Assembly: GCA_033060915.1 (NCBI GenBank)
Contig: CM065389.1
Span: 13,166,001-13,230,000, forward strand
DNA length: 64,000 nucleotides
Direction of reading: 5' to 3'
Source of the DNA: Euryodendron excelsum
Taxonomy: Eukaryota; Streptophyta; Magnoliopsida; Ericales; Pentaphylacaceae
Shown here: piece after piece, positions 1 through 64,000 of the stretch
Layout: each line of letters begins with the position of its first letter
Numbering within the stretch: position 1 is the first letter of the stretch
The notes under the pieces: model-generated
The model's input: only the letters and a program-made list of their open reading frames with translations
Told to the model about the DNA's origin: nothing
Database searches by the model: none
Made by a program: the position numbers and the translations under genes

Positions 1-843
1 ATCGGACTCTTGTCCGAACTACGACTGACCTGATTCCCCCAAAGGGATACGTAGGCAACCTTCATAGGTGCAGTCACAATATTTTTCAAACTTTCAATTC
101 CACCCTCATGGGTGCGGTTTCAAAATTCTTTCCAAATCTCAAATCCCAATCTATTTTCAAAATTTCAATTTCAAAATTTCTATTTTCAAATTTCTATTTC
201 CAAATTTTCAAAATTTCCAATTTCAATTCCATCTTTTCAAATCTATTTTCAAATCAAAGCAATCTCTTTTTAAATCTATTTTTCAATTCTTTTCTATTGC
301 TTGCATATCATGCATCATATTTTTCAAACATTGTTTTTCTAAAAGTAAATAGGGTTGAACTATGGTTAATTGAAGACTCTCATAGGTGAATCTAGGGTAG
401 ATTGACATGTAGGTACCGAAAGGGCGGGGTAGGGTGATAGCTTAGTGCGTCTTCCCTACACGTAACCAACCTCCGAACCTAGATCACTGATTTCAAAGAC
501 CAAAAGGAGTTATTTTTCTAAAAAGGGCTAAATGTTTTCCAAAGGTTGCCAAACAACCTATTTTCCTTAAAAACCCTCTCTTGAGTAGATATTTTTAAAA
601 TCGTTTTTTCAAAAACCCTAAGTGTAGTCTTCGGATTATTCTTAGTTTTTAGGTGACCTAACTCACCTTAATCAAGTTAGGTGGCGACTCCGAATCTTTT
701 TCAAAAGCTCTTTATTCAAACCTAATTTTCAATTCAAACCTAGTCGCACTCATTCTTCTAGGAGGGTGAGTTCTAACGAGAGAGTACAGTGTTTTTCCCG
801 CTTGGGTGAGTATTCCTCGAGTGCGAAAAATCTGGGCGCGACA
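1..843 (+). mobile_element. 3' part of a large-LTR-family LTR (copy 0)
   Basis: This stretch matches the 3' end of the LTR at 4490-5294 almost base for base apart from length changes in the T/C-rich part, and ends in the same GGGCGCGACA terminus. It stops at a CA dinucleotide and is followed directly by sequence that belongs about 0.55 kb inside another LTR of the same family. The simplest reading is a solo LTR inserted in the same orientation into the 5' part of the LTR that continues at 844; its own 5' end lies outside the window. No coding sequence is seen. Confidence 0.7.
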
Positions 844-1084
844 AGTAGTAGAAATACTCACAAAACCGTTAGAGTAGCGGAAATACTCACAAAGTCGTTA
901 GAGTAGCGGAAATACTCACAAAGCCGTTAGAGTAGCGGAAATACTCCCAAATCATCAACTCCGTCCGAGTAGCAGAAATACTCCCACCGTTACAGTGGCG
1001 GAAACACTCAAAACCTACGTCAACACCAGTGTCTGTTAGCCCACTTTAGTGGAAAATGACCAAACTACCCTTAGGACCTTTTCC

Positions 1085-1640
1085 GAGACTTTCCGGTCAA
1101 GATGACCATTTTGCCCCTAGGCATCCGAACGCCCTGGGAACCACACCGGCTCTGGGTATCAAACCGGTAATGTCTCAAGAATACTTTTTATAGTATTCTC
1201 AACCTTCCTTTACCTTTCCGGATCATTCTGAGTCAGTTCCGGCCAACCCAGTACAAAATGACCATTTTGCCCCTAGAGGGCCGGTCCCCTTCTTCAACCA
1301 TACCGGCTTTAAGTATCAAACCAGTAATGTCCCGAGAATACTTTTTATAGTATTCTCAACCTTCCTTTACCTTTCCGGACCATTCCGAGTCAGTTCCGGC
1401 AAACCCGGTACAAAATGACCGTTTTGCCCCTAGTGGGCCGGTCTCCTTTTCTGACCACGCCGGCTCTGGGAATCAAACCGGCAACCTCTGGGAACATTCT
1501 AAATAATGTTTCTAGAGCCCAAGTCTTTTTCAGGGACAATCCGAGTTCGCCCCGGCAGTTTCTTAGTCCGATTGACCGTTTTGCCCCTAAAGGCCCGGTC
1601 AACCTCTCCGACACATTTTGTCCTCACTTCTCAAGTCAAA
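1085..1640 (+). repeat. Tandem 158-bp U3 repeats in LTR A
   Basis: Four head-to-tail units of roughly 157-159 bp start near 1100, 1257, 1416 and 1575. Each has the phrase TTTTGCCCCTAG followed by GGCTCTGGGTATCAAACCGG-like sequence. They lie 300-800 bp upstream of the TATA box. Shorter arrays of the same unit occur in the other copies of this LTR family (about 20030-20220 and 61610-61950, and reversed near 56750-56940). Their place in U3 fits an enhancer role, which is inference. Confidence 0.7.
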
Positions 1641-1916
1641 TACCTCCAGGACACTATTTTAAGTGTTCCTGCTCCTTTTCGGCCTTCTGGGTCACTCCCG
1701 GCTCCTCCAAATCATTCCCGGACTTTTCGGAGTCACTCCTAGTGAAGCCAGGCTAAAGATTGCATGGTAGTCACTAGTACAGGCGCCCAAATCTAGTCAA
1801 AGATACGTTGCTTGCCGACCTTAAACCTTTCCTATTTGGCTGGCGCCACTAGTAGTGGTGCTAGTGTAAAGTTTGCCCTGGCGCCACTGCAACAGGTGCC
1901 AGGTTTGTCCAACTTC

Positions 1917-1923
1917 TATAAAT
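1917..1923 (+). promoter_or_regulatory. TATA box of LTR A
   Basis: TATAAAT lies just downstream of two near-palindromic dyads. The same layout recurs at 20533-20540 and 62319-62325 and on the minus strand at 55831-55838 and 59148-59155, always followed within about 30 bp by CAGAGCCTC- or GACCACCC-like sequence. This conservation marks the U3/R boundary of the LTR. Confidence 0.6.
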
Positions 1924-4900
1924 ACAGAGCCTCATTCAACGTGAAAGGGGTCTGCAAACTTAACCTAAGAATCTTATATTTCGATATACAGAGCTCGAGC
2001 ACCTCCAAAAACCTTAGTTTCCTTAGGTTCTCCAAACCCTAGCCACTCTACACTAAACCCTAGCCACCATACACAAACCCTAGCCTCCTATACACTCATA
2101 CACTCCCCCATACACTCATACACTAGCCTTCAACCATCCTTTGAAGACTTGAAGAGTTGCCATCCAAAGCTTGAAGACAACTCTTGAAGACTGAAGGTGA
2201 AGATCAAGACAAAGACCGAAGACCAAAGACCGAAGACAGCGCGGCGCGCAAAATAAAGAAGACATACGGTAGGTTTTCTCTTTAATTTTCTGCACTTCCC
2301 CCCTCTCTCTTCTCTCTCCAACCCACTTGGGTTTTCTCTATTTTAATCCCCCATCTCTTTCCCCCCCTTTCTTTGCATGCTTGAAACAAGGGGATTCCTG
2401 GTCCATGTGTAGGATTGGGCTATTGGAGAGTTACCGTGTCGGGGGCTTTCTTCTAGCCTAACCAAAGACCACGTGGGTCCGGCCCCCTTGATTATGTGGT
2501 GAAGCCTTAACCTTGTATGTTCACGACCCCAAATTGCATTGTGCATATCATAGTCTTGCATCTCCCAAAAACCGTTTTCAAAGTTGTTTTTCAAAACGTT
2601 TTCAAACTTGTTTTCAAAATTGCATCAAAATCTCTTTTTCAAAAACTTATTTTCAAAACCACAATTCTAGGGTGATTCTAGCCTTTCCATGGCTAGGGTT
2701 GCTTTAGGAAAGTGTTACATTAAAAGTGACCTTTTTGGTCTATATTTTCAAATCTTATTGTTTTTCAAAACCGCTTTCCTAAAGTGGTTCTAGCCTTCCT
2801 CTGGTTAGAATTGCTTTAGGAAAGTGAGATGTTTTTACTCCTTCTAAAAACTCTCTTTTCAAAAAATTTCTTCCTAAAAATCTCTTTTTCAACATACTTC
2901 CCAAAAACTCTTCTTTCCAAAATTGTTTTCTAAAAACTCCTTTCAAAACTTTCTTTTTTTCAATTCCTTTCCAAAACGCTCTCTTCAAAGTCCACTTTTC
3001 AAAAACTTTCCCTAGATCTCTTTCCTAGAAAAATTCTCCCCAAAAAATCTTTCTAAAAACTCTCTTCCCAAAATCTTCCTTCGAGAAATTCCACTCTAGG
3101 ATTTTTCTTCTAAAATCTTCGTTTCCAAAAACACACTTTTCAAAAACTCCTTCTCTTTAAAATCTTTTTCCAAAAACTCTATCTTCAGATTCACTTTCCA
3201 AAAACTCCTCCCTAGGATTCCCTTCTAGAAAACCTTCGTTTTCAAAAACGCACTTTCCAAAAATCCTCTCTTTTTAGAGCCCAAGTCAAGCCCTAGAACC
3301 TACAATTAGGAAACCCCAATTTTCTTTCCAAAAACATGATTTTCAAACTTTGCCCCGAACCTAGGTTTCCAAAACCTCTTGTTTTTATATCCAAACTATC
3401 CACGTTTTCAAAACCTATTTTCTACGTCGAAACTACAATTTTTCAAAACTAGGGTTTCTAGAATCTCCTTTTCCAAATCCTTGCCAAATCCTATCTTCCC
3501 TTTAGGAAACCAAATCAAATCTCATCGTTTAGGAAACTAGATCCCGTCCTCCGTTTTTGGAAACAAAATCCAACCTTTCTCTTTTAGAAACCAAATCCAA
3601 TCTCTTCTTAATCCAAACCTTTCCTAATTCAATTCCTTCCTAAACCATAAGTTTCCTAAACCTAAACTTTAAATATTTCCTTAAATTTCAAAATTCAACT
3701 CTTTCTTAATTCAACTCCTTCCTAAACTTGAACATAAAAATCTTTCCTAAGTTTTAAAACTCAACTTTCAAATCTTTCCTAAACTCAAACCTTTCCTAAT
3801 CTCAAGATTTTCTAAAACTCTAAAACTTTCTAAATCTTAAACTTTCTAAATTTTAAATCTTTCCAAATTCAAAACTTTCTAAATTTGAAACCTTCTTAAG
3901 TTAAATCTTTCTAAGCCTAGAAACTTTCTAAATTCTAAACTCTCTTAAACTTCAAATCTTTCCAAATCTAAGACTTTTCTAAACTCAAAACTTTCTTAAT
4001 TTAAGACTTTCTTAAGTTGAAACTTTCTTAATTCAAACATTTTCTAAACTAAAAACTTTCCTTTTTCAAACCTTTCCTAAAACAAAACATTTCTAAATTC
4101 AAAACTTCCCTTTTTTCAAAACATTTCTAAATTCAAAACTTTCCAATTTCCAAACTTTCTTAAATTCAAAACTTTCCTAAATTCAAAACTTTCCTAATTC
4201 GAAAACTTTCCAAAAATGAAACTTTCCTAATTCGAAACTTTCCTAATCGAAATTTTTTTCCTAAATTCCAAGTTTCCAAATCTTTTAAGATCTTTCCAAA
4301 TCTAACATTCCAATCTAATCTTTCCTAAGTCTAGGTTTCCTAAAACCAGGTCTTTCCAAAATCAATCTTTCTAAAGCAAGTCCAATCTTCTCAAATTCAA
4401 TCTCCTTTTCTAATCTCAAATCAAATCCAGTTTTCAATTCAATCTCTTTCTTCTAATCCAATTTCTCTCTTCAAATCAATCTCTTTTCAATCGGGCTCCG
4501 GTCCGAACTACGACTGACCTGATTCCCCCAAAGGGATACGTAGGCAACCTTCATAGGTGCGGTCACAACATTTTTCAAACTTTCAATTCCACTCTCATGG
4601 GTGCGGTTTCCAAAATCTTTTCAAATCTCAAATTCCAATCTATTTTCAAACTTTCCAATTTAAATTCTATTTCTTCAAATCTATTTTCAAATCAAATCAA
4701 TTTCTTTTCAAATTAATTTCTATTTTCCAATTCTCTCATCTTGTACTTGCATATCATGCATCATGCTAAATTAGTTTTCAAACATTGTTTTTCAAAGTGA
4801 ATAGGGTTGAACTATAGTTAGTCGAAGACTCTCATAGGTGAATCTAGGGTAGATTGACATGTAGGTACCAAAAGGGCGGGGTAGGGTGATAGCTTAGTGC

Positions 4901-5294
4901 GTCTTCCCTACACGTAACCAACCTCCGAACTTAGGATCATTGATTTCAAAGACCAAAAGGAGTTATTTTTCTAAAAAGGGCTAAATATTTTCCAAAGGTT
5001 GCCAAACAACCTGTTTTCCTTAAAAACCCTCTCTTGAGGAGATATTTTCAAAATCGTTTTTCAAAAACCCTAAGTGTAGTTTTCGGATTATGCTTAGTTT
5101 TTAGGTGACCTAACTCACCTTAATCAAGTTGGGTGGCGACTCCGAATCTTTTTCAAAAGCCCTTTATTCAAACCTGTTTTCAATTCAAACCTAATCGCAC
5201 TCATTCTTCTAGGAGGGTGAGTTCTAACGAGAGAGTACAACATTTTTCCCACTTAGGTGAGTATTCCTCGAGTGCGAAAAATCTGGGCGCGACA

Positions 5295-7859
5295 GTCAAC
5301 CCCATGTTCAAGTCATAGATTGGCCGTAATGTAGAGGTCTACGTGAATGATATGTTGGTGAAGAGCAAGGAGGCCACCAACCACCTGCGGGACCTCGTAG
5401 AGACGTTCCAAACTCTCCGCAAGTACCGAATGAAACTCAACCCCACCAAGTGTGCCTTCGGCATCGCCTCGGGCAAGTTCTTGGGCTTCATGGTGTCACA
5501 GAGGGGGACTGAGGCAAACCCAGAGAAGATCCAAGCCATCATCGACATGTAGGGGCCCCCGACGACAAAGGACGTTCAGTGCCTGGCAGGACGTGTTGTT
5601 GCCCTGAATAGGTTCATCTCTCGGTCCACCGACAAGTGTCTGCCGTTCTTCAAGATCCTACGCAAGGCATTCGAGTGGAATGAGGAGTGTGAAGTAGCCT
5701 TTGGTCAATTCAAACAATTCCTGAGCTTAGTCCCACTGCTCAGCCAAACCGTCCCAGGGGAGGAATTGTTTCTCTATTTGGTTGTGTCGGCAACAACAGT
5801 GAGCTCAGCTCTTGTCTGAGAAGAAGGGGGGGATCCAAAAGCCAGTATATTACACCAGTCATGCCTTACGTGGAGCGGAGGAATGGTACCCGAAGATGGA
5901 ACTCATGGCCCTTGCGCTGGTGACTACAGCCCGACGCTTGAGGCCCTACTTTCAAGCCTACACGATCGTGGTTCTCACTGACCAGCCCCTGAAGCACATC
6001 CTACACAAGCCCGAGACGTCAGGGCGACTAGTGAAATGGTCCGTTGAACTTAGCTAGTTCGACATCCACTACCAACCCCGACTGGCGATCAAAGGGCAGG
6101 CTACTGCGGATTTCATCGTAGAATTCACGAACCCGCCCCCTGCCACCCCTGAAGCTGACCTTCCCGACACCCACTGGGTCTTGAATGTTGATGGTTCTTC
6201 CACTCATGATTCCGGTGGTGCCGGCATGGTCCTCGTCACCCTCGATGGCTACAAAATGGAATATGCACTCCACTTCAAGTTCCCTGCCACCAACAATGTT
6301 GCAGAGTACGAAGCACTCATTGCCGGTCTTAGAATGGCTCAGCGAATGGGGGTAGAATAGATAGTTTTGCGAAGCGAGTCTCAATTGGTGGTGGAACAAG
6401 TCCAGGGAGAGTATGAAGCTAGAGAAGACAACATGAAGCAATATTGCCAAGTGGCGAAGAGCTTGGCTAGAAGGTTTGCGAAGATACTCCTGGAACGTGT
6501 CCCTAGATTACAGAATGAAGAGGCAGACCGACTGGCTAGGATAGCCTCCTCAAACGAGACCGACCCGAACGTCCCAATTGAGATTCTCGATTCACCAAGC
6601 ATTCAGAACCCGGAAGTCGACCAGATCGAGCCCGAATCCTCATGGATGACCCATATCAAGAACTACTTGGAGAACAGAACCCTGCCTGAAGATCGGAATG
6701 AGGCGAGGCAAATTCAATACCGTTTGAGCAGATACTCTACAAAAGGGGGCATACCATGCCGCTGCTTCGTTGCGCCAGTAAGGAAGAGGCAGACTACATA
6801 ATGCGGGAGGTCCACGAAGGGGTGTGTAGGAACCACTCTAGTGGCCGGTCTCTTGGCAAGAAGATACTACGAACGGCCTTCTATTGGCCCACGATCGAGA
6901 AAGATGCTCAGGAATTCGTTAAGAAGTGTGACAAGTGCCAACGGTTCGCCAGTATCCCAAGATTACCCTCGCAGGAGCTGACCCCGATCCAGACCCCTTG
7001 GCCGTTCGTGCAGTGGGGGATCGATATCGTGGGACCATTACCGCTCAGCAAAGGACATACCAAATTTGTAGTGGTGGCGATCGACTACTTCACAAAGTGG
7101 GCGGAGGTAGAGGCCCTACCGACAATCATGGAGGAGAAGATGAAGAAGTTTTTGTGACAGAATATTGTGTGCAGGTTTGGAATCCCCAAGGTTGTCATCA
7201 CGGACAACGGGAAGCAGTTCAAGGGTAGACAGTTCAACAAATTATGCACTGACCTAGGGACAAGCCACCATGCTTCGTCCCCAGAGCATCCTCAGGCAAA
7301 CGGCCAAGTTGAAGTCACCAATCGGTCCCTCTTGAAGATCCTCAAGACGAAGTTGGAGAAGGCCAAGGGCTTGTGGGCAGAGGAGCTCCATAACATCCTA
7401 TGGGCCTATAGAACAACGGAAAGAGTGTCCACGGGGCAGACGCCGTTCTCACTTACCTTCGGCACCGAAGCTGTCATCCCAGTAGAGATTGGTCTCCCTA
7501 GCCCTAGAACGGTGCAGTTCGACCCTATGACCAACGGCGAGGCCCTAAATGTGGATCTGGATCTATTAGAGGAAAGGAGACTACAGATAGCCATGAGAGT
7601 GGCGACCTACCAATAGAAGATGCGCCAGTACCACAATTCCAGAGTTCAGCCAAAAGACTTCACGACCGGGGACCTTGTTTTGAAAAGAGTCAACCAGTCG
7701 ACCAAGGATCCTAGAGAGGGAAAGCTCGGACCCAATTGGGAAGGACCCTACCAGGTGGTCGGCAGTACCAGAAAGGGGATATACAGGTTAAAGAACTCAG
7801 AAGGCAAGGAGCTCCCGCACCCGTGGCACGCAGAACATCTAAGGAAGTACTACACTTGA
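5295..7859 (+). pseudogene. Tat-lineage Ty3 pol: RT end, RNase H, second RNase H, integrase
   Basis: The reading starts in the RT palm; the catalytic box appears as YVNDM (5337-5351), with the first Asp changed to Asn. RNase H follows at about 5640-6060, then a second, archaeal-type RNase H at about 6170-6560 (starting near NVDGSS, with NNVAEYEALIAGLR inside), and integrase at 6756-7859 with the HHCC finger (HEGVCRNH ... CDKCQ), D in GIDIVGP, D in ITDNGKQF, and E in the QANGQVE segment. Dual RNase H is the hallmark of the Tat/Ogre branch of Ty3. In-frame stops occur at 5316, after VELS (6055), in GVE*IV (6358), in KFL* (7155) and in YQ* (7614). The upstream half of pol is displaced by LTR 0/A and lies outside the window. 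Not functional. Confidence 0.88.
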
Positions 7860-7967
7860 AAGGCTCCTACTTGCAATTCTCCAAAATATCAATAAAAGCG
7901 ATTGTTCAACAAATTGTCCATATGTATCGACTTTGAATTTATCTACTTGCGTGGAAAAGACATTAAA
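7860..7967. other. Tat spacer after pol
   Basis: About 100 bp after the pol stop lead into the 63-bp array. Contains CAATAAAAGCG near 7890, a possible polyadenylation signal for the pol transcript. Nothing else is seen. Confidence 0.3.
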
Positions 7968-8320
7968 TCTGCTCGGCCAAGTGTCGAGCAGAGCCAGAGG
8001 GTCTTAAGTGGCAATGACACAGAAATTGAATCTGCTCGGTCAAGTGCCGAGCAGAGCTAGAGGGCCTTAAGTGGCAATGGCACAGAAATTGAATCTGCTT
8101 GGCCAAGTGCCGAGCAGAGCCAGAGGGCCTTAATTGGCAATGGCACAGAAATTGAATCTGCTCGGCCAAGTGCCGAGCAGAGCCAGAGGGCCTTAAGTGG
8201 CAATGGCACAGAAATTGAATCTGCTCGGCCAAGTGCCGAGCAGAACTAGAGAGCCTTTAGTGGCAATGGCACATAAATTGAATCTGCTCGGCGGTTGGCC
8301 GAGCAGATCCAGAAGGCCTT
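7968..8320. repeat. 63-bp hairpin tandem array, six units
   Basis: Units start at 7968, 8031, 8094, 8157, 8220 and 8283, exactly 63 bp apart, the last one diverged. Each unit carries CTGCTCGGC, a 5-base loop and GCCGAGCAG, a perfect 9-bp stem in most units. Because the period is a multiple of three, the minus strand stays open (7963-8232) as a 21-residue repeat, but there is no independent sign that it is translated. The array lies between the end of pol (+) and the end of the antisense ORF (-), so it separates two convergent reading units. Confidence 0.88.
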
Positions 8321-8580
8321 CTTTGCTCAGAAATGAGCAAAGAAGAACCTGTTCGGTTATAGTTTCCGGTCAGGTCCCCGTCAGCGCTCACAAGTGTTCT
8401 ACACGTCACTCCAGTCAAATGCTCAGAAGATATAGCAAGCCCAGAGAGTAAGAACAAAATGTGATTTCATTGATGCAATAAGATGTACAAGGCAGAACGC
8501 CCCTTACAAAGAAAAAAAAAATGACAAAAGAAAAGCAAAAAGGCAACTAGTGAAGCAAAACAAGAGGGCCCAAGCTACAC

Positions 8581-11000
8581 TCAAGTCTGAGCGTGCTCGG
8601 CCATTTGTCCCTTAGCATCGGCGCCCTGAGCATCAACGACCTGGTCACTCGCAGTGGTTTCTGGCTGAGCCTCGGCGATCTGGCCTTCCCCAGCAATATC
8701 CGTCTGGGCCCCCTCTTCGGCCACTTGGTGAGTAGCATCCTAGCCATCCATAGGCGGGACTCCGTCAAGAGGGTCTAGACTTGAGAAGTCCGACTCGGGA
8801 TATTTCTTAAACGCCTGCTTCCGAGCCACCTCGAAGCCCATGAGAAAAGTGGGCTCTAACAGGGCCTGAAAGTCGTCCCCTTTCTTGAACTCCTCAATGG
8901 CTTCGGCCATCGCCTTCTTGAGCTCCTCGCCGTGGGCCGCTATTGTTCTCTCTAGCTCGTGCCTTTTGGCCTCCTCGGCCGAGAAGCTCAACAGTTGCTT
9001 GTTGGCTTACCTAGCGAGCCTTTTGTTGTCGACCCGAGCCAACTAGAGCTCCTCAAGGGCTAAGTCCCTTTCTGCTCGGGTGGCCAAGACATCGCCCTTC
9101 AGCGTTTGAACCTCCTAGACGAGCACCGAGCTGGCAACCTTCTCCTCCTGAAGGGCTTTCTCTGAAGTTCCCAGGTGGTGGCCCAAAGCCATGACCCTGG
9201 CAAGAGACTGAAAATAGAGCGATTAGAACTTAGAATGTTTCTATGTAAAGGTTGATGAAGAGCGGAAGGATAACTGAATAGGGACTCACCTTAAATAGAT
9301 CGTGGTTGGCATCTCCGACCAACCGCGAATTAGGATGCTTACTTAGCCTCATGATGTCCGAAGGCCTTATCGCCTCTGCCGCCCTCTCCCAGGCCATGTC
9401 CGAGTTATCGATGACGTTGGTCGGGGCTGAAGCTGCTGGACCGGCACGGGCTTGAGAGTCTGCCGGAACGACCGTGCCACGTCTCGGCTGTGACCCCTCC
9501 GAATACCCTAGGGGAGGCCAAACGACCATGGATACCTGCCCCTTCCCCTTTTGGGGGGACGCCTTCTTCGGAGGAGGAGGGGGAGGGGGGAGTTCCTCGG
9601 TAGCCTCGGCGGTCTTTTGGCACTTCGATCCTGAGGCGCCAGCCGCCGCCGCCCTCTTCCTGGCGAGATAGTTGATGTCGAAGCTCATGGTGGCCGGGTT
9701 AGCAGTTGGTTGAGATGCTTGGGGACCTGGCTGGATCGCTGCAATATCGGTTTGAGTGACAGTGGCAGACTGGCGATCTGCAAAGAATAACCAGAAGTGT
9801 CAGAAGGTGACCAGCATAACAGAAGCAAAAATGTACTCACTCCTCTCACGTTCTGCAGCTAAGGCTTCTCTGCTCGGTTCGGGCCCTAAGAGGTATTGGG
9901 CGAGCGCTTCGACAGTCACTAGGTCTTTGGCGGCCCGAAACTCGTGCTCTTGGACTACCTCTACGGCCGCCTTATGCTCGGCTGATAGAAGGGGCTTAAC
10001 CCGACTTGACACCCGTAGCACACCTCAGTCAGAACGGGTGACACAAGCGCAAGAGAAAAAAAGGAGACTCGGGAAAAAAGAACATACCCTTCTTACTCGG
10101 GTAACCCCATTGCCTGGGGATCCGAGCAGGGAAGTCTGTCTCCCAGGGGCAGAACTCCCAGCCCTCTCCGCTAATGAAGAAGAACCGGTCCTTCCAATTC
10201 TTGTGTGAAGAAGGAAGCTCGCCGACCAGGTCGAGCCTTGTTGACCGACCCGAGAAGTACCAGTATCCTTTCCCGTGCTCGGCTGGCTTGTAGCAGTAGG
10301 AGAATTCCACTAGAGTCAAGTCCCTCCCATCGACAATCTGCTAGAGGATCATGCAGCCTGCCATGATCCGCTAGGCGTTCGGCGATAGCTATCCCGGAGA
10401 GAGGCGTAACCTCTGCAGAATCTCCCTAACTGGCCGAGGGAACGGTAAGCAAAGGCCACCAGCCAGTGCGCCCTCGAAAATCGCTATCTCCCCCTCCTTG
10501 GGCGAACATGCCCAGTTCCTTGAGTTGGGAACCCTACACCTAACCCCCTTCGGGATCTGGTATACCGGCCGAAGGGTAACAACTTTCTCCCTATCAAGGG
10601 AGGAGGAAACCCCCACCGCCTCATACCTGGGGGCATCCTCCTTCTCCCCTGACCCGACCTCAGGGGCCCGAGCAGTGACCTCAATTGGTTGGTCCCGTTC
10701 TTCCCCGACGCCAGAATGGGTGGCCTCGACCTCCCCTGACTTTGAGACCCCCTAGGACCCCCTGGAGTTCCCCACAGAGGCCTCCTCCTGGGTCCGACGT
10801 CTCTCTACCCGATACCCACTGGAACCAGCCTCCTCCGAGTCTGAACTAACCCCCTCTGGATTTGACATTGTGTCGAGAGGCTTACAGCCCTCAATCCTAT
10901 CAAACACTGGCTTAAACAACTCACACAAATCCCCAAGGACGAATTCTAAGAATTCCGGCCTGTCAACAAACCTCGAAAAGTCGGGAATCTGCCCCCTTCC
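8581..11000 (-). pseudogene. Tat antisense ORF (aORF), spliced, broken by stops
   Basis: On the minus strand four exons can be joined in frame: 11000-10088, 10023-9841, 9777-9290 and 9207-8581. Introns start GTATGT, GTGAGT and GTGAGT and end in AG (TTTGCAG, TTTTCAG for the last two); the frame is kept across each. The N-terminal exon is acidic and then contains the plant gypsy-type N-terminal domain I associate with PF04195 (VPNSRNWACSP, LAGGLCLPFPRPV, RFFFISGEGWEF). Exon 3 has KRAAAAGASGSK and a polyproline run; exon 4 is coiled-coil-like. Stops appear in exon 1 (about four) and exon 4 (three plus one near the end); most replace Gln or Trp. A fifth upstream exon ending at 11062 (donor GTAAGC; acceptor TTTTTTAG at 11006-11001) is possible. 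Antisense genes downstream of pol are known in Tat elements such as Grande; function unknown. Confidence 0.75.
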
Positions 11001-11187
11001 CTAAAAAACGGACACGCAGCGAGTAATAAACCAGTACATACAACCAGAAGGCAAGGCTTACCGCGTTTCGAAGCACCGGCAGCGATTTTCGAAGCAAGCC
11101 AGTGACGAGACTAGAAGGATGGCACTCTTTGGCTGGCCGGAGATGACGGAGACAACGACGATGGCGTAGGTCAGTTCGAAGTGAGTT

Positions 11188-11231
<44 letters not shown>

Positions 11232-11538
11232 GCGTATTTGGTAAAAAGTAGTAAGGGAAAATGGGGGCAACCGCCTCACAAAACTCTCCCTACACCTCTG
11301 AAATCAATGGCCCAGATGGCCTACGATGATGGGATATCAACGGCTAAAAAACGACACGTCTTTTCGACTACTGACGACCAATCCCTCGCTGCCACGTGGG
11401 GGTGAGTGAAGCAACGCGACGGCTTCAGTCATTATTGCGCCGCGCTTGCCATAAATGCGCTCTGCATTTCGTGGTCGGGCTGTCCTGAGGAATTCCTCTG
11501 ACCTCGAGCAGCTGGCTAGATGAATTGGGGGCATCTGG
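11001..11538. other. Tat region between aORF and 3' LTR
   Basis: Likely holds the promoter and 5' leader of the antisense ORF. A (CT)n run lies at about 11190-11230. The short minus ORF at 11058-11279 is largely this microsatellite read as RERE repeats. The polypurine tract GAATTGGGGGCATCTGG (11522-11538) abuts the LTR. Confidence 0.5.
11522..11538 (+). promoter_or_regulatory. Polypurine tract of the Tat element
   Basis: GAATTGGGGGCATCTGG directly precedes a TG that starts the LTR. G-rich tracts followed by GCATCTGG are usual at this spot in Tat elements and would prime plus-strand synthesis. Confidence 0.6.
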
Positions 11539-12110
11539 TGATAGGGTTTCCCGACTAGACTAGAGATCCATCCCATGCCACCTAATCGTTGCCCGACCAG
11601 GTCTCCAGGCCATTCGTCCTCGACTTCTCGAGCTGAACAGACGCCCGCAACCGCCCTCCAATAGGGTCAGCGCCAGACCGTATCGGGGGGGGGGGGCCCA
11701 CTTCTGACACTGGCCGCCCCGGCATGCATCAGGGGCATGGGTGTGGCGTGTACTTGCAATAATCGCCACACCCTTGACACCGTTCTGACACACGCCACCT
11801 TGGAGTGTAAAGGTGGTCCTCTCAAGTATTCTAACACCATTCTGATCCCTAACCAGGAGACCGCCATGTGGAGAAACCACCTACCTCCACCATGCAAGCA
11901 TACAAGGGGAAAACTTCAGCCTCTTCACAGGTACAAAAAATATACGCAACCCTAAGATTTCTCTCCCTCCAACACTCTGAATCTAACTAGAACATTAGAG
12001 GGCCTTTGGCTCCCATCACACCGGTGGGTTTTAGTGCAGGAGATCATCGGCCGACCAAAGAGCAGTTCATCCCGGACCTGGGGGCAAGCCACTACGAGAT
12101 TGCTTCATCA
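11539..12110 (+). mobile_element. 3' LTR of the Tat element
   Basis: Starts TGATAGGG after the polypurine tract. The 3' part has GGGCCTTTGGCTCCC then ACACCGGTGGGTTTTAG (12000-12040), a phrase I recognise from Tat LTR ends. The terminus is approximate because the last 60 bp contain a 35-bp near-duplicate (AAGCCACTACGAGATTGC and AAGCCACCACGAGATTGC at about 12085 and 12123). It sits inside the intron of ASR copy 1, in the same orientation as the gene. A run of about nine G at 11687 lies within it. Confidence 0.65.
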
Positions 12111-12201
12111 TCAGCTAGGACAAGCCACCACGAGATTGCTGCATCATCATATATATTCTCATTTGTTTGGAATTTGGACGTAATGAAATTAAAATTTTCA
12201 A

Positions 12202-12368
12202 CCTGAGAAAGACAAGGCAAAGAAAGACCCAGAGCATGCTCACAAGCACAAGATAAAGGAAGAAATTACTGCAGTTGGAGCTGGCGGGTATGCACTCCAC
12301 AAGCACCATGAGAAGAAAGAAGCAAAGGCTCATAGTCATGGAAAGAAGCATCACATCCACCTCTTTTG
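12202..12368 (+). pseudogene. ASR: ASR copy 1, exon 2 only
   Basis: The frame from 12202 gives an ABA/WDS (ASR) C-terminus: [20 protein letters not shown], a Gly/Ala segment, [18 protein letters not shown] and the terminal histidine-rich stretch ending HLF. ASR proteins are small hydrophilic, zinc-binding stress proteins that act in nucleus and cytosol as chaperones or DNA-binding factors. The frame is intact, but the splice acceptor is changed (AG to AA just before the exon) and the upstream intron is occupied by the Tat 3' LTR. Exon 1 would lie beyond that element, outside the window. Its 3' flank to about 13250 matches the flanks of copies 2 and 3. Confidence 0.82.
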
Positions 12369-12890
12369 ATTTTCTAGTTGGTTGTCCATGTCTCTGTCTT
12401 CTTTATTTTCAACCGTGTTTTGTGTTATCTTTGTTGGTACTTGGCAGTGAGCAACTATATAGATTCTTAAATAATCATATGTACCCTGTTAAGTTTGCCT
12501 ACTGTTTGTAATTATTTGCCTTAATTAAATATTATTTCAGATGTTTATTATAATGTTAGTCCCTTGTCTACGTGTGTATATTATGGAGGAGTTGAAAGTA
12601 AAATATTATTTTTACAAAAAATTCATATAAAATTTGCATACAAAATAATATAGCAGTAACTGTTTCTTTTGAAGTGAAAAACTTTTATTAAGACACATCA
12701 TTTTGTTTATATAGCATCACCTGAGTTAAAAATATGCTTGATTAGATAATAATTATGCCCTTATGCAAGGCACTAAAATGCGACATGTCGGCATCAAAAG
12801 AAATAAAAAAAAAATGGTTAAGCGCAATATGAAAAGCAATACTCTTAGCAAAGTTTTGCATTTTAGTGGTGGTTTATGTAAATAAATTGA
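12369..12890. other. 3' flank of ASR copy 1
   Basis: AT-rich, no ORF worth calling. It shares phrases with the flank of copy 2 (GTTAGTCCCTTGTCTACGTG against 41163) and copy 3 (GCATTAAAATGCGACA-like against 45335), showing that the duplicated unit included downstream DNA. Confidence 0.6.
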
Positions 12891-12895
12891 AAAAT

Positions 12896-13034
12896 GCTAC
12901 CATTAACTACAACTGATGGTCAGTCGCTGGCTGATAGTGGCCACCTCAACTGGGACTCACTAGCTAATGGTTGGTCTAGACTGATGTGGCCATCATCAGT
13001 CGGCGACTGACCATCAGTTGCAGCTACTGGTAGC
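12896..13034. repeat. Foldback element with 49-bp arms
   Basis: The arms 12896-12944 and 12986-13034 are inverted copies with about six mismatches; the inner 41 bp form a loop. Arm ends are GCTACC and GGTAGC. Could be a MITE or an inverted-repeat locus giving a hairpin transcript. No clear target duplication was found. Confidence 0.75.
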
Positions 13035-13555
13035 AAGGCTTAAATAAATTTTATGCTGGCAGTGGATACTCTTAGGATATAACTCTTGATCTTTATGTGC
13101 TCATGTATAGAAGTTACATCTTGATTAAGATTCTATTAATAAGAGAATAAGGTAGATTTCTATATAAACAAGACTTTTAAATAGAACTTTTATATAAAAA
13201 TAATATAGTTATTTGTAGTCCATTTATTTTAAACTAAATCATCGCTCATAATTTTGAAAATACTATGCCAGACCATGGCTAATTTCTTTTCTTCTTTCTT
13301 GCATGGATAATTTCCCACTTAAAAGTAAAATCATACGGACATCCATGCCCAACGTATTCGCATTCATAATGCAAATGACTTTCGCTACCATTGATTTAAT
13401 TGGTAAGTGGGACTTTCCACTGGCCACAGAAGAAGGGACTGATTTTCCAGTAAAGTTAAAGCCCAGGAAAGTGAAGGGCTGATCTGATATTAAATTAATC
13501 ATTTCTTCATAATTAAGGGATAAAATGGCCGGTGATGGGGCCCAATTGAATGGCA
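13035..13555. other. AT-rich flank, continuation of ASR paralogous sequence
   Basis: ATAACTCTTGATCTTTATGTGC (13080) recurs at 41665 and 45480, so this too belongs to the duplicated ASR unit. An open frame on the minus strand (13263-13580, 105 aa) resembles nothing I know and partly overlaps the inverted repeat that follows; I do not call it a gene. Confidence 0.5.
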
Positions 13556-13668
13556 CTTTTGGGAAGTGAATATCTGACAAGTATGTGTGCTGGGGTAATA
13601 TCGAGAAAGGATATATTACCCCAGATATTCACTTCCCAAAAGTTCAGCCCCAGCACACATACTTGTCA
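13556..13668. repeat. Compound inverted repeat with exchanged arms
   Basis: Segment A (13556-13576) is the inverse of 13622-13642 and segment B (13575-13595) the inverse of 13648-13668, so the order is A B A' B'. A third short pair, GGGGTAATAT (13592-13601) and ATATTACCCC (13613-13622), sits in the middle. All pairs are essentially perfect. Confidence 0.85.
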
Positions 13669-14727
13669 GAACGTTCTATATATAGATATATATATACATC
13701 TCTTATTTTCCCATTGAGGTATTAGTAAACTAGTGAATCGTTACTGATAATTTTGATACACTCCCAATCATTGATCGAGTCTAACAGAAATAAAACCAGA
13801 ATTATAGTAGTTGTATCCAGCGCACAAGGCTCTACTTAACTCGAACCCGTGCTAAAGTGCCGAGCATATGACTTTTGCCATCGCACCAAATTACAAGCTC
13901 TAGATAAAACTGATATTATGTAGTTCTTTTTTGAATTTTTAAAATTGTTAAGGTCAATGATCCCTCTTTATCATGTGAAAGTAACAAAGATGAATCGAAG
14001 AAAATTTGCTTAGTTCATTGGACAGTGTTTTAATTAGTAGAATGGATACCGTTTTAATTATTCGTATTCATTGGACAGTGTAGACCAGGGAACAACATTT
14101 GTTTAGTTCTGATTATCCCTACACAAGGAAACACCTATTCTTTTCCAAGAATCAAACTGTTTGACCTATAGAAAAGGAGGATTCAAGGCATTCACATTCA
14201 AAAAACTAGAGGGGGGGAGGGGGGGATTGTTGTTATTCAAGATGATTTTGACCCATAAAAAGAGGATCTGAATGATTATTATTTTCCTATTCTTTTGGCT
14301 TTGCCCACTTGTTTTCTCTTTTGTGGACATAAGAGACATTTAAACACAATCAACTTTTTATAAAATGTCTAGATTCTATTCTCCCTAGAAGAGCATATCC
14401 CCTACATTAACAGAATTTATAGGTGAATAATATTATATGAGGAATGAACAACACTACAAATATGCACAGGTATTCTTTCTCAATGTGTAGCTGGGCTGCA
14501 GCCTCTTGAACAGTGTTAATAGCAGACCCCAAAACTGAGCATCAAAGAAAGGGCACTGCTATAAAAACAAACAAGATTTTGTAAAAACTTGATTACAGGC
14601 TAAAGATGCCTTCTCTTTAAATAACAGGCACATGTAGTAAAGATGTCACATCAGTTCATAAACAAAAGCTTACTATAAATTTTAAGTAAGAATATTACCA
14701 ATATATGTCAATCTCGGACTTTAGAAC
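13669..14727. other. AT-rich stretch without a recognised gene
   Basis: No coding region, LTR or structural RNA is recognised. TA dinucleotide run at 13677-13695. It probably is host DNA between the ASR flank and the Copia LTR. Confidence 0.4.
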
Positions 14728-15162
14728 TGAAAAAATATGAGAGCGTGAATTTGTCTAAATTGATTAATTAACTAAAATAATTGACTATGTGATCAGTTTA
14801 ATTAAAAAGGTACGTCAATCCTATGTGTAACTTTAAACTAATAAAGTAAAGAGATAAAGGTACACAGAATTTTAGTGTGGAAACCCTATCAACCAGGAAA
14901 AAAATCATAAAGCTATACACAGCCACTAACATACTTAGCACTATAACTTTGAATAGTTACAAGAATAAACTTACAAGCTAACCCGTTGATCCACAACTCC
15001 GCGTTGATCCAGAAATATGGTAGAAGTTTCAGACTTGATTGCAAGACACCCATGATTCACCGTTCTCTCGTGCTCTTGACGTCATTTTTGGAATCTGCCA
15101 AAAACGATATGTGTGAAGTTCTTAGTTTGGCTAAAAGAAACACTCTAATAAACTTTGAAGCA
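14728..15162 (-). mobile_element. Copia LTR, left copy (3' LTR of a reverse element)
   Basis: Starts TGAAAAAATATGAGAGCG and runs parallel, with about 85-90% identity by eye, to the pieces at 25960-26225, 27757-27787 and 29943 onward. Shared landmarks are GGAAACCCTATCAACC, CACAGCCACTAA, CTATAACTTTGAA and ACGATATGTGTGAAGTT. It is broken at 15162 where an Athila-like LTR begins. The partner copy has a Copia-type primer site beside it, fixing the orientation as minus. Confidence 0.7.
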
Positions 15163-15910
15163 TGATTCACGCCTGCAAGTGCACGATTTTGAAGTCGTTT
15201 AATACAACTAGGGGTTGGATATCGTTTTCTTCCTCGAGAATCAAGCCCAAGTATAGGTCAATGGCTCGTCAAACTTACACTTAACTTCAAATTGAATTAC
15301 AACCAAATTGAATGCTTCTTATAAAAGAGAAATAGAAAATGTGATTTGGAGTGTTTGAAATTGGTTTGATTAACTAGACAATTTGAAAGTAAAATAGAGA
15401 TTAAGACAATTTAAAAGGGATTAGATCTAATTGGTCCAACTATCCAATTCTTTAGAGGTATTCTAAGAGGCTTATAACTCAAATTAAACTCAAACAATCA
15501 AAAGAATTCAATTCGAAAGATTTAGCTTTTGAGAAATAAGTATTCTATAACAATTGACTTTAGAATTGAAATCTAATTTGAGATTCTTAAGCTAATATCA
15601 TTGATTTGGATGTTTTCATTCACAAATTGCTAAATCCTAGAATGAAAACACCAAACATAGTCAATAGCTTAAGAGTTCCATAGGTTCTAGCTATCAATTG
15701 CATAGAATTTAAGATCTAGAAAGATAATTCAATGAATTCATAGATATCTCCATAGAAATCTTGAATTCCTTGGATAGTCTTCATAATTGAACCTAATTGG
15801 GTTTTAGCTACTCATAACCATGAAAGAAATGAAGACTTTAATTGAAATCAACATGATTTTGAACTTGAAATGAGATTACAATAAAAGTACAAGTGCAATG
15901 ACAATGGAAA
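15163..15910 (-). mobile_element. Athila-like LTR fragment, cut by the viral insertion
   Basis: Starts TGATTCACGCCTGCAAGTGCACG, the layout seen at the end of the reverse solo LTR 26226-27751 (CCGCAAGTGCACGG). Near 15805 the phrase TAGCTACTCAT matches that LTR as well (26889). The right side ends where the geminivirus-like sequence starts; no clear continuation is seen after 18201, so the insertion may have come with a deletion. Confidence 0.55.
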
Positions 15911-16071
15911 TACAAGCCCGCCCAGGCTGACGCCAGTGGGCCCCACAGCATCTCTCTTATTTGGTGGAGTGCCCTAGTGGGTGCCAATAATTGGGGTACG
16001 TCCATCTGAAGAGCCTATATAAATAGGCTCCCCTCCCTCTTTGATGGCTACATCGCTACTTCTGTAAATCA
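15911..16071 (+). repeat. Left terminal repeat of the viral insertion
   Basis: Pairs with 18041-18201; five differences in 161 bp, four of them transitions. It begins at the AC that follows the Rep nick in TAATATT/AC (plus one T that may be host). It contains the virion-sense TATA box. Possible Rep-binding iterons GGAGT (about 15966) and GGGGT (about 15993) lie in it; that is a weak guess. Confidence 0.88.
16013..16026 (+). promoter_or_regulatory. Virion-sense promoter TATA box
   Basis: GCCTATATAAATAGGC is a near-palindrome around TATATAAATA, about 95 bp before the ATG of the movement-protein-like ORF. The same box occurs in the right repeat (about 18143-18156), where it would drive outward into host DNA. 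Confidence 0.7.
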
Positions 16072-16116
16072 GAAGGGGTATGTAATCACACATTATTTGA
16101 GAGAGGACATAAGAAA

Positions 16117-16899
16117 ATGGCAACTGCAGGAGCTCATGTCATCTTGTCGGTTACTTTCTCAGTGGAGGAAGCAGTGAAACTTCGACTTCCTATGTTTACG
16201 TCATTGCGTAGAACGATTAATAAGGCATTGAAGATAGATCGACTGGACATAACGTACGAGCCTATGTGTGCCATTAATAGTGAAGGATTAGTCACCGTGT
16301 GTGTTAAAGATGAACGCATCCAGGATCCTTCGGCACAGACCCAATGCATGTTCGTCTTCCCGGTTAGGTGCAGAATTAAATGTACATATTTTGGGTCGTC
16401 GTGGGTGTCTGCTACGGTAGAGAAACTACCGTGGAATTGTACATATCGACTAACAGAGACAAATATAGCGACAGGGGTTAATTACTGTATGATTACAGGA
16501 TACTTAAAGTTTGCAGAATCCAGTAATCTGGGAGACACTATGTTGCGTCCTCCTATGGTGGAGGTATTGAGCGATAATTATTCAACTAGCGATGTCAATG
16601 TGTGGCATGTAGGAGAAGCTACAATGGACGCGAAAATGTTGCGGACAATGTCAGTACCGCGATTAGAATATCGCAAGACAAATGTGTTAACCAGAGTAAT
16701 TGGGTCAGATGCACATTCGATATTGCCATTTGCGACTGATGAAGATGAAATTAAACATCGTCACTCCACGTCAGTCTCAAAAATTGGACCCTCGGCGTCT
16801 CAGATTGGTGTCGATCCTGGATGCGCAAGTGTTTCCCTCCCTATCCATGATCTAGTCGCTGGAATAATATCCGTGCTACAAGATAGGGAGAGGGATTGA
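16117..16899 (+). CDS. BC1/30K-like viral movement protein, 260 aa, intact frame
   Basis: The product resembles begomovirus BC1-type movement proteins, members of the 30K superfamily that carry viral DNA through plasmodesmata at the cell periphery. What I see: a 30K core with the conserved Asp in VCVKDER (about residue 65), then FPVRC (81-85), YFGSSW (91-96), a PW followed by an aromatic/YRL segment (105-112), TNI and a TGYLKF strand (126-132), and RPPMVEVLS (144-152). The length is a little short of the usual 290-300. The ATG is in good context (AAAATGGC) and follows a TATA box. It lies on the virion strand, as defined by TAATATTAC, whereas BC1 is complementary-sense in begomoviruses; virion-sense movement proteins of this type are reported in citlodaviruses. 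No internal stop or frameshift despite mutations in the terminal repeats. Expression in the plant is unknown. Confidence 0.78.
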   Translation: MATAGAHVILSVTFSVEEAVKLRLPMFTSLRRTINKALKIDRLDITYEPMCAINSEGLVTVCVKDERIQDPSAQTQCMFVFPVRCRIKCTYFGSSWVSATVEKLPWNCTYRLTETNIATGVNYCMITGYLKFAESSNLGDTMLRPPMVEVLSDNYSTSDVNVWHVGEATMDAKMLRTMSVPRLEYRKTNVLTRVIGSDAHSILPFATDEDEIKHRHSTSVSKIGPSASQIGVDPGCASVSLPIHDLVAGIISVLQDRERD

Positions 16900-17047
16900 G
16901 ATACTGTAAATGCGAAGTCCAATATTAATATTAGATGAATATAAGAATAGTTTGCATGAAGTCAACATAGGGAGAGGGATCCAGAGAGTGCGAATGTAAA
17001 GCCCAATATTAATATTTGATGAATAAAACTGTAGTTGGCAAATAGTA
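16880..17047 (+). repeat. Direct duplication of about 85 bp at the movement-gene 3' end
   Basis: ATAGGGAGAGGGAT at about 16884 and 16967 each starts a unit continuing through CCAATATTAATATT and GATGAATA. The first unit overlaps the last codons and stop of the movement-protein ORF. The second unit ends in AATAAA, a likely polyadenylation signal. Confidence 0.75.
17022..17027 (+). terminator. Polyadenylation signal AATAAA, virion sense
   Basis: GATGAATAAAACTG lies 120 bp after the movement-protein stop, before the 3' end of the converging ORF, the expected place in an ambisense geminivirus-type molecule. Confidence 0.5.
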
Positions 17048-17135
17048 CTCTAAGATATTACACACGTACATACAAACACAACAAAGTTAAAATCATTTAT
17101 ATGTCAAGGTCTGCGCCAGCTGCAACATCTTCCTC

Positions 17136-17597
17136 TTAAGAATCAGCGAGTCTTGTTCGACGAGGGCCTACTATTAGTGGCCCCGTTTGTAATTCACGCT
17201 TGTCGTCGTCGTGCTGGTGGAAGTATCGCAAATGCTTTGGCTCTGCATAGTCAAAGTCTGGAAGTTTCTGTAGAAACTCCGCGAAATGAAGGTACCATAG
17301 CTCCATGCTAGATACTCCAGCAGTACGGCATCCGGTTTGGCATGCAAGCTTGATGCGTTTAAGAAAAGTATGCGCACGGTTGTCGTCCAACTGTTCGTCA
17401 CAGTCCATGACAATCTTGAATTCCTCGTAATAGTGGTAGAACTGCAGCAATCTCCGTGCTGGGTAATTCATGCGAAGCAATGCATAGATTGTATTAGAAG
17501 AAGTGTTCGTCAAAGTCAGAGTGATGGGCTTTAGTTCCTTGTCGTCATTCGAAACTAAGTCCTCCCAAAGGCAACCTACCTTGCTAATATCGAACAT
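17136..17597 (-). CDS. Unrecognised complementary-sense viral ORF, 153 aa
   Basis: Complementary-sense ORF of the viral insertion, with a TATA box 37 bp upstream of its ATG. I do not recognise it: no rolling-circle HUH or Walker motifs of Rep, no coat-protein signature, no signal peptide and no clear membrane segment. Visible features are an N-terminal half with a Thr/Leu-rich strand (about residues 24-31), an aromatic FYHYYEEF segment (53-60), acidic DCDEQLDD (65-72), cysteines at 9, 66, 86 and 90, a Trp/aromatic SMELWYLHFAEF helix-like segment (97-108), and a basic GPRRTRL near the C-terminus (144-150). By position it takes the place held by the movement protein in begomovirus DNA-B. It could be a nuclear shuttle or silencing suppressor, but nothing in the sequence shows this. 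Confidence 0.6.
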   Translation of the reverse strand: MFDISKVGCLWEDLVSNDDKELKPITLTLTNTSSNTIYALLRMNYPARRLLQFYHYYEEFKIVMDCDEQLDDNRAHTFLKRIKLACQTGCRTAGVSSMELWYLHFAEFLQKLPDFDYAEPKHLRYFHQHDDDKRELQTGPLIVGPRRTRLADS

Positions 17598-17632
17598 GTT
17601 GTACAGAATACTATTATGGCCATTGAGTTTGT

Positions 17633-17641
17633 TATATATAG
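17633..17641 (-). promoter_or_regulatory. Complementary-sense TATA box
   Basis: The minus strand reads TATATATAAC about 37 bp upstream of the ATG at 17597. It faces away from the stem-loop. Confidence 0.5.
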
Positions 17642-18020
17642 AAAACGGTGGAAAATGTACATAATTTTAAAAAATATTTGTAATTTAGTGAAACGTGTTA
17701 AGTACGACATCATACATACGGATTATATAATTATATAATAAGGCGTAGTTTGAAATATCTGCGTGCGAGTACCGGTATCTCCATCTCCAAACAATGGCAC
17801 TCGAGGCAACTTTTTGAAAGACTTTCTCCTAACGTGCATCGAGTATCGAGTGTTTACTATTATATATAGCATATTACTTGACAAGCCTGCCGTTGGATTC
17901 GATTACACATGTCGCGATCCAAACCGTTGTACTAAAAGGTGAATATAATTCAAATATTCAATAATGTGTGGAAGGACTAAGTACGAAAAGGAAATATTTT
18001 TCAAATTTGGCATCAATAGT
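17642..18020. other. Intergenic region of the viral circle
   Basis: Non-coding part upstream of the stem-loop, AT-rich, with no convincing iteron pair on this side. GAGTATCGAGTG-like short repeats near 17838 are the only structure noticed. Confidence 0.5.
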
Positions 18021-18021
18021 G

Positions 18022-18053
18022 GGGCGGGCGCTAATAATATTACAAGCCCGCCC
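18022..18053 (+). promoter_or_regulatory. Rolling-circle origin stem-loop with TAATATTAC
   Basis: GGGCGGGC (18022-18029) pairs with GCCCGCCC (18046-18053) around a 16-base loop that contains TAATATTAC at 18035-18043. This nonanucleotide is the Rep nick site (TAATATT/AC) of geminiviruses and relatives, and it defines the plus strand as virion sense. Confidence 0.95.
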
Positions 18054-18201
18054 AGGCTGACGCTAGTGGGCCCCACAGCATCTCTCTTATTTGGTGGAGT
18101 GCCCTAGTGGATGCCAGTAATTGGGGTACGTCCATCTGAAGAGCCTATATAAATAGGCTCCCCTCCCTCTTAGATGGCTGCATCGCTACTTCTGTAAATC
18201 A
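18041..18201 (+). repeat. Right terminal repeat of the viral insertion
   Basis: Second copy of 15911-16071. It ends at GTAAATCA; beyond that the two copies diverge completely, which marks the right edge of the insertion. Confidence 0.88.
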
Positions 18202-18878
18202 TTAATGAGATAATGTATAGAACCTTTTAAGAGCTGAATTTTTCTTTTGTATAGCTCAAGGATTTTTTTTTTCTTTTTATGAAATCTCAATATTTAAAAC
18301 ATGGTAGCCTTTTTTTTTTTTTTTTATAATTTTACCCAGATGGTGCATATTTTGATATACATCCATAGCGGCTGTCACACATGTTAAGATAGAGAGTGAT
18401 TGAATAAATGATGGAATATGAACATTGGTCAATCTAGAGTACAACTATCTTAAAGAACAAAGAATAGAGCAAACTAACAAGAAACACATATATGTTTCAT
18501 TCAAATCAGGCGTACCAAGTGTGCTCAGTGATTACATAACATTTGTTTCCAAATCAATCACAATGTAAGCAAAGATGAAGGAATTTAAATCTAAATCATG
18601 TATTCAATTGTATATTATCATTGTCATGAAAAATTAATCATCAAATTACAAAAATACTAATCACCTATAATCAGAAAACATTTTTGGTATTTTTTTTGAA
18701 ATTTTTTTAAAAAGAAAAATAATTCCTAAAGTCCACAACAACGATCATAACACCTAGGACAAAAGAATAATAATCAAATAACTTCCTATACTATGTCAGA
18801 ATTAGAACCCTAGTAAGAAAGGTTAATCCTTACAGAATTTTTAGGGGAATTCAAGGCCTATAAATCAGATTTTCTAAT
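18202..18878. other. AT-rich stretch, no recognised gene
   Basis: Contains T-runs at about 18267 and 18310. Probably decayed interior of the reverse Copia element, but I cannot align it to a domain. Confidence 0.35.
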
Positions 18879-19120
18879 TCAGACAGATTTAGAATTTTTC
18901 ATTTTTGAAGTTACTTGTCTAAGTTGACTTATTTGAGTGTTCAGATCCTTGATCTGTCTATGTAGTACATTATTAGGCATTCTAGATTGTATAGAATGAA
19001 AAGATTTTTCTGAATTTTGCAAGTGATTGTACCTAGGCCTAATATCTCCCACAATACCACAGTGATGGCACACTGAAACAAAATTAGGACGTGTAGCTCT
19101 CTGTGCCTCAAACTGTCATG
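18879..19120 (-). pseudogene. Copia gag zinc-knuckle fragment
   Basis: The minus strand reads RATRPNFVSVCHHCGIVGDIRP then RYNHLQN. This is the CCHC knuckle context of Copia Gag, but the His (GHI to GDI) and last Cys (RC to RY) are replaced, so it could not bind zinc. A stop lies shortly upstream. Orientation agrees with the primer-binding site at 25945-25957, so it is likely the same reverse Copia element, interrupted by the large LTR at 19353. Confidence 0.65.
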
Positions 19121-19352
19121 CGTTCGAATGCCAATATTGATCGTTCAAACGCCTTCCATTTGAACACCAAGGTTGGTCGTTCAAACTCAATATGGTCCAT
19201 TCGAATGTAGCGGTGTATTGAAATTCGAGAAATTGGGAACATACCTGGTCTATTTTACCTGTTTCTAGTTTCTAAACTATTATGGTTCATCCTAGTATGT
19301 TTCAAAAGTTAATGGATCAAAAGAATGAACGATTTTTGGTTTGTTGCACGAT
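19121..19352. other. Segment with TTCGAA-type repeats
   Basis: Holds CGTTCGAATGCC, CGTTCAAACGCC, CATTTGAACACC and CATTCGAATG within 110 bp. Similar clusters are at 27385-27600, 30225-30300 and 43070-43240. Otherwise nothing recognised. Confidence 0.5.
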
Positions 19353-22300
19353 TGTTAACACCCCATTTTTATCTGCTCGGCAATCTCCAGCCCAACCATA
19401 CTCACATTCAAATTGACACAAACACATTCAAATCCAAACCAGCTTTCTAGACTCAATTCAGTTAATCAACCACTTCATGGGCCCGCCAGGCCCAATAGAG
19501 GCAAAATGACTAAAATGCCCTTGGGGCATTGCTCGGTCTAATTCCAGTCAACACGTCTTCTTCAAGACAATAAGCCCATATTTCAACCTTAACCCAAGTT
19601 CCAATTCCAGTCATAACCAGTCAAATTCAATTTGACACGTCTATCAAGAAAACTCCTTGGACCGGTAAGTCCCTTCAAACCTGTCGACCGGGACGGAACC
19701 CAAGTCCCTAAGATGGCAGAGCAGTTCACTTCTGGCGCCTACTATCCTACCAATGTAGAATGTCTATTATTTGGCACTTCAATTTGGAAAGTACCTAAGG
19801 CTCCAAGACGATAAGACCATTCAGCAGCTTCATGAGATTAGGGAGTCTCAGGAATAAATGCACACCGTTAGAGTGATAAAAATACTCACAAACATCGCAA
19901 TCGCATCCAGGAACTATACCAACTCTAGGTATCAAACCAGTTACTCTCCAAGGATGCTTCTAATAGTATTCTCAACCTTCTAATACCTTTTCAGACCATT
20001 CTGAGTCTAGTCCGGTAAGCTCGGTGCAAAATAACAGTTTTGCCCCTAGTGGGCCGATCACCTTTTCCAACCACACCGACTCTGAGTATCAAGTCGAAAA
20101 TCCCTCAGAACACTCTCAATAGTGTTTCCAACCTTCAAGCCTTCTTACGGGTCACTCTGGGTCAATCCCAGTGTTTCTCCTGTTCAAATGACTGTTTTAC
20201 CCCTAGTGGGCCGGTTACCTTTTTCTACTATTCTGGCATTGGTTCTCAAGCTAACTACATCTGGGACACTTTTTCAGGGGCTCCTGTCCGTCCTCGGCCT
20301 TCCGGGTCATTCCTTAACTTTTCAAAGTCACTCCTAGTGAAGATAGGCTAAAAATTACATGGTAGTCACTAAGACAAGTGCTCAAATCTTCTACCTTGCG
20401 TCCCAAGGGTCAAAATAGTTGTTTCTTACCGACTTAACAAATTTCCTAAGTGGGTGGCACCACTAGTAGTGGTGCCAATGGAAAGTTATGCCTAGCACCA
20501 CTGCAACAGGCGCTAGGGTTAGTTCGATTGCCTATAAATATAGACCACCCTCTACATAAAAAAAGATCATAAACTTGTTATAGAAACGCTGCCTCACTAA
20601 AAACAATCCTCAAAACTCTAGTTTTCTCAAGTCTCCTTCAAACCCCAGTCTCCCTTTAATTCATACACTCAAACCCTAGCTCCCATATACTCTATATACT
20701 CAAATCCAAGTCTACAATCATCCATTGAAGATGAAGTGTTGTGCATTCCAAACTCCCAAGTCAAAACAACAAAGCTTATAAAGCAATCAAAATAAAAGAA
20801 AGACAAGGTAGGTTTTCGATTTAGTTTATGCAATCCCCTCTCTCTCTTCTCTCTCCTAACCCACTTAGATTTTTTTTTATATTTTAATCCCAATCTTCTA
20901 CCGCCCTTTCTTGCATGCTTGAAACAAGGAACTTCCCGATTTATGCCTAGGAAGACTTGTTGAAGGTCACCATGCTTTCTTCAAGTTCAACCTAAGACGG
21001 AGTGGGTCCGGCCCCCCTTAATTATGTGATGAAACCTAACCTTGTATGTTCACAACCCTATTGCATTGTGGTTATTATGTTCATGCATTGCATTCAATAT
21101 TGCATTCAAAGTTGTTTTTAAACTTGCATCAAAGTTCTCTTTCAAAACTCGCATTCAGAACCTTCTTCTTTTAAACTTGTTTTCAAAATCACAACCCTAA
21201 GATGATTCTAGCCATTCTATGGTTAGGGTTGCTTTAGGGAAGTCTTATATTCAATGAGATCATTAAAGTCCATATTAAGGTTTCAAACCCTAGTTGTTTT
21301 CAAAATCACAACCCTAGAATGGTTCTAGTCTTCACATGATTCGAATTGTTTTAGGAAAGTAATATGTTCAAGAAACTTTCGAAAGTCTAAATTCAAACCC
21401 CTTTTCTGAATTGTTTTTGCAAATCCACTACCCAAAAAACTCTTTTCAAAGATCTACTTTCCAAAAACTCCTTATCTTGAGAGTTTAAGTCAAAACCCTA
21501 GAGTCCACGTTTAGGAAACACTAGTTTGCTCACATAAAATCGTGGCTCTCTATTCACATAAATTCATAGATTTTTAAAACTATTTTCTACATGAAATCAT
21601 AGATTTTCTAATTCAAAAGTCACATAAAGTGATAGATTTTCAAAATTAAAGCTTTCCAATTTCAAGTTAAATCAAATCTTTTCCAAATAGGAAACCAAAT
21701 CAAATGATCTATTTTCAAAAATAGAGTCCAATCTTCAACTTTAGAAAATAGAAATCAAATCTTTCCTTATTTCAAACATTTCCAAATTATGACTTTTCTA
21801 AATTTCAAACTTTCAAATCTTTTTAAAGTTCAAATCCGTCTAAAGTTCAAATATTTCTAAATTCAAAACTTTTCAAATTTAAATCTCTCCAAAATCAACT
21901 CTTTCCTAATTCAAAACTTTCCTAAAATCCAACTTTCTAAAATCAAACCTTTCTATTTCAAGATCATATTTCAACCCTAGGTTGCATAAATCCTAAGAGG
22001 CCGAAACCCTAGTTCAATCCTAACTCTAAGTTAGGAAGTTTCAACTCTTTTTTAAATCAAGATAGTTTTCAAACTCCAATTCAAGTCAAGAGATCTCAAA
22101 GTTCAATTCAAACTTTTCAAAATAAGTATAAGTTCTACTTCAAAGTTCGATTTCAATTCAAAATTAATTTCAAATCAAATTCCAATTTCCAATCTTCTAA
22201 TCAAAGTTCAAATCCAACTCTTTTCAAGTCGAACCTTTCAAAGACCCCAAAGTGTCTATTTTCAATCGGATCCCGTGTCCGAAATACGATTGACATGATT

Positions 22301-22958
22301 CCCAATAAAGGAATATTTAGGCAACCCTCTTGGGTGCGGTTACAACTTTTCTCAAGTTTCCCATTCCCACAACCTCTTTCAGACTTCAAATCCTCTCTTC
22401 AGATCTATTTTTAAAATCAAATCCTTTTTCTTGCATTTGCATATCATGCATCATATAATTCTTTTCGAAGTGGATAGTATTGGACATTTATTAATTGGAG
22501 ATTCTAAATGAATGAACCTAGGGTGAAAAGACACGTAGATACTGCAAGGGGGGGATATGGTGATAGCCTAGTGCATCTTCCCTATACGTAACCAACCTCT
22601 GAACCTAAAATCACTGTTTTCAAAGACCAAAATAGAGTTATTTTCAAAAAAGGCTTAAATTATTTCAAAGGTTGCCAAACAACCTGTTTTCTTTAAAAAC
22701 CCTCTCTTGAGGAAGTTTTTCAAAATCTTTTCAAAAACCATAAGTTTAATCTTTAGATTGTACTTAGTTTTAGGTGAGCTAACTCACCTTAACAAAGTTA
22801 AGTGCCGACTCCAAACCTTTTTCCAAAAGCCCTTATTCAAGTCAATTTCCAATTCAAACCTAATCACATTTGTCCTTCTAGGAAAATGAGTTCTAACGAG
22901 AAAGTATCGTGTTTTTTTCATTTATATTTTCTTAAGTGCGAAAAATCAGAACGCGATA
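19353..22958 (+). mobile_element. Large LTR (copy B)
   Basis: Starts TGTTAACACCCC..., with CTGCTCGGCAATCTCC close behind, matching the start at 60675 (TGTAAGCATCCC...CTCGGCAATCTCC). Contains two to three of the TTTTGCCCCTAG repeats, a 21-bp near-palindrome GGCACCACTAGTAGTGGTGCC (20457), TATAAATA at 20533-20540, and the leader of CTTTCTAAATTCAAA units. Ends AACGCGATA (expected GCGACA) followed by a primer-binding site. Length 3606 bp. No gene inside; the short ORFs are T/C-rich leader. Confidence 0.8.
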
Positions 22959-22960
22959 GT

Positions 22961-22980
22961 TAGCGACTCCACTTGGAAAA
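22961..22980 (+). promoter_or_regulatory. Primer-binding site after LTR B
   Basis: TAGCGACTCCACTTGGAAAA follows the LTR end after GT. TGGCGACTCCACTGGGG-like sites complementary to tRNA-Arg are typical of Ogre-type Tat elements, so the large-LTR family is probably Ogre-like. Confidence 0.55.
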
Positions 22981-24745
22981 CTTAGAAGGTTATGCCATTA
23001 CCGTGTCTTTTTGCCTTTCATTCATCTAGAATTATTGATTTATTTGTCCAATTCTATCCACTTCAAATTTTTTAAAATCAACATTTTCAAAGTTGTCTTC
23101 AAAAGTATGTCATCGCTTGTATTCAATTCATAATCAATCATTCAATTTTGCATTAAGTTTGTCATCAAGGTACTGACTTTGTACATTTTTTGTTGTAAGT
23201 GGACCCTTGCTTACATTTTATTTTATGTCATATTAACTACCATGTATACATGAATGAGTAGGATGAATGGACAGGATGGATGGGAGTTGTTAGGCCATTT
23301 CCTCCGCTTTTTAAAAAATTCATACACATATTTCACGTGCACTCGCATTTGCATATTTGCATTCTTTATCTGAATATGTCCCTTCTAGGTAGAAGGGGGA
23401 ACGATATATTGGTTATGGGCAGATGCTGTGTCAGTTTCTTAGCCTACGACCTCTTGATGGTTCCCCTGCTCAGATCACCAATTGATAATGGCACAACCTC
23501 GGAGAGTAGGCCTAGGTTTGAAGATATGGGAACCAAGCCTTCTAAGGAAACATTTGTAAACCCTCAACCTCATGCTCATGTAGGAACCCATGCATAGCTG
23601 AACCTCTGCCGAATTTAAGACACTCACATCGATTTCAAAACCATGGAGAAATGAGCGAATGCTTTACTTTCCTCTATTCTTGTCCATTCTTATTGTTATA
23701 ATGCTTGTATAATGTTCATGCATGTGTATTTACTTTACAATTGCATTGTCTCTTTATATACTCCTGCATACATATACATGTATTCAATGCTTCATCTCAA
23801 GATGAGAGTTTCAAAGTAACTCAAGTCATTGCATCTTCATGCATATGATCAACCCCTAGAGAGTGGCGCTAAGCTTACTCTTCTTTGCATAAAACCTACC
23901 AAAATCCTAAGAGTTCCCACACAACCCTAAAGACTCATGACATACATTTCAAGTCATTCCATGAAGAGGGGCCCTAATTTCTCTATGCTCCCGGAGATAG
24001 GGTTGCTAAGAAGACAAGGGGCAAGCAAAAAGCAAGGTCTCCCAATGACCTCCTCAACATCAAACTCAAAGAAGACGAATCTCTAGACTCAAGAGTAGTT
24101 TAGAATTTTAAATGTCAAAGTATAATAGGAGGAAGTCCTAAGGAAAATGTTTCCCCTTCCCCTATTAAAATGTACTTTGATTCTCTTGTATTTAAACTCA
24201 AAGTTCAATGTACTCTTCTAGTTTCTTTAAATGAATGTATGAATAAATGAATGCTCTCAATCAACGATAAGGTATCTGCATATAGGGGCAAAACCCTTAT
24301 CTTGAAAAAGTAAGTCGAATGCATCATGTTTAGTCTCTCTCTTAAGTAGGGACACCCCCTAAGGCATGCATTGCATAAAAACTTTCAAATCAAGGCACTA
24401 ACTTCTCTTTTGTTTTGTGTCTTCTTTCCTCTCCCCCATCTCTCACGGCCAAGACATGAAAGGCTGAAGCAAGGACAAAAAGAGGGTCTTCTAAAAACCT
24501 CTTATTTACTGTTATTGTGCTCATGCATCGATATCCATTCCAAGATAAAAGTTTTAAGAAACTCGAGTTATTGCATTCTCATGCATTCAACTGTAGAGAG
24601 AAAGGAGCAATCCAATCTTATGTTAATTAAACCTACCCAAACTCCATAGGGTCTCTCCAACCCTTAGGACTCATGGCATGCATCGAACCATATCTCACGA
24701 GAGGCCCAAGTATCTCTCCGTCCATAAGAGCGGGATCGCTTAAAC
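22981..24745 (+). mobile_element. Leader of the LTR-B element, truncated
   Basis: Internal sequence after the primer site with no convincing Gag or Pol. Two segments about 745 bp apart (23790-24000 and 24530-24740) are diverged copies of each other, sharing CATTGCAT..TCATGCAT, AAACCTACC and GGACTCATG. The longest forward frame, 23280-23597 (105 aa), is not recognised. The copy on the right runs to about 24745, where sequence of the reverse Copia element resumes. No protein domain, no partner LTR downstream: a truncated element. Confidence 0.55.
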
Positions 24746-25944
24746 AAGGAAGCATCAACCGGCCCATTAGATTTAACAAATTCAAGTTCTTTCTGAAGAT
24801 TCTTGTTCTTCTCAAATGATTTATACAATCAATTTTTGGTTACAACCAATTTTTCTAAAAGGGTGGTCCTATAAGTTTGAAGTTGATGAATCAAGGCTCT
24901 ATCCTCATATTTCTATTCCAGCTCGCTCAGCTCAGGAAAGCGCTGGCAACAACAGAAAGGAAGGGGTCCATGTAGCTACTGCACCATGATATAGTAGGTA
25001 TCTGAAATAGATTAATTAGTAGATTGTGTCTTACGCATACTATTAAACTGTTCCTAGTGTTGCATGCCTTCCTCGAATAGCTCTTGATCTTTCTCCCTCT
25101 AACTGACTCATTGAAGACTGACCCCTTAAAATGGGACAACTATCTTCCCCGAAAGGTCGATGTCATTGATCCTACCCAGATGAGTTTGAGGCCTCTAGTG
25201 CCTTTTATGAAGACTTTTTGTTGTGCCCCTGTTTCTAAAGGTCAAGAATGGTAGCTTTGATTTGGTGGAAGCCCCTCCAAGATCCTTGATAAACTCGGGG
25301 GTGGGGGGGTGGGGGTCTTAGCCCAAGGATAGAGACAGGGCTAATACTAGATGCATGGGAGAGTGAAAAAACTTCCCAAGATTCTTTAGGCCAACCACTA
25401 TATAAGTTGCTGGCAGAGAAAGCTCAAAGAGCTTCCCTTTATTCGTTGCTAATCAGTAGCAGTGCAAAATTTAGTTTGTCATATGGTTAGAAGGTGAAAA
25501 ATCAATAGGTGTCAAAGCTGAGCTAGGATTGGGCAATTCCGCCGGTTCTGGAGCTTACCTTATTATTAGAGAAAGGGGAAAGGGCTTGAATGCTTATTCC
25601 ATTCAAAAAACTCTTCAACCAGATATTTCATATTCTTGTTGACAATTTTTGAGGTTCATAGCCAGATCTTGGTTAATCTTGACTAGGCTAGACAACTTTA
25701 ATTTTAATTTTTTTATTATCTTGAATTAATTGAATCAACATGGCTTCTCCAGAGTCAATGGGATCTAGATGTTCCGTAGGGCTAGTTAAATCAATACAAT
25801 TTAAAACAATAGGATTTTCAAGGTTTGACTCAGACTTAAAGAGTTTAACAGTGGAATGTCCTTCTCTAGGTATATCCATGATCTCATGTTTAAAGATCTC
25901 ACTCGTAGGGTTCTAAAAAAATATTTTGAAAACAATGTTGAACT
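24746..25944 (-). pseudogene. Copia 5' internal region, degenerate
   Basis: Lies between the minus-strand primer site (25945-25957) and the LTR-B element. On the minus strand open pieces can be read (25879-25688 starting MDIPREGH; a coiled-coil-like piece about 24880-24750 with KNLQKELEFVKSNG), but I cannot assign them to a Gag family. Frames are broken repeatedly. G-run at about 25300. Confidence 0.4.
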
Positions 25945-25957
25945 CTCTCTAATACCA
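25945..25957 (-). promoter_or_regulatory. Copia primer-binding site (tRNA-iMet)
   Basis: The minus strand reads TGGTATTAGAGAG two bases after the LTR end. TGGTATCAGAGC is the standard initiator-tRNA site of Copia elements (also used by Caulimoviridae); the flanking LTR favours Copia. Confidence 0.7.
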
Positions 25958-26225
25958 ATTGAAAAAGCCTGAAAGCATGAATTTGCCTAAATTGATTAAT
26001 TAACCTAAGTAATTAACTATGTCAGCAGTTTAATTAATAAGGTACATCAATCCTATGTGCAACTAAAGTAAAGAGAAAAGGCACATGATTTTAGCATAGA
26101 AACCCTATTAACCCAGAGAAAAACAACGAGGCCACACACAGCCACTAATATACTCGGCACTATAACTTTGAACAGTTACAAAAATAAACTTACAACCCAA
26201 CCCATTGATCCACAAGTATGGTAGA

Positions 26226-27751
26226 TGATCGCTCCCTAAAAGGGTGATACTTGACCGCAAGTGCACGGCCGCGATGTAGTAATAATTTCTCGTAAGTACG
26301 AGATCGATCCCACAAGGAAGATGGTTTACGCGAATAGGAAAACTTACCGTGGATAAAAAATCTTAGGAAAAACACTCCAATAAACAAAAATCTGATTTGA
26401 GGTTGAGAAAATATTTATTATCTAATTCAAACTAAGAAATAAAGAAAAAGTTTTGGGTTCAATCGATCCAATCAATTGCATCTCTTGAAATTCCGAAAGA
26501 GATAATTTAATAACTCAAATCCTTCGACTACGTCGTGAGTCTCGGATTCGGAAGATTTAATAATAAAACCAAGGGTTCTTTAAAACTTCAACTTATAGAA
26601 TACATCAGGTTGTTAGAATCAAGGACGAGTACCATCGGTTCGTGCAGCGCATATACTGAATCCAACTCACGCATAAACGTTACAAGGCAGCGTATATACT
26701 GAGTGTGGTATTCACGCATAAGCGTTACCGAACAAAATCAAACATCCAGGTTTCGAAGGTTTCTAGAACGAAGAAGAAGAAGAAGACAGAAGAAACAAAA
26801 GATTTAACTTTAAAACCAAGAACGTACCTCCTTCGTTCATCCAAGATATTCAATTGATATTCACAATTGATCCCAAGATGGAATCTAGCTACTCATCATA
26901 AACTTAGATACGCAACGTTGTATTAAAAATATATTGAAAAGACTGAGTAATCTGATTACAGGAATTGAAGATTGAATGAAAACTATGAATAAACTACTCT
27001 ACTCTACTCCTAAAACCCTAGAAAAACGCAACCCTAATATTAGCCTCCAAAACATCAAAACCCTAAATCTATTCTACTACCTACTTATCTATCCACAACT
27101 AAAAAGTGAGTTAATATATAAATCCCGTCGTCAGTCGTACGGACGGTCCACTGAGTGCTCAGATGGGCTGGTTCCCTTCACGAAAGTTGTAGGTCTTGAA
27201 AAGTTATATGAACTCGATATATTGTGGGCCTGAATAGCCTTTCTGGTTCGCGAGATATAGGCTTCCAAAGTTTCAGCTCTGCATGCTTCAGCAACTTGTA
27301 CCACACCTTTAGCAGCTTGTACCTTGACAGCAACCTCTTGAAACCTATGATTAAATTATATTCGAAATCATTCAATTAAAGCTCAAAACCGTTCGAATGC
27401 CTGGTCCACCGTTCGAACGCCACGGAGGACCGTTCGAACGCACTTCGGACAAAAAAACCTGCTTTCTGAATCTATCGAACGCACTTCGAACCTGATCTTG
27501 ACATGACACCGTTTGACGTACCGTTCGAACGCTAATGTGCACCGTTCAAACGCCCTTGAGGATTGTTCGAATGCACTTCGAATGCCTATTCCATTTTAGC
27601 GTGAATTTGTCCTTTTTAAGCCCGAATTCCTGAAAACATACATAAAACTAAGTTAGTAACGAATTAGGACTAAAACAACATAATTAAACATATTACCAAA
27701 CTAACAACTAGCTAATTAAGGCATGTAGATTGCACTTTTCGAGTACAATCA
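26226..27751 (-). mobile_element. Solo LTR, Athila-like, TSD GTAGA
   Basis: A 1526-bp unit with TG and CA ends, flanked by GTAGA at 26221-26225 and 27752-27756. Read on the minus strand it parallels the LTR before the Athila-like primer site at 46154 (GGAATTTC...GATTGGATCRATTG and the TRTGGATC...TACTACWTCGC..GCACTTG end). Near its minus-strand start is a cluster of about ten TTCGAA-type motifs. No coding sequence. Confidence 0.85.
27385..27600. repeat. Cluster of CGTTCGAACG motifs
   Basis: About ten occurrences of TTCGAAYGC or close variants in 215 bp, several being the 10-bp palindrome CGTTCGAACG. Lies in the presumed U3 of the solo LTR 26226-27751. Confidence 0.8.
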
Positions 27752-27787
27752 GTAGAAGTTTTAGACTTGATCCCTAGACACCCATAA

Positions 27788-29937
27788 TGTCACGCCCGCC
27801 CCTAATCGAGCGTCATTAACGCCATCTTAGGATGAACGTGATCGCACAGGTCACCTACCTATAAACGAAACCTCAACATAATCCCAAAGATAGAAATCTT
27901 ATAGGACTACATAACATCATATTAAATAAATATAAACCATCTCATAATCCTCCAATATACAACATTAAGAGAACTCTTAATCCACACTTATGAATATTTA
28001 CAAACCACAAAATAAACAAAACTCCAACAAGACTTTAATACAATGTAGAACAATGTACATGACTAATAACCCAGCTAAAGAGCTTTTCGAAGCTCTCCAA
28101 CTCAACACCAACAGTGAACTGGACATCTCCTATTTTCCTGCAAAACCATCTGTGTGGGTGTGAACTATATATCAACGTGCTCATAAGATAATTGAACTCA
28201 TAAAGAAGGAATGATAAACATCCACTGAATTAATCATCAATAGATAATACACTACCAGCAATAAAAACAATGCCTCTTGTGATGCAATGTATGATACACC
28301 ACATATGTTCGCGTTATTTTGATAACATTGGCCCAATATATCGATGACTTGTTATCAAGAATATCCCACATCAATACCCTTTAGGTTTGCCTCACATCGG
28401 CTAAATCTTAGGTTAGTCCCACATCGACTAAACCTCCTCCGTGCAATGCAAGATATGCACACAAAAAATATTGTAAGCAAATGTCATCGCATAATCCAAC
28501 AATCACCACCGATGTAGACAATAAAACATTCAATGCATTATGAATAAGATCATCTTAAATTCCTACCTAATACTATCTTATACACACCGTCGAGTCACTC
28601 CCTTGGTTGAACCGGAGTGTTTTGATCCGCTTCTAAACCTACCAAACACCACCAGATCAAACTTGATGAAATAGATGTTATAATTCATAACTAATGCATG
28701 ACTATAACTTATACACCTTAAACATGTAATTTAGAACACCAATAATGAATTAGAACTCAATAGGATGTTAAACCCTTCCCCAATGCAATGTAATGTTAAT
28801 TTTAAACTACAATGTCTCACAATTTACAAGGAGCTAAAGTACTAACCTTATATCACTAGAAAGATATATGAATCTACTTTTCGACACTTCAAGCGGTGCA
28901 TCAATCCGAGTTTCCTAAAGAAAGTTATGATCATTTCACTAAAGAGTGTCAAAGCTGTCAGAAAGAGTTTGCTGAGGTGAGAAGGTAGCGAGACTTACTG
29001 GATAAATAAGTTCGCTGGAGCGAGAAGGTAGCGAGACTTACTGGATAAGTTCGTTGGGGTGAGAAGCCAGCGAGACCTTAGCGAAATCTACTGGACATGG
29101 CTCGAAATGGCTTCCTAACCCAAGGTTTCTCCACTCCAATCCACCACAACACTTCACATAAGCTCACCAAAGGCTCCAAAATACAATACCAAGCTAGTAG
29201 TAAGATTAAAGACAACCAAGAACATATTCACCAAGATGAATCAAGGCTTTCACCATGAAAGCCCTCACCCCCTTTTCTCCTCTATCACTTCAATTCTCAC
29301 ATTCATGGGATGAATTGATATGTTAACATACACAATCAACAAATATGCAATGAAATAAACATAAACATAAGATCTCTCACCTTCAACAATGAAATCACAA
29401 GCTTCCCCTTCAAATTTCTCCTCTTCTCTTCTTTCCTCTTCTTTTTCTCTCTTTTCTCTCACTTTCTTTCTTGCCAAACAATTTTACTACATAAGCTCCT
29501 CTCTTCTCTCTCCTCTCCTTGTCTTGAAGACAATTATAGATACAAAATATATCTATCATTCCACATGTCACACACACACACTTGCTAGCAACATTAGTGA
29601 ACCACACACCTCTCACACATGAAGCACACACCTATGTGTCTTAGGGTTAAACCCCACCTAGCACCTCCTTGCTTCCTTAATCCACCTCTCATCCATATGA
29701 TTAATAGAACTAATCACACTTATGATAATTAATCATGATTAACATAAGCTAAGCATGAAGAATAATTAAGCTAATTAATCATAAATTAAGCTCACTAATC
29801 ATGCTTAAAAACATGATAATCCTCCAAATGCAAGCCCTCATTAAACCATGCTAAACAAGCACATTGATTAAGGATAATCATGCACCATAAACATGCTATT
29901 AAGTTAAGCATGATGGTAACCAAGTTAGGGTTTTACA
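27788..29937. mobile_element. Solo LTR, 2150 bp, TSD CATAA
   Basis: Begins TGTCACGCCCGCCCC and ends GTTTTACA, flanked by CATAA at 27783-27787 and 29938-29942. If read in reverse it starts TGTAAAACCCTAAC, a start I associate with Tekay/Del-type Ty3 LTRs, but the family is uncertain. Contains three units around GAGAAGGTAGCGAGACTTACTGG (28975-29095) and a long pyrimidine tract (29400-29520). No gene; short ORFs on both strands of the pyrimidine tract are shadows. Confidence 0.8.
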
Positions 29938-30834
29938 CATAATTCATCGTTCTCTCATGCTCTCGACGTCAACCTTTGGAATCTACCAAAAACGATATGT
30001 GTGAAGTTTTTCGTTTAGCTAGACGAAACACTCCAATAAACTTTAAAGCACAATAAAGCTCTCTCAATAGCTAGATAATCTCTATAATTGTATGCACACC
30101 TATTATAAAGCCTTCAGAGCTTTTACATAGAGTCTGGAGTGTTTGCAAAACCTTAGACGAAGTGTAAGTCGAAGTAGGAAAGGTTTTAAAACTTGAAAAG
30201 GATTGAAATCTTGAGTCCTCAATTCTATCAAGCGTTTGAATGGTCTAGCCAACTGTTTGAAGGCCTCTGCATTCAAACACCCAGGCAGGCCGTTCGAACG
30301 TAAGGCACAGTCTTCATTCTTTCTGCTTTACCTTTGCTGCAGCACCTTGATTCATTCTTACATTTTGACACATCTATCTAAATGTTAAAATTACATACAA
30401 AATGCTTTTGCTCATAATTAACAAATCTAAAAACCTAACAAGACAGGTTAATGTGATTATGTGTAGTAGGAAATACATGTGCAAATAGATATATTCACAC
30501 GTTTATTTTGTTATTAAAACTATTGAGACGTGGTATCTTCTGGATATTTTGCTTTGATGGCCACATAGATATCCACAATTGTGTTGCCACATTTGTCCAA
30601 TGACAAAAATGTTTTGACCTTCTTGTGTCCCACCTCAGACAATGGTTTATGTTTCCTCATACTCCTTGATACTTTCTTTTTTATATTCTTCTGCCTCGAT
30701 TTACCATTGCTGATATTCCTTTATATTTTTCTGTGATTCGAATCTGCATTTGTTGCTGACTCCATTGAATCATTTAATGCACTATTGGTAGTTGACCTCT
30801 GGTTGTTTAGACAGGTATTCCTTGTTAAAGATTT

Positions 30835-31340
30835 TTACCTCGAGCCTTCTCCTCTTGATTGCTTGGCCGGGCCATTTAGAGAGTTGATAGCTGTTGTTCC
30901 AAAGGTGTTATGGTCAACACTTAAGGCAGGCTCCATTATTGTTGCTACCTCTTTCTTTAAGCCTTTTGTTTTGGGAGCCTCCATATTTTGATTACTCTCA
31001 TTTACTACCAAGTTTGGTGAGCTGGTGCATTTTTTCCAAGAAGATTTTGAAATTGATCTATTGGATTCCTCCACATAGCTAATGAGTGTCATGTCATCAG
31101 TTGCCTGAAAACTGGTGTGGTGGTGATTTTCTCCGGCCGCCTTGGCTTCTCCGGCCATGGATTGATGAAAAGAAGGGGTCTTGTACAGCTGGTTGCACCT
31201 TTGATTTAAGTGTACCTCATGATACTTAGATTTGATTGTCTGGCTTAGGGATTTAGAGGAGTCAGGTGTTGCCGTGTATGTTCTTGTGTTCCAGATATAT
31301 GTTTTCTGGAAATTATCCTCTGTTACCTTTATTTTGTAGA
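30835..31340 (-). pseudogene. Inverted 5' segment of the LINE, open frame
   Basis: A minus-strand frame of up to 184 residues (to 31389) runs through the segment with Ser/Lys-rich composition (for example MAGEAKAAGENHHHTSF and VVNESNQNMEAPKTKG). I do not recognise a domain. By position it should be upstream LINE sequence (ORF1 end or the ORF1-ORF2 linker). Its last 45 codons in the other direction are read through the inversion junction, so that part is not meaningful. Confidence 0.4.
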
Positions 31341-31344
31341 GGAA

Positions 31345-32870
31345 GCTACCCACCTGCAGAAGGTCTAAACATTCTTTTACAAAGAGCAAAGGAAAAAGGG
31401 ATATTAAAAGGCATCTATGTTGGATCAGAAGTTCATAATGGAATCACTTTATCTCACTTACAATTTGCAGATGACACACTGATGTTTAACAACACAGATC
31501 TCAAGGAATTGGAAACTTTGAAGATAATTCTTAGGTGTTTTGAAATGGTGTCATGGCTTAAGACAAACTTTCATAAAAGTTTGATCAGTGGCATATGGGT
31601 GAATGACTCCTTTCTAGCTCAAGCTGTAGACATATTTAAATGCAGGTATGCCCACCTTCCACTGAAGTACCTGGGACTACCACTGGGGGCAAATCCAAGA
31701 TTAGCAAAGACATGGGAGGAAATAGTATAGAAATTCAAGAGAAGGATATTAGTATGGAATATAAAACACTTATTAATAGGGGGAAGAATCACACTACTAA
31801 AGGCCACTCTAGCAAATCTGCCATTGTATTATCTCTCCATATTCAAAATGCCTCAGAAAATTTGCCTACAACTGAAAATGTAGCAAAGGAAATTCCTATG
31901 GGGGGACTCAGAAGAGTAAAAGAAAATAAGATGCATAAAATGGACTCAAATAACATCATCCTTAGAATTTGGGGGCCTGGGAATTCCATCATTATCAGCA
32001 AGAAACCACTCCCTACTTGCAAAATGGTGGTGGAGGTTCACAAATGAGAAACAAACTTTATGGAGCAAGTTCATAGGTGCAAAGTATGAGTGCAAGCAGA
32101 ATGCATGGACTCCTTTGGAAGTTAACTCACCAAAAGTTTCAAAAGTTTGGCAAGACATTCAAGCAATTAGGAGGAACCAAAATGCCTTATGTTCTATTCT
32201 ACTAGATAACCTCAAATTAAAGTTAGGAAATGGTGAAATTATAAACTTCTGGCATGACATGTAGCTGGGGGATAAACCCCTGAAATTACAGTTTCCAAGA
32301 TTATATTCTATCTCAGAACAAAAATATGAACAGGTAAAGTCACTGTATACAGCAACATGTTATGAATGGAGGCTATTATTCAGGAGGGAGCTGCATGTTT
32401 GGGAGGAAGAGTGTTTGTTAGAACTAAGGTCACTTCTTCAGTCAGTCACCCCAATCCCAAATCAGACTGACTCAATAAGATGGTTGGTTGAACAGAATGG
32501 TAGATTTTCATGCAAATCATTAAACATAGTTTTTGAAGAAAGCAAAGGCCTACAAACTTCAAATTCAGCTTCATTTGGAAAATCAAGGTCCCTATGAAGT
32601 CACTATTCTTTTGTTGGCTAGCACTTAATGGAAGAATCCAAACAAAGGAAATGGTGGTTAGAAGATCAAGTCCCAACCAGGGGAATGATGTGACTTGTGT
32701 CCTTTGTAACTAGGAATCAGAAACAATAGATCATCTACTCTTATCTTGCAAGTTTGAATGGAAAATCTGGTCCTCAATTCTAAAATGGTGGGGTATGCTC
32801 TGGGTAAGTCCAAGGAACCTACAGATCCTAGAAAATCTGGCTCACAAGAAACAATCTTATATTCAACAAA
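31345..32870 (+). pseudogene. LINE-1 ORF2 C-terminal half: RT and zinc-binding RT tail
   Basis: The non-LTR reverse transcriptase box FADDTLMF is at about 31470-31493, preceded by ITLSHLQ and followed by PLKYLGLPLG (about 31662-31691). Frames then shift: the next part reads WNIKHLLIGGRITLLKATLA in another frame, and the tail (32590-32830) has the FFCWLALNGRIQTKEM and CVLC...ETIDHLLLSC zf-RVT region. Stops and a frameshift near 31730 show it is dead. Endonuclease is absent: the copy is 5' truncated. Confidence 0.85.
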
Positions 32871-33224
32871 ATCAATCCAGCATGGCTAGAAGTGGTGGAT
32901 GACATCAAGCTTCTCACAACTTTCTAGGTAAAGGTAATAGTCCCCAAAGCATCATTCTGCATGCAGGAGTTCATATTCTCAATTCAAAATGTAAGAGATC
33001 TAAATTTTAGTTAGGTGTCTTCTCCATCCCAGTATCCCAATGTAGTGGTTAGTGTCTAACCAACCTCCCCCCCCCCCCCCCCCCAAGTCCAATTTGATGG
33101 GTTTCTTTTTTGTCAGGCTATATTGGCTTGTACAGTCTCGAATCCCTCACTTCACTCTTTGTATGTTTATCTTCATCAATAAAATTTTGCTGTTCAATAT
33201 ATATATATAAAATAAGAAAAGAAA
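32871..33224 (+). other. LINE 3' UTR and A-rich tail
   Basis: Contains a run of 18 C at about 33067, AATAAAATTTTGCTG (33178) and ends with ATATATATAAAATAAGAAAAG before the target duplication. Confidence 0.6.
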
Positions 33225-33234
33225 AAGACAGGTT

Positions 33235-33461
33235 GCTAGGACCTACGGCTTTATGTGATGCATCCACTCTAAACCTAGCATTCAAACACTCGAAAACCCT
33301 TATTTAAGACTGAAATATGAATTAATCAATCATTGTGTAGGCCCAAAAAGATGTAAATGTGTGACACATTGTGAGGCCCATAAGTTATTGCGAACCTCAA
33401 TGGCCCTTAAAGAGTTAGAAGGCAACCCAGGCCTAACTTTAAACATTAGCTAGCTAGCTAG
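33235..33461. other. Short unassigned stretch right of the LINE
   Basis: Continues the sequence interrupted at 30449. CATTCAAACACTCG resembles the TTCGAA-rich part of the Copia LTR at 30270. No gene. Confidence 0.35.
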
Positions 33462-35053
33462 CTAAATGGTTTGTATATATAGGATTTGATTAAGGGAACA
33501 GATACGGTACTTTGATGTCAGTTACCATTTAGATAATTATTGTTAATACTTAATGTAATAACAATTATCACAAAATGTGATCATTGAAGTAACTGCGGAT
33601 TATATTTGTGTAATAATGGCTCATATTTGTAACAATCACACCTCACGTTTGTAGCAACTGTTTTTTCACCAAAAATGTATCGGTTTTTTCAAAAATTTCA
33701 CCTAATAGTCAAAACTTGTTTTTTAAAATTTAATTTAAGAGATAGAATTGTAAGGTGCCGATACTTAAAAAACAAAAAAAGCCTTCAAGTTACCTACCTA
33801 CCTACCTGCAGCCAATGTTTTGAAACTCGGCCCTTGTGCGAATCGGAAAAAAGACCGAGTCACTGGTTCAACTATCGACTCAACTGAAATCAAACCGTGA
33901 ATTTATAAATATATAAAAATATATAATAACATTACAACAAATTGCCTAAAAACCTAGTGTTTCCTAAAGCTGTGTTCGGAACTCAGATTTGGTGATGTAA
34001 AAGCAAAAGAAAAGAAAAAGGTAAGGGAAAAAAGAAAAAAATGGAAGAGTATTTTTGTACTCTTTTCTCTTATGTTTTCCTTTTCCTTTTTCTTTTCTTT
34101 TTTATCACCAAATCTTTGTTCCAAACATAGGTTAAATAATTCTTCTAATGATTTTCATAATTTCTAAAAATAAATAAGTATCCTAAATGCATAAAAGTGC
34201 AAAACTAATTTTCTTAAGAACACCCAATGAGTAACATATTGCAGATGAGTAACCATTTAGCTAGCTAAATGGTTTGTATATATAGGATTTGATTAAGGGA
34301 ACAGATACGGTACTTTGATGTTAGTTACTATTTTGATAATTATTGTTAATACTTAATGTAATAACGGTTATCACAAAATGTGATCACGTTGAAGTAACTG
34401 CGAATTATATTTGTGTAATAATGGCTCATATTTGTAACAATCACACCTCACGTTTGTAGCAACTGTTTTTTCACCAAAAATGTATCGGTATTTTTCAAAA
34501 ATTTCACCTAATAGTCAAAACTTGTTTTTTAAAATTTAATGAAGAGATAGAATTGCAAGGCACCGATACTTAAAAAAAAAAAAAGAAAAGCCTTCAAGTT
34601 ACCTACCTACCTTCCTGCAATCAATGTTTTGAAACTCGGCCCTTGAGCGAATCGGAAAAAAGATCGGGTCATTGGTTCAACTGTCGAGTCAACTGAAATC
34701 AAACCGTGACTTTATAAATATATAAAAATATATAATAACATTACAACAAATTGCCTAAAAACCTAGTGTTTTCTAAAGCTGTTTTCGGAACTCAAATTTA
34801 GTGATGGAAAAGTAAAAGAAAAGAAAAATGTAAGGAAAAAAAGAACAAAATAAAAGAGTATTTTTGTATTCTTTTCTCTTATGTTTTCCTTTTCCTTTTT
34901 CTTTTCTTTTCCATCATCAAATCCTTGTTCCAAACATAGGTTAAATAATTCTTCTAATGATTTTCATAATTTCTAAAAATAAATAAGTATCCTAAATGCA
35001 GAAAAGTGCAAAACTAATTTTCTTAAGAACACCCAATGAGTAACATATTGCAG
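33462..35053 (+). repeat. Tandem duplication, two units of about 0.8 kb
   Basis: Units run from about 33462 to 34254 and 34255 to 35053. GCTAAATGGTTTGTATATATAGG begins at 33471 and 34264, and CACCCAATGAGTAACATATTGCAG ends at 34244 and 35053, so the spacing is 793 bp at the start and 809 at the end. Each unit holds a long foldback (33972-34137 and 34778-34937). The units are about 95% alike by eye. No coding region. Confidence 0.85.
33972..34137. repeat. Foldback element in the first duplicated unit
   Basis: GTTCGGAACTCAGATTTGGTGA pairs with TCACCAAATCTTTGTTCCAAAC, and the inner part is AAAGAAAAG-rich on one side and CTTTTCTTT-rich on the other, giving an almost continuous 75-bp stem. Second copy at 34778-34937. 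Likely a small MITE that predates the duplication. Confidence 0.7.
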
Positions 35054-35866
35054 TTGTTATTCTCGATGAATTCAAGATAGAGAAGAGAGACAAATTTACT
35101 GGTAAATGGTAATATACAAATTTCAATAGAATCAACACAAACTCAGAGTTCTATATTGTACACTGATAATTATGAAGTTCACTCTCATTGACAGATTGAC
35201 TCCGACAAAAAGCAATCAAAGAAATCAAAGGGTTATAATATTCAAAGCCACATAGGATCATCAAGGGGTATAATATTCAAAGCCAAATTTCACCCAGTAC
35301 CATCAAATGAGGCTAGTGGTGTCCCACATTTGAAATATCAGCAAAAAGCGAAATTTCCACGAATCGAATGCTACTTTTTTGTTTTTTTTTTCTTTTCAAC
35401 AACTGCTTCACAATACACACGTAAACAAAGGGGACTAACCTTCTAAGAAACATCTGAAAGACCGAAACAAACAATGTTAAATATTGATCAGATGAAAACA
35501 GAAGAACAAGATAACGTACACCTCTTTTTTACCAGATCGTCGTCACATAGAGACCCAGCAAGGAAACCAAACGCGGCTCTAAAGAACTCATTTTTATCCA
35601 AAGCTTCATATCCTGAACTTCCATTACAAGCGTGTTAATGCCACCCTAGAAATGCGTTACAATCACGTATAAATAGCAATACTCTCATTAGTCTTCCACC
35701 CACAGGCCATCTATAAAAAACCTTTCAAATACCAGTTTTCGCATACACCCTACTTTTGTCTTTGTAGGTACCCAGTTAGCAGGCGCAACGTGGCGCTCCA
35801 CCTGTTCACTTGACAGACCATGTGGGCTCCTTAGGTACCCCAAAGTCAAACATGAGTCAAACCATA
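35054..35866. other. Upstream region of ASR copy 2 (paralogous to 43900-44480)
   Basis: GGTATAATATTCAAAGCCAAATTT..CCAGTACCAT, CAACTGCTTCACAATACACAC, ACTAACCTTCTAAGAAACATCT and CATTAGTCTTCCACCCAC recur in order at 43903-44455. This is host DNA that was duplicated with the gene and is now cut off from it by the LTR-gag element. No gene. Confidence 0.7.
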
Positions 35867-36663
35867 TCTGGACAAATTAGTGCGGCGCCCTCGCTCCCGC
35901 GGCAAGCTCAGTGCCCCGCTACTTAGCCTCGTTTAAACAGCTCCAAGAGCTTTTCTTAAGCCAGGCCCCACGCCTGCATGGCTCTGGCCAAAACAAGCAC
36001 TGGCGCAAGGCAGGTCCCGTGCCTAGCATGCCTCAAGGCCCCGTGCCTCACTATCTAACAGGCTTAGGCACCTAACTGTCTAACTCATCCTCGCTCGGGA
36101 CCCCTCTCCATGGGTAATGGACTGGAGGCTAGAACCAAAGGGACCGTTGAGCCACGCGCCTCACGAGCGTGCGGGGGTCAGTCCCATCAACCAGTTAAGA
36201 GAGAGAGATCTACCCTCAAAATCACTCGAATACCATATCTTAAGCATTAAATGCTGACCCGACGCACATTTAATACAGTAGACACGTGGCGAGTGATGGC
36301 TGGACAATCGCCTGACACCGTGGTAGTGCACATCGAATCGCCCGTCGCAACCCCTGACATGGCTTCACCAGGTCATGATGGCGAGACTCAGGCCTGCCCA
36401 GTCATAGGACGCCACGTGTCCGCACAGTGTCAATTACTACTTACTATAAATACTCTCAGCACATTTATGACAAACTTATACAACCTAATCACATTTATTA
36501 CACAAGCGACCATAGGCTCGTGAATATCTCTCTCTTATCTGCCCTTGGTTCTCGCCCCTCCATAGACGGGAGACTCGAGCGAGTTATTCTCAGCGACTGC
36601 TAAGACTCGCAAACGGGCCCACGCCCTGGTCAACCCTAGGCTCTCGGTCCATATATACAAACA
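35867..36663 (+). mobile_element. 5' LTR of the gag-protease element
   Basis: Aligns with 39118-39931 at about 90%. Landmarks: GCGGCGCCCTCGC, CGTGGCTCAACGGTCC region, CACGTG at 36283-36288 and 36413-36418, TATAAATA at 36445-36452, and the end CATATATACAAACA. The exact left end is uncertain. Confidence 0.7.
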
Positions 36664-36665
36664 AT

Positions 36666-38930
36666 ATGACTGGCACTCATGAGACGACTAACTCTGGTCT
36701 TAACACAGGCCAAGTCACCAACACAGGGGCAAAACTCACCCCTGGCATCCACCTAGAGAACCAGGGCCTCCAGGTCCTTTTGTTTATCCAATCCCAAGGC
36801 GAGCAGATTCGGACGCTCAACGACAGCGTGTCTGCTATTCTAAAGTCGCATCAAACCCTGATGGACACCATGCAGGCCATGCAGAGTGGGCAAGCTGCCC
36901 CTAACACCCCCGCTCCCATCCCCGTAACCCCACTCGACCTGTCTGGAGCTGAAGCTCTTCAACGTGTAACTAGGAGCCTGACACCCCCCACTCCTGACCA
37001 AACACCCAACCTTAGTACCAGTAACACAACTCCTCCACACGGAACAACTAGGCGAGTCATGTTCCAACATGATCCAATCCTTACCTCCACCTAGCTGTAA
37101 GACCAGATGCGCGCGATGATTAGATAGGAAACCACCGCTCCACCTTTTAATGGCGAACTTGACTTTCGCCCACCATACGCTGAGTCTATCCAGACACTAC
37201 CGTAGCCAGAGGGGTACGTTACGCCTAAATTCACCAAGTTTGATGGAAAAAGTGGAAATGCCAAAGAGCATGTCATTCGGTTTGTAGACTCGCTAGGCGT
37301 CCACGCAGCCGATCTTAACCTTCGGCAAAGAGAGTTTTCCAAATCTCTCTCCGACCGAGCTTATTTTTAGTGTGCTAACCTCCCGCCCAACTCCATCCTT
37401 TCTTGGGATGATATGGTGCAGAAATTCGTTGGCAAGTTTTTTTACGCCGATGAACCTCTTTCGACATTTGACCTCATCCACGAGTCCCAAGGAGAAACTA
37501 AAGGCCTACTGTCATTTGTCAAGAGGTTCCGCGAAAAAGCCCTTGAAGTTCAGGACCTAGTAGTCGAGAAACAGTTGGTCAACATTTGTGTCAAAGGAAT
37601 GCAAAATCGATACAAAATACACGTGATCAACCATAAATTCATGGATTTCGCTAGCTTAATCATCGCCGCGCGGAACATTACCATTGCTGTGAGAGACTCC
37701 GCGCGCAACAACTTCCATTCCCAATCTCCTCAACAGCTGGCTCCCTCATGGCGAAGCCGTCCCCGCCGACCATCCGTATATGCAGCAGCCCCAGCGATTC
37801 ATGACAACCCCAGTGGCAGGAAGCACCTCTTCGGTGAAGACCCCCCTCCCTTGCCAGTGTCCATCAAAACAGCCATAGCGTTATTACAAACTTGGGTCGC
37901 CGATGGCCAGATCGTCCTTCCCGAAGTCAAGAAACAACCCACGGAGCGAGATAGGCTCAGCCCCAACATTTGCATCTACCACCAAACCATCACACATTTC
38001 ACCCAAGCTGTTATGCCCTCAGGCACATTTTTCTCAAGCAAAAGTAAGATGACACGTTACAGCTCTTTGAGACTGATGTACTCAATGATCCCCTCCCTAA
38101 GTATCGAAATGATAACGATGTCGTTCTTATGATTTCCCTTCATGCCGAGTCTGAAGGCCTGGCCATTTGTCACATCTCCGAGCCCCAGTCGCAAGACCCA
38201 AATTTCAACCACCACCGTGCTACCATTCTTTAAAACTCCACAAAGTTCAAACATTTCTTCGATCAACTTGGCCTATCGTCCACCACCAGGTACGAGGCTA
38301 CCAACGCTCTTTTACAGGCGGCCGACGCAAATGGCGAAGCTTGTATGGACACTAGCAGCTCGGTCAAGCGCTTCTTCAAAGAAAACCACCTCGTCATCAC
38401 CTTCTCTGAGGCAGACCGAATGTACCCCTATCCCTATAACCGCCCCCTCTATCTGCCAATTTTCATCCAAGACATGGAATTTCAAAGAGGATTCATGGAC
38501 AGCTGAGCATCGGTCAACATTATGCCCTACGCCACCTTCCAAGCCGTGGGGCTACCAAAAGAACGATTAGTCCGAGAGCCCCTCGATATTCGAGGTTTTA
38601 GCAGTCACTCCCACAAGTCCCTAGGATACACGAGGGTTGATCTTCGTGTTGGCCCTATTCACTCCTCCACCAAGTTCCACGTCATTGATACAGATACCAA
38701 CTACCACGTGTTGCTCAGTCAAACCTAGCTCCACCAGTACGGAGCCATCCCCTCCACTTATCACCAATGCATGAAAGCAATCTAAAACAACGACGTTATC
38801 ACCGTCCCTGCATCCTTGCACCCGTTCCGAGCTGTGGAAGCTCACATGGCCAAAGATACTCTTTATGACGAATTGGATGAATCTGACGCCCCTGCCCCTT
38901 TGTACAGCACCCAGTTGCCTCGCTGGTCAG
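36666..38930 (+). pseudogene. Gag and aspartic protease of an element without RT
   Basis: An N-terminal part (36666-37094) has a coiled coil (about residues 40-75). The Ty3-type Gag core follows (37200-37690): PKFTKFDGKSGNAKEHVIRF, SWDDMVQKFVGKFF and FVKRFREKALEV. A linker with ALLQTWVADGQI (about 37870) precedes a protease-like region (about 38490-38730) in which the active-site segment reads with a stop just before ASVNIMPYATF, the expected Asp-containing turn being damaged. Stops: 37094, about 37128, 37204, 37368 and several later; there is also a frame change near 38040. No RT, RNase H or integrase is found before the 3' LTR, so the element was non-autonomous or lost pol by deletion. Confidence 0.75.
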
Positions 38931-39551
38931 ATATTGCCAACGGGCCCCAACAACACCTCAGCTTGCCTCAAAAGTGAGGCCGTGCCACCTCACCCGCTCG
39001 AGGCTGTCCAAAAAGTGCCTAACCCTCACCACCACACGAAACCGCCCCAATTATCACCCAGTTCCATCAAGCTGATGGCAACATGGTCTACAGCTTATGA
39101 CGATACGCGTGGCCAACCCATGCCTAGACAAACCAGCGCGGCGCCCTCGCCCCCGCGGCAGGGTCAGCACTCTGCTACTAAGCCCCATTCAAACAGCTCC
39201 AAGAGCTTCAATTCTCTTAAGCCAAGTCCCACACCTACATGGCTCCGGCCAAAACAAGCACCGACGGAAGGCAGGCCTCATGCCTAGCACACCTTAAGGC
39301 CCCGCGCTTCACTATCTAACAAGCTCAGGCCCCTAACTGTCTAACTCACCCTCGCTCAGGACCCCTTTCCGTGGGTAGTGGACTGGAGGCTAGAACCAAA
39401 TGGACCGTTGAGCCGCGCGCCTCACGAGCACGTGGGGATCAATCCCATCAATCAGCTAAGAGAGAGAGAGATATATATATCTACCCTTAAAACCACTCAA
39501 ATATCATATCTTAAGAATTAAATGCTGACTCGACTCACATTTAATACAGTA

Positions 39552-39561
39552 GACACGTGGC
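39552..39561 (+). promoter_or_regulatory. ABRE/G-box in the LTR (GACACGTGGC)
   Basis: CACGTGGC is a standard ABA-response core bound by bZIP factors. It lies about 155 bp upstream of the LTR TATA box and about 410 bp upstream of the ASR ATG. It is conserved in the 5' LTR (36281-36290). Confidence 0.6.
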
Positions 39562-39680
39562 GAGCGATGGCTGGACAAGCACCTAACACTGTGGCAGTGT
39601 GCATCCAATCGCCCGCTAGGCCCTTGACATGACTTCACCAGGTTATGATGGCGGGACTCAGGCCTGCCCAGTCATGGGAC

Positions 39681-39690
39681 GCCACGTGTC
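39681..39690 (+). promoter_or_regulatory. Second ABRE/G-box in the LTR (GCCACGTGTC)
   Basis: Inverted relative to the first, 27 bp upstream of the TATAAATA. Paired ABREs are the usual functional form. Conserved at 36411-36420. Confidence 0.6.
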
Positions 39691-39714
39691 CACATAGTGT
39701 TAATCACTACTTAC

Positions 39715-39722
39715 TATAAATA
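39715..39722 (+). promoter_or_regulatory. LTR TATA box
   Basis: TATAAATA, with the same box in the 5' LTR at 36445. Transcription from here would put about 220 nt of LTR-derived leader before the ASR ATG. A second TATATA at about 39919 could give a shorter leader of about 20-30 nt. Confidence 0.55.
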
Positions 39723-39969
39723 CTCTTAGCACATTTATGACAAACATATACAACCTAATCACATTTATTACACAAGCGACCACAAGGTCGTGAATCTCTC
39801 TCTTGTCTGCCCTTGGTTCTCGCCCCTCCATAGACGGGAGACTTGAGTGAGTTATTCTCAGCGACTGCCAGGACTCCCAGATGGGCCCACGCCCTGGTCA
39901 ACCCTAAGCACTCTGTCCATATATACAAGCAGTCTTCTCACTTACATTATAGTTTTGCAAACACTCTCC

Positions 39970-40930
39970 ATGGCTGAACAGAAGCACCACCACTTCCACC
40001 ATCTCCACCACCACAAGGAGGAAGGGAAGCCCCATAATTATGAGAAAGAGGCAAAGAAAGACAAGCATCGTGAGCACCTCGGCCAGCTCGGTGCCATTAC
40101 TGCTGGCAATTATGCATTGGTATTGTTCTAACACTTGTTATATGTGCATATCGACATGTTTTGTGTATAGTTATATATATGGAACGATTGCCATTTGTGA
40201 CATGAATTACAAGGAACGAATTCTCAAGCAGCCCAACTAAGCACAAGGCGTGCATGGTGGTGCATTGCATGTGTTCGTTAGTCAGACAAGAGACTTGAAT
40301 AACACGCAACCTTTATAGCCAATGGTGTATGAAATAATACTTAGTTTGATATACATTCAATGATTCTTCCACTTATCATGATCATAATAGCCTGATCATA
40401 TCACTGAAATAGTCAAGGGAATTGAGATTTGCAAGTGCTTAAAGAAACTTTTACCTGCAGAGAGAACAATGTTGTTTCTCATCAACTGAATTCTGAATTT
40501 TTTTGTTTTTTTTTTTTACTAACAATATAGAATCTCACGGGAAATTGTTACTCATAAAATTATTATTCACATTTATTTTAATTTTTTAAAGAAAAAGAAG
40601 GCAAATTAAAACTTTTTTCCTTTATTCATGTAAATGCTTTGGCTTTTCTTCTTTCCATGTGATGGAAACCATGCATAAAATTCATTATCTTATTTTTTTT
40701 TTCTCATTATTGGAATATCCACATTATGAAAATTTCAGCATGAGAAGCACAAGGCAAAAAAAGATCCAAAGCATGCCTACAAATACAAGATAAAGGAAGA
40801 AATTGCAGCTGCAGTTGCAATCAGAGCTGCTGGTAATGCATTACACGAGCGTCATGAGAAGAAAGCAGCACAGAAAGCTGTGAAGAAGGAAGCAAAGGTT
40901 CATGGAAAGAAGCATCACCACCTCTTTTGA
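39970..40930 (+). CDS. ASR: ASR (ABA/WDS) protein, two exons, 113 aa
   Basis: Exons 39970-40119 and 40739-40930 are joined by a 619-bp intron (donor GTATTG, acceptor TTTCAG); 50 and 63 codons stay in frame. The product starts [19 protein letters not shown], the histidine-rich zinc-binding N-terminus of ASR. The ABA/WDS core follows ([17 protein letters not shown], then across the junction [20 protein letters not shown]), and it ends in a Lys-rich [15 protein letters not shown] tail that holds the nuclear signal. Length is typical for the family. ASR proteins are induced by ABA, drought, salt and fruit ripening and act as chaperones and sugar-responsive DNA-binding proteins. This is the only complete ASR copy in the window. 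An LTR ends 38 bp upstream of the ATG and likely sets its expression. One departure is GNYALHEK, where most members have Gly-Ala or Gly-Phe. Confidence 0.92.
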
Positions 40931-41295
40931 TTTTTTATTAGCTCTCCGTGTATTCTTTTATTTGTTTGTCAACAGTTTTTGTTTTGTGTTTTTTTTTTCT
41001 TCCTTTTCTGTTGGTAGTACTAGAAACTATGTATACATAAATAATTGTAGAGTCTGTTAGGTTTGCTTACTGGGTCTCTATATGATGACCTGGTAAAAAG
41101 AGATATCATCTTGTTCTTCTGTTCTCATGTGATGTAATATTGTTTCACTTGTTTATTATAAGGTTAGTCCCTCGTTTATTATCTATGCATGTGTATTGGT
41201 TTATGGGAAATTATTCTAAATGACGGTCTTGTGCATGTAATTTCTACACTAATTTAACTATTAGTACATTTAAATAGGACCTACCATGCATACTA
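40931..41295. other. 3' UTR and flank of ASR copy 2
   Basis: Parallels the sequence after ASR copy 1 (TTGTTGGTAC..GAAACTATGTATACATAAATAAT and GGTTAGTCCCTCG). No further gene. Confidence 0.6.
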
Positions 41296-41556
41296 AGTGC
41301 CCATTTGATACAGTTTTTTTTTATTTAGCTTTTTTGATTTTGTATTTTGGGCTTATAAGTAAAAAAGTTAATTTTTCATTTTCTGTTTTTTAGTTTTTTT
41401 TTCACTTTTATAAGCTAATAAGACTAGTAAAAAACCTATAAAAAAACAAAAAAGCTAAAAAACAAAAAATGAAAAATGAAATATTTTTGCCTTTTTTCAC
41501 TTATCAACCAAAAAAGTCAAATAAAAAAATTTTAAAATAAGCCCTATGGACCATAA
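41296..41556. repeat. AT-rich foldback (MITE-like)
   Basis: TTTTTATTTAGCTTTTTTGATTTT...CACTTTTATAAGC on the left is answered by GCTAAAAAACAAAAAATG...CACTTATCAACC...AAGTCAAATAAAAAAA and AATAAGCCC on the right, with GGGCTTATAAG near the left. The whole 260 bp folds on itself. Related in style to 44994-45186. Confidence 0.6.
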
Positions 41557-42779
41557 ATCATGGTAACGGTCCTCTAGAAAAATGTCATTAACTACCCACT
41601 TAACAAACCGATGTGACGTTTCTAATGTCCTAAGAAATGTACCATCTCATACTCGTACTTGAAAATTTTGATCTTATGTGCACGTGTATAGAATTGGAAG
41701 ATACATCTTAATTAACATTTGATTGGTAAGAGGAGAAGGTAAACTAAAGAAAGCTTGCAAAAACTATTAAACAGAATTTTTGTATAAAATTCTCATATAA
41801 AATGACATAGTTTTTCTAGTCCTTTCATTTCAAATTAAAACACTTATCATTTTGGCTCATAATTGATTTAAGGTACCACTACATCATTATTGCAAATGAA
41901 TTTAAACACGCGAGCGTTGAGAGAGGAGTCGAGTTTTAAGCACAGTTACTAAACGCCGTCGAGAAAACATGCATTATCCTTTCCTCTTTGGAAAATGCTT
42001 CTTTCAGAAAAAGTTATACAAAAAATTTTATTAAAATAATGTGACAGTAATATTTTATAATTAAAAATTACCATAATAAATGATTTATTTTTAAATAAAT
42101 AACTTTCATTTAATCATATTATTGTTATAATAAATTTTGTACGAAATTTATGTTTCGAAGACATTTCTCTTTTCTCTTCGATCAACGAAGACCTCTAGAC
42201 GTGCCTGGACGGTCAGGAATTGATAAGATTCGCGTATCTTTCTCTGCTCTGAATAAAAGTGCGTTCTTTATTCAATTCGAATACCACAATTCGAGTACCA
42301 CATGGCGCTATAGGTGAGGTAGGGTGGGGTTTTTTTTTTATATTGTGTTTAGGGACTTTCGTGTTTGGAAGAAAGGGACGATTACGCATTGATCATTGAC
42401 TAAAGGAGAAAGCTCTTTCGTAATCAAGTTTTATAATGATATTTATTTGGTATTGTTATAAAGTGAAAGAAAATGTCATATATAATCTCATTACTCTAAA
42501 GTAAAAAGCTCTTATTTGATCATATTATTTTGATAATAAATTATGTATAAATTTTTTAATTGCATAATATTACTTTCCGTTAAATGATTTGTATAGTCTT
42601 TCGTCTGCTTACCTCCTTACATTACAAATCAAATTTCAGCACAATCACATTAGCTAAATGGTTGGATAATGCTATATAAACAAAAAAATTTATTTAAATG
42701 GTGTGATTGAATGAGAGTCATTTACTTATAAACATGATTGCACTCCAAAAGTACGATTACAACACCTTAATTTGTCTTT
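41557..42779. other. AT-rich ASR flank and intergenic DNA
   Basis: GATCTTATGTGCACGTGTATAGAA at 41670 is the ASR-flank phrase also at 13090 and 45487. TTATAAAATTTTATTAAAATAATGTGAC-like sequence recurs in this region (42015, 42530, 42690). No gene. Confidence 0.45.
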
Positions 42780-43665
42780 TGTTAACATTAGTTTAAGAGT
42801 TTATATGCTTTCTTATTTAGATTTTAATATTAACTAAGTTTATTTTGTTTTGTATAGGTTTTGAGCTTAAAACAAATGATTTCGGGCGTATTTTGAATGA
42901 ATAGATAATGAGTTTTCAAGAAGATGCTATCAAAGTACAAGCTGTTAAAGCTGTGGTACAAGTTATTGAAGCACATAGGGCTGAAACTTTAGAAGGTCTT
43001 ATCTCTTAAATTAGAAATGCTGTCGGGGTCTATAATATATGCTTTTTATGTAATTTTTCGATAGCTTTCCAAATTGACCATTCAAACTAGCGTTCAGATG
43101 GTCGTTAAATCGTTTGAACAGTCAACTATTCGAACACCCGTTCGAACTGTGCGAATGCTCAATAAACTTCAGAGGCTGATTTTTACCATTTGAATTAGGT
43201 TCACAAGGCTTTAGATAGGTGTTCGAATGCCTAGCAACTGGTTCGCACCGCTCTGTTATTTTTCAGCATATTTAAAGTCAATTTTGGTCAAAATTGAGCT
43301 CTCTCTCACTTTTCTTTAGTTTCTATCTTAAATTTCTTTGTATTTAGAAGTAGGGTAGAGATAGAGCTTGTACTTTCTTTTATTTTCTTACACATTTCTT
43401 CATTTTCTTTGTATCAAAATACTTGTTTTTCTTCCATTTAATACAAAATTTTCATTTCTTCATGTTTTCTCTTATGGAATCAAGTAGCTAATCTCCTACT
43501 TGGATGAAATTATGAAGATTTACTAAGGATCTTTAAGGATTTCAATAGAAGTAACTAGATTTCATTGAGGCTTTTGTTGAACTTAGTAGATTGATTCAAT
43601 TGTATCCAAGCTTCTTTAATTGCAAAATATAACACTTATCATGATAGCTTTTATTTACAAAAATA
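42780..43665 (+). mobile_element. Athila-like LTR fragment, forward
   Basis: Has the TTCGAA-type cluster at 43070-43240 followed by the pyrimidine-rich leader, TCTTATGGAATCAAGTAGCTAATCTCC (43470), and CTTCTTTAATTGCAAAATATAAC. This is the order seen, reversed, in the solo LTR 26226-27751. Ends are not defined. Confidence 0.55.
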
Positions 43666-44711
43666 GAACTGCACAAAATTCTTATGAGATTTTTTGTACA
43701 TGGAAGAGTAGCATTTTCCTAAATGGTTTTGTATATATAGGCTTTCGTTAGTTCAGCTTCTTCTCCTCCTCATATCAATCAAAATCCTAATCAAGGTGTA
43801 CCTTCAATACACAAGCACATAAAGAATTGGGAAGAGAAGGCCATACCATTGCTCGAACCCTTGAAGTTGGGAGGAACACCACAAGCACGTAATGATCAGG
43901 AGGTATAATACTATAAACCAAATTTAACCAGTACCATGGATCACATGATCGAGGCCGGGGACAAACTCAGAAATTTTTTTGAGGGGACCAAGATAAAAAA
44001 ATTTTAAAATTTTGGAGAGTCAAAAGTAAAATTTTTTGAAGTTAATACTCAGATTCTTATCCTAAATACTCAAAAATTTATGAGATGTAACAATTTTAAA
44101 TCCTCAAGAGGAGTCAAAACATTAATTTTTGTTATAAATGTACAAATTCTATGAGACCTAAGCATAAATTAAAAATGCTGGGAGGGCTAGGGCCTCCTTG
44201 ACACACACATAGGTCCGCCCACAAAGCAAAATTTCAACGTCTGAGATTGGGACATTTTATTAGGACTCAAGAAACTACAGATGGGTTAGTTTAGATTGGC
44301 CATGCAGTTAGCTAGCTAGCTAGGGACACACAATCAAAGCTAATTTTCAACTGCTTCACTATACGCACACAAAAACGGAGACTAACTAACCTTCTAAGAA
44401 ACATCTAAACATGAAAACAAAACCCATATCAATACTTCCATTAGTCTTTCACCCACGGGTTCGAAATTAGTTCAAGTGTACGCAAGTTAGTTTAGACATT
44501 CGGTTAACAAAAAAATATATATATATATATATATATTGTGTGAGATTCTGGGTCAATTGTTTATATCTTAGTTTTTTAAATAAGAAGAAGACAATAAACA
44601 ACTTTTATCTCTATTCAGTTCAATCTTTTCTTTCTTTTTATTTATAGTTTATATTTAAATTTGTTTTTCTCATTAGCTTGGAATTTGAACGTAATGAAAT
44701 GTAATTTTTAA
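43666..44711. other. Upstream region and intron end of ASR copy 3
   Basis: 43900-44480 parallels the upstream region of copy 2 (35240-35760). An (AT)n run is at 44513-44536. TTGGAATTTGAACGTAATGAAAT just before the exon matches the intron of copy 1 (12170). Exon 1 of copy 3 is not found: between the upstream-like part and the intron part there is no histidine-rich coding segment. Confidence 0.55.
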
Positions 44712-44804
44712 CATGGGAAGCACAAGGCAAAAAAAGATCCAGAGCATGCCCACAAGTACAAGGTAGAGGAGGAAATTGCAGCCGATTTGTTTGCGTGTCA
44801 TTGA
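44712..44804 (+). pseudogene. ASR: ASR copy 3, truncated exon 2
   Basis: Reads [20 protein letters not shown] then EIAA, after which the sequence departs and a stop follows within ten codons. The splice acceptor is AA instead of AG, the same change as in copy 1. Exon 1 and the C-terminal tail are missing. Confidence 0.8.
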
Positions 44805-44993
44805 ATGTGCCCTTACATCAATGGAATACTTTTCGCTTGGTTGTATGTCCCTGACTACCCACTTCACTTAACCAACCATGTCTCATTTCTTGTTATGTCC
44901 TAAGAAACTATACCATCCATGACATATGTAAAAAATTTTTCTTTCGAATGTTGGGAAACCACAAGCATCATATGAGGGTAGTGAGATAAAGGC

Positions 44994-45186
44994 TTAGTTT
45001 GGTACAATTTTTTTTAAGCTTTTTTTAGCTTATAACTAAAAAAACTAGATTTTTTCAGTTTTTTTCTTTTCAACAAGATAATGTAAGCAAAAAAGCAAAA
45101 AAATTTTAAAATCTTGACTTTTTTACTTATAAGCAAAAAATGTCAAGCCAAAAAAGCTCGAAAAAGTCAAACCAAACGAGCCTTAG
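44994..45186. repeat. Foldback MITE-like element
   Basis: AAGGCTTAGTTTGGTACAATTTTTTT on the left pairs with AAAAAGTCAAACCAAACGAGCCTT on the right; both have GCTTTTTT/AAAAAAGC inside. Size and terminal GGCTTAGTTTGG resemble hAT-type MITEs. Confidence 0.65.
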
Positions 45187-45599
45187 TTTTTGAATATGAG
45201 TTTAATTTTCATCCACTTTAAGGCAGGATATTAAAATGCAACACGTTGACAAGCACAGTATAAAAAGCAATCATCATGCTAATGTATCCTATTTTGGTGC
45301 CCGCTTGTTTAAATATATTTCACACTATGCGGGGCATTAAAATGTGACACGCCATCATAAAAAAAATAAACAAAAGAGTTTTGCGAGCAATAGAAAAAGC
45401 AATACTATTAACAACGTGTCAAATTTTAATGTTTATATGTGTAAATAAATTTTATACTGTCTGTGAGTATTCTTACAATATAACTCTTGATCTTATGTGC
45501 TCATATATAGAAGCTAAATTTTGATTATAATTTTACTCATACAAGAAGAAGGTAAACTAATGAAAACTCTTACAAATCCTTATGCAAATAAGGCTATAT
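45187..45599. other. 3' flank of ASR copy 3
   Basis: ATTAAAATGTGACACGCCATCAT, AGCAATACTATTAAC and ATAACTCTTGATCTTATGTGC follow in the same order as in 12770-13100 after copy 1. No gene. Confidence 0.6.
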
Positions 45600-46150
45600 A
45601 ATTGTACTCTAAATCAATGGTATGAATCTATAACTCTAAATCTTATTTTAGTATAGTTATTGCATAAATCGATGGTATGAATCTATGACTTTAATTTAAT
45701 TATTCTAAGATTTAATTAAATATTTTGAGTTACAAAACTTCCGTTGGAATTTCGAGTGAATCGAGTGATTGGATCAATTGGGTCCAAGACCATTATATTC
45801 AATTTATTTTAAAGTCAAGTCAACAATCATCAATCTCCCAAAAATAAATTATTTTTCTTTGGTTACCTTTTCTGTAGCAACTGTCTAATTCTCATCAGTA
45901 TTATTTAAGGTGAAATTCAAACCAGTCAACTTAAATTTCAACTGAAGCCATTGTAACACTACAATGTTTAGCATGAATTAGTTTGTATCTAATCTGTTAC
46001 CACGAGTGAATTTTAGCACCTAAATTTTGCATGTTCTGTTAATCGTTCATTGTGGATCAACTTCAATCTTACCATATTTTTATTTACTACTTCGCTATAC
46101 CTGCACTTGGGTATTTTTAGTAAATTGCCATATTCTAGGGTGAATCAAGT
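45600..46150 (+). mobile_element. 3' part of the 5' LTR of the Athila-like element
   Basis: Related to the reverse of 26226-26640: TTGGAATTTCGAGTGAATCGAG..GATTGGATCAATTGGGTCC and the end CTACTTCGCTATACCTGCACTTGGG. The start of the LTR is not resolved. The primer site follows directly. Confidence 0.6.
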
Positions 46151-46153
46151 ATT

Positions 46154-46173
46154 TTGGTGCTGTTGTCGGGAAA
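46154..46173 (+). promoter_or_regulatory. Athila-type primer-binding site
   Basis: TTTTGGTGCTGTTGTCGGGA is a decayed form of TGGCGCCGTTGCCGGGGA, complementary to the tRNA-Asp 3' end used by Athila elements. Confidence 0.65.
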
Positions 46174-47180
46174 CAACTTTAATAAAATATGTGAAAATAA
46201 AAAAATTATACTTTTGCAGATTCAAGGACAATTGATTGCTTCCTTACCGTAACAAAGGAATTGAAAAATGTTTACCAACTAATCAACGGTTTATACTAAC
46301 TTTTACTTTGTTCCATCTTTAACTTGTATATTTGTGAATATTTAGTTTTTATTTTATGTGATTAACCATAATTTGGTTACGATTTATTTACTTTATAGCA
46401 TTTTACTTTTAGTGGTTAATCCCTTGGGTTACCATATTTACTTTCTGCATTTTTATTTTATTTTTTTTATTCTTGTTTGTGGTTAACCTTTTTTATTGAC
46501 ATACTCATCTATTGTTGGACGAAGCTAGTCATATTGGTTACCATATTTTCTGTTTTTATTTTTCATCTAACCCATCTAACTTACTAACTATTTAATATTT
46601 TCTTTTATTTAGTGGATAACCAACGTAGGTTACCATTATAACATTTTATTTCAGCTCTTTTTCTTTTTCTTTGTGGTGTACCTTTCGAGTTGATTCGCCC
46701 TCTATTTAGGTCGGCGCCACTCACTAAGGTTACCATAACATTGTTACTGACCTGTTTAACATTATTTTCGTTTGTTGTTTTTGTGTGCAAGTATTTTAAC
46801 ATACTGATGTAATTTATTATTTTTCTTTTCTTTTTACTTTTATTATCATTATTATCAGTATCTTATCATTAGCCAACTCTAAAAATGTTCCGATCCAGTT
46901 GTTATTTTGCCCGCATCCATCCAAGTAGGCGATCTTCCATTTCCTCAGCTATGAGAGCTGTCAATACTGTTTCTCTTCTCATCCCCATTTTGTTGGCGGC
47001 TCACTTGAGTTTTTAGCCTGGCATTCTAACTTGTAAGGTTCGTTAGGGATGTGCATAGACGATTGGTGAGCATTGACTCTTCTAGTGATTTTTCTCCTAT
47101 CTTCCGTACTCTTTCCCCATTCAAAACTCCTGTTCCAAACATTCAATTAGTTAACTGAGTTCTTAATTATATCCCAATGA
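46174..47180 (+). other. Leader of the Athila-like element
   Basis: Non-coding. The phrase GGTTACCATATTTACTTT and variants recur at about 46430, 46535, 46635 and 46727, suggesting an old repeat of roughly 100 bp. Confidence 0.5.
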
Positions 47181-48130
47181 CAGAAGAATTTAATCGATAA
47201 CCACCTGAGAATCCCAATCCGCCAAATCCAAATAATGTACTTGAAGGTGTGAGTGTACGTGGTGATCCTCCCCATGGGTCTCTTAGGGATTATCTGAATC
47301 CCGCTTGGCAAGCGCCTTGCTCTTATATCGTTCTTTTGGCGCATTACATAGTAATGACTTTAAAGCTAGAAATGATCCAGTTGATAAATCCTTTCTATGG
47401 TTTGGATTCTAAAAAATCATATCAGCTCATAAAAGATTTCGAGGACGTATACTCTATGTTCTTCGATAATTCTTACCCAAGGGAAGTTGTACTTTTGAAA
47501 CTATTCCTGTTTTCTCTCAAAGACAAGGCTAAGACATGATTCAATTAATTGAGGCCTAGGTCTATTTATTTATGGCAAGATTTTTAGATAGAATTCATAA
47601 AAAAATTCTTCCCTAAGCATAAAACTGAGGCGATTCCTCACACAATCTCTCAATTTGCCCTTATGTCTAGTAAATCATTTTTCCAACATTGGGAGAGATT
47701 CAAAGATTTATTGAGTGCTTGCCCACATCATGGTTTTACCAATTGGCATATCATAAATACTTTCTATTCATCATTGACCCATAACTGAAGCAATTCGTTG
47801 AGTGTATGTACGCAGGAACTTTGTATGACAAAGACTCATCTGAAGTGTATGATTTCTTTGATTACTTAGCAAATTTGGCTAAAGATTGGGCCACAACTAG
47901 AACCCAAAATCCTGAGTCTAAGCCTGAGGTAACATTTCAGCTTAATCAAGTAGATGATCTAAATGCTAAAGTTGTTGCATTTACCTGAAAGATAAAAGCC
48001 ATAGAAACAAGTAAGGTCAATGTTGTGACTAGTGAGTCTCTCAGGGAAGAGAGTTGTTTAATGTGTGGTATAATGGAACATGAAACTGAAACTGCTACAT
48101 GTCCAATTATATCAAGTTTCAAAGAGGCTT
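47181..48130 (+). pseudogene. Athila-like Gag
   Basis: The core is legible: INPFYGLDSKKSYQLIKDFE, REVVLLKLFLFSLKDKAK at about 47480-47534, then, after stops, FFPKHKTEAIPHTISQF and HWERFKDLLSACPHHGF (about 47620-47740). This is the Ty3/Athila Gag pattern. At least three stops and a frame change near 47800 break it. Confidence 0.75.
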
Positions 48131-49020
48131 TGCATAGCTAAGCCAATGCGGTTGGCCAATATCGGGGTACATATAGTGACCAATGAGTTAAGGGGAACCT
48201 TTTCTCAAACACATATAACCCTAGATGGAGAAATCACCCAAACTTTGGGTGGAGAAATGAGGGTCCTTCGAATCCTGAAGCATTCCAAGGAGGGCCTCAA
48301 AACTCTTAACCTTTTTAATCCTAACTTATTCAAGCATACCAATCCATGCCTTTCCAACCCCAACCTAATACATATTAACCCCCTCATAAGAGACTTTTAG
48401 AAGAAAATGTTCCTTAATTGCAAAATGATATGAGAGGAGTCAATAATAGGGTGGATAGGTAGGACAAGGTATTAGACCAACATATTAGAATATTGGAGGA
48501 CATAGAAAAACAAATGTCTAACTTGCCACAAGCTTCGTCTCAACAAGTGTCTGGAAGATTTCCATCCCAGCCTCAACCAAATCCAAATCCCAATAAGCAA
48601 ATGAATATAACAAAGCAAGGACTGATCTTCAATCCAGTCATGAACAAGTCCAATCCATCACAATTTTGAGGAGCAAGAAAATCATTGATAAAACTATTCC
48701 ACTTCAAAAAGAAATTCTTAAGATTAGTGATGAAGGGAATGGAGATGTGAGAGAACAAGAGAGAGAAAGAGATAAGAGTGGGAAAGAAAAAGAACCAGTT
48801 GAGCTAGTCTTAGAGCAAACCAAAGCATCTAAAGATAAGGGCATTGATATTGTGAAATATGCCCCATTTCCTCATAAATTGACTAAACCAAAACACGAGC
48901 TTCTGAATTATGAAATTTATGAAATGTTTAAGTAGTTTAAGGTCAACATTCCAATTTTAGATACCATCAAACAAATCCCCTCTTATGCCAAGTTCTTGAA
49001 AGACTTGTGTACTATGAAAA
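48131..49020 (+). pseudogene. Athila-like Gag-protease linker
   Basis: Weakly coding. 48666-48935 reads as a Glu/Lys-rich segment (EQERERDKSGKEKEP) ending in FPHKLTKPKHE, where Athila proteins have the proline-rich linker before the protease. Stops on both sides. Confidence 0.5.
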
Positions 49021-49940
49021 GGAGGTTGCATGTCAAGGAAACTGTCTTCATGAATGAGAGCCAAAGTGCAATTTTTCAATGTAAGTCCCCACCGAAGTAT
49101 AAGGACCCTGTTATCCTACTATTTCATGTACAATAGGGAAAACAAGATAGATCGAGCCCTTCTTGATTTAGGAGCAAGTGTCAATCTACTTCCTTATTTG
49201 ATTTATCAACAACTCGGATTAGGTGAGTTGCGCCTACATGTGTTATCTTGTAACTAGCTGACAGATCTATTAAAGTTCCTAGGGGTATTGTGGAGGATGT
49301 TCTCATTCAAATAGATAAGTTTTACTATCTAGTAGACTTCATTGTGTTAGATACACAATCGGTTGAGAGCATTAGTACTCATTCCCAAATTCCTGTTATC
49401 TTAGGACGACCATCATTAGCCACTTGTAATACTATAATCTATTATAGGAATGGGCTGTTAAAATTATCAGTTAGGAATATGACTGTTGAGATGAATATCA
49501 TTTCAGTTGAAAAACAACCAGAAGAGTATGAGGATATTAGAGAAATAGATTGCATTGAGTATATTGTGCAAGAGTACTTTGAGAATGAATTTTTTGAGAA
49601 TCCTATTGAAAAAACTCTTGTTTTGAGCAAACCTAATGACCGGTTAGATTGTGACCGTGTCAAGTCTAGGGACACAATTCCTAGAGGGATATAGAGAGAA
49701 CAATGTATACAAGTGGGTCACTGGATCTCATCATTTGAACCTCTAATTCCTAGTGTCATAAAGCATGTCCCTTCTGAACAAAAAGCATCCACTCCGAAAA
49801 GAAAACCTTTGTCATCTACATTGAAGTATATATTCCTTGGTGAATGTGAGTCTTATCTTATTGTTATATCCTCTAGCCTGCCTGAAGGCCAAGAGACGAG
49901 TCTTGTGAAAGTGTTAAAGAATCATAAAAAAGCCTTAGGT
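49021..49940 (+). pseudogene. Athila-like aspartic protease region
   Basis: The active-site turn DLGASVNLLPYLIYQQLGL is at about 49165-49221 with Asp, Gly and Ser kept. After a stop at 49255, the second half follows (49290-49690) with FIVLD and PVILGRPSLAT, the flap-side ILGRP motif. Then comes the pre-RT linker (49713-49943, SYLIVISSSLPEGQE). Confidence 0.75.
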
Positions 49941-50832
49941 TGAACCATTGTAGACCTTTACAGTATTAGTTCTCTTGTATGCACACATTGCATATATCTT
50001 GAGGAAGAGTCTAAACCGGTGTGTCAAATGCAAAGACAACTAAATCTCAACATGAAAGAAGTTGTGAGAGGAGAAGTACTGAAACTTCTCGATGCATGTA
50101 TCATATAGCCCATCTCTGATTCAAAGTGGGTTAGTCCAACCCAAGTTGTTCCTAAGAAATCTAGAGTCACGGTAATTTAAAATGAGAAAAATGAACTAGT
50201 GCCCACTAAGATTCAAACTGGGTGGCACATGTGTATTGATTACCATCGACCGAATATTATTACTAGAAAAGACCACTTCCCACTCCCATTCTTGGACCAA
50301 GTCTTAGAACAATTAGCAAGACAGGCCTTTTGTTGTTTCTAGATGGGTACTCTAGGTACAACCAAATTGAAATTGCTTTAGAAGACCAAGATAAGACGAC
50401 TTTCACATATCCTTTTGGTACTTATGCTTATAAAAAAATGCCCTTCGGCTTATGTAATGCATAACCACCTTTCAAAGGTGCATGATGAGTATCTTTAGTA
50501 ATATGGTGGAGAGACTTTTAGAGGTTTTCATGGATGATTTTTTTGTGTGTAAAGATACCTATCAGAGTTTTTTGGAATGCCTTAAGAAGGTGTTAGAAAA
50601 ATGTGAGGAGAGTAACCTTGTCCGAAACTGAAAAAAGTGCCACTTTATGGTGACATAGGGTATAGTGCTTGGGCACATCGTGTCTAGCAAAGGGGTTGAA
50701 GTAGATAAAGCCAAAGTTGAACTGATCCAGAAACTACTTACCCCTAGAACTGTGAAAGACATTTGATCTTTTCTTGAGCATGCTAGTTTTTATCGGCAAT
50801 TCATAGCAGCGTTTAGTGCCAACTCTTGTCAA
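49941..50832 (+). pseudogene. Athila-like reverse transcriptase
   Basis: Recognisable pieces: QLNLNMKEVVRGEVLKLLDA, SKWVSPTQVVPKKS, HMCIDYHRPN, the catalytic VFMDDFFV at about 50524-50547 (both Asp kept) and the thumb region. At least ten stops and frameshifts between them, so it cannot work. Confidence 0.78.
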
Positions 50833-51392
50833 ATGTGCCATCTATTGTCAAAAGACATTTTATTTGAATGGATGTCTGAATGCCAAGAAGCTTTCGACAA
50901 GCTTAAAGAGCTATTGACCACCTCACCTATCATTCGATCACTCGAGTGGTCATTACCTTTTGAGTTAATGTGTGATGCTAGTGATTATGTTGTTGGAGTA
51001 GTTTTGGGATATAGAGTGAACAAGAAACCCTATGTAATATATTATCCAAGAAAAATCTTGAATGAAGCCCAAATGAACTACACCACAACCAAAAAGAACT
51101 CATTGCTGTCGTGTTTGCATTAGATAAATTTCGGTCATACTTAGTGGGGCCATTAGTCATCATATACACTAACCATTCTGCACTAAAGTACTTACTCACC
51201 AAGCCTGATGCAAAGCCAAGCCTCATCCATTGGATTCTTTTGTTACAAGTATTTCGCGTTGAGATTAGAGACAAGAAAAGGGTTAAGAACGTAGTTGTTA
51301 ATCATTTGTCATGGCTCCCTACTGATGGCGAAGCCAAAAAAAACTTTCCTATCAATGAGTATTTTACGGATGAGTATCTTTTCCAAATCTAA
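50833..51392 (+). pseudogene. Athila-like RNase H
   Basis: Frame 50833-51123 has LMCDASDYVVGVVLGYRVN and YYPRKILNEAQMNYTTTKKN; a frameshift at about 51115 leads to LDKFRSYLVGPLVIIYTNHS, ALKYLL and NVVVNHLSWLP. Catalytic D in CDASD and T-N-H-S(A) context are visible. Confidence 0.8.
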
Positions 51393-51480
51393 GCACTTTC
51401 TCAAGCAACTGTTCCATGGTTTGCTGATATAGCCAACTTTTTGGCTACTGGCAAGATACCGTCACTCTGGTGTTTCTTAG
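51393..51480 (+). pseudogene. Athila-like integrase start, left of the insertion
   Basis: ATVPWFADIANFLATGK is the conserved link between RNase H and integrase in Athila. It runs into CTTAG (51476-51480), the target duplication of the solo LTR. The frame resumes at 60534. Confidence 0.8.
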
Positions 51481-54319
51481 TGTCGTTCCAAAGTTTTTAG
51501 ACCAAGTCCTTTCAGCTTGGAAAAACACGAAACTCTATTATTAGAACTCATCCTCCTAAAGGACAAGTACGACTAAGTTTAAACTTGAAATTGGTTTGAT
51601 AAAAGGTGTTTTTAGAAAAATAGGAGTCGCCACCTAACTTGATTAAGGTGAGTTAGGTCACCTAAAACTAAGTATTAATCTGAAGATTAAACTTAGGATT
51701 TTTGAAAAAGATTTTGAAAAACTCCCCCGAGAGAGGATTTTTGAGAAAATAGGTTGTTTGGCAACATTTAGAAAGTTTTAAGCCATTTTAGAAAATAACT
51801 CCATTTTGGTTTTTCGAAAATAGAAATCTATGGTCCAGGGGTTAGTTACGTGTAAGCAAGATATCCTAAGATCATCACCCTACCCCGCCCTTTCGGTACC
51901 TACATGTCTAATCACCCTTAGTTCACTCACTAGAATAACCAGTTAACATTATTCACTTAATATCCACTTTAGAACTTTGAAAATGGGGTTTAGTCATCAC
52001 TTTTTAGATGAATGATGTATGATGCGAGTTCTGAAAATATGAGAGTTTTAAAGGGGTTTGAGATAAAAATTTTGAATTGGTAGAAATTTTTGAGAAGGGG
52101 ATTGGGGTTGAAATAAAAGTTATGACCATACCATTTTAGGTTACCTACGTATCTTATTTGGCGAGAATCAGGTTATTCGTAGTTCGGGCAAGAACCCGAT
52201 GGAAAATAGGTGCATTAGGGTCTTTGAAAAGTTTTGAAGACACTTTGAGGTCTTTGAAAAAGTTTGAAGATACTTTGAGATCTTTTGAAAAAGAGAACTT
52301 GAGAGTTTTGATTTGGAATCGGATGTTGGAGTGTTTTGAAGTAGAACTTTGAGACTTTTGAAAAAAGGGTTTTGAAATGCCTTGAGATGTATTTAGAACA
52401 ACTCAAGGGAGTTTTGGGAGTTCTTTTGAAATGACTCAAGAGTGTTTTGAAAGTGTTTTGAAGTCTTGTTTTGAAACCCTTGGAAGTATGATTTTGGAGT
52501 GTTTTAGTAAATTGGTTTTTGAAAAGTTTTCAAAAGTGGTTTTTGAAAACACTTAAGACCTTGAAACTCCAATATGGAAAACCTTAGATGTTGTTCTTGA
52601 TATATCACCTTCCTTTGGAATTCCTAACCATAGAAGGGGTAAGGACACCTTAGGATTGTGAGTTCTTGACCTTTTTAAAGGTAGAGTGTAAGAGTATTTG
52701 AAAAGGTTATGAAGTCGGTTTTTGAAATCTCAATAGAGTAAGAGGTTTTGGAAAATATGAGTCATGAAACTAGTTTTATATAGAAGGATCATTTAAAAGG
52801 GGTTCATTATAGTTGAAACCTTAAAGTATGCTAACCTAAGTTGGGTTGGCCTAAGGTTAGGGGTGACCTAAGGTTAACTAACTTAGGTTAGGTTAACCTA
52901 GAGTAAATGTGACCTAGGGTTAACTAACTAGGGTTAGGTTTGTGGCGGCCCGGTTTTTGGGTATCCAAGGTCCTTTTGGCTCGGAGATCAAAAACACAGA
53001 ACTCTATCACTAGAAATCATCCTCCTAAAAGGACGAGTGTGACTAGGTTTGAATTAAAAATTGATTTGATTAAGGGCTTTTTAAGAAAATAGGAGTCGCT
53101 ACCTAACTTGATTAAGGTGAGTTTGGTCACCTAAAACTAAGTGTTAATCCGAAGATTAAACTTAGGGTTTTTGGAAAGGATTTTGAAAACTCTCTCAAGA
53201 GTGGGTTTTTAAGAAAATAGGTGGTTTGGCAACCTTTGAAAAGATTTAAGCCCTTTTGGAAAATAACTCCATTTTCCTCTTTCGAAAACAGAAATTTATG
53301 GTCCGGGGGTTGGTTACGTGTAGGGAAGATATCCTAAGATCATCACCCTACCCCGCCCTTTCAGTACCTACATGTCTAATCACCCTTTTTGTTCACTCAC
53401 TAGAATAACCGGTTACCATTGTCCACTTAATATCCACTTTAGAATTTTGAAAAAAGGGTTTAGTCATCACTTTTTGGATGAATGATGCATGATACAAGTT
53501 TTTGGGAAGAAGTTCGAAAATATGGGGGTTTTGAAAGAGTTTGGAATAGAAATTTTAAATTGATTGGAATTTTTGAAAAAGGGAATTGGAGTTGAAATAG
53601 AAATTATGACTGCACCATTTTAGGTTGCCTACGTATCTCATTTGGCGAGAATCAGGTCATTCGTAGTTCGGGCAAGAGCCCGATGGAAAATAGGCGCGTT
53701 AGGGCCTTTGAAAAGTTTGAAGATGCTTTGAGGTCTTTGGAAAAGTTCAAGACACTTTGAGATCTTTGGAAAAGTTGAAGACGCTTTGTGGTCTCGAAAG
53801 CTTTGACTTGGAATGGGATAGCGGAGTGTTTTGAAAATATTTTTGGATTAAATCAAGGGGTTTTTGGTAAATGTTTTGGAGTAAATCAAGAGAGTTTGAG
53901 AGTAGTTTGAAGTCTTGTTTTAAAAGCCTTGGAGGTATGACTTTGGAATGTTTTGATAAATTAGTTTTTGAAAGTGGTTTTTGAAAAGGGTTAAGGGTTT
54001 GGAATCCTAATATGGACAACCTTGGAGGTTGCTCTTAACATATCACCTTCCTTTGGGGTCCTTAACCATAAGAGGGCTAGGGACACCATAGGTTTGTGAC
54101 CCTTTGAAAACATTTTTCGAAATGCCTTGAAGTTGAAGCGTAAGGGATTTGAAGAGGTTATGGAGTTGGCTTTTTGAAATCTCAAGAGAATAGGAGGGTT
54201 TGGAAAAATAAGTAATGGGTATAGTTTAAAATTGAAAGATCATTTAAGAAGGGTTCATGAGTTGAAACCTTGAAGCATACTAACCTATGTTGTGTCAGCC
54301 TATGGTTAGGGGTGACCTA

Positions 54320-54590
54320 AGATTAGGAGGACTTAGGGTTAACTAACTAGGGTTAAGTTAACTTGAGGTGAGTGAACTAGGGTCAAGTTAACCTAGGGTT
54401 GGATAACTAGGGTCGAATTAACCTAGGGTTAGGTAACTAGGGTCAAGTTAACCTAGGGTTTGGAAACTAGGATCAAGTTAACCTAGGGTTAGGTAACTAG
54501 GGTCAAGTTAACCTAGGGTTGGTCAACTAGGGTCAAGTTAACCTAGGGCTAGGTTACTAGAGTCAAGTTAACCTAGGGTTAAATTGGAAG
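54320..54590. repeat. Tandem TAACTAGGGTCAAGTTAACC array
   Basis: About eight units of 28-30 bp of the form TAACTAGGGTCAAGTTAACC then TAGGGTTRG. Partial arrays of the same unit flank the inserted LTR at 52850-52940 and 57633-57775. Forward copies A-C lack it. Confidence 0.85.
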
Positions 54591-57129
54591 ATGATTTTGA
54601 AAAGTTATTTGATATACTTTTAGAAAGAGTTTTGAAAAACAAAACATGTTATGCAATGAACTTTGGTAAGGCATCTTTTTGAAGATTATTTCCATGAAAA
54701 TTTTGATTTTAGCCAAGAGTATGGTTTGTATGGGTGGTACTTGGAGACCATTCCAAGGAAGGCTCCCTCATGGTCATTATAACCATTATCTTGGCAAGAG
54801 TGTAAAGGGTCAAAAATTAATATGATAACAACTTTTTGAAACACTATTTTTAATGCAAAGATAGAGAGAATGAATTTTTGAAAATCATCTTTGGAAAATG
54901 ATTTTTGAAAACCATTTTTCAAGGAGACCATTCCAACAAGAAAGGGTTCCTATGGCCAAACAAAAGGGAGACCACTCAAGAGAGGGCTCCATGGGGCAAT
55001 TTCAACCACTAAACTTAAAAGAATGGAAACTTTGGAATTTGGAGAGCTTGAAAACAAGTCTTATGCAAGTCAAAATACCATGATACCAAAAAAAGAGTTA
55101 GGGGGTTAGTAGGGGATCTTCTAGGGTATGATTTCTAAGGTCTCATCCTAAATTTCAAAGAGCCAATTCTTGGAACTATTTTTGAAAGAAATATAAAGCT
55201 TGAAAATGGTATGGAACTAAGAATAATGTAAGTATTGTAGAACATGATAATAAACATAAAAATGAAACCAAGCACACAAGACATGATCAAAATAGTAATA
55301 TGCAAGGGGTCATGATCATATACAAGGCTTTTAGGTTACACCACATAAACAAGGGGCTCCTAGGCCATACCATCTTAAAGTAGGCTAGTGAGAGATCCCC
55401 CTACACAGTGGCTCTCACTTGCTTTCCTATAGGCATGATCTAAGAGCTTTCTTGGCTAAAGCATGCAAGAATGGGAGGTTGAAGATGGGGATTAAAATAG
55501 AGAATAGCCTAAATAGGCTAGGAGGGAGAAGAGAAGAGTGGGGGAAGACAAAAATGTAAAAGGGATACCATCTTTTGCCTTCAACACACTTGTAGTCTTC
55601 AATGGATGTCTTGATTGGAGCTTGAATGACTTCAAGAAGGCTTGAAGGGCTAGAGGGGAGTGTTTAATGGTGTATAAGGCCTTGTAGATGAAGTGTATAG
55701 GCTTGAGGGAGGTGGAATCTAGCCTAAGTGTTGGAGGAGGAGAATATGTATGGAGATTCGAGATTCTGGAACAATTTCAGTAGAGGTTCGCATCAATTTC
55801 AAAGTTAGAATATGCAAAGGGGGAGGCTGGTATTTATAAGCAAACTGGAACAGGCCTAACCAAAATTTGCCCTGGCGCATGTAGCACATGCTTAGGTACT
55901 GTTCCATTGCCAGAATGACACATGGCACCTAGTGTACTGGTTAAACCTTGATGGTTGATCAAAATTTGGTCAATCTGATCAAAATTTGAGTGCATGTAGC
56001 ATACGCTCTATCACCGAGAAAGTTCATTTAAACTTTGTCTCAATAATTGAGCCAACTAGAAGGTTTCGGGGAAATTGGCCGCACTCGGGATGTTCTCCTA
56101 CGGCTTCTCGTGAACTTTCATGTTTTCAAAAAGTTTGAATTGTGTTCGAAAGCATGGGATATCGTCTCAAGAAGCGTGCATAAAAGGACATCTTTGTGGA
56201 GCGTTTGTGATACGCTTCGAGGGTGTTCGAAAGTAGCTATTTTCGTGCTGTGTGATTGAGGCCTTCGGGAAGCGATCTATTCGATTGGATCGTACCGATG
56301 GAAAGTACTCTAGAAATACTTTTGAAAATTCCCAAATTTACGAATTTTCTCAAGTCATTTGATGGTGCATTTTAATCAGGGAATTAGGAAAAAAGTCAAC
56401 CTTGGCAGAGTGTCTGCAAGACACTCCAGGGGTTGTCGAAAGTAGCAGTGTTTGAGCCATACGATGAAGGGCTTTAGGAGGCAATCTATCCGATCGAGCC
56501 ATATTGATGGAAAGATCTATGAACGAGCTTTCAGAAATTCCCTGGTGTACGCATTTCTCAAGTCAATTGACGCTGCATTATAACCAAGGAATCGGGAAGA
56601 AATGGCAATTTCGGCGGAGCGTCTGCAAGATGCTCCAGGGAACTTTTATCGAGTCGTGAGTGTTTAGCGTCGTGAGATCTTCCTTAGGTTAAACAGGGGC
56701 TCATGACGAGATCCGCCGTTCAGTAACCAAGGACCAGTGTCGTTTTGGGGCGCGTTCGGGTCGCCAAGGGTAAAATGGTCATTTTGGCTGGTTTAGGCTG
56801 GAAATGGTCAGGAATGGATCAGAATATCATGTTAAGTGTACCGAGTCATTCAAGGATATTTTCAGGAGAGTCTTTTTACCGTTCGGTGGGGTTTGTGCAG
56901 TGCTGAGGTGTTTAGGGGCAAAACGGTCATTTTAACCAGAATTAGTCGGAATAAGACCGGAATTGGACCAAATGGTGTGCGGGAGACGCCTAACAGTTTA
57001 GTAATATTTTGAAAGGGTGGACTTATCGTTTTGAGGGATTTTGAGCTTTCTCAAAACGTGCCTGGAGGCCCAAGGGACAAGTTTGGTCATTTTTCACCGA
57101 GTCGGGCTAGCAAGCACCGGTGTAGACCT

Positions 57130-57480
57130 AGGTGTCGATTCTCGAGACCGTTCGATCTCGAAAAACTACCTATATGGTGTTGGTCTCTAAGAATGCCTAG
57201 TCTTAGAGAGCTATCTGTGGGGTGGTGTTGGTTCCTAAGAATGCCCGGTCTCAAAAAGTTACCTGTGAGGGTGGTGTTGGTCTCCAAGAGCGCCTAGTCC
57301 CGGAGAACTATCGAATGAAGGACATTTTACATTGGCGGGCTAGCAAGCGCCAAAAGTGAACCGTCTAAAATTTTGACAAGGTGTTGGTCCTCGAGATCCC
57401 TAGATCTCGGGAAGCTACCTGGATGGCATTGGTTTTTGAGACTGCCTAGCTTGGAAAGCTGCCTGGAATGATGGTGCATA
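57130..57480. repeat. Tandem GTGTTGGTCTCTAAGA array
   Basis: Four to five units of about 60 bp, each with GGTGTTGGTYYCTAAGAATGCC, TAGTCT and a GAGCTACCTG-like end. Present only in copy E, near the reversed LTR start. The forward frame across it (57031-57297) is a by-product of the repeat. Confidence 0.75.
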
Positions 57481-60400
57481 TGGCTCCAGCGGCTCCTTGT
57501 GAGCCTGAGAAGCGACCAGTTGGTTGGATTGGAGATTGAAGGGCTCGTCTTGAGCTTGTATGTGCTGTGATGTTTGAAACTGAGCCCAATCGGGCCGCAG
57601 ATACCCGAGCAGGCAAAAATAGAATGCTTACAAGGTTAACCTTGGGTTGAATAACTAGGGTTAAGTTAATTTAGGGTTGGATAACTAGGGTCAAGTTAAC
57701 CTAGGGTTAGACAACTAGGGTCAAGTTAATCTAGGGTTTGACAACTAGGGTCAAGTTAAACTAGGGTTAGATTGGAAGGTGGTTTTGAAAAGTAGTTTTA
57801 TGCATTTTTTAAAAGAGTTTTAGAAAACAAATTATGTTATGTAAAGGACTTGGGTAGACAACCCTTTTGAAGATCATTTCTATGAAAATTTGACTCTAGC
57901 CGTGAATATGGGTTATATGGTTAGTGCTTGAAAACCATTCCAAAGAAGATTTTCCTAGGGCCATTATAACCTTTATCTTGGATTTCAAGAGTCAATATAA
58001 TGATAACAACTTTTGGAAAACCACTTTTAATGCAAAGATGGAGAGAATAAATCTTTGAAAACCATTTTTAAGAAAAAGGTTTTGAAAACTATTTTTAAAG
58101 GAAGCCATTCTAACAAATTAGGGTTTTTATGGCCAATGTAAAGGGAGACCACTCAAGAGAGGGTTCCATGGGGCCACCCCAACCACTAAACTTGAGAGAA
58201 TGGAAACCTTAGAAATCAAAGAGTTTGAAAACTACTTGTGTGCAAGAATAAAAAGAGAAGGGAATCATTCTAACAATTTAGGACTCCTATGGCCAATATA
58301 AAAGGCAGACCACTCAAGAGAGGGTTCCCTGAGCCATTTCAACCACTAAACTTGAAAGAATAGAAACCTTGGTAATTAGAGATTTTGAAAAACCATTTTC
58401 ATGCAAGTTTTAATGTAATGATGCAAAAGTGAGAGTTAGGAGTTAATGGGGGATTTTCTAAGGCATGATTTCTAAGGTTTCATCCTAAACTTCAAGGAAC
58501 GAACTCTTAGAACCCTTTGCAAGGAGTATGGAGCTTGAAAGTGGCATGAAAATAAAAATAATGCAAGCTTTGTAGAACATAGTTATAAACATGAAAATGA
58601 AGCCAAGCACACAAGACATGATCAAGATAACAAAATTTAAGGGGGTTATGAATACATACAAGGCTTTAGGCTACATCACATAATCAAGGGGCTCCTAGGC
58701 CATACCATCTTAAAGTAGGTTAATGAGAGATCCCCCTACATAGTGGCTTCTACTAGCTTTCCTCTAGGCATAAACTAAGAGCCCTCTTGACTTTAAGCAT
58801 GCAAGAAAGGGGGGTTGAAGATGGGGATTAAAATAGAGAATAGGCTAAATGGCTGGGAGGAAAAAGAAAAGAGTTGGAGAATACAAAAATGTAAAAGAAA
58901 TATCACATTTTGCCTTCTATGGATGCGTTGACTTGAACTTGGATGGCTTCAAGTAGGCTTGAGGGGCTGAAAGGAGGAGTTCTATGGTGTATAGGGCTAT
59001 GTAGGTGAAGTATATGGGTTAGGGGGAGGTGAAATCTAGCCTAAGTGTTTGAGGAGTGGGTTGTATATAGAGATTCGAGATTCTAGAGCAGTTTCAGCAG
59101 AGTTTCGTATCAATTTTCGGTTCTAGAATATGTAAAGGGGGAGGTTGTATTTATAGGCAATCTGGGAGGAGGCTGGCGCATGTGCTAAATGCGCCCTTCC
59201 AAAGTTTTCCCTGGCACATGTAGCACATGCACCAGTACTGTTCCATTACCAGAATGCCACGTGACACCCATTGTACTAGCTAAATCCTAACGGTTGATCG
59301 AACTTTGGTTGATTTAATCAAAATCTGGGCGCATGTAGCATACGCTCTGTCACTAGGATTGTTCGTTTAAACTTTGCCTCTATAATTGAGCAAACTGGGA
59401 AGGTGCTGGAGGAATTGATTGCACTCACGGTATTCTCCTAGGGTTTCTTATGAACTTTCGTGTTTTCAAAAAGTTCAAATGGTGTTCGAAAGTATGAGGT
59501 ATCGTCACGGGAAAGGTGTATAAAATTGTAAAAGTAGTTGTGATACGCTTCGCGGGGTTTCAAAAGTAGTTGTTCTTGTGTCGCATGATCGGGGTCTTCG
59601 AGAAGCGACCTTTCGGATCGGACCGTACTGATGGAAAGTTCTTTAGGAATACTTTCGGGAATTTCCTAATTTACACATTTCTCGAGTCGTTTGATGGTGC
59701 GTTTTAATCATGGAATTGGAAAAAAAGTCAACCTTGGCAGAGCGTTTGTGAGACGCTCTAGGGGTTACCGAAAGTAGTAGTTTTCAGGCCATGCGATGAG
59801 AGCTTTGGGAAGCGATCTCTCCAATCGAGCCGTATCGATGGAAAAATCTATGAACGAGCTTTTGAGAATTCTTCGGTTTCCGTATTTCTCAAGTCATTTG
59901 ACAGTGCGTTATAACTAGGGAATCGGGAGAAAAGGCAATTTTGGCGAAGCGTCTACAAGACGCTCCAGGGAATTTTTATCGAGTTATGGGTTTTTAACAT
60001 CGTAAGGTCCTTCTTAGGTTAAATAGGGGTGTATGACAAGATCCACCGTTCAATATCCTAGGACCAGTGTGGTTTTGGGGCGCGTTTGGGTTGCTAGGGG
60101 CAAAATGGTCATTTTGACTGCATCTGGTAGGAAATGGTCAGGAATGGATCGGAGTGTTATGTTAAGTGTGTCGGGTCATTAGAGGATGATTTCAAGAGAG
60201 TCTTTTACCGTTCGGTGGGGTTTGTGCAGTGTTGGGACGTTTAGGGGCAAAATGGTCACTTTAGCCAGAGTTAGTTGGAACGGGATCGGAATTGGACCGA
60301 ATGGCATGTGGAGTACCCCTAACTGCTTAGTAGCACTTTGGAATGGTGGACTTATTATCTTAAGGGATTTTAAACTTTCTCAAGACTTGCCTGGAGGCCC

Positions 60401-60533
60401 AAGGGGCAGGTTTGGTTATTAGGCCTCTATTGGATAGGGGTTTGAAAGTTGATTTGTGCTTACGGAATTTTGAAAGAAAGTTTGGTCAGACCGGAGATTG
60501 CCGAGCGGTAAAAAATGGAGTGCTTACACTTAG

Positions 60534-60674
60534 ATAAATGGAAATTCTTCATAAATGTGAGGTATATTTTCTAGGATGATCCATACTTGTTCAAGTATTG
60601 TCCCGATCAGATAATTCTTCGATGTATTCCCAACAATGAGTTTCATTCTGTCATGGAGTTTTGTCGCTCCTATA
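60534..60674 (+). pseudogene. Athila-like integrase, right of the insertion
   Basis: Removing the solo LTR and one CTTAG continues the frame from 51475: the segment holds KWKFFINVRY, a stop, then DDPYLFKYCPDQI and NNEFHSVMEFCRSY, the Athila integrase N-terminal context ending at its HHCC finger. It is cut again at 60675 by another LTR; the remainder is outside the window. Confidence 0.85.
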
Positions 60675-63600
60675 TGTAAGCATCCCTTTTTTGCTCACTC
60701 GGCAATCTCCGGTCCATTCGGACTCAGATTCAAATCAACACAGATATATTCAAGTCCAAATCAACTTTTTAAAATCAATCCAATCAATCAATTCCTTTGC
60801 CGGCCCATCGGGCCCAATAAAGGCAAAATGATCAAAATGCTCTTGTGACATTGCTTGGTCCAATTCCCATTGGCACGTTTTCTTGGAGACGGTAAGTCCC
60901 TGTTTCAATCTCAAATTCCACTTCAAGTCCAATTTCAATTCAAATCAAATCCGGCGTGCCTTCGAGAAAGTTGATCCCTTAGGAGATAAGACCATCCAGT
61001 TTGGCATGTTTTTTGAAAAAACTCTTCGGAACGGTAAGTCCCTTCAAACTCGTCGACCGAGACGAGACCCCAAGTCTCCGAGATGGTAGAACGGTCCACC
61101 TTTGGCGTCTGCTAGCCCACCAATGAAGAATGTTTGTTATTTGGCACGTCTTTCGAGAAAGTTGATTCCTCAGATGATAAGTCCACCTAGCAGCTTCCCG
61201 AGATCAGGTAATCTTTGAAATGAATGAGAACTGTCAGAGTGGTGGAAACACTTGTAAACATCGCAACCGTTAGAGTGGCGGAAACACTTTCAAACCAGTC
61301 GACATTAGGGAATTGCCAACAAACCCCCTATGACAAGTTTACCAAAGGATAAGATACCTTTAAAAACCAACGTGTCATAGACTGTTAGAGTGACGGAAAT
61401 ACTTAAAACCCGGGTCAACACCAGTGCCTGCTAGCCCACTTCGGTGAAAAATAACCAAACTGCCCCTTGGGCCATTTCCTGCACGCTTCTTAAGAAAGTA
61501 ACTAAGTCCTCAGAATGATAAGTCTACCCTTCTAAGATCATCCTAAAGACAAACTGGCATATTTATGTGCCTTCCAGTTAGTTCCGGGCCAATTCCAAGA
61601 CCATTCGGTCAAAATAATCATTTTGCCCCTAGGCATCCGAGTGCCTCTAGGAACCACACTGGCTCTGGGTATCAAACTGGTAATCTCCCAAGAATGCTTC
61701 TTATAGTATTCCTGACCTTCCATTATCTTTTTGGATCATTCTAAGTCAATTCCAACAAACTCGGTGTAAAAATGACTATTTTGCCCCTGGTGGGCTAGTC
61801 GCATTTTCCAACCATACCGGCTCTGAGCATCAAACTGGCACTCCCATTAAGCACTCTGGATAGTGTTTCTAACCTTCAAGTTCGCTCATGGATTATTCCG
61901 AGTCCATTTCGGTGGTTTTTTGGTCTAGTTGACCATCTTGCCCCTAATAGCTCGGTCGACAATTCCAACCTTATTTTTCAAGTCTGTTATCCTTGGTACA
62001 CTATTTCAAGGGTTTCTTCCCATTTTTGGCCTTTCGGACCATTCCCGACCTTCCGAAACATTCCCGAACGTTTTGAAGTCACTCCTAGTGGAGTTAGGCT
62101 AAAAAATGCATGGTAGTCACTAGGATAGGCGCCCAAATCGTCTACCTTGCATATCAAGGGTCGAAGATATGTTTCTTGCCACCTTAAAAAGTTTTCTAAG
62201 TGGCTGGCACAACTAGTAGTGGCACTAAGCCAAAAAATGACCTGGCGCCACTCCTAGTGGCACTAGTGGATTTTTAAGCTTGGTGCCATTGCAACAAGCG
62301 CCAGGTCACTCTTTGGTCTATATATACAGAGCCTCTTCCCTACATGAGAAAGATCAGCAATTTGACTCCAGAAACTCTCTCTCTTTTGATATACAGCCAT
62401 CGAACTCTCTCCAAACCCTAGTTTCTTAGACTTCTTGAAACCCTAGCCCCCATACAATCTAACCTGTCATACATACACTCAATACACGCTATACGAGCCT
62501 CCAAGCCGATCATTGAAGACTCAAGGTGCTGCAATCTCGAGGCTCTAGAAGATCAAAATGAAGTAAAGCAAATAAAGCGAACAAATCAAGGAAGACACAA
62601 GGTTAGTTTTCTATTTACGTTTATGCAATTTCCCCCTCTCTCTTCTCTTTCCTAACTTACTTGGGTTTTCTTATATTTTAATCCCCTATCTTCTTCCTCC
62701 CCCCCCCCCCTTTCTTCCATACTTGAAACAAGGGAATCCCCGATTCATGTGTAGGAAGAATGGTTGAAAGTCACCGTGTCGGGAACTTTCTTCTAATTCA
62801 ACCTTAAACCATGTGGATTCGACTCCCTTGATTATGTGGTGAAGTTTAAACCTTGTATGTTCACGACCTTACTTGCATTTTGCATATCATACTCATGCAT
62901 CTCCTCAAAGTTGTTTTCTAAGCTTGTTTTCAAAACTTACATCAAAATCTCTTTCAAAACTTGCATTAAAATCTCCTTCTTCCAAACATGTTTTCAAAAA
63001 TCACAATCTTAAGATGATTCTAACCACTCCATGGTTAGGGTTGTTTTAGGAAAGTGTTACATAAGTTTTGGGTGTAAACCCTAAAATCAATTTTGCAAAA
63101 TCACAATCTTAAGGTGATTCTAGCCATTCTATGGTTAGTGTTACTTTAGGAAAGTGTTATTTTTAATGAGACCAATATGGTCCATATTTTCAAATTCTTC
63201 TTGTTTTCAAAACCATAATCCTATAATGATTCTAATCTTTTTTTGGTTAGAGTCGTTTTAGGAAAATGAGATATTTTTAGAGAATTGTAAAAGTTCATAT
63301 TTCATTTCCTTTCCAAATTGCTTCTTCAAATTTTTTTTTCAAACTTCTTTTCCAATTTACTTTCTAAAACGCTTTAAAAAAATTTCCTTGTAAAAAACTT
63401 TCTTTCCAAAAGTTCCACTTTCCAAAACTTTTTTTCAAAACTCCTTTCCAAAAAGCTCTCTTCGAAATTCTACTTTCTAAAAACGTTCTTCAAGTTTCCC
63501 TCCTAAGAACTCCCATCAAAAGATCTACTTTTTAAAAACTCTTTTTCTTGAAGCAAAAGTCAAACCTTAGAGCTAATAATTAGGAAACCTAATTTTGACT

Positions 63601-64000
63601 TTTCTTTGCCACATCCAATCATAGCTTTCCAAAACCCTATTTTTCTACATCAAACTCTTAGGTTTCCTAAACGTCTTTTTCATGTTAAATCATATTTTTT
63701 AAATCTAAGTTTTCCAAATCTCATTTCTTTCCAATTTCATGTCAAATATAGTCTTCCAACTTAGGAAACCAAATCCAATTCTCGGTTTTTTGAAACAAAA
63801 TCAAATCATTTCTTTTGGAAATAGAAATCAAATCTTTCTTAATTCAATCTTTTCCTAATTCTAAACTTTCCTAATGTCAAACCTTTCCAAATTTCAAACT
63901 TTCCAATCTTTCTAAATTTAAACATTTCCTAATTTCTAAACTTTCTAAATCTTTCTTAAATCAAACTTTTCAAATTCCAAATCTTTCTTTGATTGGAATC
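60675..64000 (+). mobile_element. Large LTR (copy C), runs off the window
   Basis: Starts TGTAAGCATCCC after CTATA, inside the Athila-like integrase and opposite in orientation to the neighbouring solo LTR. Contains the AGTGGCGGAAACACTT units (61225-61290), three TTTTGCCCCTAG-type repeats (61620-61950), dyads around ACTAGTAGTGGCAC (62210), TATATATA at 62319-62325 and the start of the CTTTCCTAATTC leader. A run of about 12 C is at 62698. No gene. Confidence 0.85.

What the first reader, a model, noticed from the sequence alone, without database searches (positions are those of the whole stretch)
15911..18201. Endogenous geminivirus-like component of 2.13 kb with a movement protein on the virion strand and no Rep
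Seen: stem-loop with TAATATTAC, a 161-bp terminal repeat giving a 2130-bp circle, a virion-sense BC1/30K-like ORF, an orphan complementary ORF, TATA boxes for both. Known: begomovirus DNA-B is about 2.6 kb and has the movement protein complementary-sense; citlodaviruses have a BC1-like protein in virion sense but on a 3.6-3.7 kb genome with Rep. Inference: this is a fossil of an undescribed multi-component ssDNA virus whose second component has a reversed layout, or a defective derivative of a citlodavirus-like genome.
Basis: partly seen in the sequence, partly recalled or inferred. Interest (0 to 1): 0.92.

Follow-up and report, generated by a model that had tools for sequence, protein, structure and literature searches.

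The report
Fossil DNA-B of olive-type geminivirus
A stretch of retroelement-rich, likely plant chromosomal DNA holds one 2.13-kb unit with a geminivirus-type movement-protein gene and a replication-origin stem-loop but no recognisable replication gene; it is likely the fossil of the second DNA circle of a two-part virus like one known from olive trees, and one end lies exactly at the predicted nick site of the origin, which would mean that a replication intermediate was what entered the chromosome.

Summary
A 161-bp direct repeat (5 differences) bounds a 2130-bp unit. TAATATTAC sits in the loop of a perfect 8-bp G+C stem, one of only 2 such stems in 64 kb. The 260-aa virion-sense frame is a Gemini_BL1 movement protein (Pfam E 1.1e-31). 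In all 24 frames of 45 aa or more no other Pfam family reached its cut-off, so no Rep or coat protein was seen. The interpretation needs correcting: a two-part geminivirus whose second component has the movement protein in virion sense and an orphan complementary ORF is already described, Olea europaea geminivirus (OEGV, 2021; DNA-B 2763 nt). The window unit has the same gene order and orientations, and a printed OEGV peptide aligns collinearly with its movement protein. It is smaller and lies in chromosomal DNA; whether OEGV itself integrates is disputed in print. Distinctive here: the left end of the insert lies exactly at the Rep nick (TAATATT^AC), so a linear replication intermediate with its 5' end at the nick is the likely integrating form. 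Not settled: the host, a Rep-bearing partner and homology of the complementary ORF, because the protein search and the whole-genome search did not complete.

The parts
15911..16071 (+). Left copy of the 161-nt terminal direct repeat; it begins at the predicted Rep nick position (15911 = T shared with 18041, 15912 = base after the nick)
16016..16024 (+). Virion-sense TATA box, about 100 nt upstream of the movement-protein ATG (second copy at 18146-18154)
16117..16899 (+). Movement-protein ORF, 260 aa, Gemini_BL1 (residues 30-188 match profile 31-188 of 276)
   Evidence: residues 126-155 align with a printed OEGV peptide
16879..17040 (+). 84-nt tandem duplication (79% alike) across the movement-protein stop codon; AATAAA at 17022 in the second copy, a possible poly(A) signal
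17136..17597 (-). Complementary-sense ORF, 153 aa, no known family; similar place and same orientation as the orphan BC1 ORF (177 aa) of OEGV DNA-B
   Evidence: OEGV coordinates
17632..17640 (-). Complementary-sense TATA-like box upstream of the 153-aa ORF
17598..18041 (.). Intergenic region left of the nick; with the 205 nt from the nick to the movement-protein ATG it forms the 649-nt large intergenic region of the unit
18020..18126 (.). Three iteron-like TGGGG cores: 18020 (+), 18071-18075 (-), 18122 (+); OEGV iterons are TGGGGA / TCCCCA by PMC8540022
18022..18053 (+). Origin stem-loop: perfect 8-bp stem 18022-18029 / 18046-18053 with TAATATTAC (18035-18043) in the loop; nick predicted at 18041^18042
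18041..18201 (+). Right copy of the terminal direct repeat; the insert ends here, 160 nt past the nick

Best explanation
Window 15912-18201 is likely a fossil of the second (DNA-B-type) circle of an OEGV-like two-part geminivirus, which probably entered the chromosome as a linear strand of one unit plus 160 nt whose 5' end would have been made by the Rep nick at its origin. In life the circle would have carried a movement protein in virion sense for cell-to-cell spread and a complementary-sense protein of unknown role, and would have been nicked and replicated in trans by a Rep made from a partner circle sharing its origin (inferred; no partner was seen). Shown: the unit, its direct repeats, the origin stem-loop, the BL1-type gene, the lack of any other recognised Pfam family in its 24 frames of 45 aa or more, and the coincidence of the left end with the predicted nick. 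Inferred: kinship with OEGV, replication in trans, and the integrating intermediate. If the two repeat copies were identical at insertion, they have since drifted apart at 5 of 161 positions, so the insert is likely neither a recent event nor an episome joined in assembly; that both ORFs are still open is what chance alone would allow at that divergence.
For: BL1 movement protein E 1.1e-31. Gene order and orientation equal to OEGV DNA-B: window unit MP 206-988 and complementary ORF 1686-1225, counted from the nick; OEGV MP 309-1199 and BC1 1757-1224. The OEGV peptide printed in PMC8622421 (nt 708-809 of DNA-B, i.e. MP residues 134-167 by the coordinates of PMC8000510) aligns without gaps with window MP residues 126-155, 9 of 30 identical; 2 of 2000 shuffles score as high, against 1644 of 2000 for the complementary ORF. 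Three TGGGG cores by the origin where 0.16 would be expected at the window's mean density, a stretch chosen after the fact; OEGV iterons have the same core. Only Gemini_BL1 reaches its Pfam cut-off among 24 of 24 frames (45 aa or more) in the unit. Left end at the nick to the base, 3 of 2130 by chance within 1 nt. Repeat divergence 3.1%, interval 1.0-7.1%. Retroelement frames on both sides in the window.
Against: The unit (2130 nt) is shorter than OEGV DNA-B (2763) and below the family range of 2.5-5.2 kb in the ICTV profile. Homology of the complementary ORF to OEGV BC1 could not be tested: no sequence was at hand. The peptide match is short (30 residues, 30% identity). No DNA-A or Rep partner was found in the window, and the genome search did not complete. 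Only one insertion was seen, so the nick-exact end is a single event. The window MP does not match the last 88 of 276 positions of the Pfam profile. Fraxinus symptomless virus, which clusters with OEGV in a published tree, has no detected DNA-B (PMC8705360, abstract and Results read), so the two-part state is not shown to be general in that group.
Confidence: 0.72

Rival explanations
1. A defective, internally deleted derivative of a monopartite genome with a virion-sense BL1-like protein (citlodavirus-like, or like the 4.6-kb Camellia integron), which lost Rep and coat protein before integration and was replicated by its parent.
For: Camellia sinensis holds an assembled 4.6-kb integron with coat protein, a putative movement protein and Rep, its Rep clade being sister to citrus, mulberry and Camellia dwarf-associated viruses (PMC7758297, section 3.7 and passages). 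The unit is small.
Against: No Rep or coat protein remnant in 24 of 24 frames of 45 aa or more. Both ORFs lie about where OEGV DNA-B has them. The 153-aa ORF matches no Pfam family above cut-off.
Confidence: 0.15
2. An ordinary begomovirus DNA-B whose coding block was inverted relative to the origin.
For: The MP is BL1-type, and begomovirus DNA-B carries an MP as BC1 beside a nuclear shuttle protein, BV1.
Against: The other ORF has no similarity to a nuclear shuttle protein or to any family above cut-off. OEGV gives the same layout without any inversion needing to be assumed.
Confidence: 0.04
3. Assembly artefact: an episomal virus circle joined into a plant contig.
For: The host could not be identified and its genome could not be searched (and later). 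The published disagreement on whether OEGV is integrated shows that the confusion is real.
Against: The two terminal repeat copies differ at 5 of 161 positions. A circle of one sequence opened at the nick would give identical copies.
Confidence: 0.05
4. A satellite-like molecule that captured a movement protein and depended on an unrelated helper virus.
For: It encodes no recognised Rep and is small.
Against: A satellite shares little but the stem-loop with its helper (stated for begomovirus satellites in PMC8000510); here the gene layout is that of OEGV DNA-B.
Confidence: 0.04

Closest known systems
Olea europaea geminivirus (OEGV) DNA-B, 2763 nt (PMC8000510, PMC8540022, PMC8622421)
   Same: Virion-sense Gemini_BL1 movement protein, complementary-sense orphan ORF, no Rep, TAATATTAC stem-loop, TGGGG-type iteron cores; one printed OEGV peptide aligns collinearly with the window MP.
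   Different: The window unit is 2130 nt with a large intergenic region of 649 against 1314 nt and a gap between the stop codons of 236 against 24 nt; MP 260 against 296 aa, complementary ORF 153 against 177 aa; it lies in chromosomal DNA with diverged terminal repeats.
Begomovirus DNA-B (ICTV profile PMC8744271, whole text read)
   Same: Second component with a BL1-type movement protein and no Rep.
   Different: Begomovirus DNA-B carries the MP in complementary sense (BC1) and a nuclear shuttle protein in virion sense (BV1); here the MP is in virion sense and no shuttle protein is recognised.
Endogenous geminivirus-like elements of yam, tobacco, macadamia, Camellia, olive and others (PMC7758297 and PMC5014472, passages read; PMC8626973, abstract only)
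   Same: Geminivirus-derived DNA integrated in a plant genome, in yam as tandem units with TAATATTAC; many Rep loci lie beside other geminivirus domains such as movement proteins.
   Different: The large survey (PMC7758297) was found through Rep; this unit has no Rep and would be missed by a Rep-based search.
Citlodavirus-like monopartite genomes
   Same: BL1-like protein in virion sense.
   Different: They are larger and carry Rep and coat protein on the same molecule.

Membership tests
Geminiviridae (as an endogenous remnant) | TAATATTAC in the loop of a G+C-rich stem in an intergenic region with divergent genes | tested here: met
Geminiviridae (as an endogenous remnant) | A protein of a geminivirus family | tested here: met
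   Gemini_BL1, E 1.1e-31
Geminiviridae (as an endogenous remnant) | Component size 2.5-5.2 kb | tested here: not met
   2130 nt; size range
OEGV-type DNA-B | MP in virion sense with an orphan ORF in complementary sense, stop codons facing each other | tested here: met
OEGV-type DNA-B | MP closest to the OEGV MP by tree | tested here: inconclusive
   Only one 34-residue peptide was available; 2 of 2000 shuffles reach its score. Protein searches timed out.
OEGV-type DNA-B | Complementary ORF homologous to OEGV BC1 | not testable with these tools
   OEGV BC1 sequence not at hand; viral contigs gave no relative
OEGV-type DNA-B | Common region shared with a Rep-bearing DNA-A | not testable with these tools
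   Apart from its own left repeat copy, no second place with the origin region in the window; the genome search unavailable (12 attempts)
Begomovirus DNA-B | MP complementary-sense and nuclear shuttle protein virion-sense | tested here: not met
   MP is virion-sense; no shuttle-protein hit
Monopartite BL1-bearing geminivirus (citlodavirus-like) | Rep and coat protein on the same molecule | tested here: not met
   No such family in 24 of 24 frames; a deletion derivative is not excluded

The most novel reading that the evidence does not exclude
A fossil of an undescribed, unusually small (2.13 kb) Rep-less second component shows that OEGV-type reversed DNA-B is an old lineage that once reached a plant germ line, and its nick-exact 5' end records integration of a Rep-cleaved replication strand, a T-DNA-like entry in which the virus's own nick made one end of the insert.
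Probability: 0.4. Interest if true: 0.72.

Novelty: new variant of a known kind. Interest (0 to 1): 0.55.

Why it matters
The large published survey of endogenous geminiviruses searched for Rep, so Rep-less second components would be overlooked; this unit shows that one can be preserved whole. If it is OEGV-like, it bears on the age of the reversed DNA-B layout and on the open question of whether OEGV-type sequences integrate. A nick-exact end makes the integrating intermediate testable from genome sequence alone, by asking whether other geminivirus insertions start at the same base.

Tried and rejected
Second TAATATTAC at 42565: no stem around it, rejected as chance. RloB and response-regulator hits of the 153-aa ORF (E 0.0088 and 0.009, far below the curated cut-offs) and a Sprouty hit of a 49-aa frame (E 0.11): rejected as chance. 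AlphaFold2 without an alignment gave mean pLDDT 44.8 (153-aa ORF) and 32.5 (MP); Foldseek against BFVD gave no match at E 0.001 or better for either (best 0.0086 for the MP model, a phage tail sheath at TM 0.13, and 0.13 for the other); no fold conclusion was drawn. PDB by sequence gave nothing convincing for the MP (best E 0.032). An 8-nt word shared by the two flanks (15869 and 18204) as a target-site duplication: 261 of 5000 random flank pairs share an 8-mer, rejected. Intact ORFs as a sign of selection: at half the repeat divergence the chance of no nonsense change is 0.57 (MP) and 0.72 (153-aa ORF), so not informative. Sequence relatives in viral contigs, genome contigs, phages and plasmids: none. 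Rfam at gathering scores: none in the window. One match of an origin-like pattern in viral contigs (locus L001, contig of 16107 bases) was not followed. Host species: not identified; of the 31 frames of 110 aa or more in the window, 23 were scanned with Pfam, and the hits outside the unit are retroelement domains. Corrected on checking: the stem control counted one stem at several positions and is replaced; the 14 of 24 frames first left unscanned were then scanned.
Full report
What is there. Window 15911-18201 is bounded by a 161-nt direct repeat whose copies are 2130 nt apart. The copies differ at 5 of 161 positions, four of them transitions, and no base matches beyond either end. At the right junction TAATATTAC (18035-18043) lies in the loop of a perfect 8-bp stem, 18022-18029 / 18046-18053. 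The nonanucleotide alone would not be remarkable (2 in the window, 0.69 expected), and the fold energy alone is modest (z -1.61). But only 2 distinct perfect 8-bp stems with at least 7 G+C and a loop of 9-23 nt exist in the 64 kb, and one of them is this one.

The genes. The 260-aa virion-sense ORF (16117-16899) is a geminivirus BL1 movement protein by Pfam (E 1.1e-31, 111 bits, residues 30-188). The last 88 of the 276 profile positions are not matched. The 153-aa complementary ORF (17136-17597) has no family above a curated cut-off in Pfam or NCBIfam. All 24 frames of 45 aa or more in the unit were scanned with Pfam, and only Gemini_BL1 reached its cut-off; so no Rep, coat protein or nuclear shuttle protein was seen. 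Shorter remnants would be missed. The longest-ORF control gave 0 of 2000 Markov sequences with 260 aa or more and 9 of 2000 with 153 aa or more. TATA-like boxes lie upstream of both ORFs and AATAAA follows the movement-protein stop. An 84-nt tandem duplication spans that stop.

What it resembles. The layout is not new. Olea europaea geminivirus has two circles; its DNA-B (2763 nt) has a Gemini_BL1 protein in virion sense at 309-1199 and a complementary ORF of unknown function at 1757-1224, and shares a 348-nt common region with the Rep-bearing DNA-A (PMC8000510, Results part 1 of 2 and Discussion read; about 403 nt by PMC8540022, abstract and Results part 1 of 2 read). Counted from the nick, the window unit has its movement protein at 206-988 and its complementary ORF at 1686-1225. 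Its large intergenic region is 665 nt shorter (649 against 1314) and its two ORFs are 180 nt shorter together, offset by a gap between stop codons that is 212 nt longer (236 against 24). A 34-residue OEGV peptide printed in PMC8622421 (passages read) aligns without gaps with window MP residues 126-155, 9 of 30 identical; 2 of 2000 shuffles score as high. That paper ascribes the peptide to BC1, but its stated position, nt 708-809, lies inside the virion-sense movement protein by the coordinates of PMC8000510, which agrees with the alignment here (OEGV residues 135-164 against 126-155). OEGV iterons are TGGGGA / TCCCCA; the window has three TGGGG cores within 18020-18126 where its mean density would give 0.16. 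This stretch was chosen after the fact and is G+C-rich. Fraxinus symptomless virus clusters with OEGV in a published tree but no DNA-B was detected for it (PMC8705360, abstract and Results read).

How it got there. The left repeat copy starts at the base where Rep would cut, TAATATT^AC (nick position as given in PMC8000510 and PMC8540022): 15912 is the first base after the nick, and 15911 is a T shared with 18041. The chance for a given end to fall within one base of the nick on a 2130-nt circle is 3 in 2130, or 6 in 2130 for either end. The right end lies 160 nt past the nick. The simplest reading is a linear strand of one unit plus 160 nt, with its 5' end made by the Rep nick, that was joined to chromosomal DNA. 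This is inferred from one event; a target duplication was looked for and not found above chance. Whether nick-exact ends have been reported before was searched once; of the 2 papers listed neither was opened, so no claim of priority is made.

Age and state. If the repeat copies were identical at insertion, 3.1% divergence (1.0-7.1%) has accrued since. That argues against an episome joined in assembly. Both ORFs remain open, but at half that divergence the chance of no nonsense change is 0.57 and 0.72, so no selection can be inferred.

Surroundings. Retroelement domains lie elsewhere in the window on both sides: integrase zinc-binding, RNase H-like and gag above their cut-offs, integrase core and reverse transcriptase below theirs; no host gene was recognised in the 23 of 31 long frames scanned. 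The host is therefore likely a plant, not identified. The large published survey found endogenous geminivirus loci through Rep (PMC7758297, passages and section 3.7 read). It lists Rep homologues in olive, other geminivirus domains beside Rep in 1,601 of 2,165 extended loci, and nuclear-shuttle candidates in Dioscorea alata and Camellia sinensis. Paper searches for Gemini_BL1 with endogenous (1 paper) and for endogenous geminivirus with DNA-B from 2015 on (6 papers) listed no title or start of abstract on an endogenous reversed DNA-B; only papers held in that library were searched, and of the six listed only the OEGV paper was opened.

What could not be done. The protein database timed out in five calls and the genome search was busy in all 12 attempts, so there is no tree, no partner search beyond the window and no host name. 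Structure prediction without an alignment gave unusable models for both proteins.

Verdict. Observation confirmed. Best reading: an inserted, diverged OEGV-type DNA-B, a new variant of a known kind; its distinctive points are small size, integration and a nick-exact end.

Noticed in passing
336-728, 4788-5180, 22462-22849: LTR-like direct repeat pair (92-95% alike, spacing 4452) with a third, more diverged copy; inverted relatives near 51599 and 53078.
   Followed up: no
6361-7613: Retroelement frames: RNase H-like (RVT_3), integrase zinc-binding domain, and an integrase core match just below its cut-off, followed by a 63-bp tandem repeat at 7958-8320.
   Followed up: partly
35951-39469: Direct repeats 35951-36208 / 39212-39469 (87%) around a Retrotrans_gag frame (37371-38129): a likely short LTR element with gag.
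   Followed up: partly
54334-54581 and 57635-57768: 30-bp minisatellite, its unit containing TAGGGTTAG in the first array, in two arrays about 3.2 kb apart.
   Followed up: no
16879-17040: 84-nt tandem duplication (79% alike) across the stop codon of the movement-protein ORF, so the ORF's 3' end may have changed length in the virus or after insertion.
   Followed up: partly
literature, PMC8622421 (no window coordinates): The paper places a possible nuclear localisation signal in OEGV 'BC1', but its coordinates (nt 708-809) and the alignment put that peptide in the virion-sense movement protein.
   Followed up: partly
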